Positions 1 to 64,000 of a stretch of 64,000 nucleotides of DNA are shown piece by piece. The number at the start of each line of letters is the position of its first letter. Positions within the stretch are counted from its first letter, which is position 1. The notes beneath the pieces are model-generated. The model did no database searches, was not told the DNA's origin, and saw nothing but the letters and a program-made list of their open reading frames with translations. The translations under genes and the position numbers were made by a program. This stretch comes from Pelagomonas calceolata (lineage: Eukaryota > Sar > Pelagophyceae > Pelagomonadales > Pelagomonadaceae), in assembly GCA_918797485.1 (NCBI GenBank), contig CAKKNE010000001.1:2232001-2296000 (forward strand). The letters run 5' to 3'.

Positions 1-200
1 TGTTGGTCTTCAGGGGCGAAGAATGGATCTCTCCATCTTACGTGCGGGGGAAGGGTCGACAAAGGGCATCCGGAACGAATCCGGTGGATATCCTCGGCCC
101 GAAGACGTGCACCCGGTGCGCGTCGTCGAACGTCATAACGCCTCATATGTCGTCGAGGGTGGCGGCCGCGGGGGCAGGGGGGGCGCGGCCGGGAACGCCG

Positions 201-2425
201 TCACGCCCAGTGGCGGCGCGTCGACAGCGTGTACGAGTCGCCCTGCACCGCGAGCGGCTCCTTGCGGCCCGACGTCGGCACGCAGTCCTTGGCCGTCTCC
301 ATCGACGAGCGGTTCGACACGAGCTTGTTCACGCGGCAGCACGCCGTCGCCGCGACCGCCAACGCGACGAGCGCCGCGATCAACCCGGCGATGGCCACGG
401 CGCCGGCCTTCTCGACGTCGGACTTCTTCGCGCCCTTTTTGGAACCGCCCGAAAATCCCAAGTCGCGCATGGCCTGCTCGCAGCCAGCCTCGCACGTCGT
501 GTCGACCGCATCCAAGGGCGACTCCGTCGCGTCCAGCTGCGTCTTGAGGGCGGCGTTCTCGGTCTCGAGGTCCTCGACGCGCTGCATGAGGGCGTCGAAG
601 TCCTCCTTCTCCTGCGCGGGGCGGGGACGCGTCGACGGCGACTCTCTCCGACAGCGGTGCGCCATCGACGCGTCACCTCCGAAGGCAATCAATAAACGAC
701 GCAACTCACCACGGAGCCCCAGCCGTGGTCGTGGTCGCCGCCCGGGCCGTCGTGGTCGCCGCCGTCCTCGGCCTCGTCGCCGTCGCCTTCGATCAAATCG
801 GACTGCACGCCCAGCGCGTACTCGTAGTAGTGGCGGCGCTTCGCCGAGATGACGTAGTCGAGCTGGCCGCCGCCCTTGTCCGTGTCGTATTCCTGTGTGG
901 TGTACCGTCGGGTGCGTTCGATACTTCATGGGCAAGTGACCGATACGCGATTCGAACGCGTAACCTTCGATTATGACGCGCTACTGTTGCGCCAATCGGT
1001 CGAAGGCGTCCGTAGAAGAATAGGACGCGGCCCGCGGTACGAAGGTCCACTCCGGCTCGTCGTCGGTCTTCATCATCCCGATGGCCTTCTGGGCCATCTC
1101 CAGGACGTCGGCGGGCACGGGCTGGAAGTTGTACAGCTTCACCATCTCCTGACCTCGCGGCGACAGCACGAACTCGACCCAGGCCTTCAGCAACGGTCCT
1201 TTTTTGTTGTTGCCCGTCTGGTCCTCGCGGATGTACATGTAGGAGATGGCCACGATGGGCCAGGTCGTCTCGCCCGGCATATTATGTAAAGAAACTTCGC
1301 TGAAGTCCGCAGCAGGATCGTCGGGCATGACGCCCGTCTTCAGCGCTTCTTCCGCGGCCATCTGCACGCCGCCCTGCGCGATGGAGGCCGACGTCGTCCA
1401 GTAGTTCCCGTCCTTGTTCTGGAGGGCGATCTCGTGCAACCCGTCCTCGATGCCATGACCCGAGTCGATGTAGCCGATACTCCACTCCGTGGCGGCGATC
1501 ATGGCGCTCATCTGGCCGCTGCCTTCGACGTTGAACGTCGACGCGGGCCAGTCGATCTTCGACCCGACCTTGTCGGCCGGCCACTTGTCGGGACACGCCG
1601 CGTGCAAATACTGCGTGATGCCCTTTGTGGTCGAGGAGCCGTAGGTCCGGTGGTAGACCACAATCTTCTCGCCGGACGGCGGATCGAAGTCGCCGTCCTG
1701 AATCTCAAGAATAGCTTCGTCGTCCCACGTCGTAATGACACCGTTGAAGATGTCCGCGAGCACGCAGGCCGTGAGCTTGAGGCCGTTGTCCGGCTGGTAG
1801 TCGGCAGGAACGTTGTCGAAGAAGGCCATGGCGCCCAATGCGAAGGGCACGTGGAGCACTTCGACGCCCGCACTTCTCATGGCGTCGTACTTGTCCTTCG
1901 GGAAGGGCATGTCGCCGCTGCCGAAGTCGTTGTAGGCGCCGCCCTCGTGGGCGTTGACGGCGAGCGGGTCGTCGTCGGTGTTGCCCATGAACTCGTACCT
2001 GTACAACATCGCGTCGATGGCGTGGGGCGCCCGAACTTTGATTTCCACTCAGACTCGCACTGGCCCGTCGACGAGCCGACGGCTCGGTACGTGATGCGGA
2101 CGGCGGGCTTGGCGCGCGCCATGAAGATGGAGCCGACCTCCCAGAAGTACTTGGACGGGTTCGTCGTGCCCGAGCCTGCGTGGGTTTGATTTTTTGTGTT
2201 CGCGGAAACTTGACGTCGGAACGGCGTCGGCGGTTTTGTGTGCGCGGCGGCGCCGTCCTCGCCACAGGGCGATCGGCGCGATGACCTCTACGACCGCATC
2301 TGATCCGCGCCGCGGATCGCCGCCGCGGTTGATTGCAACACCGGTGCTTCACCATCGAGCTCGATGAGAGCGCCGTCCTGGGCGGCGGCGCCAATGGCGA
2401 GGGCGAGCGCGGTGAGAATGCGCAT
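201..2425 (-). CDS. PstS-like phosphate-binding protein with C-terminal membrane anchor
   Basis: Five exons (2425-2353, 2175-2061, 1998-1041, 892-710, 611-201) join in phase to give 579 aa. It starts with a signal peptide (MRILTALALAIG). The PstS hallmarks GSGTTNPSKYFW and YRAVGSSTGQYEF follow within the first 70 residues, the second restored by removing the 1999-2060 intron. The bacterial family binds phosphate for ABC import. Here the last 137 residues instead form a coiled coil (MQRVEDLETENAALK) and one membrane helix near residues 513-532 (IAGLIAALVALAV), so the domain is probably displayed on a membrane. A His/Asp/Gly-rich linker precedes this. The exon 4 boundary (intron 893-1040) is chosen because it alone keeps frame. 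Family call is from recognised motifs; phosphate binding is inference. Confidence 0.8.
937..1001 (-). tRNA. tRNA-Met-like fold inside intron 4 of the PstS-like gene
   Basis: On the minus strand a 7-bp acceptor stem (GACCGAT with ATCGGTC), TG spacer, 4-bp D stem (GCGC with GCGC), a TCATAA anticodon-loop-like segment and a perfect 5-bp T arm (ACGCG-TTCGAAT-CGCGT) occur in the right order. The element is 65 nt, about 7 nt short: the 5' side of the anticodon stem appears missing. It resembles elongator tRNA-Met(CAT). It may be a degenerate copy, a tRNA-derived insertion, or an unusual tRNA. Control boxes resembling A and B boxes are present. Confidence 0.5.
1999..2060 (-). mobile_element. Introner (62-nt intron) in the PstS-like gene
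   Basis: The intron begins GTGCGAGT, runs into GAGTGGAAATCAAA and an internal CACGCCATCGACGCGA, and ends TTGTACAG. GTGCGAGT and the downstream exon GTACGAGT form a 7/8 target duplication. Splicing from the GT of the upstream copy to the element's terminal AG restores GQYEF. The 3' inverted repeat is eroded. Confidence 0.75.
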
Positions 2426-2639
2426 CGTGAGGACCGCGATTGCTAGCTCTGCGGGTCAGAGCGTCGGTTGCGACGCGTTTTTTGTGTCTAGCGAGGCTGC
2501 GCTTGGTTTGAGCTCGTGCTCTGCTGACAAGGGAGAGCAAGGTCAGTTTTTGTGGTGCTATCAGCGATGTCGCTGCTGAATCGCCTCACCCTGCTATGCG
2601 CAGCGCAAAGCGGCACCGCACTCGTGCTCAACACCCTCA

Positions 2640-2775
2640 AATCAGCCACAGTCCTCGACCCTGCCATGGAATGGACTTGTGATCTGCGCCGCCGACCCGG
2701 GGTAGATGAAGATGAGCAGGCCCGTGAGCGCCAGGCGCCGGAAGCACTCGAAGATGACGAGGTGCGCGGCCCGTC
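2640..2775 (-). pseudogene. Fragment of a membrane-helix segment of a beta-helix surface protein
   Basis: A short open stretch reads HLVIFECFRRLALTGLLIF followed by PGSAAQI, a membrane-helix pattern I associate with the C-terminal region of stramenopile beta-helix surface proteins. It lies downstream of, and on the same strand as, the FG-GAP/beta-helix gene, but an in-frame stop lies just upstream and no acceptor site is visible, so it is more likely a decayed 3' part of that gene than a usable exon. Identity of the family is from memory of the motif. Confidence 0.4.
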
Positions 2776-3053
2776 ATGGACCCGTACGTCCATCGTACCC
2801 GCCACGGCCTAGGCCGCCGGGGACCATTCCCGTACGGCACGGCCACGGTGCTAGTAGTAAGTATATAATGGTTATAAGTCGAGGGATGGCTCGAGAGAGG
2901 AAATACGATTCAACTTCCCGGCGGTCTGGAATCACACGTCGATCTCGGGACGCGGGGAGGGGGAGGGAGGCACGGGCGGCGCGCTGCGGAGCGCGGCGTG
3001 CATGTAGGGGTAGAGGCGCACGGGCGGCGCGCTCCGTATGTGCATAGGGATGC

Positions 3054-5927
3054 TCAATCTGAGGATCGAGCGCCAGCGTCTGGTCCGGCGGGCGCCTCGC
3101 CCGTCTTCGCTTCGGGAGCGCCGCGCGCCTCCCGGGCGGCCGGGCGCTTCGCGCCGGCGATCGACGAGAGCCAGCCGCCCGCCGCCGATGGCTCCCCCGC
3201 CGCCTTCCCCTCGGGCGCGCCGTCGATCTTGATCTCGACCGCGTCGACCGAGTCCTCGTCGCCGCGCGCCTCCTGCTCGCGCCAGCGCCGTTGCTTCTTT
3301 CCCCGCTTCTTGCGGAGCTTGGCGAGCATCGGCTTGAAGATGAGCCCCAGCGCCACCATGGGCAGGACCGCGGCCGCGAGCAGGACGACCGCGACGATCC
3401 ACTGCAGGTCCTTGTCGTGGAGCGAGGTCTCGGTGCGGATCATGAAGCAGACCAGAGGTAGAGGCCATCGCAGCACTCGCACTGACCGTCGCCCGGGGAG
3501 GCGCAGAAGTTTTTGTCAAATTCCGTAAACTCGATCACCGCAGAAGCTTCGTTGCCTCCTCCGTTTGAATTGTCCTTCGCCGTAATGCCCACGAGCTCGA
3601 CGTGTTCGAAACCTCTGATCGTGATCACATTCCTCATCTTCTGGTCGTTCTGGTCGCCATTCTGGTCAAAGTCCGTGTCGCGAATCGAAAGCGTCCGGGA
3701 GCCTGATTCGCCGTCCAGGTAAAAGGCGCCGCCGTGTTCGCCGCAGCTACACTCCCCTACGCGCGAGCCCGTGATCTCGACGTCTCGTACTTCGGCGGCC
3801 ACGATCGCGCCGCCGTTGCCCTCGCCGTCGGGTGCGGTGCAGCGAGTAAAAGTCGAGTCTCGGACCGTGAGCGTCGAAGCGTCCCCCGCTGCGTAGATCG
3901 CACCGCCACCGAGCCAACTCTTTTTGTCTTCCTTCTCGGCGTCATTGGGATAAACTAGCGAGCAGTCGACAAAGGTCGAACTGACGACGGTGACCTCCGC
4001 GTCGACGGCGTGGATGGCACCGCCGTTATTTGACGCTTCGCAGCCGTCGAATGTGACATCTGTCACCGTCAGCGCGCCGTTTTCGACGGCGAGGCAGCCG
4101 CCGTTTTCCTGCGCCGCCAGCGCGCGGCGAGCGGACCCCGGCGCCAGCGCGCGGCGGCGCCCTGAGCTCGACGTGAGCTTCACGTTGCGCAACGAGAGCG
4201 CCGCGCCTTGGACCGCGAAGCTGCCCGTGACATCAAAGCCCTGGCCGTCGACGACGAGGTCCGACGTGACGTCCACCGGGTCGTCGCCCAGGTCGATGTT
4301 GTCGCCCAGCGCGACTTTCGTCGTCGACGCGTCATTCACGGCGCTGCGCAGCTCCGACGCGTCGTTCACGACCGTGGCGACCAGCTGCGTCGGCATCGGC
4401 GTCGGACGCGGCGTGGGCGACGGCGCCGGCCGCGGTGTGGGCTGCGGCGCGGCTGCAAGCGGCCGGGGCGTCGGCGCGGGCACGGGCCGCGGCGTCGGCG
4501 CAGGAACGGGCCGGGGTGTGGGCTCGCCCGGTTTCGGCGTGGGCTCCGGCGTCAATTCCGCAAGAAGCGCAAACACGTAGGCTGAGCCCGATTCGGAGCC
4601 GGCGTCGTCGTCGCCGCGGGCCCCGGCCACGAGGGTGCCGCCCTCGATCGCCACGGAGGTTCCGAACCAGTCGCTGGCCGCGGCGTCCAAGGCGGTTACC
4701 TTCTCGAGCTCGTCGTACGTGGCGCCGCCGTCGTTCGTGCGGAACACGTAGACCGCGCCCGGGCCGTCGTCTTCGCCGTCTCCCGTATTGCCTTCGTTTT
4801 CGGCCGCGATGGCGATGGTGTCGCCGTCGATCGCCACCTTCTGGCCGAACTTGTCGTCCTCTGCGGCGTCGCCGGCTATGAGCTTCGCCAGCTGGGCGCC
4901 GTCGCTCGCGCTGAAGACGTAGACCGAGCCCGAGTCTTTGCGGTCCCCGGCCACGATGGTGTCCCCGTCGATCGCCACGGCGTAGCCCAGGCTGTCGCTG
5001 CCCGCGACCGTCAACTTGTCCACCTCGCCGTACGTCGCGCCGCCGTCGTCTGCGCGGAAATCGGCCGGGGCTCGGGGCGACCCCTCGGATCCTGGAACGA
5101 AAAGGTCAATTTCTACGCCGGCCGTCGCCCGTGCGGAAGACGTAGACCGCGCCCGGGCTGGCCATCGCTCCGATGGCGACGACACCGCCGGAGATGTCCA
5201 GGGAGTAGGCGAATTTGTCGTTCGACCCGGCGTCGGAGGCCGTCAGCTTGGCTACCTGGCCGTACGAGGCGCCGCCGTCGGTCGTGCGGAAGACGTAGGC
5301 CGCGTTCTGCTTGTACGCCGAGATCGCGAGGGCGTCGCCGTCCATCGCCACCGCCCAGCCGAAGCGAAGCTCGTCGCCCGCCGCGGCGTCGTCGGCCGCC
5401 AAAATGTCCACCTGGGTGTACGTGGCGTTGTCCGTCGTGCGGAAAACGTAGACGGCGCCCAGGCTATTGGCTCCCCTGTCGGGGGCCCCGATCATGACCG
5501 TGGCGCCCTTGACGGCCACGGCATAGCCGAAGTCATCGCCCGCAGCGCCGTCGGAGGCCGTCAAAAGGTCCACTTCCACGTACGTGTTTCCGCCGTCGGT
5601 CGTGCGGAGGACGTAGGCCGCGCCGCCGGTGCCAGCGCCGGGGGCGCCGATGACCACGGTGTTCCCTTCGATCGCCACGGACCGGCCGAAGTTGTGGGCC
5701 GCCGCGCCGTCGCTGGCCGTCAATTTCTCGAGCTCCGAGGAGCTCAACCGCCGCCGGCCGTCCTCCTCGAACGCGAGCGACCACGGCTGCTCGTTCGCGA
5801 CGACTCTCGCGTTGGCTATGGCTGCGGCAGGACGCTCGTGCGCCTGCACCGAGACGAGCAGCATGCCTACAAGGAGGCGCGAGGCAGCCCCTGGCGCAGC
5901 ACGCTTTTTGCCGAGGCCGCGCGCCAT
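3054..5927 (-). CDS. FG-GAP repeat / parallel beta-helix surface protein, damaged 3' end
   Basis: Exon 1 (5927-5117) starts at MARGLGKK, has a signal-type hydrophobic stretch (LLVGMLLVSVQA) and several FG-GAP repeats of the form FGxSVAIxGxTVVIGAP...VYVFRTxDGG. Exon 2 (from 5050) continues these, then a Pro/Thr spacer (PTPRPVPAPTPRP repeats) and a right-handed beta-helix-like region rich in Gly, Asn and Cys. FG-GAP blades build integrin-type beta-propellers, so an extracellular adhesive or binding role is likely. Near 3480 the frame ends; a second frame (3482-3054) carries a membrane helix (WIVAVVLLAAAVLPMVALG) and a basic tail. No GT-AG intron joins the two frames, so a frameshift or decay is likely. 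A paralogue lies at 55.9-57.4 kb. Confidence 0.65.
5051..5116 (-). mobile_element. Introner-like 66-nt intron in the FG-GAP gene
   Basis: On the minus strand it begins GTAGAAATTGACC and ends CGATTTCCGCGCAG, a diverged version of the introner ends (GTGGAAATCA and TGATTTCCACACAG). Removing it joins GDGR to HDGGATYGEV in frame between two FG-GAP blades. No clear target duplication is left. Confidence 0.55.
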
Positions 5928-6938
5928 GGCTGCGTGGGTGTCCGCCCTAAGATTTCTTCTCGGTTTGGGCTGTTGCTCCCGTCGCTCCCGGGACTCGCGG
6001 GTAAGGACTCGCTGCTCCCACTTCCCACAGTGCCTCAACTGGAAGGGGTTCACGCCCGTGCAAAATAGAACTCCCCGGGCCCACGTGGAGATATCTGCAC
6101 TTGTCTTGGCTGGGCCGGACCGCCTCTGGCGGGAAATGGCACGCCCGGCTTATCTTGTTTCGGGGGTCGGGGCGCGAGCCGGGTCTGGGGTCCTGAACAT
6201 CGATAGGCTACGCGCGCATCCTCGACGGCGTCCGCGTTCGTCCGACGGTGTTTCGGGCGCCGGGCGAGGCTCGCGGGCTCGGAGAAGTGTCGGCGGCCGG
6301 CGGCCGCGGTTTCGCGGGCCGAATCGCGGCAGCATGGGCTTGGATTGGTTTGGGAGCAAGAGAAGCGTTTTAGACGGGGACGAAGGTATCAATTTATACG
6401 GCCCTGCGTGCGGGTGCCAGAACGTATATACAGCCTATAGATTCTAGGTAGGCCAGGATGGTAGCCCACGGTGCCTCGCCGCGAAACTGAAAATCATCAA
6501 CGAAGGCAACAAACAAGCTACGAAGTTTTACATTGCAAAGCCCCATAATGAAACCAACCAAATTGGGTATTTAGATTCCAACATTGATTGTGTAACGGCT
6601 GGCAGTAAAGTCGTCGCGTTAGTGTCTATCCAAGGAGCTTGGATTTACGTCTGCTGGGTGTTCTGCATCTCGCCTGCGGTCCGCGGCGCGGTAGTCGGCG
6701 AGCAAGGATACATAATGCACAAGACTGAGGCTTTCCTCTCGCGACCGACGAGCGGTTTCTATAAGCGCGTACACTAACACGGTCGAAAGGCACTGTGGAG
6801 GTACGCAAACGCCGAGAGCGCGCGTTTTCGTGCTATACCGCTGCAATAATCTCGGAAAATCATACCAGTGAAAACCCGTCTCGAGGCTTTCGTGCTAACC
6901 CGTAGAACGAAGCGGAAACATGCCCTGTCACAAAACTT
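5928..6938. other. Intergenic region without supported gene
   Basis: Between the start of the FG-GAP gene and the 3' end of the methyltransferase gene. The stretch 6400-6900 is clearly more AT-rich than its surroundings. Open frames here lack codon-like composition or recognisable motifs. I see no RNA gene. Confidence 0.5.
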
Positions 6939-7613
6939 TCAACTTACCCCATCACCACCTCCCGCCGGAGGCCTCAGCACGGCCCCGACGCCGCCCGGCA
7001 GGCGCCCCCGCGTAGGATCATCACTAGCCTCGTACAACCGCACCATGCCGAAACAATCGGAGCCCGTCTGGCAGGCGTCCCAGGCCGCGCCCGACGGGTG
7101 CGAGCAGAAGGTCACGAGGCGCAGGCCCCGCTGCACCGCCTCTAACAGCCGTTTGTCGAGCACGGCGAACGTCGTCGGTAATAAATGAGCGTAGCACGCG
7201 TCGACGCCCTCCAAACCAATGGGAGGCGGCCCCGCGCCCTCGACCATGGCGCAGAAGTCCGCCTGGTGGAACGCGCGCTCCGGAAAGCGCTCTCTCGCCG
7301 CCTCGACGCACTCCATCCTAATATCGACACCAATACCGCGGCAGCCCGCGATCGTCGTCACGCCGTCGACGACCCGCCCATCCCCGCAGCCCAGGTCCAG
7401 GAACGTCGTGTTCGCATCGAGGCGCGCCAGACGGGCTATAGAGTCGAACATGCAGTCGGGCGTGTGCACGACCGGCACGATGCACCCGTCCGGCGGCACC
7501 TCATCTTCTAATCGCTCGAGGGTCTTCTCCGTCTGGGACAGCGTCGCGCGGCACCGCCCGAGCGTCTCGGCGAGCTGGGCTTTCACGTCGGCGGCGTTTG
7601 TCTGGGCAGCCAT
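6939..7613 (-). CDS. Class I SAM-dependent methyltransferase, ATPSCKMT/FAM173-like
   Basis: Single exon, 224 aa, starting MAAQTNAADV. Motif I is FLDLGCGDGRVV near residue 65 and the acidic end of strand 2 is GIGVDIRMECVEAA. The helix LLPTTFAVLDKRLLEAV followed by GLRLVTFCSHP matches the layout of the FAM173 lysine methyltransferases (ATP synthase c-subunit methylation in mitochondria). No clear targeting peptide is visible, and the N-terminal 45 residues are an amphipathic helix. Subfamily and substrate are inference; the methyltransferase fold is firm. Confidence 0.75.
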   Translation of the reverse strand: MAAQTNAADVKAQLAETLGRCRATLSQTEKTLERLEDEVPPDGCIVPVVHTPDCMFDSIARLARLDANTTFLDLGCGDGRVVDGVTTIAGCRGIGVDIRMECVEAARERFPERAFHQADFCAMVEGAGPPPIGLEGVDACYAHLLPTTFAVLDKRLLEAVQRGLRLVTFCSHPSGAAWDACQTGSDCFGMVRLYEASDDPTRGRLPGGVGAVLRPPAGGGDGVS

Positions 7614-8244
7614 GTGTCTCTCGCTGGTGCTGCGCGTTGCGAGACTGCTTTGCGACGCGTTGATGGCGTGGCTGTGCTTCTGGCTGCTCCACCTGAGCCA
7701 GGCCCTGATAGCTGCCCGACGAGGCCGGAGCCGTGCGAGGCAGCGAGAGACGGCGGCTCCGGCTGTGCTCGAGGCACGGGCGCGCCGACGCGACTGGCTG
7801 CGACGCCCGCCGCTCTCGCGCGCTGCGAAGCCCGGCGCTCCGCGAGGTACTAGGTGGGTGCTGCTCCGGCTCCGGATCGATCCCGAGCGAGGACATACCT
7901 CGGCGACCGTTCCGCGCGACCGGACGGGTCCTCGTCGCCCCCAGGCCGAAGATCTAAGTGTCGATCCTGCTAGTGCTTGACGCCAATCTGCGCCGCAAGC
8001 TCGCGTCGTGAAGATCAAAAATGCTGCGACGGAGGCTACAGGTGCAATTGCAGCGTCGGTTTTCCATGAACATGGCTCGGGCAGCCGCGTGTCGCGCCGT
8101 CGTGGAGGCGTGATGCTGCGAATCGCCCCATCGAGGTGCCGCAAGGCTGCAAACCCAGACGCGCCCCGATCCGCCCGCCGCAATGCTCCGTCCCGCGGCG
8201 GGACCGCATCGCTGCCGCGCCATCGACGCGAGACGCTGGACACT
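7614..8244. other. Divergent intergenic region
   Basis: Separates two divergently transcribed genes (methyltransferase on minus, Ala/Lys-rich protein on plus). It contains copies of the introner core ACGCCATCGACGCG-type sequence near 8220. No gene, RNA or convincing promoter motif is seen. Confidence 0.4.
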
Positions 8245-10160
8245 ATGCAGCTGCGCGATGTGATGGATGAACGAACGCGCCGCGCCGACGGTAACGGTAA
8301 CACACGCAGGTCCTCGCCGCGCTGGCGCTGGCCAGCGGCTTCGTGCCGGTGCCGCCGCGGACGGTGCGCGCGCCGCCGCAGAACATGAAGAAGCCGGGCA
8401 AGCCCACCGAGGAGGGTCCGCTGCCCGGCCTCTCGGAGGAGAACTACGCGGTGCTGCCCGCGATTCTTGGGATCGGCGTGATCTCGCCCATCCTCTTGGT
8501 GGCCCAGGCGTTCCTGCCGGCGCCGACCGCCGCGCCGCCCAAGAAGAAGGGCGCGAAGGCGAGCGCGAAGGCGCCGACCAAGAAGCCCGCGGCCGCGAAG
8601 ATGGAGCTCCCGAAGATGGCCATGCCGTCCCTGCCGAAGCGCGAGAAAAAGGCGCCTAAGCCCAAGGCCCCGCCGAAGCCCAAGGCCGTCAAGGCGCCGA
8701 AGGCGCCCAAGGCCGCGCCCGCGCCGGCACCCGAGCCGGCGCCGGCGCCGGCGCCCGCGCCCGCGCCCGCGCCGCCGTCCGCCGAGGAGCTCGAGCGCGC
8801 GCGCCTCAACGAAGTGCTGGGCGCCTCGAAGCGCGTCAAGGCGACGACCAAGGCCGGCGCCGTCAAGCCGAAGGCGACGACGGCCGCGCCGGCGCCCGCC
8901 CCGGCGCCCGCGCCCGCCCCGGCGCCCGCGCCGGCGCCGGAGCCGGTCGCCGCGCCCGAGCCGGCGCCGGCGCCCGCGCCCGCGCCCGTCGTGGACGTCA
9001 AGGCCGAGCGGGCCGCGGCCGCCAAGGCGGCGGCCGACCAGCGCGCGGCCGACGCGGCCGCCGCGCGCGACGCCGCGAAGGCCGCGGCCCAGCAGAAGCT
9101 CGAGGCGGCGTCCGCGGCGAAAGCTGCCGCCGCCCAGAAGAAGGCCGACGCGGCGGCCGCCTCTCAGAAGAAGGCCGCCGACGCCGCTGCCGCGAAGCAG
9201 GCTGCCGCCGACGCCGCCGCCCAGAAGAAGGCCGACGCCGCGGCGAGCGCCAAGGCCAGCGCGCAGAAGAAAGCAGATGCTGCTGCGGCCGCTAAGAAAG
9301 CTGCCGCGCAGAAGGCGAGCGACGCGAAAGCCGCCGCCACGAAGAAGGCCCAGGACGCTGCTGCGTCGAAGGCCGCTGCCTCGAAGCAGGCCGCCCAGAA
9401 GAAGTCCGACGCCGCCGCCGCGGCGAAGAAGAAGTCTGCCGACGCGAAAGCGGCCGCTTCCAAGAAGGCCAGCGACGCCAAGCAAGCCGCGGCCAAGAAA
9501 TCCGCGGACGCGAAAGCTGCTGCCTCGAAAAAGGCGTCCGACGCGAAAGCGGCCGCCGCGAAGAAAGCATCTGATGCGAAGGCCGCCTCGGCCAAGAAGG
9601 CGTCGGACGCTAAGGCCGCGGCGAAGGCTAGCGCGCAGAAGAAGTCGGATGCTGCCGCCGCGTCCAAGCGCGCGGCCGCCGACAAAGCCGCGGCCGCGAA
9701 GAAGGTGTGACCTGTGTGGAGATCAAATTTCAGACGCCTCACGCGTTCCACGAATACCCTCACTCACTGGTTGATTTCCCCACAGGCCTCCGCCGACAAG
9801 GCCGCCGCCGCGGCCAAGGCCAAGGCCGACCAGGCCGCGGCCGCGAAGCAGGCAAGCGCTCAGAAGGCGAAGGCCGCGGCTGATAAGGCCGCTGCTGCTA
9901 AACAGGCCGCGGCCGATAAAGCCGCTGCCGCGAAGAAAGCCGCGGCCGACAAAAAGGCGACGGCGGACGCCGCGAAGGCGGCCAAGGCCAAGGCCAAGCC
10001 CGCGCCGAAGCCGAAGGCGGCCCCCGCGCCCGCACCGGCGCCGGCGCCGGCGCCGGCGCCCGCGCCCGAGCCGGCCCCGGCACCCGAGGAACCGGCGGCG
10101 CCCTCTGAGGCGGACATCCTCCGCGATTCGCTCAAGGCGTCGCGCCGGTCCAAGGCTTAG
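8245..10160 (+). CDS. Ala/Lys-rich plastid-targeted repeat protein
   Basis: Three exons (8245-8259, 8310-9704, 9786-10160) in phase, 594 aa. The tiny first exon plus exon 2 give MQLRDVLAALALASGFVP, a signal peptide ending in an A-S-x-F motif typical of stramenopile plastid preproteins. A membrane helix follows near residues 50-70 (VLPAILGIGVISPILLVA). The rest is low complexity: Ala-Pro blocks and about 300 residues of KAAADKKA-type repeats, with a short conserved-looking block (ERARLNEVLGASKR) that recurs at the C-terminus as DILRDSLKASRRSKA. The long helical Ala/Lys part resembles TolA or histone H1 tails only in composition. Function unknown; a plastid membrane tether or nucleoid-associated protein is conceivable. 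Confidence 0.7.
9705..9785 (+). mobile_element. Introner (81-nt intron) in the Ala/Lys-rich gene
   Basis: Contains CTGTGTGGAGATCAAATTTC at its 5' side and CTCACTGGTTGATTTCCCCA at its 3' end. Donor GTGTGA follows AAG AAG and the acceptor CACAG precedes GCCTCC, phase 0. A target duplication is no longer recognisable. Confidence 0.8.
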
Positions 10161-10960
10161 GCTATGTCGGGGCGTGCTTAGTTTGTAAGATGACGGCAGT
10201 TTATCATTCTCGCCATGTGTTCGCGCTGTGTCGGCAGTGATCGTGGTCGCCCCGCCGGCCTACCACCTACTAATTCATATTGTATAGCTCGGGGAATTTT
10301 TTTCTTTATTGTTTCTACACTTTGATGCGGGTCCGTAGTAGGAATACGTAAATTACGTATAGGGTACCTAGTACGTAGGTACATGAGAGGTATACACCTA
10401 TACCTGGTACCTACCGTAGGTACCGGGTGTACCGGGCGCATCACACCACGGGCGGCCAATCGAAAGTGCTCGGCCGTTTTACCATGCAGCGGGGCCCCAC
10501 AGCAACCGAAACGGGGACGGACCGTCGCTCGCGGCGCCGCGTCCTGGCGAGATGACGTCGCGGCCGCTTCTACGCGTACTAGCTCGTGCCAAGGGATGTA
10601 AAACGGGCTCTCCCAAGCCATTCGGACGATCCCTTCAAAACCCGCGCTCAAAACCAAAAGCAAAACGTAGGTGGTCTTTGTCGTCCCGCGCGCGTCAATT
10701 TTGCCGCAGCGCTGCTGAGCAGCGCGGAGGAGTTCACCGCTGACCAGAGCAAGCGCCCCGCGCGATTACACGCGCCAGCGGGACCGATACGGCCCGTAAG
10801 CAAGGAGGGTCATATCAGGACCGCGCCACCGCTAAGCGACGCACCAGACGCCGCGCCGCCGCCGCCAGCTACCCAGCTGTAGCGCCGCACCGAAGCGCCG
10901 CCCCTGCGCACCGTCGCGCCGCCACAAGCGCCGCAAAAGCGCCGAGCCGCGTGACCGACG
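10161..10960. other. Intergenic region with palindromes
   Basis: Between the Ala/Lys-rich gene and the Strawberry-notch homologue. The first 280 bp are AT-rich and carry the palindrome cluster listed separately. The 3' 200 bp are GC-rich and presumably hold the promoter of the downstream gene. No gene is supported. Confidence 0.4.
10340..10430. repeat. Cluster of overlapping palindromes
   Basis: GGTACCTA-CCG-TAGGTACC at 10406-10424 is a perfect 8-bp stem with 3-nt loop. AGGTATA-CACC-TATACCT and several TACGTA and GGTACC-type units lie directly upstream. It sits about 200 bp after the stop of the Ala/Lys-rich gene. It could act in transcription termination or be a small inverted-repeat element. 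Confidence 0.6.
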
Positions 10961-13900
10961 ATGGCGGACTTCGGCCGCGTCGATTTCAAAGACCCGACCT
11001 GGTACCAGAAGTGGAAGAAGGAACAGCAAGAAGCGCAGCAGCGCCGCGCCGAAGAGAAAAAGCGCCAGGAGGCCGAGGCGAAGAAGAGGCGCGAGCTCGA
11101 GGCCGAGCTCGACCAGGAGGACGACGACGCGGCCGATGATGTCCAGTTCGAGGACTACGAGCCGTTGTGGTTGAAGGGGATTGGGAAGAAGCACCCCGAC
11201 CCCGTCGTGGAGAACGCGTCGTTGTCTGCCGTGAAGGCTCCTAAGCCACCTGATGACGCTTTGGCAGACATCTCACCAGACGTCGTGAAGGAGGGCAAGC
11301 TGTCGAACCTACAGCTGGAGGCCGTGGCCTACGCGAACATGTGCTTCGGCAAGAACCTGGAAGATGGGTCGCGACGGGGCTTCTTCATCGGCGATGGCGC
11401 CGGCATCGGCAAGGGCCGGGAACTGGCTGGTATCGTGGCGCAGCAGTGGGCTCGGGGTGTGAGGAAGCACCTCTGGATTTCAGTATCGAACGACCTGAAG
11501 TTCGATGCGGAACGGGACTTGCGCGACCTCGGGAGCGGGAATATTCCGGTCCAGTTGCTGGGCAAGGCGTCGTATTCCGTAGCATGCGGCGTCCCCTTTT
11601 GTTACCGTGGCGGCGGCGCGGCCGTGGGGTCGCGGCGATGGCGTCCGAGCGCCCTGATTGATGGACGCGAGACGCCGTCGGCCGAGACACACGACTCGAT
11701 ACACTCATGCGTCGACGCATGGCGTGGGGTCGCCGCGACGGCGGGCGCGCGACGCCATCGACGCGACACACTCACGCGCCAACACGCAGGCCCGCGACCT
11801 CCCCAAGCAGGGCGTCGTCTTCGCGACCTACGCTTCCTTGTTGGGCAAGAAGGGCGGCAAGACGTCGAAGCCCCAAACTAGATTAGACCAACTGCTCGAG
11901 TGGGCCTCGCCGGGCTTCGAGGGCGGGCTACTGTTCGACGAGTCGCACAAAGCCAAGAATTTGTTCGGGGGCAACGGCGGCAAGCCCACCAAGACCGGCC
12001 AGGCCGTGCTCAAGCTACAAACGGCACTACCAAGGGCCCGAGTCGTGTATTGTAGCGCAACGGGCGCGTCCGAACCGAAGCATCTCGGCTACATGGACCG
12101 GCTGGGCCTCTGGGGTGGAAGTGATACGCCCTTCGGCGACTTCGACGACTTTCGGAGAGCTGTTGAAAGTAGAGGCGTGGGCATGATGGAGCTCGTGGCC
12201 ATGCATTTGAAACAAAGGGGCGCTCTTGTTTCTCGGGCTTTATCGTTCAAGAGCTGCACGTTCGAGCTGGTCAACGACGTGATGACGCCGTCTTGATGCC
12301 GCGTCCTTGTTTATTGCCTTCGCGGCGACGGCGTCGCGTCGACGGCGCCGGGGCGGCCGAGTCTACGCGTCTCGTGAGGGAGCCGCGGCAATGCCACGCC
12401 GCCGCGACGCCGTTTTCATGATCATCAGAGTGTCGACGCGCGCAGGCACATGGAGCGCGTCTACGACCGGAGCGTCGAGGTCTGGGACTTGCTGAGGCAG
12501 TGCCTCGCCGAGGGCTTGGAGCTAGGCGTCGTGAACGACCCGTTCAAGAAGCCCGACGCGCCCGTTCGAAGGGGCACGCCGAACGGCGTGTTGTGGCGCT
12601 ACTTCTGGGGCGCGCACCAGCGCTTCTTCAAGGATTTGTGTGTGGCCTCCAAGGTGCCTGCGGCCTTGCAAGTCGCTCGTCAATCGCTCAAAGACAAGAA
12701 ATGCGTCGTCATCGGCTTGCAGTCGACGGGCGAAGCGCGCACGAAGGACGCCATCGAGGAGCACGGCGAGGTGTTCGACGACTTCGTGAGTGCGCCTAGA
12801 GCTACCTTAGAGAGGTTGATAAAGAAGGTCTTCGCCTCGCCGGGTGATGACGAGGCCGACGCTCGACAGCGGGAGCTCAAGGCTTGCGCTAGTCGTGATG
12901 ACGCTCCTCTCGGTAGGACCCATGGGAGGTCTACTCGCACCAGAAAGGGCCCGGCCAAGGGCACTTATGCCCAGTCTGATACGGATTTCTCTGACAGCGA
13001 TAGTGATAGCGATGATGATGAAAAAGCCGCCGCGAAACTAGGTGTTACGTTAGGCAAGACTTTGGTGCGGCACAAAACTGCCTCCGGAGAGATGCGCGAA
13101 GGAGTGGTCGTGAGGAGGGCCTTCCCGTTTTTTGTGGTGCAGTTCGGCAGCGAAGAGGCCAAGTTCACGGCGGCGCAGCTGCACGGCATTTTAGTATTTG
13201 ACGTCGACGACGACTCCAGTGATAATGTGCCGAGGAAGCGGCCGGCGCCGTCGTCCGACGAAGAAAGCTCGGACGACGACTTCGTGGAGAGCGACAGTGA
13301 TAATGATTCCGAGGCGCCTCAGAAATCAAAGGCGAAGAAGACGAAGTACATATCTATCGATAGTTCGGGCGACGAGGACGAGGACGCGATGCAGGACGAC
13401 GATGATGGCTTCGACGAGGTCCGCGAGCTCCGCCGGAGATTCCTCGTCGCGGCGTCGAAGCTAGGCTTACCAGGCAACCCCTTGGATACGTTGATTGCTG
13501 AATTAGGAGGCTCGGACTGTGTCGCGGAGATGACGGGGCGGAAGGGCCGCATGGTGCGCGACGCGACGTCCGGCAAGGTCGTCTACGAGGCGCGGAACTC
13601 CAACGGCGTGTCGCTCGAGATGCAGAACATGCACGAAAAACAAGCTTTCAATGGTGGTGAGAAGCACGTGGCCATTATTTCGGAAGCGGCGTCGGCCGGT
13701 ATTTCGTTGCAAGCTGACAGGAGAGTAGCGAATCAGCGGAGGCGGGTCCACATCACGCTCGAATTGCCCTGGTCCGCGGACAAAGCGATCCAGCAGCTCG
13801 GACGGACGCATCGGTCGAACCAGTCTTCAGCTCCTGAGTACAAGTTCCTCATTTCCTCGGTAGGCGGTGAAAAGCGGTTCGCTTCCGCCGTGGCCCGGCG

Positions 13901-15507
13901 CTTGGAGTCGCTGGGCGCGCTGACGCAGGGTGATAGAAGAGCCACCGTCGGCGCCAAGGGTTTAGGATTGACGGCGTTCAACTTCGACACGAAGTGGGGC
14001 AAGAACGCCCTCGCGACGTTAGGAAACATCATACAAAGGGTCACGTCGGCGCCGTTCACGCTGCCGCCGCTCGAGCCGGCGGACCGCGAGCGGTTCATGG
14101 AGCTGCAGAATCAATCAGCGGCGGTCTTCGGCGGCGCGGTCGACGCGACCAAGGTCGAGTTCTCCTTCTGCGACACTTCGGAAGACGCCGAAGATGTGGC
14201 GAACGAAGACCAACTGAAGCCCGCCTCCCAGGAGGAGGAGTCTGCTGATGAGGACGTCGAGATGGGGTCGACGACGCTCCAGACCTTCGCGCACGCGCGG
14301 TGCCAGTGCCCGCTGCACCCGTTCGCGTCGACGGATCACTCGGAGGCCTGCGACAAGTGCCACTGCTACGTCTGCGACGTGCCCGTGTCCCAGTGCCCGA
14401 AATGGGCCGAGCACTGCCACGCGACCGACACGGGCAAGGACGCCCAGAAGTGGAAGTACTTACCTGTGCGGAAATCATGACCTCCACGCCATCGACGCGA
14501 CGCGCACCCGACTCACTGGTTGATTTCCACACAGGTACTTACGCGACCGGTCGCGGTCGTGCACCTTCGAGGAGGCGTGCCAGATGTGGTTGGAAAGAGT
14601 CGGCTTCGACTTCGTCAAGGCGGCCAAGACCGGCAACACTGCGCGGTCGTCGGTCGGGACCTTCCTGAACCGCCTGCTCGGTTTACGGTTGAGCCAACAG
14701 AACGCCCTGTTCGAGGTCTTCGCCAAGCTCGTGGACCACGCGGTCCGAAAAGCACGCCGCGAGAAGAAGTTCGACGAGGCCATCAAGGAGATCGACGGGC
14801 GCCGCGTCGAGATCACGGACGAGACCGTGGTGGTCGAGGCGACGGACGACAAGCCGGCTTTGGTTCATTTATGCGTCGAGGTCGACCGCGGCATCACCTT
14901 TGATGATGCGGTCGCGCGGCTCGCCGAGGCGAAGAAGGACGCGACGGCCGCGGCGCCGTCCACCAGACTGGGCGCGATCCGTAGGAAGGACCACTCGGCG
15001 TTCTACATCAGCAAGAACCCGTCGCCCATCACGAAGAAGCGCCTGGTCATGATGGCCCTGCAGTCGCAGTCGTACGTGCCCGGCGAGTCGTCGTTCGTCC
15101 TGCGCATCTTCCGGCCGAAGACGGGCGTCGGCCAGATGCAGCTTACCGACGTCCTGCAGCGCTACGTGCGGACGGACCCCGAGAACGTCAAGGAGGCCTG
15201 GGGCGCCGAGTACGTCGACCCGAACTGCTCGCACGGCGCCAAGTGCAAGAACAAGAAGACGTGCGAGGTCGGCAAGCGCGTGCAGCACAAGCATTTGTTG
15301 TGCGGGTCGCTGCTCGATTCCATGCGCAAGGCCGAGGGCATCATCGCGCGGCGCTACGCGTCGTCGGGCCACTGCAACGTCTGCCGCGTCATCGAGAAGA
15401 AGAACGACGAGCCGACGGACGGCGGCCGCCGCGCGCTCGGCCTCGAGATCTACGGCATCTACATCGACGAAGTGCTCGACGGCTTCGACCCGGACGTCGA
15501 GGCCTGA
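10961..15507 (+). CDS. Strawberry notch (SBNO) family helicase-like protein
   Basis: Four exons (10961-11578, 11790-12289, 12446-14455, 14535-15507) keep phase throughout and give 1366 aa. After an acidic/basic coiled N-terminus, [12 protein letters not shown] and the Walker A-like [14 protein letters not shown] match the SNO helicase-like domain. Exon 2 has [14 protein letters not shown] and [11 protein letters not shown] (DEAH-like motif II, here DESH). Exon 3 carries an acidic Asp/Ser insert, then [19 protein letters not shown] and [11 protein letters not shown], the C-terminal helicase motifs. The last exon has a Cys-rich segment ([12 protein letters not shown]) and conserved SNO tail. 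SBNO proteins act as nuclear transcriptional co-regulators. Introns 1 and 2 contain several copies of an ACGCCATCGACGCG-like core; intron 3 is a textbook introner. Confidence 0.9.
14456..14534 (+). mobile_element. Introner with intact 8-bp target duplication
   Basis: GTACTTAC precedes CTGTGCGGAAATCA and the element ends TTGATTTCCACACAG, followed again by GTACTTAC. The duplication is perfect. Splicing from the GT of the first copy to the element's AG restores AAG TAC TTA CGC, exactly the empty site. Internal core CACGCCATCGACGCGACGC. Confidence 0.92.
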
Positions 15508-15578
15508 AGAAGAAAGTCTAGTTCCCCCGCTCTCCCCCACGCTACGTATAACATATTGTGTTCGAACTTACTAAGTTA

Positions 15579-15741
15579 CTAGCACTGGCACTTGGACGCG
15601 CGGGCGCGGGCCTGGGCGAGGGCTTCGCGTGTTTGATTGAGGGCGTTCTCGAGCGCAGAGTAGTCCGGATGGTGCGGGCCAAGCAACCGTCGCCACTTGT
15701 GGCTGACGTCGTCGAGCGTTTCCACAGCCTCGACGATGAAA
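15579..15741 (-). pseudogene. 3' fragment of a TPR-type protein gene
   Basis: The minus strand reads EAVETLDDVSHKWRRLLGPH then HPDYSALENALNQTREALAQ and a stop. This is the kinesin-light-chain-like TPR pattern ending a gene. Upstream, at about 15741, the sequence turns into the end of a phosphate transporter on the opposite strand, so the N-terminal part is missing. Either a chromosomal rearrangement or an assembly join made this; no start codon or acceptor site supports a working gene. Confidence 0.5.
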
Positions 15742-16041
15742 CTCGTGTCGATCACGCCGTCGCGCGGCTACTGCATCGAGCTCGGCGCGGCCTTCGTCAT
15801 TATTTATGGAACGGCCCAGGGCTGGCCCCTCTCGACGACGCACTGCCAGATCGGCGCGACCGTGGCCGTCGGCCTCTTCGAGGGCGCCGGCGGCGTCAAC
15901 TGCAAGCTCTTCGCGAAGACGTGCTTCGGCTGGATCATCACGATCTTCGTCGCCGGTTTGTTGGCGGCGCTCTTCGTGGGGCCGTCGCCGGAGCCGCTCA
16001 AGGACAAGTACTGCAAGGGCTGGGCCGCGAACAACTCCTAG
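15736..16041 (+). pseudogene. C-terminal fragment of a Pit/PHO-4 phosphate transporter
   Basis: 101 codons from an ATG reading KLVSITPSRGYCIELGAA, then GWPLSTTHCQIGATVAVGL and GVNCKLFAKTCFGWIITI. These are the signature C-terminal helices of the PHO-4 (Pit) family of phosphate symporters, which normally exceed 400 aa. The other helices are absent because the homology breaks at about 15736-15745 against a TPR fragment on the other strand. It is probably a pseudogene although the remaining frame is clean. Confidence 0.65.
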
Positions 16042-16256
16042 GCTCCTTCAGCGCTTACTTGCTTCGCGCTGAGAAGATCACTCCCCCGTCCCCTCCCCCG
16101 TGTGCCGCGTTCGCGCGCCCGTCTAAATCCTATTGTAGTGAAGCATTACCAGAACGAATATTAGTCAGGGGAAGGGATAAGTAAGTCAGGAGGGGTTCTC
16201 GCCGGCGCTTGTGCAGCCTTGAGTCCGACGAGTCGATGCTTCAGACGGCCCACTCT

Positions 16257-17946
16257 CTAGGCCCACTTGCCCGACGGCTCCTTGAGGATCGTCAGCAACG
16301 TGGTCCGGGAGCAGACGCCGCAGGCAGTTCTCTGGCCGTCCTTCTTTGAGTCTTGCTCCGTGTTGCAGTGGCCGCAGAAGACGCGGCCGCGGTCCGGGTC
16401 GTTCTGCGCCGTCAGCCGGGCCGTCTTGTCCGCGTTGAGGAAGCGCCCCGGCACGTAGCCCTGCTTGCCGAACGAGTCGACGTCGACGACGTCGCCCCAC
16501 TCCTCCTCCGGTACCTGTGCATAAATCGACCAGTGAGTCGCGTCGATGGCGTCGACGGCGTGATTTGATTTGTGCACTGTCCGCTACGGGCACGAACTTG
16601 CACGCTTCTAAAAACGCATCCACGCGCATCAACGGCGCCAGCGCGTTCCGCAACGCCACAGCGGCCGGCAGATCCGCGGGCCACGCCTTGAGCTTCTCGC
16701 AGGCGCGCGGGTTGCCGCGCACCTTGAACACGCCGCCGCCGAGGGGTACGACGTTCGAAATCTCGAGCGCCTCGATCAAGTCCGTGACGCCGCGCTTCAA
16801 GTTGTGCAGGGCGCCGACTAACAACTCCTCGTCGCCGCTCCCCAGCACGCCGTGCGCGCGGCACGCGTCGAAGATTTCCTGGAAGGCCCGCGACCGCACC
16901 ACGCCATCCCTCTCAGAGAAGTCGTCGGCGCCGAGGCCGCTCCAGTCGATCACGTGCGCGTCCGGCAGGCTGTGCTTGTTCGCCCAGACCCGGTAGTCCG
17001 GGCCGTGCATGCCCACCACGAGGACGCCCTTGAAGCCCGTCGCGAGGCCCTCGGCGAAGACCCCCGCCCACTGGTCCTTGGCCTCGCAGAGGGCGTCCCG
17101 GACATCGCTGTCCAAACCTAACAAGATCGGCTGGCCCATGCCGACGAATTGTCTTTGAGAAAGACTGTGCTCCGCGAAGAAGCATGCCGCGGCCTGTTGT
17201 ATATATAAAGGCAAGTGGCCCCGGCGCGACATCCACTGCTGGACCTTGTAGAGGAGCGAGGCGGGCCCAGAAATCAACATGCGACCGGACTCCGTACCGC
17301 AGCCGTCGCCACCCGAGTACATGTAGGACTTGGCGAGCTCGTCGAATGGGGCTCTCAGCTCCAGTGACGTCTTCGAGACGCATACTAAATCGAGCCACTC
17401 CTCGGCAGCTTTGTCGAGGCCGTGCGTCAACTGCTCGCCCTGAGACAACTTGGCGCTGACCGCGGCTACTCTTCGCTCCATCGCAGTGACTACTGAAGCC
17501 CGCTTCCGACCGGTGGAGTGGTCGCCGACGACGTCTAGATGATGCGTGAGCGCCCACGTCTCGATATAGTTCGTGGCACCTTCACGCAACAGCGTCAGCA
17601 CGCCGCCGTGGTCGGCGGCCGCGAAGGCCCTAGCTTCGAACGTGTTGATATCGTCGTCTGTTGTTAATCTCACCGGTACAGGCTGCCGCGCTAGCGATGC
17701 GAGAATGTCGCCCGCGTCGAGGAGCGCCGTTTGCGTCTGCGTCTCGCGGATCGGGAGCGCGAGGGTGAGCTTCGGCGGCATCTTGTCGTCGGGGGGATAG
17801 ACGATGACGGCTTCTTCTTGGAGTGTGGCAGTGCTCAGGAGAGCAGCAGGCTTGGTAGTAGTAGAGAGGCCCAGGCCGCCGCGCGTTGTCTTCGGAGTGA
17901 AGGCAGCGGCGGCGACGAGGACCAGGACGATTGACAGGCAGCGCAT
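16257..17946 (-). CDS. Unknown plastid-targeted protein with C-terminal zinc ribbon
   Basis: Two exons (17946-16588 and 16514-16257), 538 aa. MRCLSIVLVLVAAAAFTPK is a signal peptide ending in an AAAF-P motif, as in stramenopile plastid preproteins. I do not recognise the body (residues 60-450); it has features of a mixed alpha/beta enzyme. After the introner the C-terminus reads EEEWGDVVDVDSFGKQGY and ends in a CxxC...CxxC pair (FCGHCN, ACGVCS) likely to bind zinc. The start at 17946 is preferred over upstream codons because it gives the signal peptide and lies 58 bp from the conserved promoter-like motif. Confidence 0.7.
16515..16587 (-). mobile_element. Introner (73 nt) with 7/8 target duplication
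   Basis: GTAGCGGA then CAGTGCACAAATCAAAT at the 5' side, GGTCGATTTATGCACAG at the 3' side, followed by GTACCGGA. Splicing at the duplicated GT joins KFVP to VPEEEWG in phase 0; no other donor keeps the downstream zinc-ribbon frame. Confidence 0.82.
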
Positions 17947-18004
17947 TGCTTTGCGCGGCGGTGACGAGGCTGATTTGTTAAGGCTCAGCATGACAGGGTG
18001 CCAG

Positions 18005-18028
18005 GCTAGCGTCCTGTGAGACACTAGC
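18005..18028 (-). promoter_or_regulatory. CTAGTGTC-type promoter motif, one mismatch
   Basis: Minus strand: GCTAGTGTCTCAC, AGGAC, GCTAGC. It lies 58 bp upstream of the ATG at 17946 and reads toward it. Confidence 0.6.
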
Positions 18029-18859
18029 AAATCATCGTCTGGTGATTGGGTCCCCTGCCCGCGAGGCTCAGGGGGGTGCCGCCTGGCCAAGGGACGAGAG
18101 CGGCGCGGGAGTTGGCGTCCTTGCAGAGCAGCTGCGGCCGAGCTAGTGCCAATGGCTAGTGCAAAAATGCGGGTCGGCTTTTTGCTTTTTGCGTCGACGT
18201 CGCCCAGTTGGGCTGCTCCCGACGCTTGAGCGCCTCCGACGGGCCCTCGACATCACCCTGAGGCAGCCCCGTGAGACTCGCGGAGGCGCTTCCCCGAAGC
18301 TGCCGCCACAAGCGAGGGGGCAGCCTATATATCGATCGCGACGCGCGCGACGACACGACCCCGTAACGCCACGTCGTGATGACCGCCGAAAGAGCAAAGA
18401 GCAAATCTACCACCTCCACGTCGGACGTCTGTGCGGTGGCAGAAGGGACCAAGCCTCGACCTGAAACGGCTCGGGCACGCGCAAACAACTCAGTAGTCCT
18501 ACCGAGCGCAGCGAGCACTACGGGTAGGCGACGACGTCGCTCTACTGCTGCCAGGCCGACGCTGAATCTCGAAGCGACGACTAGCCCATTCTCTTGCGCA
18601 TTTGAGACGCGACGCGTCCTCGTCGCCGCGTGCGCGGGCGACGGTCAACGGCTCGGAAGGTTCAGTACCTGGGTGGCGAGACAGTAGAACAATCTTCCAC
18701 GACCACGGACGAGTTCGTCGCGGCGACCATCGCCGCGCACGCGGTCGCGACGACGCGTTCCGGACCCTGCTGATCACAATCTGCCGCCTTCGACTCCGTC
18801 GACGGGAGTCGAGGCAGTGCCGCCCCACATGCGACGCGGCACATCGACGACGGCTCCGG

Positions 18860-19010
18860 GCCTCGTCGCCACGACTAGGACCGTGACGCCCGCGTTGTCT
18901 TGGCGGGCGCCGCGCTCCTCTAAGCCTTCGCGTGGCGGCTAGTGTTGCGCTTCGGCGGGCGCCTACGGTACGCATCTGCGACGGCCAGGGCGCCATTGAC
19001 GGCCGGACGC
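18860..19010. repeat. Dispersed repeat, copy A
   Basis: Shares GCCGCGCTCCTCTAAGCCT and interrupted similarity on both sides (GGCCTCGTCG, CGGCGGCT, CGGTACGC, TCGGCGACG-like blocks) with 21980-22125 in the same orientation. It carries no coding signal. Confidence 0.55.
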
Positions 19011-19857
19011 CGAAGACCGCCAGGCGTCGTACCAAATGTATGTCACGGTCTGTATTCGAGTTCATTGTGTCGCGTGGTAGTTACGCCTACTATGCGTGGC
19101 GGGTCGCTGCGATAGGCGTCGTCGAGTAACACAAAAGGAACTGTTAGCAGAGGCTAGTCCTGGTTCGGGGCGCGGCGAAGTGCCGATTGATGCGCGCCGT
19201 CGAGGAGATCGCGACGCGTTGCGGCGGTGAGGCATGGGCCTCCTCGAACAACGCCGCCCTCACGCCATCGCCGCAATGATGTAAGGGGTGCGCGCGCCGC
19301 CGTTCCGCAAACCGGCGACGTCTCCATAAATGAGCCGGACCGGTGGCCCTACCTCTGGTCGGTGGCCCGGGCGTGATCTCGGGCACGTCGATCTTGTAAT
19401 TCGTCGAAACAGGACACAAATTGCAGGTCCGGCGGCACCAAATAACGACGACGTACGGGCAACCTCCACGCCATCGAGCAGATGCAGTCCACAGAACGAC
19501 GCCGCTGATCGGTGTACACCTCCATGCCATACGAGCGCCCGGAATTTGGCGTCGTCCAGTACGAGGAACGACAATTCATTTTCGCGGCTTTGGAGCGCCA
19601 CTGAAGTTAGGCCGCAGGCCTCGTGGGAATTGCACTTCCCCATTTCCCGCAAATTTAATGGAAACAATCGGCACCGCCCATGAATCACGCACCTGGAACC
19701 ACGATTTCCAATTTCTCGCCGGAAGCGTCGACGGCGTCGCGGCGAACAATGGCCCTCGCATAACCGAAGTAGTACGGAAGCGTCTACGCCGCACGAGTGC
19801 AGAGGATTCCTATGTGAAAATGACGTCGCGTCGGCTTCGGAGACGCCGACTACAGAC

Positions 19858-19905
19858 CTGTGTGGAAATCAAATTTCGGACACCCCGCGCCATCGACGCG
19901 TCGCC
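19858..19905 (+). mobile_element. Truncated introner
   Basis: CTGTGTGGAAATCAAATTTC followed by the core CGCGCCATCGACGCG, but no 3' inverted repeat follows. It lies outside any gene I can support, so it is a remnant or part of a lost gene. Confidence 0.65.
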
Positions 19906-20169
19906 GTGACCGGTAGTCCTCTTTGGAACGATAGTCTATTGTTTTGCCCGGCCGAAGGTAGCCCGTCCCGGTGCGACGAGAAACTTCGAGATGCAGTATA
20001 TGGAATGCCGGTTTCGAGGATCTCTCCCGTACTTTGGGCTTCCAGAGTTCTAGAACTCCACCTCAGACACGCCAACCAGTCCTCGGGGATGGCCAAGGAG
20101 TTGGCGTGTACTCCAAGAGTAAACTACTGCATTTGGTGAGGTACTGCTATCTGAAGTAGAACGTCGTCG

Positions 20170-20770
20170 GCACGAAGGTGCCCGCTTCCCGCAAAACAGC
20201 TCGTCGACGTCATCGTGGCGATAGCGCAACGTGAAGTGTAAGTTATGCACTGAATCGCTGACCTCGATGGCGATCTGGAAGCCGAAGAAGCACTGGACCT
20301 GTGCGTAAATCAACCAGTGAGTCAGGTGCACTTCGCGAAGTCAGTTCTCGGCGCTCTCTCGTCGTGAGGGCGTCGTGTCCGAGCCCGCGCGCTCGCCGGC
20401 CGTGAGGATGTCGTCGGGCCGGCCGGCGTCGGCCTTGCTGGACTATCATCGTTCCCATCGCAGGTTTCCCCACGATGTACTCCTCCAGCCCCATTAGTGT
20501 GCGCTGCATGAACTCGTAGGCGGTGCAGGCGCAGGAGCTCGCCGTGTTGGCGAGCATGCGTCGCGTCGATGGCGTGCAGGTCACGATTGAAGAAGCGCGC
20601 CGAAATTGATTCGTGCACCATAGAGTACCTCAGTGGCGAAGTTCTGCGCGAGGTTTTCGTTGACGATGCCGTCACTGGCCGCGAAGAACGCGAGGACCGT
20701 CGAAATGAATAGGCCTGCGCCGGGAAGCTCGTTCAAAACGCCAAGCGCCAAGACGGCGTCACGACGGCGC
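20170..20770 (-). pseudogene. Relic of ribonucleotide reductase small subunit (R2)
   Basis: Piece 1 (about 20770-20629) reads VLAFFAASDGIVNENLAQNF, the diagnostic R2 helix. Piece 2 (20298 to about 20170) reads VQCFFGFQIAIE and then diverges (HNLHFTLRYR). Joining them across 20299-20628 gives NFATE-VQCFFGF, as in real R2 proteins. Only about 80 of the usual 330 residues remain, the iron-ligand helices before and after are not found, and no start exists. It is therefore a decayed copy of a host gene. Confidence 0.65.
20299..20628 (-). mobile_element. Composite 330-nt introner in the R2 relic
   Basis: The 5' side has GGTGCACGAATCAATTTCGG and the core CACGCCATCGACGCGACGC. The 3' side is GACTCACTGGTTGATTTACG then CACAG. 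Between the halves lie about 230 extra nt, including a stretch that reads TAYEFMQRTLMGLEEYIVGK on the minus strand. This suggests an introner that gained an insertion of other sequence. Confidence 0.6.
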
Positions 20771-21262
20771 GACCGGCCGCGACAAGCTCTCGCAAAGCCT
20801 TGCGCTGCCCACGGCGACGACGCGGCGCTCCTCCGCGGACAGGGGACGTCTTGCAGTAGTTACCAGCCGTAACGAAGTACGAAAGGATCCGGCTGCTTCC
20901 CTATCGTTGAGACTCGCGTCCGGCGGGCCGTGCCGTTGAAACGAACGACAAAGCTATATAGCGGGCGCGAGCACGGTCGGCGCCTTTGTCAGGTAACCAC
21001 AGCTTTGAAGGCTTCAGGGACGCCGATGCAGCGCCTCGGGGGCAGCGCGCGCCGGCGCAAGCGCGGGGCAGCGTGCAGATGCGTCGTCAATCGCGTTACG
21101 CAAGAGCAGCGCGTGGGGCGGCGAGCGGGCGGCGTGGGGCAGCTGTTTTGGCCTCCGCTTTGAATCGAATCCGTTGGTATGACTCTCCAAATGAAGCGTG
21201 TAGAGGGGGCGAGTGAGGCTTCCCGGACGCCTCTAAGCTGTCGCTGTCCAAATATTTTCGGA

Positions 21263-21285
21263 CTAGTGTCTTACAGGCCGCTAGC
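21263..21285 (+). promoter_or_regulatory. CTAGTGTC-type motif, perfect core
   Basis: CTAGTGTCTTAC, AGGCC, GCTAGC. No gene is recognised directly downstream on the plus strand, so this copy is an orphan or marks an unseen transcript. Confidence 0.5.
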
Positions 21286-21979
21286 CAGTAAATAGGATTA
21301 AATTTTGTACTCTGTTTTGGCGTCGCTTAGCCTGGCGACAGCAACTGAGGCCAGACATTGGCTGCCAACGTATCGCCGCATAGCGGCAGACGCCCAATAA
21401 ATAGGCAGAGCCATCACCGCATCGCGGGTACCATCATTGATAGGCAGCCCTGCCCATCAAGCAGCGCCGAGTACGACGCGGCATGGTCCAGGGCAACAGC
21501 TACTGGTAGGTAACACCTGCAGTCCATCTCTAGTCTACGCGGCCGGCGACGGCGTCGATTCAAGCACGACGCGGCGCCGACGATCTGCATCGCACGCGGC
21601 CTCTGCTGGCGCTCTGGACTTGTAGCTCTCGACGCCGACGCCGTGCCCGCGCACACAAAGAGCCCGACGACGACGCCGACGCCTCACGTCGTCGACGCGT
21701 CCAGGATACCAAAACAAGTCGAGCGCCGCGCATCGACGCGACCGTGCTGGCTACATCTAGAGGCGAGAGACGTGCACTCCAACACGCCATCGAGCAAACG
21801 TCGCGTCGATTGCGTGCAATGGGATCACGACGCCATCGAATGGTCTCAGCAGTCGATCGCGTGCAACATCTGGACGCGTCGACCTCAGAACCAAGCAAAA
21901 CCCCTCGACGCTCTGGAGTGGCGTCGTGCGCGACGCCGGTGCTGGCTGTGTGCCGATCAGTGCCTCGACGACGCCCTTA

Positions 21980-22125
21980 GGCCTCGTCGATACGACGCGG
22001 ACAGCGACGCTCGCGTCTTTCCGACGGCCGCCGCGCTCCTCTAAGCCTCCGAACGGCGGCTGGCGTCGCGCACCAGGGACGTCCTCGGTACGCGTCGGCG
22101 ACGTCGGGACGCTGCCCGAGGTCAT
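21980..22125. repeat. Dispersed repeat, copy B
   Basis: Second copy of the 18860-19010 repeat; the longest identical block is GCCGCGCTCCTCTAAGCCT at about 22029-22047. Confidence 0.55.
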
Positions 22126-22248
22126 CGCCGCGCCAACTCAGGTTCAGACTAGATCCATTAACTTGAACTTGAACAGTTATGACTAGAACTTCAAGTTGAA
22201 GTTATGACTAGAGATAACAGCACAGCAGCTTACCCAAGACCCCCGAGT

Positions 22249-23607
22249 CTATTCCGACGCCAGATTCACATCACCTTTCCATCCAGCCTTGTCCCTTGCC
22301 GCGCGCGCCGCTTCCTGCAGACGGGCCACGGCTTCCTCTCCACTACCACCGCCTGCCGGCCGAAAGCGCGATTTTAAAGCGGAGAGGCTGTAGACCACGT
22401 ATGGCGTCCCACTATCAAAATACAGTGTGACCCGCGTTTTGCCCTTAATGTCCACCAACTTCACGGAAGACGACCACGAGTTTGACGCTTTGCAGGTACA
22501 GACCAAGCCTGTCTCGTTGCGGCGCTTGTTAACACAAGCCTGGCTGCACTTGGGCCGCATCTTGAACGAGAGGCCGAGCTCCGTCACGACCTTCTTTACA
22601 GACTTCGGCGCCGCCTTCGCAGAAGCGAGCGCCGCCAGGCGCGCCTCCTCAGCCGCACGCGCCTTGGCCTCTTTCACGTACGTCGCATCCGCCCGCAACG
22701 TGGCCTCCCTCGACCGCGCCCGCTCCACCACGTCCTCCTCCTTCGCGTCGAAGACCGCCAGCGCATCGTCGATGCCCACCAGCCCGGCCAAGCTCCGGAT
22801 GACCTTGACGGCCAACGCAGCAGTGGGCTGGTTCGTATCCAGCGAGGCGCACGTGTTCACGTACGAGCCCCGCATAACGGCCTCCGCCAGCAGCTTCAGC
22901 TCGTCTGCGACTCGCGCAGACGGGGGCATCTTCGACAGGCTCTCCACGGACGTGACCTTTCTCAACCGCGCCCAGTTGTCCAGCGACTCGTCCGACGTGT
23001 CCATGGCCTTCGCTTCAGTAGGCTCCGTCGCGAAGGCCGTCAGCGCGTCAGGCGCGTCCTTGCGCGTCAGCGAGCATCTCCGATCGACGCCATGCGCGAG
23101 CACATCCAAGGCGTCGCCCGTGGAGTCGCTCTGCACCGGCGCCGTGGCCGCCGACTCAGCGCTCAGCGGCCGCTCGGAGGACATCTCGTCGTCGTCGTCG
23201 TCATCTTTCGCTTTGCGCTGCTTCCTGGGACCGCTGCGCGTCAGCTTGCCGGCGTCCGGCTGGGGGCGGCGGGTCGCGGGGGTCTTGGCGCGGCGACGGA
23301 CCGCCGTCGCGCCGGCGCTTTGCAGCAGGCGGCCGCGCGCCGTCGCCGGCGCCGCGGCCTCGTCGTCGCGGGAATCGGGCGTCGGCGGCGGGGGCGCGGG
23401 CGCGCGATTGGCGCCGCGCCTTGCTCTGCGGCTGAGGACTCGCGCCCAGCTATTCGTCCCCGGCGCGCCGCTGTCGCCCAGCCGGCGCGCGGTCCTGGCC
23501 GCGGCGTCGTCGATTTGGCTTGCAGCCGCCAGGTGCTCGAGGACCATCGGGTCGTCCGGGGCCACATCCAGGAACTTGGCGACATCCTCGGCGGAGGGCT
23601 GCGCCAT
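22249..23607 (-). CDS. Unknown protein with UBA-like N-terminus and basic C-terminus
   Basis: Single exon, 452 aa from MAQPSAEDV. The first 40 residues (DVAKFLDVAPDDPMVLEHLA) resemble a UBA-like three-helix ubiquitin-binding fold. A long Ala/Pro/Arg-rich disordered stretch follows with a possible nuclear signal (RKQRKAKDDDDDDE). A helical block (residues about 240-350) ends in a coiled coil. The C-terminal 90 residues include a Cys-containing basic segment (KMRPKCSQACVNKRR) and a beta-rich part (VKLVDIKGKTRVTLYFD). I do not recognise the family. Confidence 0.65.
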   Translation of the reverse strand: MAQPSAEDVAKFLDVAPDDPMVLEHLAAASQIDDAAARTARRLGDSGAPGTNSWARVLSRRARRGANRAPAPPPPTPDSRDDEAAAPATARGRLLQSAGATAVRRRAKTPATRRPQPDAGKLTRSGPRKQRKAKDDDDDDEMSSERPLSAESAATAPVQSDSTGDALDVLAHGVDRRCSLTRKDAPDALTAFATEPTEAKAMDTSDESLDNWARLRKVTSVESLSKMPPSARVADELKLLAEAVMRGSYVNTCASLDTNQPTAALAVKVIRSLAGLVGIDDALAVFDAKEEDVVERARSREATLRADATYVKEAKARAAEEARLAALASAKAAPKSVKKVVTELGLSFKMRPKCSQACVNKRRNETGLVCTCKASNSWSSSVKLVDIKGKTRVTLYFDSGTPYVVYSLSALKSRFRPAGGGSGEEAVARLQEAARAARDKAGWKGDVNLASE

Positions 23608-24051
23608 TTCGGCTGATGGATGGGCTATGTGAGGTCTCCTGATCCAAGCAATCCTCCGTCGCAACCAAAAAGCAGCGCTAGCGTTGATTGACATACTAGG
23701 CGAAAAAAAGCTCGCTTGGCCGCGTCACGACTCACGTCGCGTCTATGTACAACGACATTACCACAACAAACTACCCGACACGCCGCCGCAGCAATCCGAC
23801 GCTCGTCGAGAAGGTGTGCACGAACGTCCGCCCGCCGACACTACCAGTTGTCGTAGGACCCCGGCGCGTGCGTCGTCGAGCACCTGAGGAAAAACGACGT
23901 CGTGCCTGAAAGCGGCGAGGAGGTGTTGGCGCCACAACACGTCTCGTCGACCGTCGTCGGGCGCGCCGGCTTCTTCGTGATTGTATTGGTCGGCGTGGGT
24001 GTCTGTGTGGTGGCGCGGGGGAATAGTAAACCGCTAGTTTAACACTACCTA
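23608..24051. other. Intergenic region
   Basis: Between the starts of one minus-strand gene and the end of the next. No gene, repeat or RNA is seen. Confidence 0.4.
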
Positions 24052-24846
24052 CTACAAGTCAGGCGCCCGCCGCACCCACGTCACGGCCGAGAACTCCTCG
24101 AGCCCCACGGCCGCGCCGGCGAACGACGCGGCCCGCCTCCAGGGGTCTCCCAGCAGGTCTTCAACGTCGTCATCGGCCCAGGCGTGCGCCAGGACGACGA
24201 CAGTCGGGTCCAGCACGCCGAGGACGGCGTCGAGGCGGCCGACCGGCCAGTCCTCAAACTTCAGCGCCGCGCCGACGACGGCGAAGAAGGGGCCCTCAGC
24301 AAGCACCTCCCGCAGCGCGGCGTCGTCGTCCCAGTCTAATAATCGCGTGACGACGGTCCCGTTCGCGTTCTTGGCCGCGAGCGCAGGCGTCGCGCCGGAG
24401 ACGTCCGTCGCGACGGTTCCGTTCGTGTTCTCGGCGGCTAGCGCGAGGGCCGCTTCGGATATATCCGTGGCGACGACGCTGGCGCCGCAGCGCGCCAATG
24501 CGAGCGCCGCGGCACCCACTCCGCAGCCAAGCTCAAGAATGACCTTGCCCTGCCAGGAGGCGCAGTCCGACGCGAGGGCATGTGCAAGTACGGCGCCGGC
24601 CGGCCACAGCGTCGTGGGCGCGTCGTACGGCTCGGAACTGTCCTGGGCGATCTCGACGACGTCGTCCAGCGCCGGCCACCAGAGCTTGACGCGCGGCTCG
24701 TGCAGCAGCGGCAGCGCGACGGCCGCCTTCGCCGGCGGCGGGCCGTAGGCGCACGCGTGCTCGAGCCCGCGTGCGCAGGCGTCCGGGTCGAACAGCGATT
24801 CATCGAACGCCGCCGCCGCGGCCAGCACCAGCACAACCCGCCTCAT
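24052..24846 (-). CDS. METTL21-like lysine methyltransferase with internal duplication
   Basis: 264 aa from MRRVVLVLAAAAAF, a signal-like N-terminus. LWPAGAVLAHAL then VILELGCGVGAAALALARCG and VVATDISE are the motifs of the METTL21/FAM86 family. The residues ATDISEAALALAAENTNGTV are followed directly by a second, diverged 20-residue copy starting ATDVSGATPAL, so the SAM-binding strand-2 region is duplicated. The family motif after strand 4 (usually DxxY) reads VVGAALKFEDW here, a change from D/Y. The start codon overlaps the stop of the PET100-like gene (ATGA). Substrate unknown. Confidence 0.75.
   Translation of the reverse strand: MRRVVLVLAAAAAFDESLFDPDACARGLEHACAYGPPPAKAAVALPLLHEPRVKLWWPALDDVVEIAQDSSEPYDAPTTLWPAGAVLAHALASDCASWQGKVILELGCGVGAAALALARCGASVVATDISEAALALAAENTNGTVATDVSGATPALAAKNANGTVVTRLLDWDDDAALREVLAEGPFFAVVGAALKFEDWPVGRLDAVLGVLDPTVVVLAHAWADDDVEDLLGDPWRRAASFAGAAVGLEEFSAVTWVRRAPDL
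24352..24471 (-). repeat. 60-nt tandem duplication inside the methyltransferase gene
   Basis: Two adjacent 60-nt units (24352-24411, 24412-24471) are clearly alike with frame preserved, about three quarters identical by eye. They encode the two 20-residue copies around the SAM-binding acidic loop. Confidence 0.85.
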
Positions 24847-25052
24847 CGCTTCGCGCGGCGCTCCTTCATCAGCTTCTCCATCTCGTCGGCCGTCGGCGGC
24901 GGCGGCCCGGCCGGCGGGTAGACCGTGTAGTTAAAGAACGAGATAATCTGATTCATAATCGAGGGCTGGCTGTAGAGCACCGTGGCGGCGACGGGGAGCG
25001 CGACGTAGAGCGAGAGGCGGAAGGCCTGCAAGGATGGGCCGGCGGGGGGCAT
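24843..25052 (-). CDS. PET100-like small mitochondrial assembly factor
   Basis: 69 aa. LQAFRLSLYVALPVAATVLY is an N-terminal membrane helix, followed by YTVYPPAGPPPP and a charged tail MEKLMKERRAKR. This layout (short helix, YP-P, basic coiled tail) matches PET100, a cytochrome c oxidase assembly factor of about 70-110 aa. The ATG at 25052 is 63 bp from a perfect CTAGTGTC motif reading toward it. Its TGA overlaps the ATG of the next gene by ATGA. Confidence 0.5.
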   Translation of the reverse strand: MPPAGPSLQAFRLSLYVALPVAATVLYSQPSIMNQIISFFNYTVYPPAGPPPPTADEMEKLMKERRAKR

Positions 25053-25115
25053 GTTTGCAGCGCTTATAGCCGTGTTGATGGCTGAACTGGAGCAAAAAGC
25101 AAGCCAGCACAGCGC

Positions 25116-25139
25116 GCTAGCGTATAGTAAGACACTAGC
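25116..25139 (-). promoter_or_regulatory. CTAGTGTC-type motif, perfect core
   Basis: Minus strand: GCTAGTGTCTTAC, TATAC, GCTAGC. It lies 63 bp upstream of the PET100-like start and reads toward it. Confidence 0.65.
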
Positions 25140-25322
25140 CAGACTTGGTACGGCTCCTTCGCGCGTCTTCCTAGCTTCTTCGGGCTTTTGTGTACTTGTA
25201 TATCCCTACAGTACGCCGTGGCGACGCACTCGGGGTCCGTGCTCTCGCAGACAGCCGATGAACGATGCCGATGAATCGGCGACGCGCGGTAACAGTAGAT
25301 ACGACACAGCGACTTAGAAGAC

Positions 25323-26213
25323 CTACACGACGCCACCAACACCAACGTCGCCGAAGGAATTATAAGAGCGCCCGTCGCCCGACAGCGACCGCGCCCGGTG
25401 CTTCAACGCCGCCTTGGATTTATGGCGCACGTTGCAGTTCGGGCAGTCCCTATGGTCGCCGTACATGATGCATAATACTTCGTCCTCGGCCAGAGCTCGG
25501 TTGTCCAGGCAGAACGCAAAGGTCACGAACGCACTGACGGTGCCAAATGAAAATTCGAAGACGTGGGCCATGCGCTTCATACCATATAAATCGTAGAGCG
25601 CGAGCTGGACGCACGCGATGGCTAGGGCCGCTAACGTTATTTGATAGGTCGACGCGTCCTTCTGCGGCGAGTCCGGCTTTCGTAGCAAGGACGCTAACAG
25701 TACTAAATTCACAAAGGCCATCGTGAGCTCGTTGAGGTATTCGATTTGATGGGCGATGGTCTCGAACTCCTCGAGGTTCAGCGTGACGAGGACCGCGGGG
25801 CAGAACGTCGCGACGACGTCGAAGAAAAGTAGGACCTTCAGCAACGTCGGCCGTCCCGAGATCGACGAGATCGCTCTAGGTGTATAAATTAATGCAAAGG
25901 CCTCGACGCACGCGTAAAAAAACGTGGACCAGAACTCGACGTGGTGCAGGATGACGCCGTCGCCTTTATAGCTTTTTAATGTCAAGAAGAGTAATACCAA
26001 GTTCATCGCCAGGTATAACAACGTCAGTAATGCTAGGACGAAGTTCACGAACGCGAGGCCTCGCAGCTCGTGCATGCGGTATAACAGAACAATGTTTGAT
26101 GAGGTATTCAGCGTGCCGTCCCGCGCTCGCGCTTGCGCGTGGGTGCGCGGGCTCCCCGCGTCCTGCAAGGGAGCGCTTTCGGTCCAGCCGGCGCCCGGCT
26201 GGGTGGCAGCCAT
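25323..26213 (-). CDS. Multi-pass membrane protein of unknown function
   Basis: 296 aa from MAATQPGAGW. Six or seven hydrophobic helices follow, e.g. FVLALLTLLYLAMNLVLLFL, FFYACVEAFALIYTP and MAFVNLVLLASLL. The C-terminus is cytosolic-looking and has a CxxC...H motif (MYGDHRDCPNCNVRH) that could bind zinc. No family recognised. Confidence 0.65.
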   Translation of the reverse strand: MAATQPGAGWTESAPLQDAGSPRTHAQARARDGTLNTSSNIVLLYRMHELRGLAFVNFVLALLTLLYLAMNLVLLFLTLKSYKGDGVILHHVEFWSTFFYACVEAFALIYTPRAISSISGRPTLLKVLLFFDVVATFCPAVLVTLNLEEFETIAHQIEYLNELTMAFVNLVLLASLLRKPDSPQKDASTYQITLAALAIACVQLALYDLYGMKRMAHVFEFSFGTVSAFVTFAFCLDNRALAEDEVLCIMYGDHRDCPNCNVRHKSKAALKHRARSLSGDGRSYNSFGDVGVGGVV

Positions 26214-26707
26214 TGGCAGTGCTGCTGTCGCGACGACTGGCGTGTTCGACGGCACCTGTCTCAAGAGCGGTAGGCGGCTGCTCTGCGGTGTTCTGCGTAC
26301 GTTATCGCGTTAATAAGATGGTCGGCACTGGCCTGGGCAGCAAGAAGTGCTCCTTGCATCAGGCTAGAGTCTCGACCCGCTAGCATCTATTTAGTGAGGG
26401 GATGAGCCTGTAGGAGGCGTGCACTACACGCTAGCCGCGGCGGAAGACGCAGTCCGAACGGGCAGACCGCCGCCTGCCAAATTCAAAGGTTGCCATCATC
26501 CCAAACCAAGCGCGCAGCGGCAGCCTACACAGGCGCAACACAGAGCATACAGCACACGACGCCCTCGCCACGCCATCGTCGGCGCGCCGGCGCACGCGTG
26601 AACTCATCTATCTCCGGTGGGCAGCCCTACCACCGCAAACAAAGCACCCCATAGAGACAGCAGCTATCAGCGCGCGGCCGCGGGCAGCCGAACCGCCGCA
26701 AAGACCA
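26214..26707. other. Divergent intergenic region
   Basis: Lies between a minus-strand and a plus-strand gene start. It holds a weak CTAGTGTC-like site at 26363-26384 (GCTAGAGTCTCGAC, CC, GCTAGC). Nothing else is seen. Confidence 0.4.
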
Positions 26708-27685
26708 ATGGACGCCCGCGACATCTACGCCAAGTTCAGCCGCCCGGGCCAGCTGAGCCCGCCGCCGTCGCCGCCCAAGCGCGTGTCCTTCGTGCGGGAC
26801 GCGGACATAGAAATATTTCTGGACGGCAGCGATTCGGATGATGCGCCGCCCGGTCGCGTGCCTTTACCGGTCGCGACGCCCCTGAAAAATGAAGCTGCAG
26901 ATGTCGACTCGCCCCTGAAGACGCCGCGGTCGCCCCAATCGTCGCGGAACGACGCGCTGCGGAGACGCATCGAACGGGCCATCGGTTCGCCGCCGCGGAC
27001 GCCTCAGTCTTCTTTTGGTGAGCGCGACGACGACGTGTCTTCTGTGGCGTCCTCATCGGTGGCTTCTTCCTTGATGTCCGACGACGACCACCAGGGTAGT
27101 ATGGTGACGGTGGCGGTCTATGCGCAAGATGGATCTACATTGAAAGTGTTGAGGGTACCTAGAGGTACAAATAGAGCCCTCTTGGCGAGTTCCGTCGCGC
27201 GCCAGGCCGGCGTCTCGCCGTCGCGATGCCGCGTCGTCGACGCGTCGCCTAATTCTCAAGCTTCGGAACGGCGCGCCGCCCGTCGACGGCGACGGGAGGC
27301 TCGGGCAAAAGCAAAACAGCCGAAGAGTCGCATGGCGGCGTTCCTGGCGGGCGCTGCCATCGCGTCCGCCGCCGCTTGTTGCACGTTGGCAGCATATCCC
27401 TACCTGCACAAGCGGCCGACGGCTTTGGTAATAAGCAACGAAGACGTCACCGATTTACGAGCGGAGCTCGAGGCGTTGCGCCGGGACCTTGCCCAGTCGA
27501 ACGCCGAAGTTCTGCGCCTCGCGAAGCGTGTGAAAGCGCGCCACGCCGGGACCGATCGAGGTTTAAAAAGCCTCGCGGGCGGGCTCCTGGACGTGGCGTC
27601 GCTCGGGGCGCTGCGGCGGGCCGCGGCCGCGCGGGACGCGGCCGCGCGGAAACGGAACCCGGGGGCGTTCACTAAGAAGTTCTAG
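26708..27685 (+). CDS. Unknown single-pass membrane protein with coiled coil
   Basis: 325 aa. Residues 1-120 are Ser/Pro-rich and disordered (DIYAKFSRPGQLSPPPSPPK). Residues about 130-180 form a beta-rich block (MVTVAVYAQDGSTLKVLRVP) that looks like a ubiquitin-like or PB1-type domain. A basic stretch (RRAARRRRREARAKAKQ) precedes one membrane helix near residue 220 (FLAGAAIASAAACCTLAAY), then a coiled coil (DLRAELEALRRDLAQSNAEV). Family not recognised. Confidence 0.6.
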   Translation: MDARDIYAKFSRPGQLSPPPSPPKRVSFVRDADIEIFLDGSDSDDAPPGRVPLPVATPLKNEAADVDSPLKTPRSPQSSRNDALRRRIERAIGSPPRTPQSSFGERDDDVSSVASSSVASSLMSDDDHQGSMVTVAVYAQDGSTLKVLRVPRGTNRALLASSVARQAGVSPSRCRVVDASPNSQASERRAARRRRREARAKAKQPKSRMAAFLAGAAIASAAACCTLAAYPYLHKRPTALVISNEDVTDLRAELEALRRDLAQSNAEVLRLAKRVKARHAGTDRGLKSLAGGLLDVASLGALRRAAAARDAAARKRNPGAFTKKF

Positions 27686-27734
27686 TTAGTCGTTTTGAGA
27701 CCAAAGAAGAAATAACAGAGAACACACTTAGCTT

Positions 27735-28535
27735 TCAGCCGCGGCGGGCCGCGCGCGCTCGGACTCGCTGCCGAACCCAGGGATAGTCGTACACGGTCCC
27801 GAGCGCGAACTCCAGGACGCGCCAAAAGAGCGGGTCGGGGAGATCAACGCGGCCGCGCATCGTGTATTTGCGGTGCCGGCCGTCCGGCGCGCCGAAGAGG
27901 CGCACGAACACCTCCGGTGTCCGGGCACTAAACGTCGCGCGTCCGCGATGACAAAGGGCGCGCAACACGAGCAGACTTTTGTGAGGCCGGAGGAAATAAC
28001 GCGTCCAGCTGCCGGCGAGGCGGACGTCCCTTAGGAAATCGGCGCTCTCCACGATCGAGCTTGCTTCGTGAGCTCTGGCTCGAGCGAATTCTTCCGCCGT
28101 ATGACTGTCACGGGCGCGATGCTCACTATCAGCGCCAGCGCGCAGAAGCAGCCGCACCATGTCGGGACCGCCCACTGTACCAATCATCAGAGCGGTAAGG
28201 CCGGGTTGGTGACCATGTAATGCCAAATTCACGTCAGCGCCGTGCGAAAGGAGCAGCTTTAACGTGAAGAGTGATGGGGCCCAGTAGTTCAGCACCTGGT
28301 ACACGGCCGTCCTCCCGACGGGATCGGTGGCATCGATGTCAGCGCCCCGCGACAGCAAGAGCTCTACCATGCTTAGCTTGCCATACCGCGCGGCTCCTAA
28401 TAGCAGTGGATACCGGCCCGAGGCCCGGCCCGAGGCGTTGGGGTCACCGCCGCCGTCGAGCCACGCTTCTACCTCGTCGATGCTGCCAGTCTCTACGGCC
28501 CTCGCTATTCTTACCGGCGCCTGCCCAGTTTCCAT
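27735..28535 (-). CDS. Ankyrin repeat protein
   Basis: 266 aa from METGQAPVRIA. At least four ankyrin units are visible: GGGDPNASGRASGRYPLLLG, LSMVELLLSRGADIDATD, LKLLLSHGADVNLA and MVRLLLRAGADSEHR. The C-terminal 110 residues are a basic helical domain (LFWRVLEFALGTVYDYPWV) of unknown role that recalls SOCS- or F-box-like ends. It converges with the upstream gene, with 49 bp between stops. Binding partner unknown. Confidence 0.75.
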   Translation of the reverse strand: METGQAPVRIARAVETGSIDEVEAWLDGGGDPNASGRASGRYPLLLGAARYGKLSMVELLLSRGADIDATDPVGRTAVYQVLNYWAPSLFTLKLLLSHGADVNLALHGHQPGLTALMIGTVGGPDMVRLLLRAGADSEHRARDSHTAEEFARARAHEASSIVESADFLRDVRLAGSWTRYFLRPHKSLLVLRALCHRGRATFSARTPEVFVRLFGAPDGRHRKYTMRGRVDLPDPLFWRVLEFALGTVYDYPWVRQRVRARAARRG

Positions 28536-28958
28536 TGCTGCGGCGCCTCTGCGGCCGAGCAAAAGTGGACCAAGTCTTGTTGTGGCTCAGCAGTGCTCGT
28601 TCGACAGCGCGCGAGAGCAGGGCGCAGCCGAGGCGGCTTAAGCAATCACAAGCAGCCGCGCAAGGCCCTCACAACCGGCCAAATCGATTGATACGGCCGC
28701 GGCCACTCTTCGTCCTGGTTGATCCTAGTATCTTTACGACGCTAGCGAGTTGTTGCCGGCGCAATATTGCCACCAGCGTGCAAAGAGAGCCCTATAATGC
28801 GCTAGAGGAGAGAGGCGTCAGCTGTGCCAGCTTCTCGTCGCAAAATTCTCGCTCCCTGGTAGCATCACTGATCACAGCAAGCTGTACAGCCTCGACACTG
28901 CAGTCTAGCTGTGCAGTGATCAAATAACGATGACGAGATAACACACGGGAAAAAAACG
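28536..28958. other. Divergent intergenic region
   Basis: Between the ankyrin gene and the J-protein gene. It contains a CTAGTATC-type motif at 28725-28746. No gene is supported. Confidence 0.4.
28725..28746 (+). promoter_or_regulatory. CTAGTGTC-type motif, imperfect
   Basis: CTAGTATCTTTAC, GAC, GCTAGC, 212 bp upstream of the J-protein start and reading toward it. Confidence 0.45.
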
Positions 28959-29672
28959 ATGGACGCCAGCGCGTCGTCGTCATCGTCGTCCGACGACGAC
29001 AAGCGCCGGAAGAAAGAGAAGAAGAAGCGCAAGCGCGAACGGAAGGCGCGCAAAAAGGAAAAGAAGCAGCGCAAGCGCGCGAAAAAGGCCGCGAGGCGCC
29101 GGGAAGAAGCCTCGTCCGACGACGACGACGACGAGTACGAGGGCTGGGCCGCCGTCGACGCCGCGCAGCGAAGCCGCGCCAACGACGCCGACGCCGCGTG
29201 GCGCGACAAGCTCTTCGGGGCCTGCGCGGAGGACGGCGACGCCGAAGACCCCTTCGGGAGCGGCTGGGGCGACGCCGAAGATAACGGAGGCGACTGGTTC
29301 GAGCACGTGTCGCGGCAACGTTCAAGAGCGAGAGACCGCGAGGCCGCCGAGCGAGCTCGAGCCGCGCAAGCGGCCGCGGACGAGGAGCGGCGCCGGCGGC
29401 CGCCGCCGCTGCCGCCGACGCCGCCCCGGGAGGCGCGGCCGCCGACCCCGCCCCCAGCGCCACCACAGGTCGAGAGCCTCTACGAGGTCCTCGGCGTTGA
29501 AAGGAATGCGTCGGATCGGGACCTCCGGACGGCGTACCGGCGCCTCGCGCTGGAGCACCACCCGGACCAGGGCGGCGACGAGGCGACGATGGCGCGCCTG
29601 AATCACGCGCGCGACGTGCTCTGCGACCCGGTTTCGAGAAGGAACCATGACCGGGAGTTGGATGGGGTGTAA
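28959..29672 (+). CDS. DnaJ-domain protein with basic N-terminus
   Basis: 237 aa. A Ser run and a long Lys/Arg stretch (residues 15-50) suggest a nuclear or nucleolar protein. An acidic middle and a Pro-rich linker follow. The C-terminal 65 residues are a J domain: LYEVLGVERNASDRDLRTAY, then HHPDQGG with the HPD motif that stimulates Hsp70. A J domain at the extreme C-terminus is unusual but known. The gene converges on peroxiredoxin Q with 12 bp between stops. Confidence 0.85.
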   Translation: MDASASSSSSSDDDKRRKKEKKKRKRERKARKKEKKQRKRAKKAARRREEASSDDDDDEYEGWAAVDAAQRSRANDADAAWRDKLFGACAEDGDAEDPFGSGWGDAEDNGGDWFEHVSRQRSRARDREAAERARAAQAAADEERRRRPPPLPPTPPREARPPTPPPAPPQVESLYEVLGVERNASDRDLRTAYRRLALEHHPDQGGDEATMARLNHARDVLCDPVSRRNHDRELDGV

Positions 29673-29684
29673 TATTGTTACTGT

Positions 29685-30440
29685 CTAGAACGGCAGCAAA
29701 CTCGCGAGGTCGAAGCCGCCGCCGCCCTTCGGGAGGTCCGCGACGGCTGCCGACGCCGCCTCGACGTGCTTCTCGGGGTTCAGCTGGCCGTTGAAGACCA
29801 TCATCACCTGTGTGGAAATAACATTCCAGTCGCCCCACGCCATCGATTCGATGTCGCCCCCGTAACTCCGCGTCTGCTCGATGGCGTGAAGGCTGACGGC
29901 CGTCTCCGTAGTAGTTCTCAGGCACAGATCACGACGGTGCCGTCCTTGTCAACCACATAAGTTTCGCGGCCGCCCAGCACGAACAAATCCTTCGGGATGC
30001 CGATCTCATTGCGAATCTCGTCGTCGACGTCGACGTAGAACTGCTGAGCGTATTTGTCCGCGAAGCCGTCCTTGACGCCCTTGTCATTGCGGATGCCGAC
30101 GACCGTCACGCCGCCGAACTCGTTCGATGCCGCGTCGAAGCCCTCGGCCTGCTTCGTGCAGGACGGTGCCTCGTCCGCACCTGTGAGAGTTCGACGTCGG
30201 CCCGCGTTTACGCGCAGTCGACCAAAAATGTTGTATACGACGCTGAGCTGCACCGTAAAAGTAGAGCACGGCCGGCTTACCACTCACACCGATTTTCGAC
30301 AACGCTGGCGCGGGAAACTGCTCTCCGACAGCAATGGACATGCGCAGGGAGGTCTGCTGCTGGCGCAGTGAGCCAGCAGAAGGGGTGAAGGCAGCAGCAC
30401 TGCCGAGTGCAAGGCTGAGGAGCACCGATTGCATCTTCAT
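29685..30440 (-). CDS. Peroxiredoxin Q, plastid-targeted
   Basis: Three exons (30440-30254, 30180-29933, 29807-29685) in phase, 185 aa. MKMQSVLLSLALGSAAAFTP is a signal peptide with the A-A-F-P plastid motif. The fold follows: VLYFYGADEAPSCTKQAEGF with the peroxidatic Cys, FGGVTVVGIRNDK, YVVDKDGTVVMMVFNGQ, and NPEKHV. The resolving Cys five residues after the peroxidatic one (seen in many PrxQ) is not there, so it looks 1-Cys or uses a distant partner. It reduces peroxides using thioredoxin. Both introns look introner-derived. Confidence 0.88.
29808..29932 (-). mobile_element. Introner (125 nt) in peroxiredoxin Q
   Basis: Ends GTTATTTCCACACAG and has a core CGATGGCGTGGGGCG (reverse orientation of the usual core). 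Donor GTGATCTG and downstream exon GTGATGAT share GTGAT, a partial target duplication. It joins DGTV to VMMVFN in phase 0. It is longer than other copies. Confidence 0.7.
30181..30253 (-). mobile_element. Probable introner (73 nt) in peroxiredoxin Q
   Basis: Starts GTGCAGCTCAGCGTCG and ends CGAACTCTCACAG, followed by GTGCGGAC. GTGC is shared at both edges. It joins YFYG to ADEAPSC. Terminal repeats are largely eroded, so assignment to the introner family is tentative. Confidence 0.45.
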
Positions 30441-30515
30441 CGTGATGAATAGTTGCAATTGAGACAACTCACGCACTTACTGCTACCGAGCTGGACTCGT
30501 GTGCCTGACTGGATT

Positions 30516-30537
30516 GCTAGTGGTCTTATACGCTAGC
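30516..30537 (+). promoter_or_regulatory. CTAGTGTC-type motif, diverged
   Basis: GCTAGTGGTCTTAT, AC, GCTAGC, 76 bp upstream of the peroxiredoxin Q start but reading away from it. Confidence 0.35.
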
Positions 30538-30558
30538 CTTGCGCGGTCGACGGATCGG

Positions 30559-30618
30559 AGTGTCAAAAAACAAAGTTTAAGTACCGGTAGTGTCAAAAAA
30601 CAAAGTTAGAGCACCGCC
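30559..30618. repeat. 30-bp tandem duplication
   Basis: Two units beginning AGTGTCAAAAAACAAAGTT at 30559 and 30589, exactly 30 bp apart, just downstream of the katanin stop codon. Confidence 0.85.
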
Positions 30619-30628
30619 AAGTACACAA

Positions 30629-33050
<2,422 letters not shown>

Positions 33051-33434
33051 TTGTCGTAATGAAGTGTCTTGTGGTCTACTTCGTGAACTACGGCTGATAG
33101 TGGTGTTTCCCGTTACGGTGCTAGGACTGGTATGTGGCCTTTTCTGTTACGATATTAGTACTAGTGGCGGGTCCCCTGGTAGAGACACATGTGGTTATGA
33201 CACGTACGATACGTATGAAACGACCAAAAACCCGCGTTTGCTAGTGTCTTACCGGCCGCTAGCTTCGTTTTGGCCGCGGCTTGCAATTTTGCCTCATCCA
33301 GCGGCGACAAACGCTGCCAGCAAGCGTTCTCTTGCAAACTGCCTGCTCGCAGCCCGCTGCCAGCGAAGCTCGTGGCCGCGCGGGCGCTCGACGCCGTTCA
33401 AATTCAAAGCGCTTGGCAGAGCGCGGGCGAGAGC
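33051..33434. other. Promoter region of the LamG-JmjC gene
   Basis: Holds blocks also found at 55.62-55.70 kb on the other strand: GTTACGGTGCTAGGACT, then CTAGTGG...CCCCTGG...GAGACAC, then the CTAGTGTC motif. No gene is seen in it. Confidence 0.45.
33241..33263 (+). promoter_or_regulatory. CTAGTGTC-type motif, perfect core
   Basis: CTAGTGTCTTAC, CGGCC, GCTAGC, 171 bp upstream of the LamG-JmjC start and reading toward it. Confidence 0.65.
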
Positions 33435-35513
33435 ATGGCCGAGACCACGCCCAGCTTCCTCGTTGAGCTACCGAAACATGTCCCCGGCTGGGACTCGAGA
33501 GCAAGATCCAGTAGAGAAGGCCGCGCGGTCGCGATCTCGGGACCTAGAAAACAACGAGGCGCGACGCTACGAGGATGTGAACTCAGCGCAGAAGAAGGGT
33601 GTTTATTTGAGGGCGAGAAGGACGCTCTTGTGTTCTATCCACCGCTGGAACTCGCAGCAACGGCCACAATTGCAGTAGAACTCAAGCCGCGAACGCTCAC
33701 AAAAGACGAGCGCTGGCTCGTGGCGACGTTTGGCAAAGGTGTTAAAGGCGAGAGCGCCCACATTTGTATTTTACAGACAGAAGGCCAGCAGCTTTTAGGA
33801 CTGTGGGACGGGGATCAGGAGCAGTGGCACCCGTGCGAACCGGAATGTGACATAGCTCCGAATAATGATAGATTCGTCCGCATCGTGGCCCAGATCGAAC
33901 AATCGCAAACTTCTTACTATGTTGATGGCGTCTTAGTCGGGTGTGCGGCCCACGCGGTGCATGCGCCGATCCTAGGTGCCGGCAACGTGCCCCTATGCGA
34001 TCGACCAAAAGCCTCGTCTAGGAAACAAGTAGTGGGCTGGATGAGGCGGTTGGAGGTGTACAGTGGTTTAGTGTATCCGCAGCACTGCTTCCCGTCCACG
34101 TATCAAAAGCCGAAGCCGGCTCTACTAGCACCGTGCGCGCCGTCGCAGTACGAGACGGGCGCTCCCGTGCAACAGCCGCCGCCGCGTGCGAAAATCCGTC
34201 GTGTGACTGACGACGAGGGCCCGAAGAAGAAGAAGCCGAAGAAGAAGGCGTCAATCGAGCCGCCGCCGCCACCTAGATCATTAGATCCCGCGCAACGCGT
34301 CTGTGCTTCTAGAGTATTAGCCGTCCACGGCGAGGAGGAGGCTTTTCTCGAAGCGGTAAGAGCGGCGCCGCGAGGCCGCCACTTATGGTTAGGCTATGAC
34401 CCGAAGCCACCAGTTGACGCAAAATCGCTCGACGCGTTTTTACGAGCCCGGCCCCATAGAACGGTGTTCAAATTTAGGGGCGAGGACGCTCCTTCTTTTG
34501 GCCTAGGTGCTCTAGGTGCGGAGCTCGAACATGCTGCTCGAAGAGATGGAGGCGCGGCAGCCATGCAGATCCTGCGGGACAAGTCGCAGATGTCGACGCT
34601 CTTCGCGCCGACGGGCGCCGGCGACACGGACTGGAACCATTCTAAAACTTCGATTGAAGTTTCGTTTGATGGGTTCATTCGGTCTGCGGATAAAGCTGAT
34701 CAGTGTCGAAGCAGAAGGGACGTCAAGGGGTTGGATCGAGAAGTCGAGAAGGGTAGTAATGCGCAAAAAGTGACCGAGTGGAAGCCCGCCTTTCTACGAA
34801 GGCAAGGCACTTCACCGGAGAGCACTGGACTACTCCCACCTTGGTTTGAGAGTAGGTCGTGGCTGACAAAACTGAAGAGGTCCGACGCGGAAGTCTTCCG
34901 ACCGAAATTCGCATTGATGCAGGCCGGGGCCTGTACGGAACACCATCGAGATAACTACGGGACTTTAACGTGGATCAAGGTGCTCGGTGGCAGTCAACTC
35001 TTAGCGACTTGGAACATGGCGGATGGCGATAGTACACCGGAGTTATCGGACAACCAGGAAGAGCACGACGAAGACTTTCCTTGGTCTACCTTTGCCCAAT
35101 TACCTTCTGCGCGATTGGTCTTCCTAGATGTTGGGGACGTCTTTTTTATGCGTCCCGGAGTTTATCATCGAGTGTTCACTCTATCGGCCAAAGTACAATT
35201 GTTCGGGGAATTCGTCGGTGCTGCTACGTTCGTGGAAAGTCTCAAATCTGCAAAGGCCGACCGGGAACGGCCCCACTGCCTGAAGGCCTGCGATTCTAGA
35301 ATTACGATGACGTCACTATTTCTCGCGGGCCTCGCTGCGGAACTAGGCGAGGTCGACGAGGGGCCCCTTCAGCAGGCTTTGGCGTTGGGCGGTCTCGAGG
35401 CCTTGCGGGCCATCAGGACCTTGCCGGACAAGTACTTGGACCGGTGCTCGCGCTGTCTAGGCTTCGACGCGGACGCGGCGTGCCAACAGCTGCTGGCGTG
35501 CCCGGGGCTGTGA
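33435..35513 (+). CDS. LamG-like plus JmjC-like Fe(II)/2-oxoglutarate oxygenase
   Basis: 692 aa, one exon. Residues 1-225 form a concanavalin/LamG-like sheet (FVRIVAQIEQSQTSYYVDGV). A basic nuclear signal (KKKKPKKK) follows. The C-terminal domain is cupin-like: EHHRDNYGTLTWIKVLGGSQ gives H504-x-D506, and LDVGDVFFMRPGVYHRVF gives H578, together the facial Fe(II) triad of JmjC/FIH-type hydroxylases. The co-substrate lysine or arginine is not obvious. Likely substrate: protein side chain, possibly histone. The start at 33435 is the first ATG giving this domain order. Confidence 0.7.
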   Translation: MAETTPSFLVELPKHVPGWDSRARSSREGRAVAISGPRKQRGATLRGCELSAEEGCLFEGEKDALVFYPPLELAATATIAVELKPRTLTKDERWLVATFGKGVKGESAHICILQTEGQQLLGLWDGDQEQWHPCEPECDIAPNNDRFVRIVAQIEQSQTSYYVDGVLVGCAAHAVHAPILGAGNVPLCDRPKASSRKQVVGWMRRLEVYSGLVYPQHCFPSTYQKPKPALLAPCAPSQYETGAPVQQPPPRAKIRRVTDDEGPKKKKPKKKASIEPPPPPRSLDPAQRVCASRVLAVHGEEEAFLEAVRAAPRGRHLWLGYDPKPPVDAKSLDAFLRARPHRTVFKFRGEDAPSFGLGALGAELEHAARRDGGAAAMQILRDKSQMSTLFAPTGAGDTDWNHSKTSIEVSFDGFIRSADKADQCRSRRDVKGLDREVEKGSNAQKVTEWKPAFLRRQGTSPESTGLLPPWFESRSWLTKLKRSDAEVFRPKFALMQAGACTEHHRDNYGTLTWIKVLGGSQLLATWNMADGDSTPELSDNQEEHDEDFPWSTFAQLPSARLVFLDVGDVFFMRPGVYHRVFTLSAKVQLFGEFVGAATFVESLKSAKADRERPHCLKACDSRITMTSLFLAGLAAELGEVDEGPLQQALALGGLEALRAIRTLPDKYLDRCSRCLGFDADAACQQLLACPGL

Positions 35514-35541
35514 GTAGGGAGTTCTTATATTAATTTACTCG

Positions 35542-36828
35542 CTAGAGCTTCCGCAAACCCTCGCGAATGTGGTCCTGGACCATAACCATCGCTTGCTTTA
35601 ACGCGATCCCGCCGTAGCCACCGCCCTGCTTTGCAAACGTGCGCTCGTGACCCTCGGGTTCGCCCACCGCCTTGCGGTCCAGACCAATTCTGGTTAGTAC
35701 CTTCATCCGGCAGTGAAGTTCGAGCGTGAGGGCATTGCCCTCGGGGCCGAGCTCGATACTGAGATACCGCCCCGTTACCGAACAGAACGAACAATAGCCT
35801 CGAGCATGCGGAGACCACATCTTTTGTTCCTGAGAGAGGAACCACCTTTGAAGGTAACCGAATCTAGGCTCGCTCTGCGAGATCAAATAATAGCGAAGGT
35901 AGTGCCTCGGAGTCGCTAGCTCCGACTCGAGGGCCTGGCGTAGAGATCGACACCTCGCCCCAATGCTTTTACGTGTAATGAGACGTGCGAGTCTAGCGCA
36001 GATGAACGCGCTGCGGTCTTCATACAAGTCTGATTCTAAAAACCCCGGCCGGTAAGGTATCCTTCGGCCAGTGCTGGGCACGACGTCGCCAAAACGACTA
36101 CGTTGTGCCACATTTTTTAGACTTGCGAACGTGTAGACCAGCGGCGTGCACCCGTGATCGCAGGTGGCATGCACGTCTGCGCCGCTTTTGATGAGGAGCC
36201 GCGCGAGCGCCTCCGTGTCGTCGAACCCCTGACTTGCCAGTTCTGGAAGTACCATAAGCGCGGTCTTTCCGTCCATGGGCGCGGTCCTCGCGTAATCTGG
36301 ATCGACGCCGTACGCGAGGAACGCCCGAGCGAGCCGCAGCGTGGCACCCTCATCGGAATAATCGACGGAATTGGACAAGACTCGGCAATTTCGGAATCCT
36401 GGGTTAAAGAGGAAAACAAAGGCTTCGCCTATCGGATCAAATGGAAGGGGAATAAGAGGGATAGTACTCGAGAGAGTACTTGAGCGGTCACGGAGATACC
36501 TTTCGCTTCTAAGTATCTGCTCGGCCTCGCCTCGCGTCATGCCGAATAGGTCCCGCTCAGTCTGCTCAACCTCGGCCTGCAGCGCGTGCCGGAGCGACGC
36601 GCTGCTGCCGGCGGCGACGATGAGCTCGTGGGCGCTATCCGGTCGCACGAAAACACAGATTCGCCGCCATAAATCATCCGGTAAGCCCGCGAGCGAGGCC
36701 GAGGCGACGCCCTCGTCCTCCACGCGTAAGTCTGCTATAGCACAGATCGACCCTGCATCTCGATATTTCGCTCGATACGCGTCTGCAGGCGATCGATGCC
36801 GCGCGCGATAGGCGTCCGCCGGTCGCAT
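35542..36828 (-). CDS. F-box-like and ankyrin-like protein
   Basis: 428 aa from MRPADAYRARHR. The N-terminus has a short tandem repeat (DAYRARHRSPA, DAYRAKYRDA). LAGLPDDLWRRICVFV fits an F-box. Ankyrin-type helices follow: FLAYGVDPDYARTAPMDGKT and ARLLIKSGADVHATCDHGC. The rest is a helical domain without recognised family. F-box proteins recruit substrates to SCF ubiquitin ligases; that role is inference. A perfect CTAGTGTC motif lies 56 bp upstream. Confidence 0.65.
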   Translation of the reverse strand: MRPADAYRARHRSPADAYRAKYRDAGSICAIADLRVEDEGVASASLAGLPDDLWRRICVFVRPDSAHELIVAAGSSASLRHALQAEVEQTERDLFGMTRGEAEQILRSERYLRDRSSTLSSTIPLIPLPFDPIGEAFVFLFNPGFRNCRVLSNSVDYSDEGATLRLARAFLAYGVDPDYARTAPMDGKTALMVLPELASQGFDDTEALARLLIKSGADVHATCDHGCTPLVYTFASLKNVAQRSRFGDVVPSTGRRIPYRPGFLESDLYEDRSAFICARLARLITRKSIGARCRSLRQALESELATPRHYLRYYLISQSEPRFGYLQRWFLSQEQKMWSPHARGYCSFCSVTGRYLSIELGPEGNALTLELHCRMKVLTRIGLDRKAVGEPEGHERTFAKQGGGYGGIALKQAMVMVQDHIREGLRKL

Positions 36829-36884
36829 GATACACAATTATGGTGGTTGGGCCTAGTAATCACGCCCAAAAAAAGTATGCGCGA

Positions 36885-36905
36885 GCTAGCGCCGTAAGAC
36901 ACTAG
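36885..36905 (-). promoter_or_regulatory. CTAGTGTC-type motif, perfect core
   Basis: Minus strand: CTAGTGTCTTAC, GGC, GCTAGC, 56 bp upstream of the F-box/ankyrin gene start and reading toward it. Confidence 0.65.
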
Positions 36906-37083
36906 TAAGCCAGGCAAGCTCGACGCGCAAGCGCACGCCAGCGTCGCGCTCACGTGCCATATAGGCCACCAGTGCCACGTATCGCAGCAGTCCGCTGGTA
37001 CGCGTGGTTCCGCCGAGCTATTTCGTTTCGCATTGGTTAGAACAGCACTGTACACAAGGCAAGCGCAGGACGCCATCGCAGCG

Positions 37084-38913
37084 ATGGCCACGAAGCGCCC
37101 GCGCGCCGAGGAAGAAAAGGTCTGGGACGCCTTCCAGAACTGCTGGACGATAAATGGCGAGCCCGTCGACGATGCCAACGAGAGCGACGGCGAGGAGTTT
37201 GTCTCCCTCAAAGAACGACGCGCGTTAAAGGAGGAGCGCCTCCGTAAACAAAGGAAGCGGCCCGCTGCGGAAGAAGAAGAGGCACCAGAACCAGCACCGG
37301 CGCCGGAACCGCAGCAGCAGCGCGCGTTGGTCGACGAGGCCGAAGATTTAAGAAGACAGCAACAAGGCATGGACAAGGAGAAGACGAAGCGCGCGGAAGA
37401 GGAGGCGCGCATGCTGAGGGAAGCAGCTAGAGTGGGCACGAACGCGCTGAAGAGCGCCCGAGAAATTGCGGACGACACGCAGTTCGGCCGCTCGTTACCG
37501 ACGGACTGGCGGCCTCTCGATAAACCGCTGGACGACGAACAAGCTGCGGCCTTGCGGAAGAAGTGGTGCATTTTATGCGATGGGAATCAAGTGCCGCCTC
37601 CAATCAAGTCGTTCGAGGGCATGGGCCTACCTCGCGATTTGTTGAGTGCGCTCCGCGAGAAGAACATCCGAAGGCCGACGCCCATCCAGGTGCAAGGGTT
37701 ACCCGTCGCTCTGTCGGGCCGGGACATGATCGGCATCGCGTTTACTGGGTCTGGGAAAACCGTTGCATTCTCGATACCTCTGATAATAAGGTCGCTGGAG
37801 CGGGAGCGGAAACGGCCCCTACGGTCGGGAGAAGGGCCCGTTGGGGTTGTGTTGTGTCCGTCTCGGGAGTTGGCCCGACAGACCCATGAGGTCGTGTCAT
37901 TTTTCATGGACCGACTCGATCGAACGCCTCTCAGAAGCACGTGCGCCATTGGTGGGGAGCCGAAGCAGCAGCAGCTGGATGTTGTGCGACGACGAGGTGT
38001 GCATGCCGTCGTGGCCACTCCTGGAAGGTTTCGAGATTTTCTGGATAGTAGAGCGATAAACCTCCAGAGTTGTGTGTACATGTGCCTCGACGAGGGCGAT
38101 CGGATGTTGGATCTAGGATTTGATGAAGAGGTCCACCGCATCATGAACCACTTTTCTAAGCAGAGACAAACTCTGTTATTTTCCGCGACGATGCCGAAGA
38201 AATTTCAGGACTTCGCGAGAGGCGCTCTCGTTGACTCGATCACCGTGAACGTGTCGAGAGCGGGTGCGGCGAACCTGGACGTGATTCAGGAGGTCGAGTA
38301 CGTCAAGCTAGAGGCGAGAATTGTTTATTTGCTAGAATGCTTGCAAAAGACCGCGCCGCCCGTCGTCGTCTTTTGTGAAAGAAAAGGCGACGTCGACGAC
38401 GTGCATGAGTACTTACTGCTGAAGGGGGTCGAAGCTGTCTCAATACATGGTGGGAAAGATCAAGAAGAAAGAAATGACGCTATACGACGGTTCAAGGACG
38501 GTTCGAAGGATGTCCTCGTAGCTACCGACGTCGCCGCCAAAGGCCTAGATTTCCCGGACATCCAGCACGTGATTAATTTCGACATGCCGTCGGAAATTGA
38601 GAATTACGTCCACAGAATTGGGAGGACCGGTAGGTGTGGGAAGACGGGCGTGGCCACGACGTTCATCAACAAGACCGTGGAGCCCTCCGCTCTCCTAGAT
38701 CTGAAGCACTTGTTAGTTGAGGCCAAACAGCGCGTGCCGCCCGTGTTACAGGTTTTGGATGAACCGGAAGAGCGCGGCGAGGGGTGTGCTTTCTGCGGCG
38801 GGCTGGGGCACACGATCTTGGACTGCCCGAAGCGCGACAAAGATGCTCGTAGATTGAATGCCAACAGAAGGGACATGCTGAGCGGCACGGGCGGGCCGGG
38901 GGGGGACTGGTGA
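37084..38913 (+). CDS. DDX41: DDX41/Abstrakt-type DEAD-box RNA helicase with DEGD motif II
   Basis: 609 aa; human DDX41 has 622. The Q motif region RRPTPIQVQGLPVALSGRDM and motif I FTGSGKT are as in DDX41. Motif II reads CLDEGDRMLD, so the Ala of DEAD is Gly (residues 336-339). Motif III SATMP and motif VI HRIGRTGR are intact. The C-terminal zinc knuckle (CAFCGGLGHTILDCPK) is the DDX41 signature. The family works in spliceosomes and nucleic-acid sensing. The coiled N-terminus is acidic/basic. Start chosen at the first ATG leading into MATKRPRAEEE. Confidence 0.92.
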   Translation: MATKRPRAEEEKVWDAFQNCWTINGEPVDDANESDGEEFVSLKERRALKEERLRKQRKRPAAEEEEAPEPAPAPEPQQQRALVDEAEDLRRQQQGMDKEKTKRAEEEARMLREAARVGTNALKSAREIADDTQFGRSLPTDWRPLDKPLDDEQAAALRKKWCILCDGNQVPPPIKSFEGMGLPRDLLSALREKNIRRPTPIQVQGLPVALSGRDMIGIAFTGSGKTVAFSIPLIIRSLERERKRPLRSGEGPVGVVLCPSRELARQTHEVVSFFMDRLDRTPLRSTCAIGGEPKQQQLDVVRRRGVHAVVATPGRFRDFLDSRAINLQSCVYMCLDEGDRMLDLGFDEEVHRIMNHFSKQRQTLLFSATMPKKFQDFARGALVDSITVNVSRAGAANLDVIQEVEYVKLEARIVYLLECLQKTAPPVVVFCERKGDVDDVHEYLLLKGVEAVSIHGGKDQEERNDAIRRFKDGSKDVLVATDVAAKGLDFPDIQHVINFDMPSEIENYVHRIGRTGRCGKTGVATTFINKTVEPSALLDLKHLLVEAKQRVPPVLQVLDEPEERGEGCAFCGGLGHTILDCPKRDKDARRLNANRRDMLSGTGGPGGDW

Positions 38914-39238
38914 CCTAAGTTGTGGCATCGGATTGGTGTGTCGCCGATTGATCGGATTGGTGAGTGGGCGGCCGCGTCGTCGTCGGGGCGGCCGGGGCTG
39001 CCCGACGCGGGGAGCCTGGTATCCTTATTTGGAATAGTAGTGCGCGAAAGGAGGCATCCTTGCGGCGGCCGCGCGCGCGCCGATTCCCGCCTCAACTTTC
39101 TGGTCTCGCGGGAGCGCCGGGGCAGATAGGGCTGCTTTCTACGTAAGCTGCCGGGAGGGCCGCTTTGAGCGCAATTCGGGCATAACCCCACTCTGAACGC
39201 CTTGCCCCGCGCCGCGGGCAGCCGAGAATCCACGCATC
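38914..39238. other. Intergenic region
   Basis: Between DDX41 and the receptor-PARP gene, both on the plus strand. No gene, repeat or clear promoter motif is seen. Confidence 0.4.
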
Positions 39239-42200
39239 ATGGGGACCTCACTGCTCCTGCTGCCGCTCCTCATCGGGGCAGCCAGCGCGGACGTCAATGT
39301 ACGCTTCACGGAGGGCTTTGGCCACCCGGAGACCAACACCTGGGATAGCAGCTGCCGCGGCGGCGCGTACCGCGCAGCCGCGCTCACCAAAGCGGCGGGC
39401 CTGCGCATCGACGGTGGGGGCGTCGCCTACCAATGCGGCTCTGACACAGCTTGCGCGCAAGTCTTCGCCTCGATGGGCTACGACGGCTGGGCGCTCAACG
39501 CCGACGACCTCGCGTCGGGGTCGCTGGACACCTTCATCACCAACGTTGGCAGCAAGCCGGTGTTGTCGAACTACGCCTCGAGCTATACCTCGACATTCGC
39601 GAACATCGGCGGCGCCGTGCTGCTGGCGGTAGCGGATGGCGGCACGACCAAGTACCGCCAGGCCGTCGCCGTCGCGCTCACCGAGGCGCGGAACGCCGGC
39701 ATCGACTTCGACACCACGCCGGTCATTCTCCTGGTGAGCGGCATCTCGACCGTCGACATCGACGACCTCGGCGGGATCAACGCCGCGGACGCCGTGGAGA
39801 AGCTCGCCATGGAGACAGCGGACGTCGACCTCGTCATCGCGACGGGCATCTCCGGCCTGTCCACGAGCAGCTACGGGGAGGGCACCAACTGGGCGGGAGA
39901 AAGGGTCTACCTGGTCGGCTCCGACGCCTCGACGACCGTCCAGACGATGGCGCTCGGCTTCAACGACGGGACCGGCGCACCGTCGTCGATGGACAGAGAT
40001 GACGAGCCTTGCAGTGAGAGCAACTATGACGAGTTCATTTATAAAATGATCTACGGCAACGTCGACACCGTGCAGATCGGCATGCTCTGCGACACGGGCG
40101 CCGCCGGGCGCGAGGAGTGCGACGCGGGGCGGGCGGCGTTCGAGGCGATCAATAACAAGAACGACGGCATCTTCGACGACGTGCTGACATCGACGAAGCT
40201 AGAGGTGACGGTTGCGTCTTTTGACGGCAACAACTGCGGGCTCGGCGCCTCGGCGCGGGAGGCGTGGCGGACCGACCTCGCCGCGGCCAATCCGGTCGCG
40301 GTCGTCGGGCCCGGCGGTACGACGTGCGTGAAATCGGTCGCATCGAACTCTAACCGCCAGACTCTGGCAAGCTACGGTCTCCGGGATGACGCGGTCGTCA
40401 TCTCCGAGTCGTCGACGGCCACGGTCGCCAGCGACCGGTCCATCTACCCCAACCTGGCGCGCCTCGTGAGCACCGAGGACACGGTCAGCCAGGGGGTGTT
40501 GGCCGCATTTCAGAAATACGGCTGGACTCGCCTCGCCATCGTGTACGACGCCACCGACGAGTGGGCCGCGGACACCGCGAGGGTAGTGAGCGAAAACCTC
40601 GGCGCCGCGGGCATCGCCACCCTGGGCGACAAGTGCGTGTCGCGGTCGTGCGCGACATCGGAAAGCAAGTCGGATCACAGGGGTCCCAAGAAGAGCATAC
40701 GATTCGACAAAGCGGACCCCCACTGGGGCAACACCCTCATATCCACGGACGTGGCCGACTCAATTCTCGACGAACTGGTCGCACTCGACGCCAAGATCAT
40801 CTACCTCATGATCCAGCCCTCCGACACCAAGGTGCTCTTCGAGCGGATCTATCAAACAAAGAAGTGCTATGGGGCCGGGCACGCCTATTTTACCGGGTGG
40901 CCCTCGGACCAAATGTTTTTGAACGACGACGGAAAGGCGAGCACGGACGCCGCCTACGGCGCCGTGGGGCTGCTGACCGTCAAGGAGCGCCAGGACACGT
41001 CCGGTAGCGTCGCACAGGCCTTGATCGCCGCCCGCGAGGGCAGCATGGACGAGACCGTGTGCGCGCAGAACGACTATGTCAACGACGGCAGGTACTGCGA
41101 CGTCGACGGGGACGCCTCCACGCTGGGCGGCGGCTACGGCCCGTTCGTGGTCGACTCCGTGATCACGCTGGCGAAGGCGCTCGACTCGCTCAGCAGCAGC
41201 TCCGACCGCCAGAACCCGGAAAAGATCTACGAGGCGATTGGGGACGTCGGGAGGGCGGGTTTCGAGGCCTATTCGGGCACCGTGGTTCTGAACACCTACA
41301 AGGAGCGCGTGGGCTCCATGGCGATCAGAAATTACCAGCTCGAGGAGAAGGCGATCGAAAACGAGGAAAGGCGCCTCGCCGTGGATCTGACGTCGACTTC
41401 CCTGGCCGACAAGGTCGTCGCCAACATCGTGGGCGGCCAGTGGGTGCCGGAAGCCGGCATGTCGATCATCTTCCCGGGCGGCACGACGAAGGTGCCTCTG
41501 GACCGCACGCCCGAAAGCGACGACGGCAAGGGCAAGGTCGACATGGGCCTTATCTTAGGCTTAATCTTCGGCCTCTTCCTCCCGATCCTCCTCTGCATCG
41601 GCGTCGGCTTCTACCTCTACCGCCGGAAGAAGATCGAGAAATCCCGCAAACAAAAAGCGACGATCCAGCAGGCCCAGGACGAGCTCCAGGCCTTCAAGGA
41701 GAGCGTCGTGAACATGAGGGTTGTGGTCGAGGCGGCGGCGCCCGGGGGTAGCGCCGCGGAAAATGCGCCGCCGGCCGCGCCCGCCAAGTGGTACTGGGAG
41801 GAGAGCGTCGCGCGGCTGACGGCGCACGCCGTCGTCAAGCCGCCCCACTGGATCCCTTATGATGATCAAACCTCGGCCCAGCTCGAGGCGGCGAGGGCCA
41901 AAGCTTCGGTCGGCGGCTCGCCGGTCGTGCCCCTGTCGGCCGCGTACCACGCGAACGTCCTCGAGATGAAGCAGACGAACGTGCGTACCGGCTTCTCGCG
42001 GGCGCTTCTGCGGGACGCGCCGCCGCCTCCCAAATCTTCGTCGTGGTTTGGTTCCAGGGACGCACCTCCTCCGCCTCCCCCATTACCCGCGGACATCGAC
42101 GCCGACGAGCGCACTTGTTTGGTCTGCGACGTGGGTGCTATCTTACAACTGGCCAAACAACGGGACGACGGCTGGGCCTTCGGAAGCGTCGTCCTCGCGG

Positions 42201-43140
42201 CCGACGGCGCGCTGAGCACGGACCCGGGCTACGGCTGGAACCGCAACCAGGGCTGGTTCCAGATGGAGAAGACCGACGTGCCGACCGCGGACCAGTTAGC
42301 CGAGTTGCAGAAAGTACTGGGCGGAAGCGGCGGCACCGACGCTCTAGCCACGCCAAAGTACTGGGACGAAGTCAAGGACCCCACCGTCGTCGAGTACTTT
42401 AGATTAGATCCTAGGTCGCCGGCGACGCGCGACGAGTACACGAGGTGTGTGGACGCCTTCATGCTCACGCTCGATCGCTCGAAGTTCCGCATCCACTCCG
42501 TCGACCGCGTCCAGAACATCAGTCTGTGGCAGTCCTACGCCGTGAAGAAGGCCGCGACCTGTTCTCGTGAAGATGATCCTGATAAGGCGGCGCGGAAGTA
42601 TGTTCGAGCTTGGTTGTTTCACGGCTGCCCGAGTGACGTCGTTCCCAAGATCCTGCAGCAGGGTTTTAATCGTAGTTTCTGCGGCAAGAACGCGACGCTC
42701 TACGGCAAGGGCGTGTACTTCGCGCGCGACGCGTCGTACTCGACCTTTCCATTGTATTGCGCGCCCGACGCCCAGGGCGTGCAGACCATTTTCTTGGTGC
42801 GCGCCGTCGTCGGCCAGTGGTCCAAGGGCGTCAAGGACGCGCTCACGCCCGACGTCCGCGACGCGGCGCGCAACATCCTGTACGACTGCACGGTCGACAA
42901 CGTCAGGGACCCCTCCATCTTCGTCACGTACCACGACGCCCAGGCGTACCCCGAGTACATGATCAAGTTCTCGCAGACGACGCAGCACACCGGCCACCCC
43001 AAGGCCGGCCTGCCGGCGCACCGCCCCTACCGGTGTGGAAATCAAATTTACGGCGCGTTCGCTCGTTCTTCGCACCCGACTCACTGGTCGATTTCCACGC
43101 AGGCCTCTACCGGCCCAACCTGGTCGAGGGCATCGAGTAG
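39239..43140 (+). CDS. Transmembrane receptor-PARP: ligand-binding ectodomain, WWE, SH3-like and mono-ART
   Basis: Two exons (39239-43022, 43103-43140), 1273 aa. A signal peptide (MGTSLLLLPLLIGAASA) is followed by a 5'-nucleotidase-like domain to about residue 260; its GNHE-type metal motif reads LNADD, so it is probably inactive. Residues about 280-740 resemble the type-1 periplasmic/ANF receptor ligand domain. A membrane helix spans about 769-797 (LILGLIFGLFLPILLCIGVG). Inside lie a WWE domain (about 849-925, KWYWEESV), an SH3-like domain (about 952-1015, DDGWAFG and GWFQM) and a PARP catalytic domain (about 1053-1245). His1128 (LFHG) and Tyr1160 (GKGVYFA) are present; the third position is Ile1227 (DPSIFV), as in mono-ADP-ribosylating PARPs. 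WWE domains bind ADP-ribose units. Sensor-to-ART signalling is inference. Confidence 0.85.
43023..43102 (+). mobile_element. Introner with GC donor in the receptor-PARP gene
   Basis: GCCCCTAC precedes CGGTGTGGAAATCAAATTTA and the 3' end GGTCGATTTCCACGCAG is followed by GCCTCTAC, a 7/8 target duplication. Using the GC of the duplication as donor gives AHR-LYRPNLVEGIE, restoring the empty site. A GT four bases into the element (43035) would also keep frame, with C in place of the L after AHRPYR. Confidence 0.78.
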
Positions 43141-43233
43141 GGCGCCCTATCCTACGCACAAATTCGCCTCCCCCTGCCCCCTCCCCCTTTCACACCGCGA
43201 GCTACTCACAGAACACACTCCCTTTCGCGACAC

Positions 43234-43255
43234 ACCGCGAGCTCTAGCTCGCGGT
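43234..43255. repeat. Hairpin between convergent genes
   Basis: ACCGCGAG, CTCTAG, CTCGCGGT: an 8-bp perfect stem with 6-nt loop, 94 bp after the receptor-PARP stop and 38 bp before the stop of the convergent gene. A partial copy (ACACCGCGAGCT) lies at about 43193. It may help 3' end formation. Confidence 0.6.
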
Positions 43256-43292
43256 GCACACCCTCCGAAGTCTGGGTCACGAGTAACACTTA

Positions 43293-44123
43293 CTATTCGT
43301 CGCAGACGCGGACGCGCTCGGGCATCGCCACGGCGCCGAGCGCGCCGTGGTCCCGTCGTAATTTAGAGAAGGAGTCCTCGGCGCGGCCACCCGATCTCAC
43401 AAGGACACCGCGGAACCGCCGCATCGTCAGCGGCCGGAGCTTGGCGCTCCGGAAGTGCCGCCACATCTCCCGTTCCGGATACAGTGAGCGCGCCGGGTGC
43501 CTTTCCACTTCATCCCGGAACGTCGCGTAGGCGTTTGCATACGCTTCCATGGCGCGCGGCGCCGCGACAGCGACTTGGTCAAATACAAGATTGTCCTCGG
43601 CGAAGGGCACTAGCACGGTCTTGCCGTGGGCCAGTTGTAAAGCTGCAGTGAGATTTAGGTCCGAGCACCAGCGTAAGTCTGGCCGCGTCCGGATGACTAG
43701 GGCATGTCCTCTGGCATCGTTCCGTCGCAATGCATCGGCCTTGGCGATCGACCGGAACATCAAAGCGACGTTCGTGGCCTTGCCCCGCGCCGTGCCGTCG
43801 CCCGCGGGCAGGTCCTTGAGCCGAGGCAGGTCGCTCTCAAGCCCGGCCAGCGCCTCCTTGTAGGGCTCTAGCTCGAGCCGCCTTAGCCCCGGATGGCGGC
43901 CCGGCCGGCGCAGCGCGCGCGCGGCCGCGGCGTCGGAGCCGTCGGCGACCGCGAAGTAGTAGAAGTCGAAGACGAAGCCCGGGTTCGGCTGGACGACGCG
44001 CCGGAAGAACGACGCGTTGCAATTGAGGAACGTGCGCAAGCTTCCGGACGTGACGACGGCGACGCGCGGCTTGTCTGCTGCTGCCCCCATGATGATGAGG
44101 GGGCATAGGAATGCGCGGACCAT
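43293..44123 (-). CDS. Secretory glycosyltransferase-like protein
   Basis: 276 aa from MVRAFLCPLIIMGAAA, a signal peptide. KPRVAVVTSGSLRTF opens a Rossmann-like fold; VIRTRPDLRW and DNLVFDQVAVA recall the DxD-containing Golgi glycosyltransferase-like proteins common in algae, although the acceptor and donor are unknown. Length fits a single catalytic domain. No membrane anchor beyond the signal. Confidence 0.55.
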   Translation of the reverse strand: MVRAFLCPLIIMGAAADKPRVAVVTSGSLRTFLNCNASFFRRVVQPNPGFVFDFYYFAVADGSDAAAARALRRPGRHPGLRRLELEPYKEALAGLESDLPRLKDLPAGDGTARGKATNVALMFRSIAKADALRRNDARGHALVIRTRPDLRWCSDLNLTAALQLAHGKTVLVPFAEDNLVFDQVAVAAPRAMEAYANAYATFRDEVERHPARSLYPEREMWRHFRSAKLRPLTMRRFRGVLVRSGGRAEDSFSKLRRDHGALGAVAMPERVRVCDE

Positions 44124-44371
44124 GGCGTTTTGCGCAGCAGTAGTGCTGGGGAGTTGGGCAGGTCCTGCTCGCCGAGTAGAATCGCTGCCCTTTTACGTCT
44201 ACGACACCAGACTGCGAGAGGCCGACTCCGGCCGGAGAGTCGATGTTTGGCTGCGTGCGGGCGCGCGAGAGACGCCATCGACGCGACGCGAGCTAAACGT
44301 GTCACAAAGAAAGGATACTTATATATAGGGTGGGTGGTCCGTGGCGGTGCGCGCGACAAGGCGCCGGCCGA

Positions 44372-44431
44372 CGCGCTCCGGTCGGCCCGCGAGCATAAGA
44401 TTGTACTCGCGGACGTCATGGTGTGAGCGCG
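44372..44431 (-). promoter_or_regulatory. SECIS element candidate in the 3' UTR of the selenoprotein gene
   Basis: On the transcript: helix I CGCGCTC pairs with GAGCGCG; internal loop ACACC; then ATGA facing CGAC, the SECIS non-Watson-Crick quartet (NGAN partner); helix II GTCCGCGAG pairs with CTCGCGGGC with one G-U; the apical loop TACAATCTTATG has the AA expected 13 nt after the ATGA. It begins 35 nt after the stop codon. All required parts of a eukaryotic SECIS are present in order. Confidence 0.8.
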
Positions 44432-44465
44432 GCGACCGACATATCGCACACCTCCGGACCTAGGG

Positions 44466-45633
44466 TCACGCCGCCGCCGACGCGCAGCCTCGGGCGCCGC
44501 AGGGCGCGTCTAGTGCGTTCGCGGCGTCGACGTAGAGTGCATCAAAGTTCTCCGTGTGGCGGGCAATGGCGTTCGCGAAGGCGTCGATGTCCTTCTTGCG
44601 GATGATGCCCTCGCCCCGGTTCAGCACGGCGTCGGCCAGAGCCACGATGCGCTCGTGGTCTCTTCTATGAGAATTCACCGCGGACAAATCATCATCAGGA
44701 CTCCCACCGAACCGCGCCGCGACCATGAGCTCCTCCTCGTGCGTGGCGTGCTCCCTAAATTCATCCCGCGCAACCTGCAACGCGTCCCGCGACCGCGTCT
44801 CCCGCAACTCGGCCAGAGCTTGGCCGATCGCCGCGTGCTCGGCGTCCATACCAGCATGGCCGATCTTCTTCAGGTCACCATCAGGAGACGCCGACCGCGT
44901 CGGCGCGTCCACGACCAAATTCTCCCGCTTGAGCGCGATGGCCTGGCCGTCGACGACGACCGCGACGCGGCCCGCCTGGCGGACCTCCGGAGGCGTCTCG
45001 GTCACGATGCCTCTTCTACCATTAAAGGCGTCGTTCGACAGTCCTGTGAGTTCGACGGCACTACCGACCGGCAGCGCGTCGCCTCCCAATAGCACGGCTA
45101 ATTTGGCGTCGACGTCCCGAAATGCCACTTCCCCGTAATCCAACAGACTTTTGGTTTTGGTGGTCACGATGTTCCCGTCCCCGTCGACGACCACAAAGCC
45201 ACTACAACCCAACTGCAACGGTATCTGCGGGATGTCCGGCCCCTCGACGACGCAATTCGTCGCCGTATGTAAGTAGAGTCGCGCGAACTCCCTCGCGACA
45301 TACTCGCCTTCGACACACACACATGCGAAGACACAAGCCGCCCCGTGCGCGCGCTGCCAGAGCTCCATCTGCTGCGCGCAGGGGCGGCAGCCGCCTCAGC
45401 CACCATTATAAAAATGGAGGACCTGTGTGTGTTTCCGCGTCCGATGTCGGAGAACGCTCGGGGCGGAAGCGCGCCGGACGAAGCGCGCCGCGTCTTTTGG
45501 GCCGGACACGGCGCGAACGTACCAGGGGCCGGCCCGCCGCGAGGCCCTTGAGCGAGGTCTTCGCACCGAGGGCACCGCCGGCCAGCGGCTTGACCATGAA
45601 ATCAGGGAGCGGCTTGCCCACGAAGGACGCCAT
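44466..45633 (-). CDS. Selenoprotein: thioredoxin-like domain with UxxCxxC, KOW/SH3-like domain, hemerythrin domain
   Basis: Two exons (45633-45523, 45422-44466), 355 aa if the in-frame TGA at 45396-45398 is read as Sec46. The frame reads RPLVLHFYNGG-U-GGCRPCAQQMELW: a redoxin strand, Sec, and a CxxC in the usual thioredoxin active-site place. FVVVDGDGNIVTTK closes the fold. A beta-barrel like KOW/SH3 follows (NGRRGIV). The C-terminal HHE domain has hemerythrin-type ligands (DAEHAAIGQAL, HATHEEELM, HRRDHERIV, ARHTENFDALY), which bind a di-iron centre. A SECIS lies just downstream. The only alternative, removing a 32-nt GT-AG segment, is too short for an intron. A redox/oxygen-linked role is inference. 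Confidence 0.78.
45423..45522 (-). other. 100-nt intron of the selenoprotein gene
   Basis: Donor CTG-GTACGT, acceptor CACACACAG-GTC, phase 0. The 3' end (GCGGAAACACACACAG) resembles an eroded introner end, but no target duplication is visible beyond GT. Confidence 0.65.
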
Positions 45634-45751
45634 CGCGCAGCGACGTCCGCGTCGAGGCGAACGGTTGTTGCGCCGCGTCCAGCGGTGCGCGGCTGGCACG
45701 CACGCTTATTGAGATGGTCGACAAGACCGGCTTGGCGCTTGCCGCTTTTTC

Positions 45752-45772
45752 CTAGTATCTTAGTCCGCTAGC
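45752..45772 (+). promoter_or_regulatory. CTAGTGTC-type motif, imperfect
   Basis: CTAGTATCTTAG, TCC, GCTAGC. No gene follows on the plus strand for 1.4 kb; the selenoprotein starts on the other strand 119 bp away. Confidence 0.35.
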
Positions 45773-45945
45773 TCGATCCTCCTCGACGCATGTCATCCAA
45801 GCTTTCGGTGTCCTACGAGAGCGCTCGAGGACGGGAATTCGAAGTCGAGGGACATGAGAACGATTGCCAGCCAGTAGGCGCGGCCCCGCGGGGTAGCTCC
45901 CAAGACGCCATCGACGCGCAGGTCTACAATCAATAGTTACAACAA

Positions 45946-46626
45946 TCAAATCCCGTAGCCCCCGTGCCGGCGGCCCTTGCCAGCCTTGACGCGCGGCGCG
46001 GACTTCCCGCCCGACGCCTTCTTCGGCGCGTGGCCGAATGCTCCCGCGAGTTCCTTGGCCAGGGCCTTCGCCGCCGCGCGGTCGGGGGCCTGCCACGCGA
46101 CCTCGTAGCGCGGCAGCTGGTGGATCGGCCGCGCTTCATCCTCCACGATTTCCTCCGACTCGCCGACGTCGACAGACGCGCATGGCGTAGGCAGCGCCCG
46201 CACCGCAGCCGCGACCTCCAGGACGTCCGGTCGCCGCAACGGCGAGAGGTCGACGACGACCAAATCGACATCAGTACCTTTCTGCACGGAGATCGACGGA
46301 AGAGCGACGGCGTCGCACCAGTTGCGCCACGTGTTCAACAACGGCGCGTCGCGTCGTTCTTTCCGCCACGCGCTACCGGCCACCTCGACGTACCCGCGGG
46401 CCTTCGCGCGGTCGTACTCCGCGCGCTCGGCCTCGTTCAGTCGGTGCGGCGTGCCCCGGCTGCCGACGCCCTTCTTCTTGGACGGCTTGCCCCAACTGAT
46501 GCGGTCGACGTCGTCTCTGGATGGTCTGATTTTTTTGGCGGCGTTCGCGGCGAAGAGCGGCGTCGACGTCGTCAGGGCTCGTGCGAGCGACGCCGTGTGG
46601 AGGAGGATTGCCGTTCGGCGTAGCAT
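45946..46626 (-). CDS. Organelle-targeted conserved protein of unknown function
   Basis: 226 aa from MLRRTAILLHTASLARAL, an Arg-rich amphipathic presequence of mitochondrial type. Residues 40-110 (KPSKKKGVGSRGTPHRLNEA, then RKERRDAPLLNTWRNWCDA) look strongly conserved and basic, as in RNA-binding or ribosome-associated proteins. A second block (DVDLVVVDLSPLRRPDVLEV) is Rossmann-like. The basic tail ends GKGRRHGGYGI. Family not named. Confidence 0.6.
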   Translation of the reverse strand: MLRRTAILLHTASLARALTTSTPLFAANAAKKIRPSRDDVDRISWGKPSKKKGVGSRGTPHRLNEAERAEYDRAKARGYVEVAGSAWRKERRDAPLLNTWRNWCDAVALPSISVQKGTDVDLVVVDLSPLRRPDVLEVAAAVRALPTPCASVDVGESEEIVEDEARPIHQLPRYEVAWQAPDRAAAKALAKELAGAFGHAPKKASGGKSAPRVKAGKGRRHGGYGI

Positions 46627-47172
46627 GTTTGCACTCTGCTGACTTGTGCAGCAGGCTGGCTCTGCAAAAGACCAGTGTTGTGCAACGACGCTTTCTCACC
46701 AGTGCGCGATTGTTGGTAGGTCGCTGCAACGCTTGCTAATATTCACGTCGTGAGCTTATATGCGGCGGGAGAGGCGCTCTATTGTGCCAGCCAAGCAGAG
46801 GCACCAAGGCTTGAGGTCCCTAGCGTCGCGGCCGCCAGGACGCGTCCAAAGCTCGTAGCACGGCTCCAAAGTGACGCTCAAGCGACCGAAGGGTAGTGAA
46901 ACACATACTAGTCTTAGTCGAGATTTTGGTAAACTGAGGTCAAATCGCTCCGTTATTCAGCACCGCTGGACGCGGGACAAGGTACGTTTCCTACTTGATC
47001 GCTGCGCTGCGATAAGCGGCGTAACGCAACCCTACGCCGCAGCAATACCGCCTCACATCGCTAAGGCCCATACAGCTGCGGCTGGTTTTCTTCGCTGCGA
47101 GCGCGAGCAATAACACACATCGACGCCGTCGCCGCGCCGCCGCCGCGTCACCTCCGTTTCCCGTAGGCCACG
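46627..47172. other. Divergent intergenic region
   Basis: Separates the minus-strand unknown from cytochrome c. It has an ACATCGACGCCGTCGCCG core-like remnant at about 47115. No gene is supported. Confidence 0.4.
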
Positions 47173-47481
47173 ATGAGCGCGAAGGGAGCGAAAATTTTCA
47201 AGACCAAATGTAGTCAATGCCACACCGTCGAGTCCGGCGGCGCGCACAAGCAGGGGCCGAACCTCCACGGCATCTTCGGGCGGCAGTCCGGCCAGGCCAC
47301 GGGCTACTCCTTCTCGGACGCGAACAAGAACAGTGGGATCATCTGGGGGGAAGACACGCTGTTCGACTATTTGTTGGCCCCCAAGAAGTACATTAAAGGC
47401 ACGAAGATGGTCTTCGCGGGCATCAAGAAGCCGAAGGAGCGCAAGGAGCTCATCGCGTACCTGAAAGATGCCTGTGCATAG
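47173..47481 (+). CDS. CYC: Cytochrome c
   Basis: 102 aa, standard length. Haem attachment CSQCH near residue 13, then [40 protein letters not shown] and the axial-ligand segment KMVFAGIKK with Met. This is mitochondrial class I cytochrome c carrying electrons from complex III to IV; as usual it lacks a cleavable presequence. No intron. Confidence 0.97.
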
Positions 47482-47941
47482 ACGTCGCGTCCCCTCTAAG
47501 GTTTATCTTGTGTCCACTAGCTTGTGCACGTATCGATCGGAGACTACTTCGCGTCGACTGGCGCGCTCGGCGCCTGCCTGCCGTTGCAGTGCCTAAAGCA
47601 CGGGTGTTCTGAAACCCGCATCCGGACGCGTCCACGTTGGCCGAAACCGCTCTGCCGCGTTTGCGGTTGCGGAGCCGCTCTTGGCGGGCTCTCTTCGAAT
47701 GCTTCCCGTATGCGCGTATTATTCTAGGTCCGCGCGGTGGCGTTTACGCCGTCTGATTTGAATGCTAGTGTCTTACTGGACGCTAGCTACAAAGACCTGC
47801 TTGCTCGCAAACTGCGGGTTGTAGCACAGGAAACGCTCGCTGTGGCACCTCGGCTGCGCTGCGGATCACTGCCGCCCCCCTCGCCAACGCTGCGATCACT
47901 TGAGCTCCCCGCGCCACCGCTGCGATCGCTCTCCCTGCAAA
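47482..47941. other. Intergenic region with promoter motif
   Basis: Between cytochrome c and dihydroorotase. It carries a perfect CTAGTGTC motif; nothing else recognised. Confidence 0.4.
47765..47787 (+). promoter_or_regulatory. CTAGTGTC-type motif, perfect core
   Basis: CTAGTGTCTTAC, TGGAC, GCTAGC, 154 bp upstream of the dihydroorotase start and reading toward it. Confidence 0.65.
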
Positions 47942-49018
47942 ATGGCGGAGCAGCTCCAAACCCTAACGCTAGCGAGACCCGACGACTGGCACCACCACCT
48001 GAGGGACGGCGCGGCCCTCGCGACGACCGTGCCCTTCGCGGCGCGGACCTATGGAAGGGCCATCTGCATGCCCAATTTGGTCCCTCCCGTCACGACGGCG
48101 GCGCTAGCCGTCGCTTATAAAGAGCGAATAATGAAACATGTGCCCAAGGGTTCTTCTTTTGAACCGCTCATGACGTTGTATTTGACAGATAGTACGTCGC
48201 CGCAAGACATCAAGGACGCGAAGGCGTCCGGTGTGGTGGTAGCTTGCAAGCTCTACCCGAAAGGCGCCACCACCAATAGTCATGGAGGCGTCAGCGATAT
48301 TAAAAAAATATGGAAGACGTTGGATGCCATGGAGGAGTGTGGATTGCTACTTTTAGTGCACGGCGAGGCGACGGGCTCCGTCGACGTCTTTGAGCGAGAA
48401 CGGTCCTTCCTCGAATCGACCTTCAAGCCCCTCGTTTTATCTAGACCTGGTCTCCGCATAGTCCTGGAGCACTGCACGACGGCCGAAGCGGCGGCATTCG
48501 TGCAGAGCGGTCCCCCGAACGTTTGTGCTTCTGTCACGCCGCAACACTTATTATTCAATAGGAACCACATGTTGGCGGGTGGCATCAAGCCGCACCTCTA
48601 CTGCATGCCCATTTTGAAGGCGGAAGAAGACAGGGCGTTTCTGGTCAAGGCCGTGACCGCACCAGGACAGAAGAAGTTCTTCCTGGGCACGGATTCGGCG
48701 CCGCACGAAGTCGGGAACAAGCACTCAGCGTGCGGGTGTGCGGGTGTGTTCTCCGCGCATGCATCGCTCGAATTTTATGCCGAGGTTTTTGAAGACGCGG
48801 GCTGCTTGGAACGACTCGAAGCCTTCTCCTCACAAAATGGAGCGGACTTTTATGGGTTTGCGCGGAACACGGAGACGGTGGTGCTAAAACGGGAAACGTG
48901 GACGCCGCCGGCCGCGTACCCGTTCGCCGGTGGTAGATTAGTGCCGTTACGGGCGGGCGAGACAATACGCTGGAAGCTCCAGGAGAGGGAGCCCGGGTTT
49001 TGCGCGTCGTGTAAGTAG
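47942..49018 (+). CDS. pyrC: Dihydroorotase
   Basis: 358 aa, typical of the PyrC (type II) class. DDWHHHLRDGAAL holds the HxH zinc ligands. KLYPKGATTNSHGGV contains the carbamylated active-site lysine. LVHGEA and LEHCTTAEAA give further His ligands, and FLGTDSAPHEVGNK the catalytic Asp. It cyclises carbamoyl-aspartate to dihydroorotate in pyrimidine synthesis. No organelle presequence is visible. No intron. Confidence 0.95.
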   Translation: MAEQLQTLTLARPDDWHHHLRDGAALATTVPFAARTYGRAICMPNLVPPVTTAALAVAYKERIMKHVPKGSSFEPLMTLYLTDSTSPQDIKDAKASGVVVACKLYPKGATTNSHGGVSDIKKIWKTLDAMEECGLLLLVHGEATGSVDVFERERSFLESTFKPLVLSRPGLRIVLEHCTTAEAAAFVQSGPPNVCASVTPQHLLFNRNHMLAGGIKPHLYCMPILKAEEDRAFLVKAVTAPGQKKFFLGTDSAPHEVGNKHSACGCAGVFSAHASLEFYAEVFEDAGCLERLEAFSSQNGADFYGFARNTETVVLKRETWTPPAAYPFAGGRLVPLRAGETIRWKLQEREPGFCASCK

Positions 49019-49259
49019 GTATTGTGCTTGCCGCGGCGATGGCGTCTTTTTGTCGTGAGTCTCGTATATCCGTTGCGCCGAACTTGCGGTGTTAGGACTA
49101 TTGGGAGGAACCCGGCGCGCGGAGAGCCCTCCACGCCGTCGACGACGTCATTTGATTTCTGTTTACACGGATAGGGAGTGTGGCGTAAAAATAGGGTTGG
49201 GTGCATGTTCATAGGATTCGGGAGATATGTTCACCATAGGATTCCGGGGGGTGTGATTT
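49019..49259. mobile_element. Intergenic spacer with introner remnant
   Basis: About 49129-49180 on the minus strand reads GTGTAAACAGAAATCAAATG followed by GTCGTCGACGGCGTGGAG, a decayed introner end and core outside any gene. Confidence 0.45.
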
Positions 49260-49988
49260 TCACGAGAAGGACGCCTGCGGGTCCGCCGGGAGCGCCTCCT
49301 TGACGGGCTCCGGGCTCTCGGCCGGGTCGAGCCACGCCGTGCCGGCCTTGAACGTCACGTTCTGGACGCTCTGGAAGGCCACGAAGCCCAGGGCCGTGGA
49401 CGTGCCGGCTTTGGCGACGCCGAGGAGGTCCGAGTCGAAGTCCTCGACGCCGACGATCGGGCGCAGAAAGTTGCCCTCGCCGCCGAGGTAGGCGACGTCG
49501 GTGCCGACGAAAAAGGACGACGCCCCTCCAATAGCCATCGACAAATACGCATCGGTGGCGAAGTTCGCGCTGTCGCAGTCGGGCACCCAGGGCATGACGG
49601 CGCGGCCCACGCGCAAGCCCGTCAGGAAGGCACCTCCACACCCGACGGCCGTCATGCCAGCGACGGCCTCGAAGGGCAACTTCTCGGACGCCTGCAGGGC
49701 GTTGACCAGCGGCTGCCACAGAGCTCCGGAGCAGACCGCCGCGCTTCCTAACCAGACGCCTACTCCGGCTTGCTCGCCCATGTCGATGGTCGGGTCCGCG
49801 ACGGCCTTCTTGACGGCGTAGTAGCCCGTGTGGCCCGCGGCGACGGCGATGCCGTCTCCCACGCCCGTCGTGAGGGCGAACGACGCACTGTCCGCCGCGA
49901 AGCCGAGCTTGTCCGCGTAGAGCGACGCCGCCTGCCAGCCGGCGCCCGCGGGGAAGATCTTGGAGATTGTGACCTCGAGGGTCGTGGC
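49260..49988 (-). CDS. Membrane protein of unknown function (3' exon)
   Basis: 243 codons in an exon starting after a CAG acceptor, beginning ATTLEVTISKIFPAGAGWQA. Several moderately hydrophobic Gly/Ala helices follow (VGVWLGSAAVCSGALW, AVAGMTAVGCGGAFLTGL, YLSMAIGGASSFFVG). It ends DPAESPEPVKEALPADPQA. The first exon lies within 50000-50181: a start at MLAARFVRRP with donor GTACGC, or an upstream reading ending FKTIET with donor GTCGCG, would both join in phase 0. The Arg-rich start suggests mitochondrial targeting. Family not recognised. Confidence 0.55.
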   Translation of the reverse strand, partial: ATTLEVTISKIFPAGAGWQAASLYADKLGFAADSASFALTTGVGDGIAVAAGHTGYYAVKKAVADPTIDMGEQAGVGVWLGSAAVCSGALWQPLVNALQASEKLPFEAVAGMTAVGCGGAFLTGLRVGRAVMPWVPDCDSANFATDAYLSMAIGGASSFFVGTDVAYLGGEGNFLRPIVGVEDFDSDLLGVAKAGTSTALGFVAFQSVQNVTFKAGTAWLDPAESPEPVKEALPADPQASFS

Positions 49989-50678
49989 CTGCGACGAGTG
50001 CGGTGTGTGAGTGAGATAAGTTTTTCCCGCCGGCTCGTTCCAGGAACGCGGCGTAGACTCTCCCCGCGCGTGGACGGCATAATGAGGGCTTTAGTCCACG
50101 GGCCGCGACCGTTTCGATAGTTTTGAAGGCGTCGCTTGAAAAATTGCGCCGGGCGGCGTACGAAGCGTGCAGCCAACATGATGCTGTAAGTTCTAAAGCT
50201 GGTTTTTTATGTGCAGAGGGTGACGCAACGACCAGTTTTTTTGTCTGGGTGCGATCTCTAGGTGAAAACAGAACGACGCAAATGCGTGTGTGATATAGCG
50301 GTGCGTCGGCGCGTCCAATTTTGGAGGCCAAAGCTCATGCGTAAGCGCTTCCTAATTCGCGGCAATCCGCTGCCTGAACACTCTTAGTGAGATGCGTGCG
50401 TGGGCCGGACCCTTCATAATCGCGTCGCGAGACAGCTCGCTCCGGGGTTGAGCTAGCGGTCGTAAGACACTAGAAAGCGGAGCTTGGGAGCTTGAGGGCA
50501 AAACTGCGCCGCAGGACTCGCATACGACCCCGTGGCCGCAGTTAGAGTACCCAACCGAAAGCGCTAATACCAGATTTGGCGTGCTCAGCTCCGCATTCGC
50601 CCTAGCTGCCGCTTGCTCTCGGGAGACCAAAAAAGCTCTCTTTGACCAACGCGGCGCACACGCCCTCGACGCGCAGCC
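49989..50678. other. Divergent intergenic region
   Basis: Includes the unresolved first exon of the minus-strand gene and a perfect CTAGTGTC motif. No other feature is seen. Confidence 0.4.
50452..50473 (-). promoter_or_regulatory. CTAGTGTC-type motif, perfect core
   Basis: Minus strand: CTAGTGTCTTAC, GACC, GCTAGC. It reads toward the minus-strand membrane-protein gene, about 270 bp from its likely first ATG. Confidence 0.55.
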
Positions 50679-51557
50679 ATGAAGCTCCTCATCTGCGCGC
50701 TCCTCGCCGCAACAACAAATGCAATAAGAAACGGTCACCCGCGGCCCATGCCGCGTTCGCAGCCGACGACGCTCGAGACCTTGCTTGGACGCGACCCTTA
50801 CAGCATCATAGATGTGAGAGGAGGCGGCATCTTCGACGACCCTGATGAGGAACCGGAAGAAGACGACGTCGACGCGCGCATGCGGAGCGGCATGCAGAAG
50901 GCCGTCGCGATGATGAGAGGTGTTGGGAGTGAGGGCGCGGCGATCGACGCGCTCGAAGCGTTGGCCAATGATCCCAGCGCCGAGGCGCCGCAACTCATAA
51001 AGTGCTACTTGGATGCGCGATTGCACCAGTCGCAGGAGCTCAAGAGCTTCCAGGGCGACCATTATCTTGTAGCACTGAGGCAGCTCGCAAATGAGGCTCT
51101 AGCGTTCAAGGCCTCCACGCAACTATCCGAGGAGGCCTACGATGCATTCCTGAAGCAACTGAGCGACGAGGCCGGCTTTAAGAGTGCTGCGGACTTCGAA
51201 AAAGATGTGAGGGATCGGAGTTCCTTGCAGGTCCAAGAGCTCTTGGAGGTCTTGGCCGAGGACGGCAACTTCGTGGCCATCGCTTTACGAAGAGTCGAGG
51301 AGAAGGTGCCCGGTCTCGAAGCGGATTTGAAGGAGGATTTGGCGCGCGGCGACGACGCGGCGGTCGCCGCCAATCGAGCGCAACTAGAACAGTTGAGAGC
51401 GTGGCAGAAGGACTCGGCGCCTCTCGAAAAACTGCGCCAGGAATTGCTCGCGCAACTCGAGAACGCCGAGGACCCGATCCAGCGCGTGCGCCTGGCGGAG
51501 TCGCTGCGGCCGGTGGTGACGAACGTGCTGGGCGACGACTTCTCGTCCGCGGAGTAA
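50679..51557 (+). CDS. Unknown secretory or plastid helical protein
   Basis: 292 aa. MKLLICALLAATTNAIRNG is a signal peptide. Residues 70-290 are almost entirely amphipathic helices (MQKAVAMMRGVGSEGAAIDA, FLKQLSDEAGFKSAADFEKD, LLEVLAEDGNFVAIALRRVE). No cysteine cluster or known motif is seen, and I do not recognise the family. No intron. The signal peptide suggests the secretory route, possibly to the plastid. Confidence 0.65.
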   Translation: MKLLICALLAATTNAIRNGHPRPMPRSQPTTLETLLGRDPYSIIDVRGGGIFDDPDEEPEEDDVDARMRSGMQKAVAMMRGVGSEGAAIDALEALANDPSAEAPQLIKCYLDARLHQSQELKSFQGDHYLVALRQLANEALAFKASTQLSEEAYDAFLKQLSDEAGFKSAADFEKDVRDRSSLQVQELLEVLAEDGNFVAIALRRVEEKVPGLEADLKEDLARGDDAAVAANRAQLEQLRAWQKDSAPLEKLRQELLAQLENAEDPIQRVRLAESLRPVVTNVLGDDFSSAE

Positions 51558-51631
51558 AGATGTAGTTTCTCGTCGCGTCGTCGGTCGTTGGGCGGTGACG
51601 GACTCGGATCGAAAATTATGCACAGTTAAGG

Positions 51632-52264
51632 TTAACGGCGGCGGCGCACGAGGGCGATCGCCGCGACGGCCGCGACCGCGACGGCCGCGTAGAGGAGGTA
51701 CGGCCGGTCGCTGGGAGGAGGCGGCGGCGGCGGCGCGTCCTTCTTGATCCAGGGGCACGGCCCGCCGTCCGCGCAGCTCTCGAGCGTCGCCTTCGCGGTG
51801 CTCTCGGCCCGCGACTTCTCGACGAAGGCCCGCAGCTCGTCGCAGACCGGCTCCGAGATCGTGTTGAAGTCGATCGTCACCTCGGCCCCGTTCTCGGGCT
51901 GCCGTTTCAGCACGATCTTCACGACGTCGTTCAGGCACTCCGGCGGGAGCTTGGACACGTCGACGCTCAGCGCCTGGCGCATGCCCACGTCCCAGCGCTG
52001 CATCGTCGGCAGCGGTCGCAGGAAAGCGGACCGCTGCGCCGGCGCGTCCGTCTTTTCCGGCGTGACGCGCGGCGCCGGCGAAGCACTAGCGTCGCGCACG
52101 GCCTCAGCGCGCGCGGCCAGCGCCTTTTCAACCGCTGCGTCCAGCCAGGCCGGTTGTGCAGGTGATAACCAGTCGCCTCGTGCGCGCGCGGCAGACGGCG
52201 AGGCGTTGCGTGTGGGTGCGGTGGTGTTAGGAGTTGCTGACCAGCCGGCTGGCCACGATCTCAT
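51632..52264 (-). CDS. Tail-anchored NET (extra-terminal) domain protein
   Basis: 210 aa. Residues about 90-150 match the NET domain of BET proteins: ALSVDVSKLPPECLNDVVKI, then EVTIDFNTISEPVCDELRAFV. NET domains bind short basic chromatin-factor peptides. Here no bromodomain is present; instead a Pro run leads to one C-terminal helix (YLLYAAVAVAAVAAIALV) and RRRR. That is tail-anchor topology, unexpected for a chromatin domain. The N-terminal WLSPAQPAWLDAAVEKAL helix is unidentified. Confidence 0.7.
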   Translation of the reverse strand: MRSWPAGWSATPNTTAPTRNASPSAARARGDWLSPAQPAWLDAAVEKALAARAEAVRDASASPAPRVTPEKTDAPAQRSAFLRPLPTMQRWDVGMRQALSVDVSKLPPECLNDVVKIVLKRQPENGAEVTIDFNTISEPVCDELRAFVEKSRAESTAKATLESCADGGPCPWIKKDAPPPPPPPSDRPYLLYAAVAVAAVAAIALVRRRR

Positions 52265-52372
52265 CAATTCGCGTGATTAGATGCGATTTTAGGCCGCTGT
52301 GCGCGATGCCCTTAGCGGCGTTTTGCAAGCCAGCCACCGCAGGCATAACCATTGAACAAAGCGGATTGCACG

Positions 52373-53020
52373 ATGAGACGTGTCAGGGCAACGCTCTTAG
52401 CCCTGCTGCAAGCAGTCCACTGCTTCGCGCCGCGGCGCCTGCACCAGCCACACTCTCCTGCAACCAAGGGCTGCACGCGGCGACGACGACGGCTGTCCGC
52501 CACCAACGAGGATGTCCTTGAGGCGATAAAAGCTCTCAGCGCTCGCATTGATACGCTGGCCGCCGACGTCGAACAACTGAAGTCGGCCCGCGTCGACGGC
52601 CTCGAGGCGGAGCTAGAACGACTACGAACAGCACCACCCGCACCAATGACGACGGCGGAGGCGCTGCGGACGCCACCAGAACCCAGGACATCCGCGCGCA
52701 CGGCGCCTGGCCTCAACGCCGCTCTATCGGCGCGGGCGGCGTTGGGCGCGGTCCGCGGGCAGGCGCCCGCGACGTCGCCGGCGCTGCGGCGCGCGGCCAC
52801 GACCTACGACGCCGACGAGGTCGAGGAGCTGGGCGGCGAGGCCTTCTTCTTCGAGGGCGGCGGCGGCAAGAACGACGAGTTCCTCGACGACGAGATGGAG
52901 GAGCTCCTCGCGATCGGCGGCGACCCCACGTTCCTCGAGCAGGCGCGAGGGGGTAGCGGCGAGTTCGAGTGGGACGGCGTCGAGGACGACGCCGCGCACT
53001 TCGACGACCCCGTCGACTAA
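52373..53020 (+). CDS. Unknown plastid-type acidic coiled-coil protein
   Basis: 215 aa from MRRVRATLLALLQAVHCFAP, a signal peptide with an F-A-P transit motif. A coiled coil follows (VLEAIKALSARIDTLAADVE). The C-terminus is very acidic and Gly-rich (FLDDEMEELLAIGGDPTFLE). Family unknown. Short distance (108 bp) to the divergent NET-domain gene suggests a shared promoter. Confidence 0.6.
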   Translation: MRRVRATLLALLQAVHCFAPRRLHQPHSPATKGCTRRRRRLSATNEDVLEAIKALSARIDTLAADVEQLKSARVDGLEAELERLRTAPPAPMTTAEALRTPPEPRTSARTAPGLNAALSARAALGAVRGQAPATSPALRRAATTYDADEVEELGGEAFFFEGGGGKNDEFLDDEMEELLAIGGDPTFLEQARGGSGEFEWDGVEDDAAHFDDPVD

Positions 53021-53082
53021 TTTCTACAGGTATAGTTCACTTAACACTAGGAGCTTGAGGCGTAGCGGGCCGCGGGCGCGCA

Positions 53083-55397
53083 CTAGTCGTCGCCCCAGAA
53101 GAAGGCCGCGTCGTCGGCTTCAGCCTTCGCGGCCAGCAAGCCCATGGCTTTTCGGAGCGTGTCCCGTGTCGCTGCATCTAACAGTAAATCGGCCCATCCG
53201 TCGTCCTCGAGGACGACCTCGAGCGTCTCGACGTCGCGGACCTCCTCGCGGAACAACGCGTAGCGCGCCAGCTGCGACACGCCGCAGTCCCGGCACAGAT
53301 CTCGCAAGTCCTTGGCCAGCGCCGCGTCGGCGCGCGCCGCCTCGGCCCGGACCAGGGCCTCCACGATATCATCAGCAATCAAATCGACGGCGCAATTGGC
53401 CGCGCTCGTCGCGCTGTTCTCGGTCTCGCGCGCTTTCACCGCGTCGCGGATCTTGCGCGCCTCGTGCATGCGCGCGTCTAACTTGTCGATGGCCTCGTCG
53501 GCGATGTCGCGCCAGGCTTGCGACGCGGCACCATCATCTCGAGCCTTCGCGACCATCTTGCGGGCGGAACGTAAGGACGCGAGGTCGTCTCTGCTCTTGC
53601 CGGCCATCTGGCAGGCCTGCGCGATGGCGTTGTCCGCCTCCTTGGCGGCCTTGAACGCTCGAGCGGCGGCGGCCTGGCGCACGCGCGCCGTTTTTACTTG
53701 GGGCATCTTGGCGTTCTGCGTCGCGCACACCTGTGTGGAAATCAAATTCGGACGCCCCGCCCTCGATGGCGTGGGGGTAACCTAACTCACTGGTTGATTT
53801 CCACACAGACACAGACGGTAGCGTGGCGCGCCGCCGCCGCGACGGCTTTCGCCGCGCGTTGCGAGGCGTAGGAGGCCACGAGGAGGGCATCGTCCGCCGC
53901 AACCGTACGCGACGAGACCACTTCGCAGCGCAACCACTGCAGCTGGAAGCCGCCCCGGCCGTCGGCCACGAGGAAGTCTTGCTTGCCGCAGGGCGGAGCC
54001 CCGACACATACGGTGGTCGACGTGGCCCAGCCCCGCGCCTCGGAAGCTTCGTAGGCCGACCAGTCCCCGATTATCCAGGCCCAGGTGCCTTCTTTCTTCG
54101 CCACGAAGAGGTGGGCGCCCTTTGAGCTAAATAGTGGAGGTCTCGTCGCTTTCCGAGCCGCGCGGTACAAGCCGTTGACCTTCTCCGCTCTTGGACCGCG
54201 CGCACCGGACACGACGATGGCGGCGCAGGCCTCCCGCGCGGCGAGCGTCGCCCAGAGCGCGTCGGCGGCGGCGTCAGCGGCCTTGTTGGCCGCGGCGCGC
54301 TTCTCGAGCCAGCCCTTGCGGTCGCTCTTGCGGCGCTTCTCGTTTTCCCTCGCTCTAGCCTTGCGCTCGGCCTCGCGGCGCTTCTTCCGCTGCAGGCGCT
54401 TCTCCTCGGCGAAAAGGAGCTCGCCCGCGAGCGCCGCGGCGGCACGTTTCCGCGCCTGGGGCCGCCGCGCGCGCCAGGCCCGCTGCCAGAGCACGACGGC
54501 GTTGCGGCCGCGCCGCTGCGCCGCCCGACGTTTTTTCGCCGCGAGCCGCTTCTTGGCTAACATAACGCGGCAGAAGCGCTGGAGGTACGCGACGTAGAAG
54601 CCGCGCCGAAACATGTGAGCCCGAAAGCAGCGCTGGAGCGGCCAGGCGCACATGTGCGAGTCGGCTCGTTCCGCGGCTTCATCCGCCGCCTCCGAGGCCC
54701 GCGTCGCCGCGTCCAGCGCATCACATGCGCACTGGTGCGCCTTCCGCACCGCCCGCCGCAGCCCGATGACGCCGGGGACGCGCGACGCGCGCTGCACGAC
54801 GAGCGCGGCGCGCGTGACGGCCACGAATCTACGAGCGCACCGCACGCGGCCGACGCTCGCCAACCGCGTCGCCGCGTCGCGCCGCATGACCGCGGTCCAG
54901 ACCTTGCGGCATTGCGTCTCCTCCTTGCGCATCGCGCGGAGCTCCCGGGACCGCGCGTCGGCCTCGCGGCGCGCTAATTGGGCCGCCGCGTCGCGCGACG
55001 CCCGGGCGGCCTTGCGCCGGGCGTCCTGCTCCTCGCGCATGCGGCGCTTGGCGTCTCTCGCCTCTGACGCGGACGGGACGCTCGGATAGGCCGTTTCGAT
55101 CTTCCGCGTCTTGCGTCTGCGCGTGCGCCACCAGCCGACGAGCTTCGAGATGAGGACGATACAAACAAGGGTAAACGCGAGCGACATCGCCGCGTCGCCG
55201 GCGCCGCGCAGCTGCTTTGCGCCGTAGTTGCTCTTCTTCGTACTTCGCTTCTTGTGGAGCATGCTCCGGAAGAACTCCAATTGGTCGCCGCCATAATAAC
55301 CCGCCGGCACGGTCGCCGTTCCTAAATAGGTGTCCGACGCGTCGTAGACGGGGAAGTCGTCGCCCGGCAGGTAGCCGTGCGGGATGGTGATCCACAT
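53083..55397 (-). CDS. Basic coiled-coil membrane protein with Trp-rich module
   Basis: Two exons (55397-53817, 53730-53083), 742 aa from MWITIPHGYLPGDD. A beta-rich start precedes a membrane helix (MSLAFTLVCIVLISKLVGWW). Long Arg/Ala/Lys-rich helices follow with IQ-like segments (LQRFCRVMLAKKRLAAKK, VVLWQRAWRARRPQARKR) that might bind calmodulin. Residues about 430-510 form a Trp-rich module (VNGLYRAARKATRPPLF, WAWIIGDWSAYEASEARGW) seen in many protist proteins. The last exon is helical. A perfect CTAGTGTC motif lies 220 bp upstream. Function unknown. Confidence 0.65.
53731..53816 (-). mobile_element. Introner (86 nt) with both inverted repeats intact
   Basis: After GTCTGTGT the element reads CTGTGTGGAAATCAACCAGT and ends AAATTTGATTTCCACACAG before GTGTGCGC. 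The termini are near-perfect inverted copies. The two flanks agree at 5 of 8 positions, a weak target duplication. It joins RHAT to VCATQN in phase 0. Relative to the gene its arms are in the opposite order from the 14456 copy. Confidence 0.88.
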
Positions 55398-55911
55398 TTT
55401 TGCTGTTTTGAGGTTCGGCGCGCTCCTCACGGACGCGGCTGCTGATTTGACCACAAAGCTCTCCGGGCACTCAATCAGCCTGTGGCGCACGCGACACGCC
55501 ACCGCTCGCAGGCGCAGTGCAAGCAGCTCTAAGGACCTTGCTGTCGCGTTCTAAACCAGCTAATGCCAGGCGCAAGCCCGCGCTCTGGCCGAGGCCGATC
55601 TGACCACTAATCCCGAGGCTAGCGCCTGTAAGACACTAGCAATCCGCGGAGACTCGCGGTGTCTCCCCCCCAGGGGCTCCGCCCACTAGTCCTAGCACCG
55701 TAACATCGACTTTCCTTACGATACTATCACTACGACTTTGCCCACCCCGGACCTATATATAAGTTATCTTATTGCTATGTGTTGCCAGTGGCACTGATGG
55801 GGGAAGGAGAGGTCGAGAGCACAGCGGACGCATGGAACTTGGAAGCGCACTGACTCCAGAGACCAGAGGAACGAGGGAAGTGGATGAATTGCGCGACTCG
55901 GCTGCGTGTGC
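55398..55911. other. Intergenic promoter region
   Basis: Contains the promoter-like module shared with 33.1-33.26 kb, and CCTATATATAAG near 55751 as a TATA-like site on the plus strand with no gene following it. No gene is supported. Confidence 0.4.
55618..55640 (-). promoter_or_regulatory. CTAGTGTC-type motif, perfect core
   Basis: Minus strand: GCTAGTGTCTTAC, AGGC, GCTAGC, 220 bp upstream of the gene at 55397 and reading toward it. Upstream on the same strand are GTTACGGTGCTAGGACT and a CTAGTGGG..CCCCTGG..GAGACAC block, as at 33.1 kb. Confidence 0.65.
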
Positions 55912-57408
55912 CTACAGAGCAAGCGCGGTCGCGGCGACGACACCGAGGACCGTCGCAAGCGTGCCCGCACGCGTCGCCGAATCTGACTCAAGCGCCGCGG
56001 TCGATGGCGCGGGCGTTGTGGGCTGGGGCGTGGGCTGGGGCGTTGTGGGCTGGGGAGTGGGCTTGGGCGACATCGTTGGCTGGGGCGACGTCGTTGGCTG
56101 GGGCGTCGTCGGCTGAAACGTCGGACGGGGCGTTGGCTGCGCCGTAGGAGCTGGAGGCGAGAAGACGTAGGCCGAGCCCGAGTATGCGCCGCCATCGTGA
56201 CTGTCTTGCCAGGAACCGACCATGATGGTGCTGCCGTCGATGGCCACGGAAATGCCGAAGGCATCTTCCGCCGCGCCATCCGAGGCCGTCAGCTTGGCCA
56301 CCTGGCCGTACATGGCGCCGCCATCGGTCGTGCGGAAGACGTAGACCGAGCCCGGGCCGGAGGCCCAGCCTCCCTTGGCCCCGACCACGATGGTGTCCCC
56401 GTCGATCGCCACAGATGTGCCAAGGTAGTCGAACGTCGTAGCGTCGCTAGCGGTCAGCTCGGCCACCTGACCGTACGTGGCGCCGCCGTCGCTCGTGCGG
56501 AAGACGTAGGCCGCGCCCGACCCCGGGGAGCCGTTGACTGATACGTAGTGGGCGCCGACCACGACGCTTGCGCCGTCGATGGCCACGGAGTAGCCGAAGT
56601 AGGCGCCACCGCCATCGACGCAGCTGCACCCGGCATCGCTTGAAGTCAGCTTGGCCACCTGGCCGTACGTGGCGCCGCCGTCGGTCGTGCGGAAGACGTA
56701 GGCGGCTTCCCCGCCGAAGGCCCCAACCACGATGGTGGCGCCATCCATGACCATGGAGTAGCCGAAGTAGTCATCCGCCGCGGCGTCAGAGGCCGTCAGC
56801 TTGGCCACTTCATCGTACGTGGCGCCTCCGTCGCTCGTGCGGAAGACGTAGACTGCGCCCGTGGAGTCGACCTTGCCGTAGGCCCCAACCACGATGGTGT
56901 TGCCGTCGATCGCCACGGAGCCGCCGAACTGGTCATCTGCTGCAGCGTCGCTGGCAGTCAGCTTGGCCACTTGTCCGTACGTAGCGCCGCTGTCGGTCGT
57001 GCGGAAGACGTAGACCGAGCCCGTGTAGCCGTCATCCCAATGGGCACCGACCACGATGGTGTCGCCGTTGATGGCCACGGAGTAGCCGAACCAGTCGTCC
57101 GCCGCGGCGTCGGCGGCCGTCAGCTTGGCCACTTCATCATACGTGGCGCCGCCGTCGCTCGTGCGGAGGACGTAGACCGCGCCACCGGTGCCAGCGCCGG
57201 GGGCGCCTATAACCACGGTGTCTCCGTCGATGGCCACGGAGATGCCGAACTGGTCGTCCGCCGCAGCATCGGCGGCCGCAAGCTTTATCTCCTCGAAATT
57301 GGCGGTGCTCAGGCGCCGATTGCTGCCCCGCAGCACCGAGCGGGCGTCCAGCATCGCCCACGCATTGGATGCTCCACCAGCTGCGATTAGTAAGGCCAAA
57401 GTGCGCAT
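55912..57408 (-). CDS. FG-GAP repeat surface protein, probably GPI-anchored
   Basis: 498 aa from MRTLALLIAAGGASNAWA, a signal peptide. About seven FG-GAP blades of the form FGxSVAIDGDTIVVGA...VYVFRTxDGGATYGQVAKLTASDA fill residues 35-420, enough for one beta-propeller. A Pro/Thr/Gln stalk (TPQPTTSPQPT) follows and the last 25 residues (GTLATVLGVVAATALAL) are hydrophobic with no charged tail, as in GPI signals. Likely a cell-surface binding or adhesion protein. It is a paralogue of the 3.0-5.9 kb gene but lacks the beta-helix. No intron. Confidence 0.82.
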   Translation of the reverse strand: MRTLALLIAAGGASNAWAMLDARSVLRGSNRRLSTANFEEIKLAAADAAADDQFGISVAIDGDTVVIGAPGAGTGGAVYVLRTSDGGATYDEVAKLTAADAAADDWFGYSVAINGDTIVVGAHWDDGYTGSVYVFRTTDSGATYGQVAKLTASDAAADDQFGGSVAIDGNTIVVGAYGKVDSTGAVYVFRTSDGGATYDEVAKLTASDAAADDYFGYSMVMDGATIVVGAFGGEAAYVFRTTDGGATYGQVAKLTSSDAGCSCVDGGGAYFGYSVAIDGASVVVGAHYVSVNGSPGSGAAYVFRTSDGGATYGQVAELTASDATTFDYLGTSVAIDGDTIVVGAKGGWASGPGSVYVFRTTDGGAMYGQVAKLTASDGAAEDAFGISVAIDGSTIMVGSWQDSHDGGAYSGSAYVFSPPAPTAQPTPRPTFQPTTPQPTTSPQPTMSPKPTPQPTTPQPTPQPTTPAPSTAALESDSATRAGTLATVLGVVAATALAL

Positions 57409-57721
57409 TGTTAGGGCTGCCCAGTGCAATTAAAAGGGGCGGCGAGTCGAGAGGGGGGCCCGACTTTGAAATGAAATCTCTTAGTAAGACGCGAAGCCCG
57501 CGGACGACTCTGCGCCAGGCACTCCGTCGCCGAGACAGTCCCCGGCTCCCCGGCGGCGCGGCGCTCCACAGACGCCATCGACGCGGCGGCGCACCAACAT
57601 ATGGGCGGGGCGGGCGTTCGGTCACGCTTTCCCCAAGTCGGCCAGGTAGCTCTACGCAAAGCAACATAAGGTTGTTGAATTGGTGGATTAGTAGAGGGGG
57701 GGCGGCCGCGAGCAGAAGACG
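57409..57721. other. Intergenic spacer
   Basis: Upstream of the FG-GAP gene and downstream of the Myb gene. It has an introner-like core (GACGCCATCGACGCGGCGG) at about 57571 without terminal repeats. Confidence 0.4.
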
Positions 57722-59545
57722 TCACGGCGCGGGCGCGTCGTCGGCCCAGCCGCCGTCGCCCTCCCCCTGGGGCGGCGGCTGCGGCCCCCGGATCGGGACC
57801 GGCGCCGGCGGCGCGAGGTGCGAGCAGACCGCCGCGAGCGCGCTCAGCATCGCCGCCGAGTCCTGCTGCTGCGGCGGCGGCGCCGGCGCCGGCGCCGCGC
57901 GGGCCGCCACCGCTCTAGCGATGATCGCCGCGCGCGCCGGGTCGCCGGACCCGCGCGGCGCGTTCGCCAGGTCCTTCTGCTTGAGGAAGTGCTTCTGCGC
58001 GTGGGACCGGACTTGCGCCAACGTCCGAGAGCCGACCGCGTACGCGACCTTGACCCAGTCCCGCCCGTGGACCGCCAAGGCCGCCACGAACTTCGCGTGC
58101 TCGGCCTCGCTCCAGTGGCCCCGCGACATGGGCGGCGGCGCCGCCGGCGGCTGCGCTCCTTCGGTGGTCTTCTGCTTGACGCTTCGTTCGGAGCCGTTGT
58201 CCGCTTTTCTTCTGCGTTTCTTCGCGTCGGCCACGAGGCGGAGCAACCGTGCCCGATCCGGCGGAGATAGAGCGTCTAAGCCGTCAGGGGGGCCCGACCG
58301 TCGACAGCGCGTGCCGGCCCAGGCCGTCGCCGCAAAGGCGCAGTCGACGTGGAACCACTGGACGCGCCCGTTGCCTCCTGGGCGTGGTGAGGGAGGCCGC
58401 GCGCCCAACCGAGCCGCGCCGGCCCGAATCTCGCGCGTCGGGCAATGCACGTACTGACATTTCGACCGACCATCAGGAGCAATGGAAGCCAAAAAAGGCA
58501 AGGGCCGCACGTCGTCGTCGTCGTCCTCGGACTCGGACGCACTTTCCGCTTTATCGTCGTCTTCCGAACTCCCAGTGACCGTCGGCGCTTGGGGCGGCTG
58601 CACGGGCGGCTGGGGCTGGTCCGCCGCCGTCGCGGCGCGCAATTCCGCGTTCCAGGCGTCGATCATCTGCTTGACCTTTTCCCGATCTTCCGGCGCGAGC
58701 AGTTCTAAATTGCGGACGTCTTCTTGCCTCGTGATCGTTTTGGAGCGCCGACAGGCCCGTCTAAATGAAGCGAAGACGCACTCGAGGTGGTACCAGCGCG
58801 TCTTGCCCTGGCCGAGGCGCGCCGACGGTGGCCTTTTTCCGATGCGCGCGTCGCCCGCTCTTAATGGTCTTCTACAGTCGACACTTTGGCACTTACTTCG
58901 ATCGTCCCAGGCCTGCGGTCGTATCGTGAGTGAAGCAGCGGTCGTGTAGCGTGCGTCGGGGGCGCGCGAGAAAAGACGACGCGGCCGCGAAGCTGCCCGT
59001 GAGGTGTGTAGGCCCGCTTGCGACGAGGACGACGGTTCCACGACGACGGGGGCTCGCGACGACGCCGTCGCCGCGGCCACGGCGCGTCCGAGGTGACGCG
59101 CGCGGATTTCCGCGGAATCCGACGTCGGACAGAACGCGCGCAAACTTCCGCAAATTCGGGCCAAATGATTGGTGCCGTGCGCGCTTTGAGGACGCTGGAT
59201 ACGTACGTGGCCGGCCACGAAGGTGTTCTCGCCGGAGCCGCGGCTGGCGTCCGGGAGAGAAGCGGCTGCGCTCATGTGCTGTCTAAAGGCGGCAGTGGCC
59301 GCCGCCGCCGCCGCCGCGCCGGCCTCCTGCGGCGTCGGCGCGGGCACGGCCATGAGCATGGCCGCCGGCGGCAGGCCCGCGGCGGCGACGGCCGCCGGGA
59401 TGGGCCCAACCGGGAGCGCGGCGGTCGGCGGCAGCGCCGCGGCGGGGATGGGGCCGCCCGGCGGCGCCAGGATTTGGGGGTTGGGCGCCGGCTGCGCTGG
59501 GGCCCCCGCCGCGGGGTCCGCGGGGGGGCGCGGGGGCTCCGCCAT
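57722..59545 (-). CDS. Two PARP-type zinc fingers plus SHAQKYF Myb protein
   Basis: 607 aa from MAEPPRPPADPAAG. Two similar modules (about residues 213-300 and 358-440) follow the PARP-type finger pattern: DDRSKCQSVDC, RIGKRPPSARLG, WYHLECVFASF, ending LELLAPEDREKVKQMI; and SKCQYVHC, RLGARPPS, WFHVDCAFA, LDALSPPDRARLLRLV. The first Cys pair is CX4C rather than CX2C. A single Myb repeat follows (HWSEAEHAKFVAALAVHGRD, then SHAQKHF), the plant-type SHAQKYF DNA-binding class. Ala/Pro-rich ends are disordered. PARP fingers sense DNA ends; combining them with a sequence-specific Myb repeat is unusual. Residues 100-210 may include an unspliced intron. Confidence 0.75.
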   Translation of the reverse strand: MAEPPRPPADPAAGAPAQPAPNPQILAPPGGPIPAAALPPTAALPVGPIPAAVAAAGLPPAAMLMAVPAPTPQEAGAAAAAAATAAFRQHMSAAASLPDASRGSGENTFVAGHVRIQRPQSAHGTNHLARICGSLRAFCPTSDSAEIRARHLGRAVAAATASSRAPVVVEPSSSSQAGLHTSRAASRPRRLFSRAPDARYTTAASLTIRPQAWDDRSKCQSVDCRRPLRAGDARIGKRPPSARLGQGKTRWYHLECVFASFRRACRRSKTITRQEDVRNLELLAPEDREKVKQMIDAWNAELRAATAADQPQPPVQPPQAPTVTGSSEDDDKAESASESEDDDDDVRPLPFLASIAPDGRSKCQYVHCPTREIRAGAARLGARPPSPRPGGNGRVQWFHVDCAFAATAWAGTRCRRSGPPDGLDALSPPDRARLLRLVADAKKRRRKADNGSERSVKQKTTEGAQPPAAPPPMSRGHWSEAEHAKFVAALAVHGRDWVKVAYAVGSRTLAQVRSHAQKHFLKQKDLANAPRGSGDPARAAIIARAVAARAAPAPAPPPQQQDSAAMLSALAAVCSHLAPPAPVPIRGPQPPPQGEGDGGWADDAPAP

Positions 59546-60005
59546 GTTTTGATCGGCGCTTCACTCGCTGTGCTGGCGTCGCAAAACACGCTTTACGCTG
59601 TCCGTTTGGCGCTGCGCTTTCGGCTATGGCTTGGGACTGCGAGCACCTGGTTGCCACGCGTGTTTTTGTTATTTTTTTTAGCGGCGGTCGGGGCCAAAAG
59701 CGTCCTGTCAATCATCCCGTCGTCGCCCCGGATCAGCACTAGCTTTTGCCACACCTGGGGCACTAGGAAAGTGCAACCAAAGGAGCCGTGCCCAAACTGC
59801 GCCCCGGGCACCGCGCGGGACCCGTCTCCGTGCCCGGACAGCGCAGACAGGCCAAGGGCGCTCCAGCACCCTGGCCGTCACGTTGACGGCGAACTTGACG
59901 CACGCGGAGCAAGTTGCAACCCCCAGGGTCCCAATTGACTCCCCACAGGGATACCCCAGGCCCACGAGAGGCGCCCTCACGTTTTAATCCACACGCAACT
60001 ACCCC
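59546..60005. other. Intergenic region
   Basis: Open frames on both strands here lack motifs or a convincing start. No gene is supported. Confidence 0.4.
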
Positions 60006-60539
60006 CTACTTGTGCCGCCCGGCCCCCGGCAGCGCGACGGCCGCCCAGTCGTCGCCCTCCGGCGCCGCATCACTCACATCATCCTCATACGCCTCGTGGT
60101 GCGACACGGCGCTTCGTTTATGGTCCAAGACCGAATCCAGAGTGCACCCACTACCAAGGGACCACGTTAGTGTAGTGCGGAAGAACGTCCGCGAGAAGCC
60201 CTCCACCGTCTCGCCGACGAGAGCTCGAGCCTCATTCCTACAACGAGAGAACCACAGCGCCCGCAATTCACAATGCCCTCGCGCGGACGTAGCTTGCCTC
60301 TGCGCTTGCGTAAAATTGTGCACCCAAGCCGTGGCCGCCCGTCGCAAGTCCGCCTCCTCGTCGGAGAGACGCGCTAATAGCTGGCGTCCTAGGTCCTTGG
60401 ACCGCTTGTACTGCTGGATTTTCGACTTGTACTGCTGGTCGACGGTCTTAGCGTAGGCCTCCCGCGCGACGCACTCGTTCTCCTTCTCGTCCATGTCCTT
60501 CGCCTCGTCGCGGATCGCGTAGGAGATGCTGTCGCTCAT
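60006..60539 (-). CDS. Small helical protein of unknown function
   Basis: 177 aa from MSDSISYAIRDEAKDMDEKE. The first 80 residues form charged helices (YAKTVDQQYKSKIQQYKRSK). The rest is mixed with few hydrophobic segments; no signal or membrane helix is seen. Codon pattern looks coding, but the family is not recognised. Confidence 0.5.
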   Translation of the reverse strand: MSDSISYAIRDEAKDMDEKENECVAREAYAKTVDQQYKSKIQQYKRSKDLGRQLLARLSDEEADLRRAATAWVHNFTQAQRQATSARGHCELRALWFSRCRNEARALVGETVEGFSRTFFRTTLTWSLGSGCTLDSVLDHKRSAVSHHEAYEDDVSDAAPEGDDWAAVALPGAGRHK

Positions 60540-61011
60540 CTCCGGGCTGCGTGTCGCTTATGCGGCGGCGTTTTGGGCTGCCCTTGTTCCAACCTCCAAA
60601 CCTGTCGCATCGATCGACGTACCACGGAACCGGAGCCCTCCCGGGCAGGCCTCCGGCGGCGAGCGCCCCCTCCTTCCAGACGACTCGTTAGATGTCGCTA
60701 GTGTCTTACAGACGCTAGCTAATCTTGGCGCCCAGCGTCGCTCGAGCCTCTACGCTCCTTTGCTGGCACGCTGAGCAATTTTGTCACGTGCTACTGCATT
60801 TCTGCACCATTGCGCCGCTGCAGAAGCAACGCTCCCGGCTCGCCGCTCGCTGGCTGCCCTAAGCCCTGAACAGCTCAAAGCTCGCCTGCGCGCCGCACGC
60901 GCGAGCAGCGCGCGGCGACGCGCACCTAGCTTGCCAGCGGCGCGCGCGCCAGCAGCGCGAGGCGACGCGCAGTCAACGCCGGACGCGCAATAAATCCCAG
61001 ACGCCGGCACG
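60540..61011. other. Divergent intergenic region with promoter motif
   Basis: Between the small helical gene and RPB3. Holds one perfect CTAGTGTC motif. No gene is seen. Confidence 0.4.
60697..60719 (+). promoter_or_regulatory. CTAGTGTC-type motif, perfect core
   Basis: GCTAGTGTCTTAC, AGAC, GCTAGC, 292 bp upstream of RPB3 and reading toward it. Confidence 0.6.
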
Positions 61012-62061
61012 ATGTCCTGCTACTCCGTCGCCGCGGACCAAAGGGCCAGGCGGCCCGAGGTCGAGGTTTTGAGTTTGGAGGAGAACCAAATGTCCTTCGA
61101 AGTTAAAAAAACGGACGCGTCCATGGCCAACGCTTTACGGAGGGTTATCATCGCCGAAGTCGTGACTATGGCGATTGACCTCGTCACGTTCGAGGAGAAC
61201 ACTAGTTGCATCGACGACGAGATCATCGCCCACCGATTGGGTCTCATACCGATCAAGTACGCCTTCAAGCCGGGCAAGACGAAGCTGAGGGAGGATGTCA
61301 GTAATGACGAGGCGGCGGCCATGTCGTCGGAACGAGACATTCAAAGACGTTTTAGATTTACTAGAGATTGCGATTGTGATGGCTACTGCGACTGGTGCGC
61401 GTGTACCTTTAAATTACACGTCAAGTACGATGAAGTGATCAAGAACGTCCCGGAGCACGAAAAGAACCAGCCCTACACCGTGACATCCATCAACCTCGAG
61501 TCGGACGACCCGGACGTGTTTCCCGTCCACTTCGTCTCGGAAAGGGAGAGAAATACATCTTCAGAACCAGGAATAGCGATAGTAAAACTAGCCAAGGGCC
61601 AGGAGATCAAGCTCTCCTGCATCGCGAAGTTGGGGTGTGGCAAGGAGCACGCGAAGTGGACTCCAGTTTCGAAATGCGTCTTTCGCCCGAAGCCGACGAT
61701 TAGTTGGGACGACAACGCCGTGCGAGCGTTGCCTCCCAACCTGCGGAACATCATCGTCGACGTCTGTCCTGCTGGTGTTTTAGGATATGAAGATGAGCGG
61801 GATCGCACGTCTATAGTCGTGAAGAACGAGGCGGCGATCCTCGACTTCACCAAAGATATTCAAGATCTTACTAAGCAATTATCACCGCAGAACAAGCCCA
61901 TGTTCCACGCTTCTGCCTCTACGACGGACTTCGTCTTTGAGGTCGAGTCGCTGGGCGGCGTGCCCGTGGACGACTGCGTCCTCTGCGGCCTGAACGAGAT
62001 CAAGCGGAAGCTGACGAACTTGCAGGTGGCCGTGGCTGAAGTTGCCGCGGAGCAGGCTTGA
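61012..62061 (+). CDS. RPB3: RNA polymerase II subunit RPB3
   Basis: 349 aa. The alpha-like N-terminus has MANALRRVIIAEV, the dimerisation-helix signature shared with bacterial alpha. The zinc loop CDCDGYCDWC is RPB3-specific. IPIKYAF and the C-terminal dimerisation strand (TDFVFEVESLGGVPVDD) are in place. RPB3 pairs with RPB11 to nucleate Pol II assembly in the nucleus. Length is slightly above the yeast protein (318). No intron. Confidence 0.95.
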   Translation: MSCYSVAADQRARRPEVEVLSLEENQMSFEVKKTDASMANALRRVIIAEVVTMAIDLVTFEENTSCIDDEIIAHRLGLIPIKYAFKPGKTKLREDVSNDEAAAMSSERDIQRRFRFTRDCDCDGYCDWCACTFKLHVKYDEVIKNVPEHEKNQPYTVTSINLESDDPDVFPVHFVSERERNTSSEPGIAIVKLAKGQEIKLSCIAKLGCGKEHAKWTPVSKCVFRPKPTISWDDNAVRALPPNLRNIIVDVCPAGVLGYEDERDRTSIVVKNEAAILDFTKDIQDLTKQLSPQNKPMFHASASTTDFVFEVESLGGVPVDDCVLCGLNEIKRKLTNLQVAVAEVAAEQA

Positions 62062-62406
62062 GGACTAAGTTTACTTTAGAGATCCCCGGCGCGTCCACCC
62101 GCGCGTCCGCCCGACACGCAGGCCCGGGCTTTGCCCGAGACACCTCAACGGTGACCAGACGCCTCGCTGGCGTCGACGCATCCTTCACTCGGGCAGGCGG
62201 CTTAGCGGTTCAGCACAAGGCTGATGCAGAGCTGATCGTAATCGACGCTGAGTTAGCGCGTCGTACGCGCTGCAATTGTGCAGCGAGACAAGCGGAGGCA
62301 TCTCTCTACTACTAAAGGAATCGCAAGGGCAAACGCCATCGACGCGTGCTGCAGTGGTTGCGTAAAACAGCAGCTGTGCTGGTAGCAAGCGCAGCAAGCG
62401 AGCAAC
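62062..62406. other. Intergenic region
   Basis: Between RPB3 and the cytochrome b5 fusion gene. An introner core (AACGCCATCGACGCG) is at about 62333; nothing else is seen. Confidence 0.4.
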
Positions 62407-64000
62407 ATGATGCGCGCATCTCTTCGCCGCATCAGCACAACGCGCCCGCAAGCGCGCCCGAGCAGCGCCTGGGCGCGGCCACAAAGGCCACACACGGCCA
62501 TGGCCGCGGGCGCCGCCGGCTTCGTGGCGGGCGCGCTAGGCGCGCACCAGCTCGCGCGGAGCGACGCCGTCGTGTCCTTCGACGACATGGACCGGCACAC
62601 GAAGGCCGAGAAAAGCAAAAAACTGAAAACGAAGCAGGAGCACCCGACGCACTCCGCGTTGGATGGCGGGCGCGTGACCGTCGAGGTCGACGAAGAAGAC
62701 CTGGACTTGATGACTCTAGACGAAGTAGAGGCATCTAGAGCGACATTGGCCCATGACGGCGGCGATGGGCAACTCTTGTGCACGTACGACGGTATTGTGT
62801 ATGACGTCACTTCCTTTGCGGATGCCCACCCCGGTGGAAGGGAACTACTCTTGACGGCGTCGGGCATGGACCTGAAGCACTTTTTCGAGAATTACACGGT
62901 ACATGGTCATAGTGATAAGGCGGCCAATTGGTTGTCGCCGCTGGCCGTCGGGAAGTTGACTCCTGAGGATGCGCTCGAGGCCCAGAGAAGATCCACTCCC
63001 GAAAATCATGTCAGGAGGAGACTCGCTCGATTACGAGCAAGTCGTAGGAGACTGTTAGCTATCGCTTGCTCGCTACCAGCGGCTATCGCCGTGCGCAAGT
63101 TCATCTCGTTTGTCGGGAATTATGTCTCGTCGAGTGTCGCGAAGTGGCTCGCGCGACGTATACCCTTTTTAACCGTACCTGGTTATTCAAAAGGCGCGGA
63201 GCCCCTACCGCAAGGGACGAAGCGGGGCACCGTCGCCGTCGTCGGTGGAGGCATCGCGGGCTGCGGCGCGGCGTGGATGCTCGCGCGCGACGGCTTCGAC
63301 GTAGTGTTGTACGAGGCGCGGCCCGCGACGTCGGGCAACGCTCGCACGTTCGACTGGGTCGACGACGTGCGATCCCGGCGTCCCGTTCTACGCCATCGAC
63401 GCGACTCGAGAGACTGGGATGCTCCGCGCAGGTCTGGCGGAAGACGTCTACCACAAACGTCGACGAGGAGGGCCGCGTCAAGTCCTGCGTGTCCGTCACG
63501 GCTTGGCCGTCGCTGCTCTACAAGAACTACACGGCGCTCCTCAAACACTTGAACGTCGAAACTTGTGCCATGCCCCTCTCGTGGTTTTTGAATTCCAAGG
63601 TGCCGGGCTACGAGGGGACCCTGTGGGGCGCCGACCCGAACTCTGACAATGAATTCAACACGCTGCGAGATGTGTTTCGGGACGACTTCCGAGCTTATGA
63701 AAGAGCAGAATACTTCGCAAGAAGATGTACTGATTTTTTCTGCCTGGCCTGGGCGCCGTGGAAGCGAGGCGATTCGAGGAGCATGTACACGAACCACACG
63801 GGGTTGGGGCTGTTGAACCCCCTGAACGTCGTTCCTCTCTACACAGTTTTTAGGGCCTTTGGCGGGACGGACGCGTGGTGGGACATCGTCTTTACGCCCT
63901 ACTATACGGCTTCTTTCCTAGTGGACGAGTTGCGGCCGTTTCCGGCGGTCTTTGGACCTATTATTGAAGCCCAAATTCCATTAAATCCGACGCCGGAGAA
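62407..64000 (+). CDS. Cytochrome b5 / FAD-dependent amine-oxidase fusion (3' end beyond window)
   Basis: Exon 1 (62407-63366) and exon 2 (63432 onward, open to the window end) join in phase 0. The N-terminus (MMRASLRRISTTRPQARPSS) is an Arg/Ser-rich mitochondrial-type presequence. Residues about 120-180 are a cytochrome b5 domain: YDGIVYDVTSFADAHPGG with the first haem His, and VHGHSDKA with the second. A helical linker with a hydrophobic segment follows. Then GTVAVVGGGIAGCGAAWMLA and VVLYEARPATSGNARTFDW give the FAD-binding GxGxxG and following motif of the amine-oxidase/desaturase family. Exon 2 continues TAWPSLLYKNYTALLKHLNV. The fusion suggests electrons pass from b5 haem to the flavin; substrate unknown. 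Confidence 0.8.
63367..63431 (+). other. 65-nt intron with introner-like core
   Basis: Donor GAC-GTGCGA, acceptor CGCGCAG-GTC, phase 0. It contains CTACGCCATCGACGCGACTC, the introner core, but recognisable terminal repeats and target duplication are missing. Confidence 0.65.

Follow-up and report, generated by a model that had tools for sequence, protein, structure and literature searches.

ADP-ribosylation is familiar chiefly as a way in which cells respond, internally, to damage or infection. A 2025 review (PMC12377720) describes it as an intracellular response to ER stress as well, and names PARP16 as the sole transmembrane mono-ADP-ribosyltransferase (mono-ART) of the PARP family. Other membrane-associated members appear in a further paper (PMC4245714), where one clade-3 sponge protein has an N-terminal membrane helix and clade-3 proteins of Rhizaria have transmembrane and H_lectin domains, with no receptor reading given there for either. 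A 2010 listing gives two diatoms and Aureococcus as lacking PARPs (PMC2964712). Among the matches listed in a search of the open-access literature, no description was found of a PARP-bearing receptor of the kind presented here.

The gene lies in a window of 64,000 nucleotides, meaning the whole stretch of DNA that was analysed, and the source assembly matches Pelagomonas calceolata. We consider it likely that its product is a type I single-pass receptor enzyme, in which an outside ligand would lead to mono-ADP-ribosylation by a cytosolic WWE/SH3-like/PARP module (Table 1).

Table 1. Features of the receptor-PARP gene, with positions in the window.
Feature	Residues	Positions	Strand	Basis
Predicted signal peptide, MGTSLLLLPLLIGAASA	1-17	39239..39289	+	Hydrophobic N-terminus; cleavage site read by eye
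Probable degenerate 5'-nucleotidase N-domain	~18-264	39290..40030	+	HHalign via intermediates; motif alignment
ANF_receptor / type-1 periplasmic-binding-like ligand domain	314-700	40178..41338	+	PF01094, E 2.8e-14
Single transmembrane helix, then RRKK	771-794	41549..41620	+	KD19 2.85
Juxtamembrane helix with ELxxFxxSVVxMR motif	795-830	41621..41728	+	Alignment of 44 rows
WWE domain	851-922	41789..42004	+	PF02825, E 3.1e-5, above curated cut-off
Probable divergent SH3-like domain, DGWxFG and GWF motifs	~955-1022	42101..42304	+	PDB profile search; Pfam SH3 on other members
PARP catalytic domain	1055-1250	42401..42988	+	Pfam E 3.7e-20; PDB 4f0e E 6.9e-38
Predicted catalytic His	1128	42620..42622	+	Alignment
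Predicted catalytic Tyr	1160	42716..42718	+	Alignment
Ile in place of the poly-ART Glu	1227	42917..42919	+	Alignment
First coding exon, 1265 whole codons		39239..43034	+	Open frame; five relatives align over 95-99%
Putative last intron, GT..AG, 68 bp		43035..43102	+	Inferred from sequence
Putative last exon, ends ...LYRPNLVEGIE stop		43103..43140	+	Spliced reading; tail like P0005 and P0008

Gene structure

An earlier note, made from the letters of this DNA, had read one open frame plus a short last exon. The frame is indeed open throughout, and the last exon is putative, read from the GT..AG intron and the tail of relatives; the PARP domain is complete upstream of it, and the predicted spliced product has 1277 amino acids. 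From base composition alone, a stop-free run of this length would arise by chance with a probability of about 5e-15. GC3 ranges from 0.73 to 1.00 across 22 bins of the frame, compared with 0.66, 0.61 and 0.70 when the spacer upstream is read in its three phases, and remains of coding type, unbroken, through the membrane segment. Five relatives (P0002, P0003, P0005, P0006 and P0007) keep the whole domain order, aligning along 95-99% of the length with identities of 49-82%; in a sixth (P0004) the PARP part is missing.

It is scarcely credible that two genes, or a misassembly, have been read as one. The spread of the paralogues L014, L016 and L020 over two or three frames, presumably due to introns, speaks for such a reading, but in the window no stop interrupts the membrane segment, coding GC3 holds throughout, identity to P0003 is 89% over residues 766-845, and the same order occurs in relatives on other contigs. 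The two-gene reading was rejected on the continuous frame and on this conserved order. The protein as a whole is unlikely to be an artefact, given the coding GC3 through the membrane segment, the whole order in five relatives and the single helix that precedes the PARP segment in most of the family (see below).

Predicted extracellular half

The N-terminal hydropathy peak (KD19 1.61 at residue 1) and the similar starts of P0002 and P0005 agree with the signal peptide of the earlier note. Its type-1 ligand-binding ectodomain was also recovered, PF01094 scoring 53.4 bits against a cut-off of 25.4; among solved receptors this domain has a weak match, to GABA-B R1 (E 0.032).

The 5'-nucleotidase-like ectodomain, also part of that reading, stood in part. 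A direct search of residues 1-300 against Pfam and PDB gave no 5'-nucleotidase match, and the question was addressed by profile-profile comparison with HHalign. The N-domain matched P0058/P0018 with 96.5% probability and a score of 77.3 (50 column shuffles reached at most 1.9% and 24.9), and P0058/P0018 in turn matched bacterial 5'-nucleotidases at 99.9%, a figure without a shuffle control. Compared directly with five bacterial 5'-nucleotidases, the N-domain reached 7% (score 30.4, where 50 shuffles gave at most 24.2), a weak result, and with P0112 alone it reached 1.8%, which is weaker still. When the window protein is aligned with four of its near relatives, the metal-ligand motifs DxH, GD, GNHE and GHSH are replaced or unrecognisable in all of them, and a search of the window protein for the nucleotide-binding C-domain PF02872 gave no match with E up to 1. 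The label thus appears valid for this protein through intermediates only, and for the N-domain.

No N-glycosylation sequons occur in the ectodomain of 750 amino acids, where shuffled sequences average 4.9, which is odd for a surface protein. This would suit the same enzyme placed in an endomembrane (ER, vacuole, phagosome or endosome), where it would sense luminal content as PARP16 does, and a signal peptide does not by itself decide in which membrane a protein ends up. In the 2025 review, PARP16 is a single-pass mono-ART of the ER that depends on its luminal tail to be active under ER stress (PMC12377720). We nevertheless regard an endomembrane site as unlikely, as PARP16 has no comparable ectodomain and as ectodomains of nutrient- and ligand-binding families (ANF, NMT1, Bmp, Cache, CUB) would fit the cell surface better.

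Membrane helix and juxtamembrane motif

A single membrane helix between the two halves had been claimed, and plain hydropathy agrees: apart from the N-terminal peak, one peak, at residue 771, is strong enough for a membrane helix, with positive charges on the PARP side, and no helix C-terminal to the PARP domain. The table of helices had 123 rows, made up of the window protein plus 122 further proteins, with P0010 and the animal proteins P0028-P0031 excluded; P0004 has no PARP segment, so that counts are over 122 rows. Among the matches listed, exactly one helix upstream and none after the PARP segment was found in 108 of the 122 (window protein included), no helix in seven and two to six helices in the remaining seven. 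Lys and Arg are richer on the PARP side in 104 of the 108 one-helix rows, again among the matches listed.

The juxtamembrane motif occurs in a loose form in 34 of 44 aligned rows, from pelagophytes and diatoms, and was not found in the other 10. Its position bears on a Notch-like alternative, in which cleavage at the membrane would let the WWE-SH3-PARP half act elsewhere in the cell. That half is a complete module, with a PARP domain like those of soluble mono-ARTs, but a conserved helical stretch directly after the membrane helix fits transmission and not release, and we hold cleavage to be very unlikely.

Predicted cytosolic half

Both halves of the protein matched profiles independently (ANF_receptor; WWE and PARP) in one conserved polypeptide. 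The PARP catalytic profile scored 72.7 bits against a curated cut-off of 26.7, and the first Trp, Glu and His columns of the WWE domain are invariant in 44 rows; an NCBIfam search of the window protein gave one match, below its cut-off. These two domains were as the earlier note had read them, and its SH3-like domain can be kept in a qualified form. The SH3 models of Pfam did not match the window sequence, and the question was addressed by a profile search of PDB sequences, in which a 13-sequence profile of the region ranked SH3 molecules first (best E 0.0014). Pfam SH3_9 matches seven of the 13 members at E up to 1.

The His/Tyr/Ile triad was confirmed by alignment, and H1128-Y1160-I1227 would be of the mono-ADP-ribosyltransferase type. 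The nearest solved PARP domains in the PDB are those of the mono-ARTs PARP15, PARP14, PARP10 and PARP12. The triad alignment took in 126 of 128 proteins, four animal ones included, P0004 and P0010 being without the segment. Among the matches listed, 123 of 126 rows retain both His and Tyr, and none of the 126 has Glu at the third place, which is hydrophobic where filled; HYI itself is found in 98 of 126. All 44 aligned rows share the GKGVYFA stretch unchanged. That the PARP domain serves as a scaffold or reader without catalysis, with signalling through recruitment by the WWE and SH3-like domains, is highly improbable in light of this conservation and of a third place that is hydrophobic as in active mono-ARTs, although inactive PARP-fold proteins exist. 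They include RCD1, so named among the PDB matches, and PARP13 (ZC3HAV1), a lower PDB match of the window PARP domain, which we take to be inactive.

Relatives and exchange of ectodomains

Relatives of the cytosolic half were the best 120 of 231 proteins, and both protein searches scored the 8000 candidates with most shared words. Residues 845-1245 are 98% identical to P0002 and 91% to P0003, against 77% and 56% for residues 280-840, which suggests that the effector is fixed and the sensor in front of it changes faster. In relatives the module is joined to ANF, 5'-nucleotidase, NMT1, CUB, Bmp, Cache and LRR ectodomains, to one labelled PF12849 (a precomputed label) and, in P0019, where the PARP segment is partial, to a C-lectin ectodomain. 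The ectodomain of the diatom member P0021 is nearest to calcium-sensing and metabotropic glutamate receptors. Five relatives with transcript names (mmetsp or CAMPEP; P0020, P0075, P0084, P0116 and P0127) carry the PARP half and membrane helix in one ORF, with ectodomains called as ANF in three and Cache in one, and none called in the fifth. In the P. calceolata assembly four receptor-PARP genes were found, with ectodomains and effector halves paired discordantly.

The cytosolic half is a conserved module with interchangeable ectodomains in pelagophytes and diatoms, and perhaps beyond them. The earlier note had presented an unusual receptor and looked to other pelagophytes for the same order. 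The order recurs there and in diatoms, and the architecture holds, but as that of a family with interchangeable sensors and not of one odd protein.

The tree of these proteins was a quick one (LG+G4, with SH-aLRT as sole support), from which the fragments P0019, P0036, P0055, P0091, P0107 and P0108 had been dropped. Label changes on it are overcounted, because 28 of 123 rows are unlabelled by the precomputed Pfam calls used for ectodomains and many relatives are metagenomic gene calls, some of them incomplete; the labels CUB alone and NMT1 plus CUB probably represent a single ectodomain type. When residues 280-840 served as query, to look for different effectors joined to this ectodomain, 10 proteins were obtained, among which P0130 alone suggests another effector by eye; a clear effector was not recognised behind the ectodomain in P0129 or P0131.

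A viral origin is unsupported, there being no tblastn relative in viral contigs (71 pattern matches) and none found in phages. The prokaryote genomes gave 41 pattern matches, and one of these, a MAG contig, encodes a relative (L030), in whose 654-codon frame no ectodomain was recognised by eye; the contig may be a mis-binned eukaryotic one.

Proposed mechanism and implications

In the ligand-driven receptor enzyme that we favour, the signal peptide would send the N-terminal half outside, probably across the plasma membrane. The degenerate 5'-nucleotidase N-domain and the type-1 (flytrap) domain would sense a small extracellular ligand, which on binding would close or re-pair the flytraps, most likely within a dimer. 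The change would travel along the membrane helix and then the juxtamembrane helix until it reaches the module of WWE, SH3-like and PARP domains. This module would then attach ADP-ribose, one unit at a time and taken from NAD+, to its own residues or to cytosolic proteins close by. The mark could be read or erased by the macrodomain, ARH and PARG homologues of the P. calceolata genome (12, 2 and 1 matches, respectively).

We lean, with less assurance than for the single protein, towards receptor ADP-ribosyltransferases forming another large group of single-pass receptor enzymes, next to the receptor kinases, phosphatases and cyclases. In ochrophyte algae, and maybe in other protists, a fixed WWE-SH3-PARP module combined with many sensors would turn nutrient, nucleotide or cell-cell signals directly into mono-ADP-ribosylation of cytosolic proteins. 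If this is true, ocean algae couple ADP-ribosylation straight to the outside via a receptor family with interchangeable sensors, and this family supplies candidates, in diatoms and pelagophytes, for the receptors of nutrient, nucleotide or cell-cell cues. The relatives found here also revise the absence of PARPs given in the 2010 listing (PMC2964712), for Aureococcus and other diatoms at least.

Comparison with known systems

The likeness to CD73-type ecto-5'-nucleotidases would lie in the N-domain fold, by profile and via P0058/P0018, whereas the metal motifs and the C-domain are missing here. The ecto-ARTs (ARTC1-5) are likewise membrane-bound ADP-ribosyltransferases, of an ART family other than the PARPs. 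As the review has it, they are GPI-anchored, with the enzyme outside or luminal, or secreted (PMC12377720). The nearest catalytic domains, with an H-Y-hydrophobic triad, are those of the clade-3 mono-ARTs PARP10, PARP12, PARP14 and PARP15. In PARP12 and PARP14 the WWE domain stands ahead of PARP, as in the window protein; to our knowledge all four are soluble, with no signal peptide, ectodomain or membrane helix.

In PARP16 the order is reversed, the catalytic domain coming first and the helix lying near the C-terminus, and no WWE or SH3 domain is known in it. A C-terminal tail anchor of that type is absent here, where the helix precedes WWE and PARP and none follows. The likeness is that of a single-pass membrane protein with a cytosolic mono-ART catalytic domain, in which, for PARP16, a luminal tail matters for activity (PMC12377720). 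That tail has 23 residues, against a ligand-binding ectodomain of 750 residues in the window protein. The ANF/type-1 ligand-binding ectodomain is shared with receptor guanylyl cyclases (natriuretic peptide receptors), which are single-pass and enzyme-linked, and with class C GPCRs; the effector there is a cyclase or a heptahelical bundle, and here an ADP-ribosyltransferase.

The gene and its reading frame

The genome searched was the 32.4-Mb assembly in 8 contigs, in which the window is G000:C1:2232001-2296000. From the ATG at 39239, 1265 codons run without a stop up to a putative last intron, for which the chance is approximately 5e-15 on base composition alone, and GC3 is maintained at 0.73-1.00 across ectodomain, membrane helix and cytosolic half. 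Together with the Pfam matches, the open frame and continuous GC3 confirm what the earlier note had observed, namely a receptor ectodomain, a helix and a PARP in one frame. The predicted C-terminal tail is similar to the tails of two database relatives, P0005 and P0008. A separate frame at 44466-45368 of the minus strand has a His/Glu-rich stretch with, by eye, a hemerythrin-like look.

Features of the window gene and the receptor-PARP paralogues in the same genome
Feature	Position	Strand	Description
Putative intron	43035-43102	+	68 bp; predicted last exon; spliced protein of 1277 aa
ANF_receptor	residues 314-700		Pfam, above curated cut-off
Membrane helix	residues 771-794		One strong hydrophobic stretch, then RRKK
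WWE	residues 851-922		Pfam, above curated cut-off
PARP	residues 1065-1193		Pfam, above curated cut-off
L016	G000:C2:4146000-4154000		Receptor-PARP gene; ectodomain of the window's type
L014	G000:C1:4873500-4881500		Receptor-PARP gene; NMT1/CUB type ectodomain
L020	G000:C4:1314500-1322500		Receptor-PARP gene; NMT1/CUB type ectodomain

The ectodomain

The interpretation of the protein as a ligand-sensing receptor is supported, but its "5'-nucleotidase-like" part has to be downgraded. Residues 1-300 alone gave no 5'-nucleotidase match in Pfam and nothing in PDB. In P0018 and P0058, which are longer relatives, a 5'-nucleotidase C-domain precedes the ANF domain; their N-domain was matched at 96.5% (score 77.3) by a profile that joined the window protein with six relatives (maximum of 50 column shuffles, 1.9%, score 24.9), and five bacterial 5'-nucleotidases matched the same two proteins at 99.9% in profile comparison. 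Compared directly, the window profile matched the bacterial 5'-nucleotidases weakly (7%, score 30.4; 50-shuffle maximum score 24.2). In alignment, the metal motifs DLH, GDN, GNHE and GHSH have given way to other residues or cannot be made out in the window protein and in four of its close relatives, and are altered as well in P0018, P0058 and P0112, the last of which matched the structures of CD73 and other 5'-nucleotidases over ~500 residues. On this evidence the label is right for the likely ancestry but wrong for an enzyme.

Against solved receptors, the sole match of the window ANF domain was GABA-B receptor 1 (E 0.032); the ectodomain of the diatom protein P0021 matches calcium-sensing and metabotropic glutamate receptors, at E ~1e-10 for the best of them. 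The 750-residue window ectodomain (39290-41548) contains no N-x-S/T sequons against a shuffled mean of 4.9, which is an oddity for a surface protein. Sequons number zero in P0002, P0003, P0004, P0006 and P0012, one in P0005, P0008 and P0021, two in P0007, five in P0018 and six in P0025.

Other arrangements of these sensors were also seen. In P0112 the CD73-like ectodomain is followed by a region rich in cysteine and several hydrophobic helices, with WWE, a weak SH3 and PARP behind them, possibly a multi-pass version of the receptor. By label, P0130 has 5'-nucleotidase and ANF domains. Several hydrophobic stretches follow, and its end reads FHLFLSHTW, which by eye is reminiscent of TIR-like domains; here the same sensor may be joined to another effector. 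The genomic locus L028 (G000:C4:1356500-1366000; 4366-6054, minus strand) carries a related ANF ectodomain in a 563-codon frame with, by eye, its own signal peptide and no PARP (PF00644) match among the genome matches listed, and may represent a soluble form, or else extend across an intron.

The cytosolic half and its partners

Across 44 aligned family members, little or no variation is seen in the first WWE tryptophans, the key DGWxFG/GWF residues of the SH3-like domain and the PARP core. Directly after the membrane helix stands a motif common to pelagophytes and diatoms, ELxxFxxSVVxMR, found in loose form in 34 of the 44 (not in P0006, P0007, P0015, P0016, P0017, P0022, P0051, P0068, P0085 or P0126); a linker that passes a signal would require a conserved helix at this position. 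On the window sequence itself the SH3-like label is weak; with a 13-member profile, SH3 molecules headed the PDB hits (best E 0.0014), and at E up to 1 SH3_9 was matched by 7/13 members and SH3_2 by 6/13.

The nearest catalytic domains are those of PARP15, 14, 10 and 12, and the window triad is H1128-Y1160-I1227. An alignment of 126 rows, four animal PARPs included, gave HYI in 98, HYL in 13, HYM in 7, HYV in 3, HYF in 1 and HY with a gap in 1, with H or Y missing in 3 (two gaps, one D); none of the 126 had Glu at the third place. Genome matches to macrodomain (12), ARH (2, one with an internal TGA) and PARG (1) make a reversible ADP-ribosylation cycle plausible in P. calceolata. At G000:C2:654322-655980, macrodomain and PARP matches are near neighbours that share a strand and a reported open-frame length (729), which suggests a PARP9/14-like reader-writer gene.

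A family with exchanged sensors

The first search for relatives gave 30 proteins and a search with the cytosolic half gave 231, of which the best 120 were used. Sources named among the matches listed are Aureococcus, Seminavis, Nitzschia, Cylindrotheca and a name beginning Stauro; a name beginning Tiarin and the EukProt entry P0110 also occur there, and may reflect either a family reaching beyond ochrophytes or contamination. Five Aureococcus homologues (P0013, P0014, P0015, P0036, P0047) bear, in some cases in truncated form, the source name "platelet-activating factor acetyltransferase", which has no support in their listed Pfam domains. An Opitutaceae MAG contig (L030, PAUB01000026.1) carries a PARP domain that shares 40% identity with the algal module; the contig is possibly a eukaryotic one inside a bacterial bin.

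Among the matches listed, a PARP segment is present in 122 rows, counting the window protein, and in 108 of them a single helix precedes the PARP and none follows (no helix in 7, two to six in 7). Lys/Arg are in excess on the PARP side in 104 of the 108 one-helix rows, equal in 3 and opposite in 1 (P0017). The protein would most likely work as a single-pass receptor, located at the surface and probably dimeric, in which ligand gates the mono-ADP-ribosylation activity. The strongest rival is an endomembrane version, PARP16-like; the added controls (motif and paralogue column counts, profile shuffles) favour the receptor-PARP reading.

The sensors are swapped on a fixed effector. Precomputed Pfam labels for 123 rows among the matches listed, with domain coordinates verified by hmmscan for 12 relatives and six more, give ectodomains of ANF (55), 5'-nucleotidase plus ANF (6), 5'-nucleotidase (1), CUB (10), NMT1 with or without CUB (6), Cache (9), PF12849, which we take to be PstS-like (3), Bmp (2), LRR (2) and C-lectin (1; P0019, whose PARP segment is partial only), with none called in 28. 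A quick tree built from 120 catalytic domains requires 19 changes of the ANF label, at least 6 of these forced by well-supported branches, and 43 changes for all labels together, or 28 without unlabelled rows. The NMT1/CUB receptor P0033 clusters with the ANF receptor P0005 and the unlabelled P0032, and the ANF receptors P0006/P0007 with the NMT1/CUB receptors P0016/P0017, both at SH-aLRT 100.

Within P. calceolata, PF00644 gave 12 matches, two within one gene, and thus 11 places, four of which (the window gene, L016, L014 and L020) carry an ectodomain of the tested types. The remaining seven were compared with three ectodomains, from the window protein, P0012 and P0019, and may include receptors of other types. 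L014, L016 and L020 each occupy two or three frames, and the comparison used their separate pieces in place of gene models. In the ectodomain, L016 is the partner of the window gene (52% over 286 aa, 45% over 487), and L014 and L020 are partners of each other (55% over ~1025); across pairs, at E up to 1e-5, only L016-L020 matched (149 aa, 32%), membrane region included. The cytosolic halves pair the opposite way. For window-L014 and L016-L020 respectively, identity is 63% and 52% over 182 common WWE-SH3 columns (four other pairs, 38-42%), 69% and 62% over 61 columns of the PARP N-part (others 49-62%, window-L016 tying at 62%), and 80% and 86% over 106 columns of the C-part (others 69-80%, window-L016 tying at 80%). 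These discordant relationships would be accounted for if halves had been exchanged, or if the cytosolic half had undergone gene conversion.

Relation to known PARPs and receptors

A 2010 survey entered two diatoms and Aureococcus as PARP-less (PMC2964712). The available part of a 2014 survey reports PARPs in Thalassiosira oceanica, an N-terminal membrane helix on a sponge clade-3 PARP, and H_lectin and transmembrane domains in Rhizaria clade-3 proteins, and offers no receptor reading of these membrane PARPs (PMC4245714). "PARP" and "ADP-ribos" are absent from the main text of a Pelagomonas calceolata paper (PMC9481584) and likewise from a 2026 paper on the species (PMC13284251). No receptor-type PARP was found in open-access titles and abstract starts among the matches listed, a scope that takes in few subscription papers and no bioRxiv preprints, so that earlier mention in other literature is possible. 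We know of no described receptor class with an ADP-ribosyltransferase as effector; for this reason, and since none appeared among those open-access matches, we hold the receptor-PARP to be new as a class. On a stricter view, it could be counted as a new form of enzyme-linked receptors.
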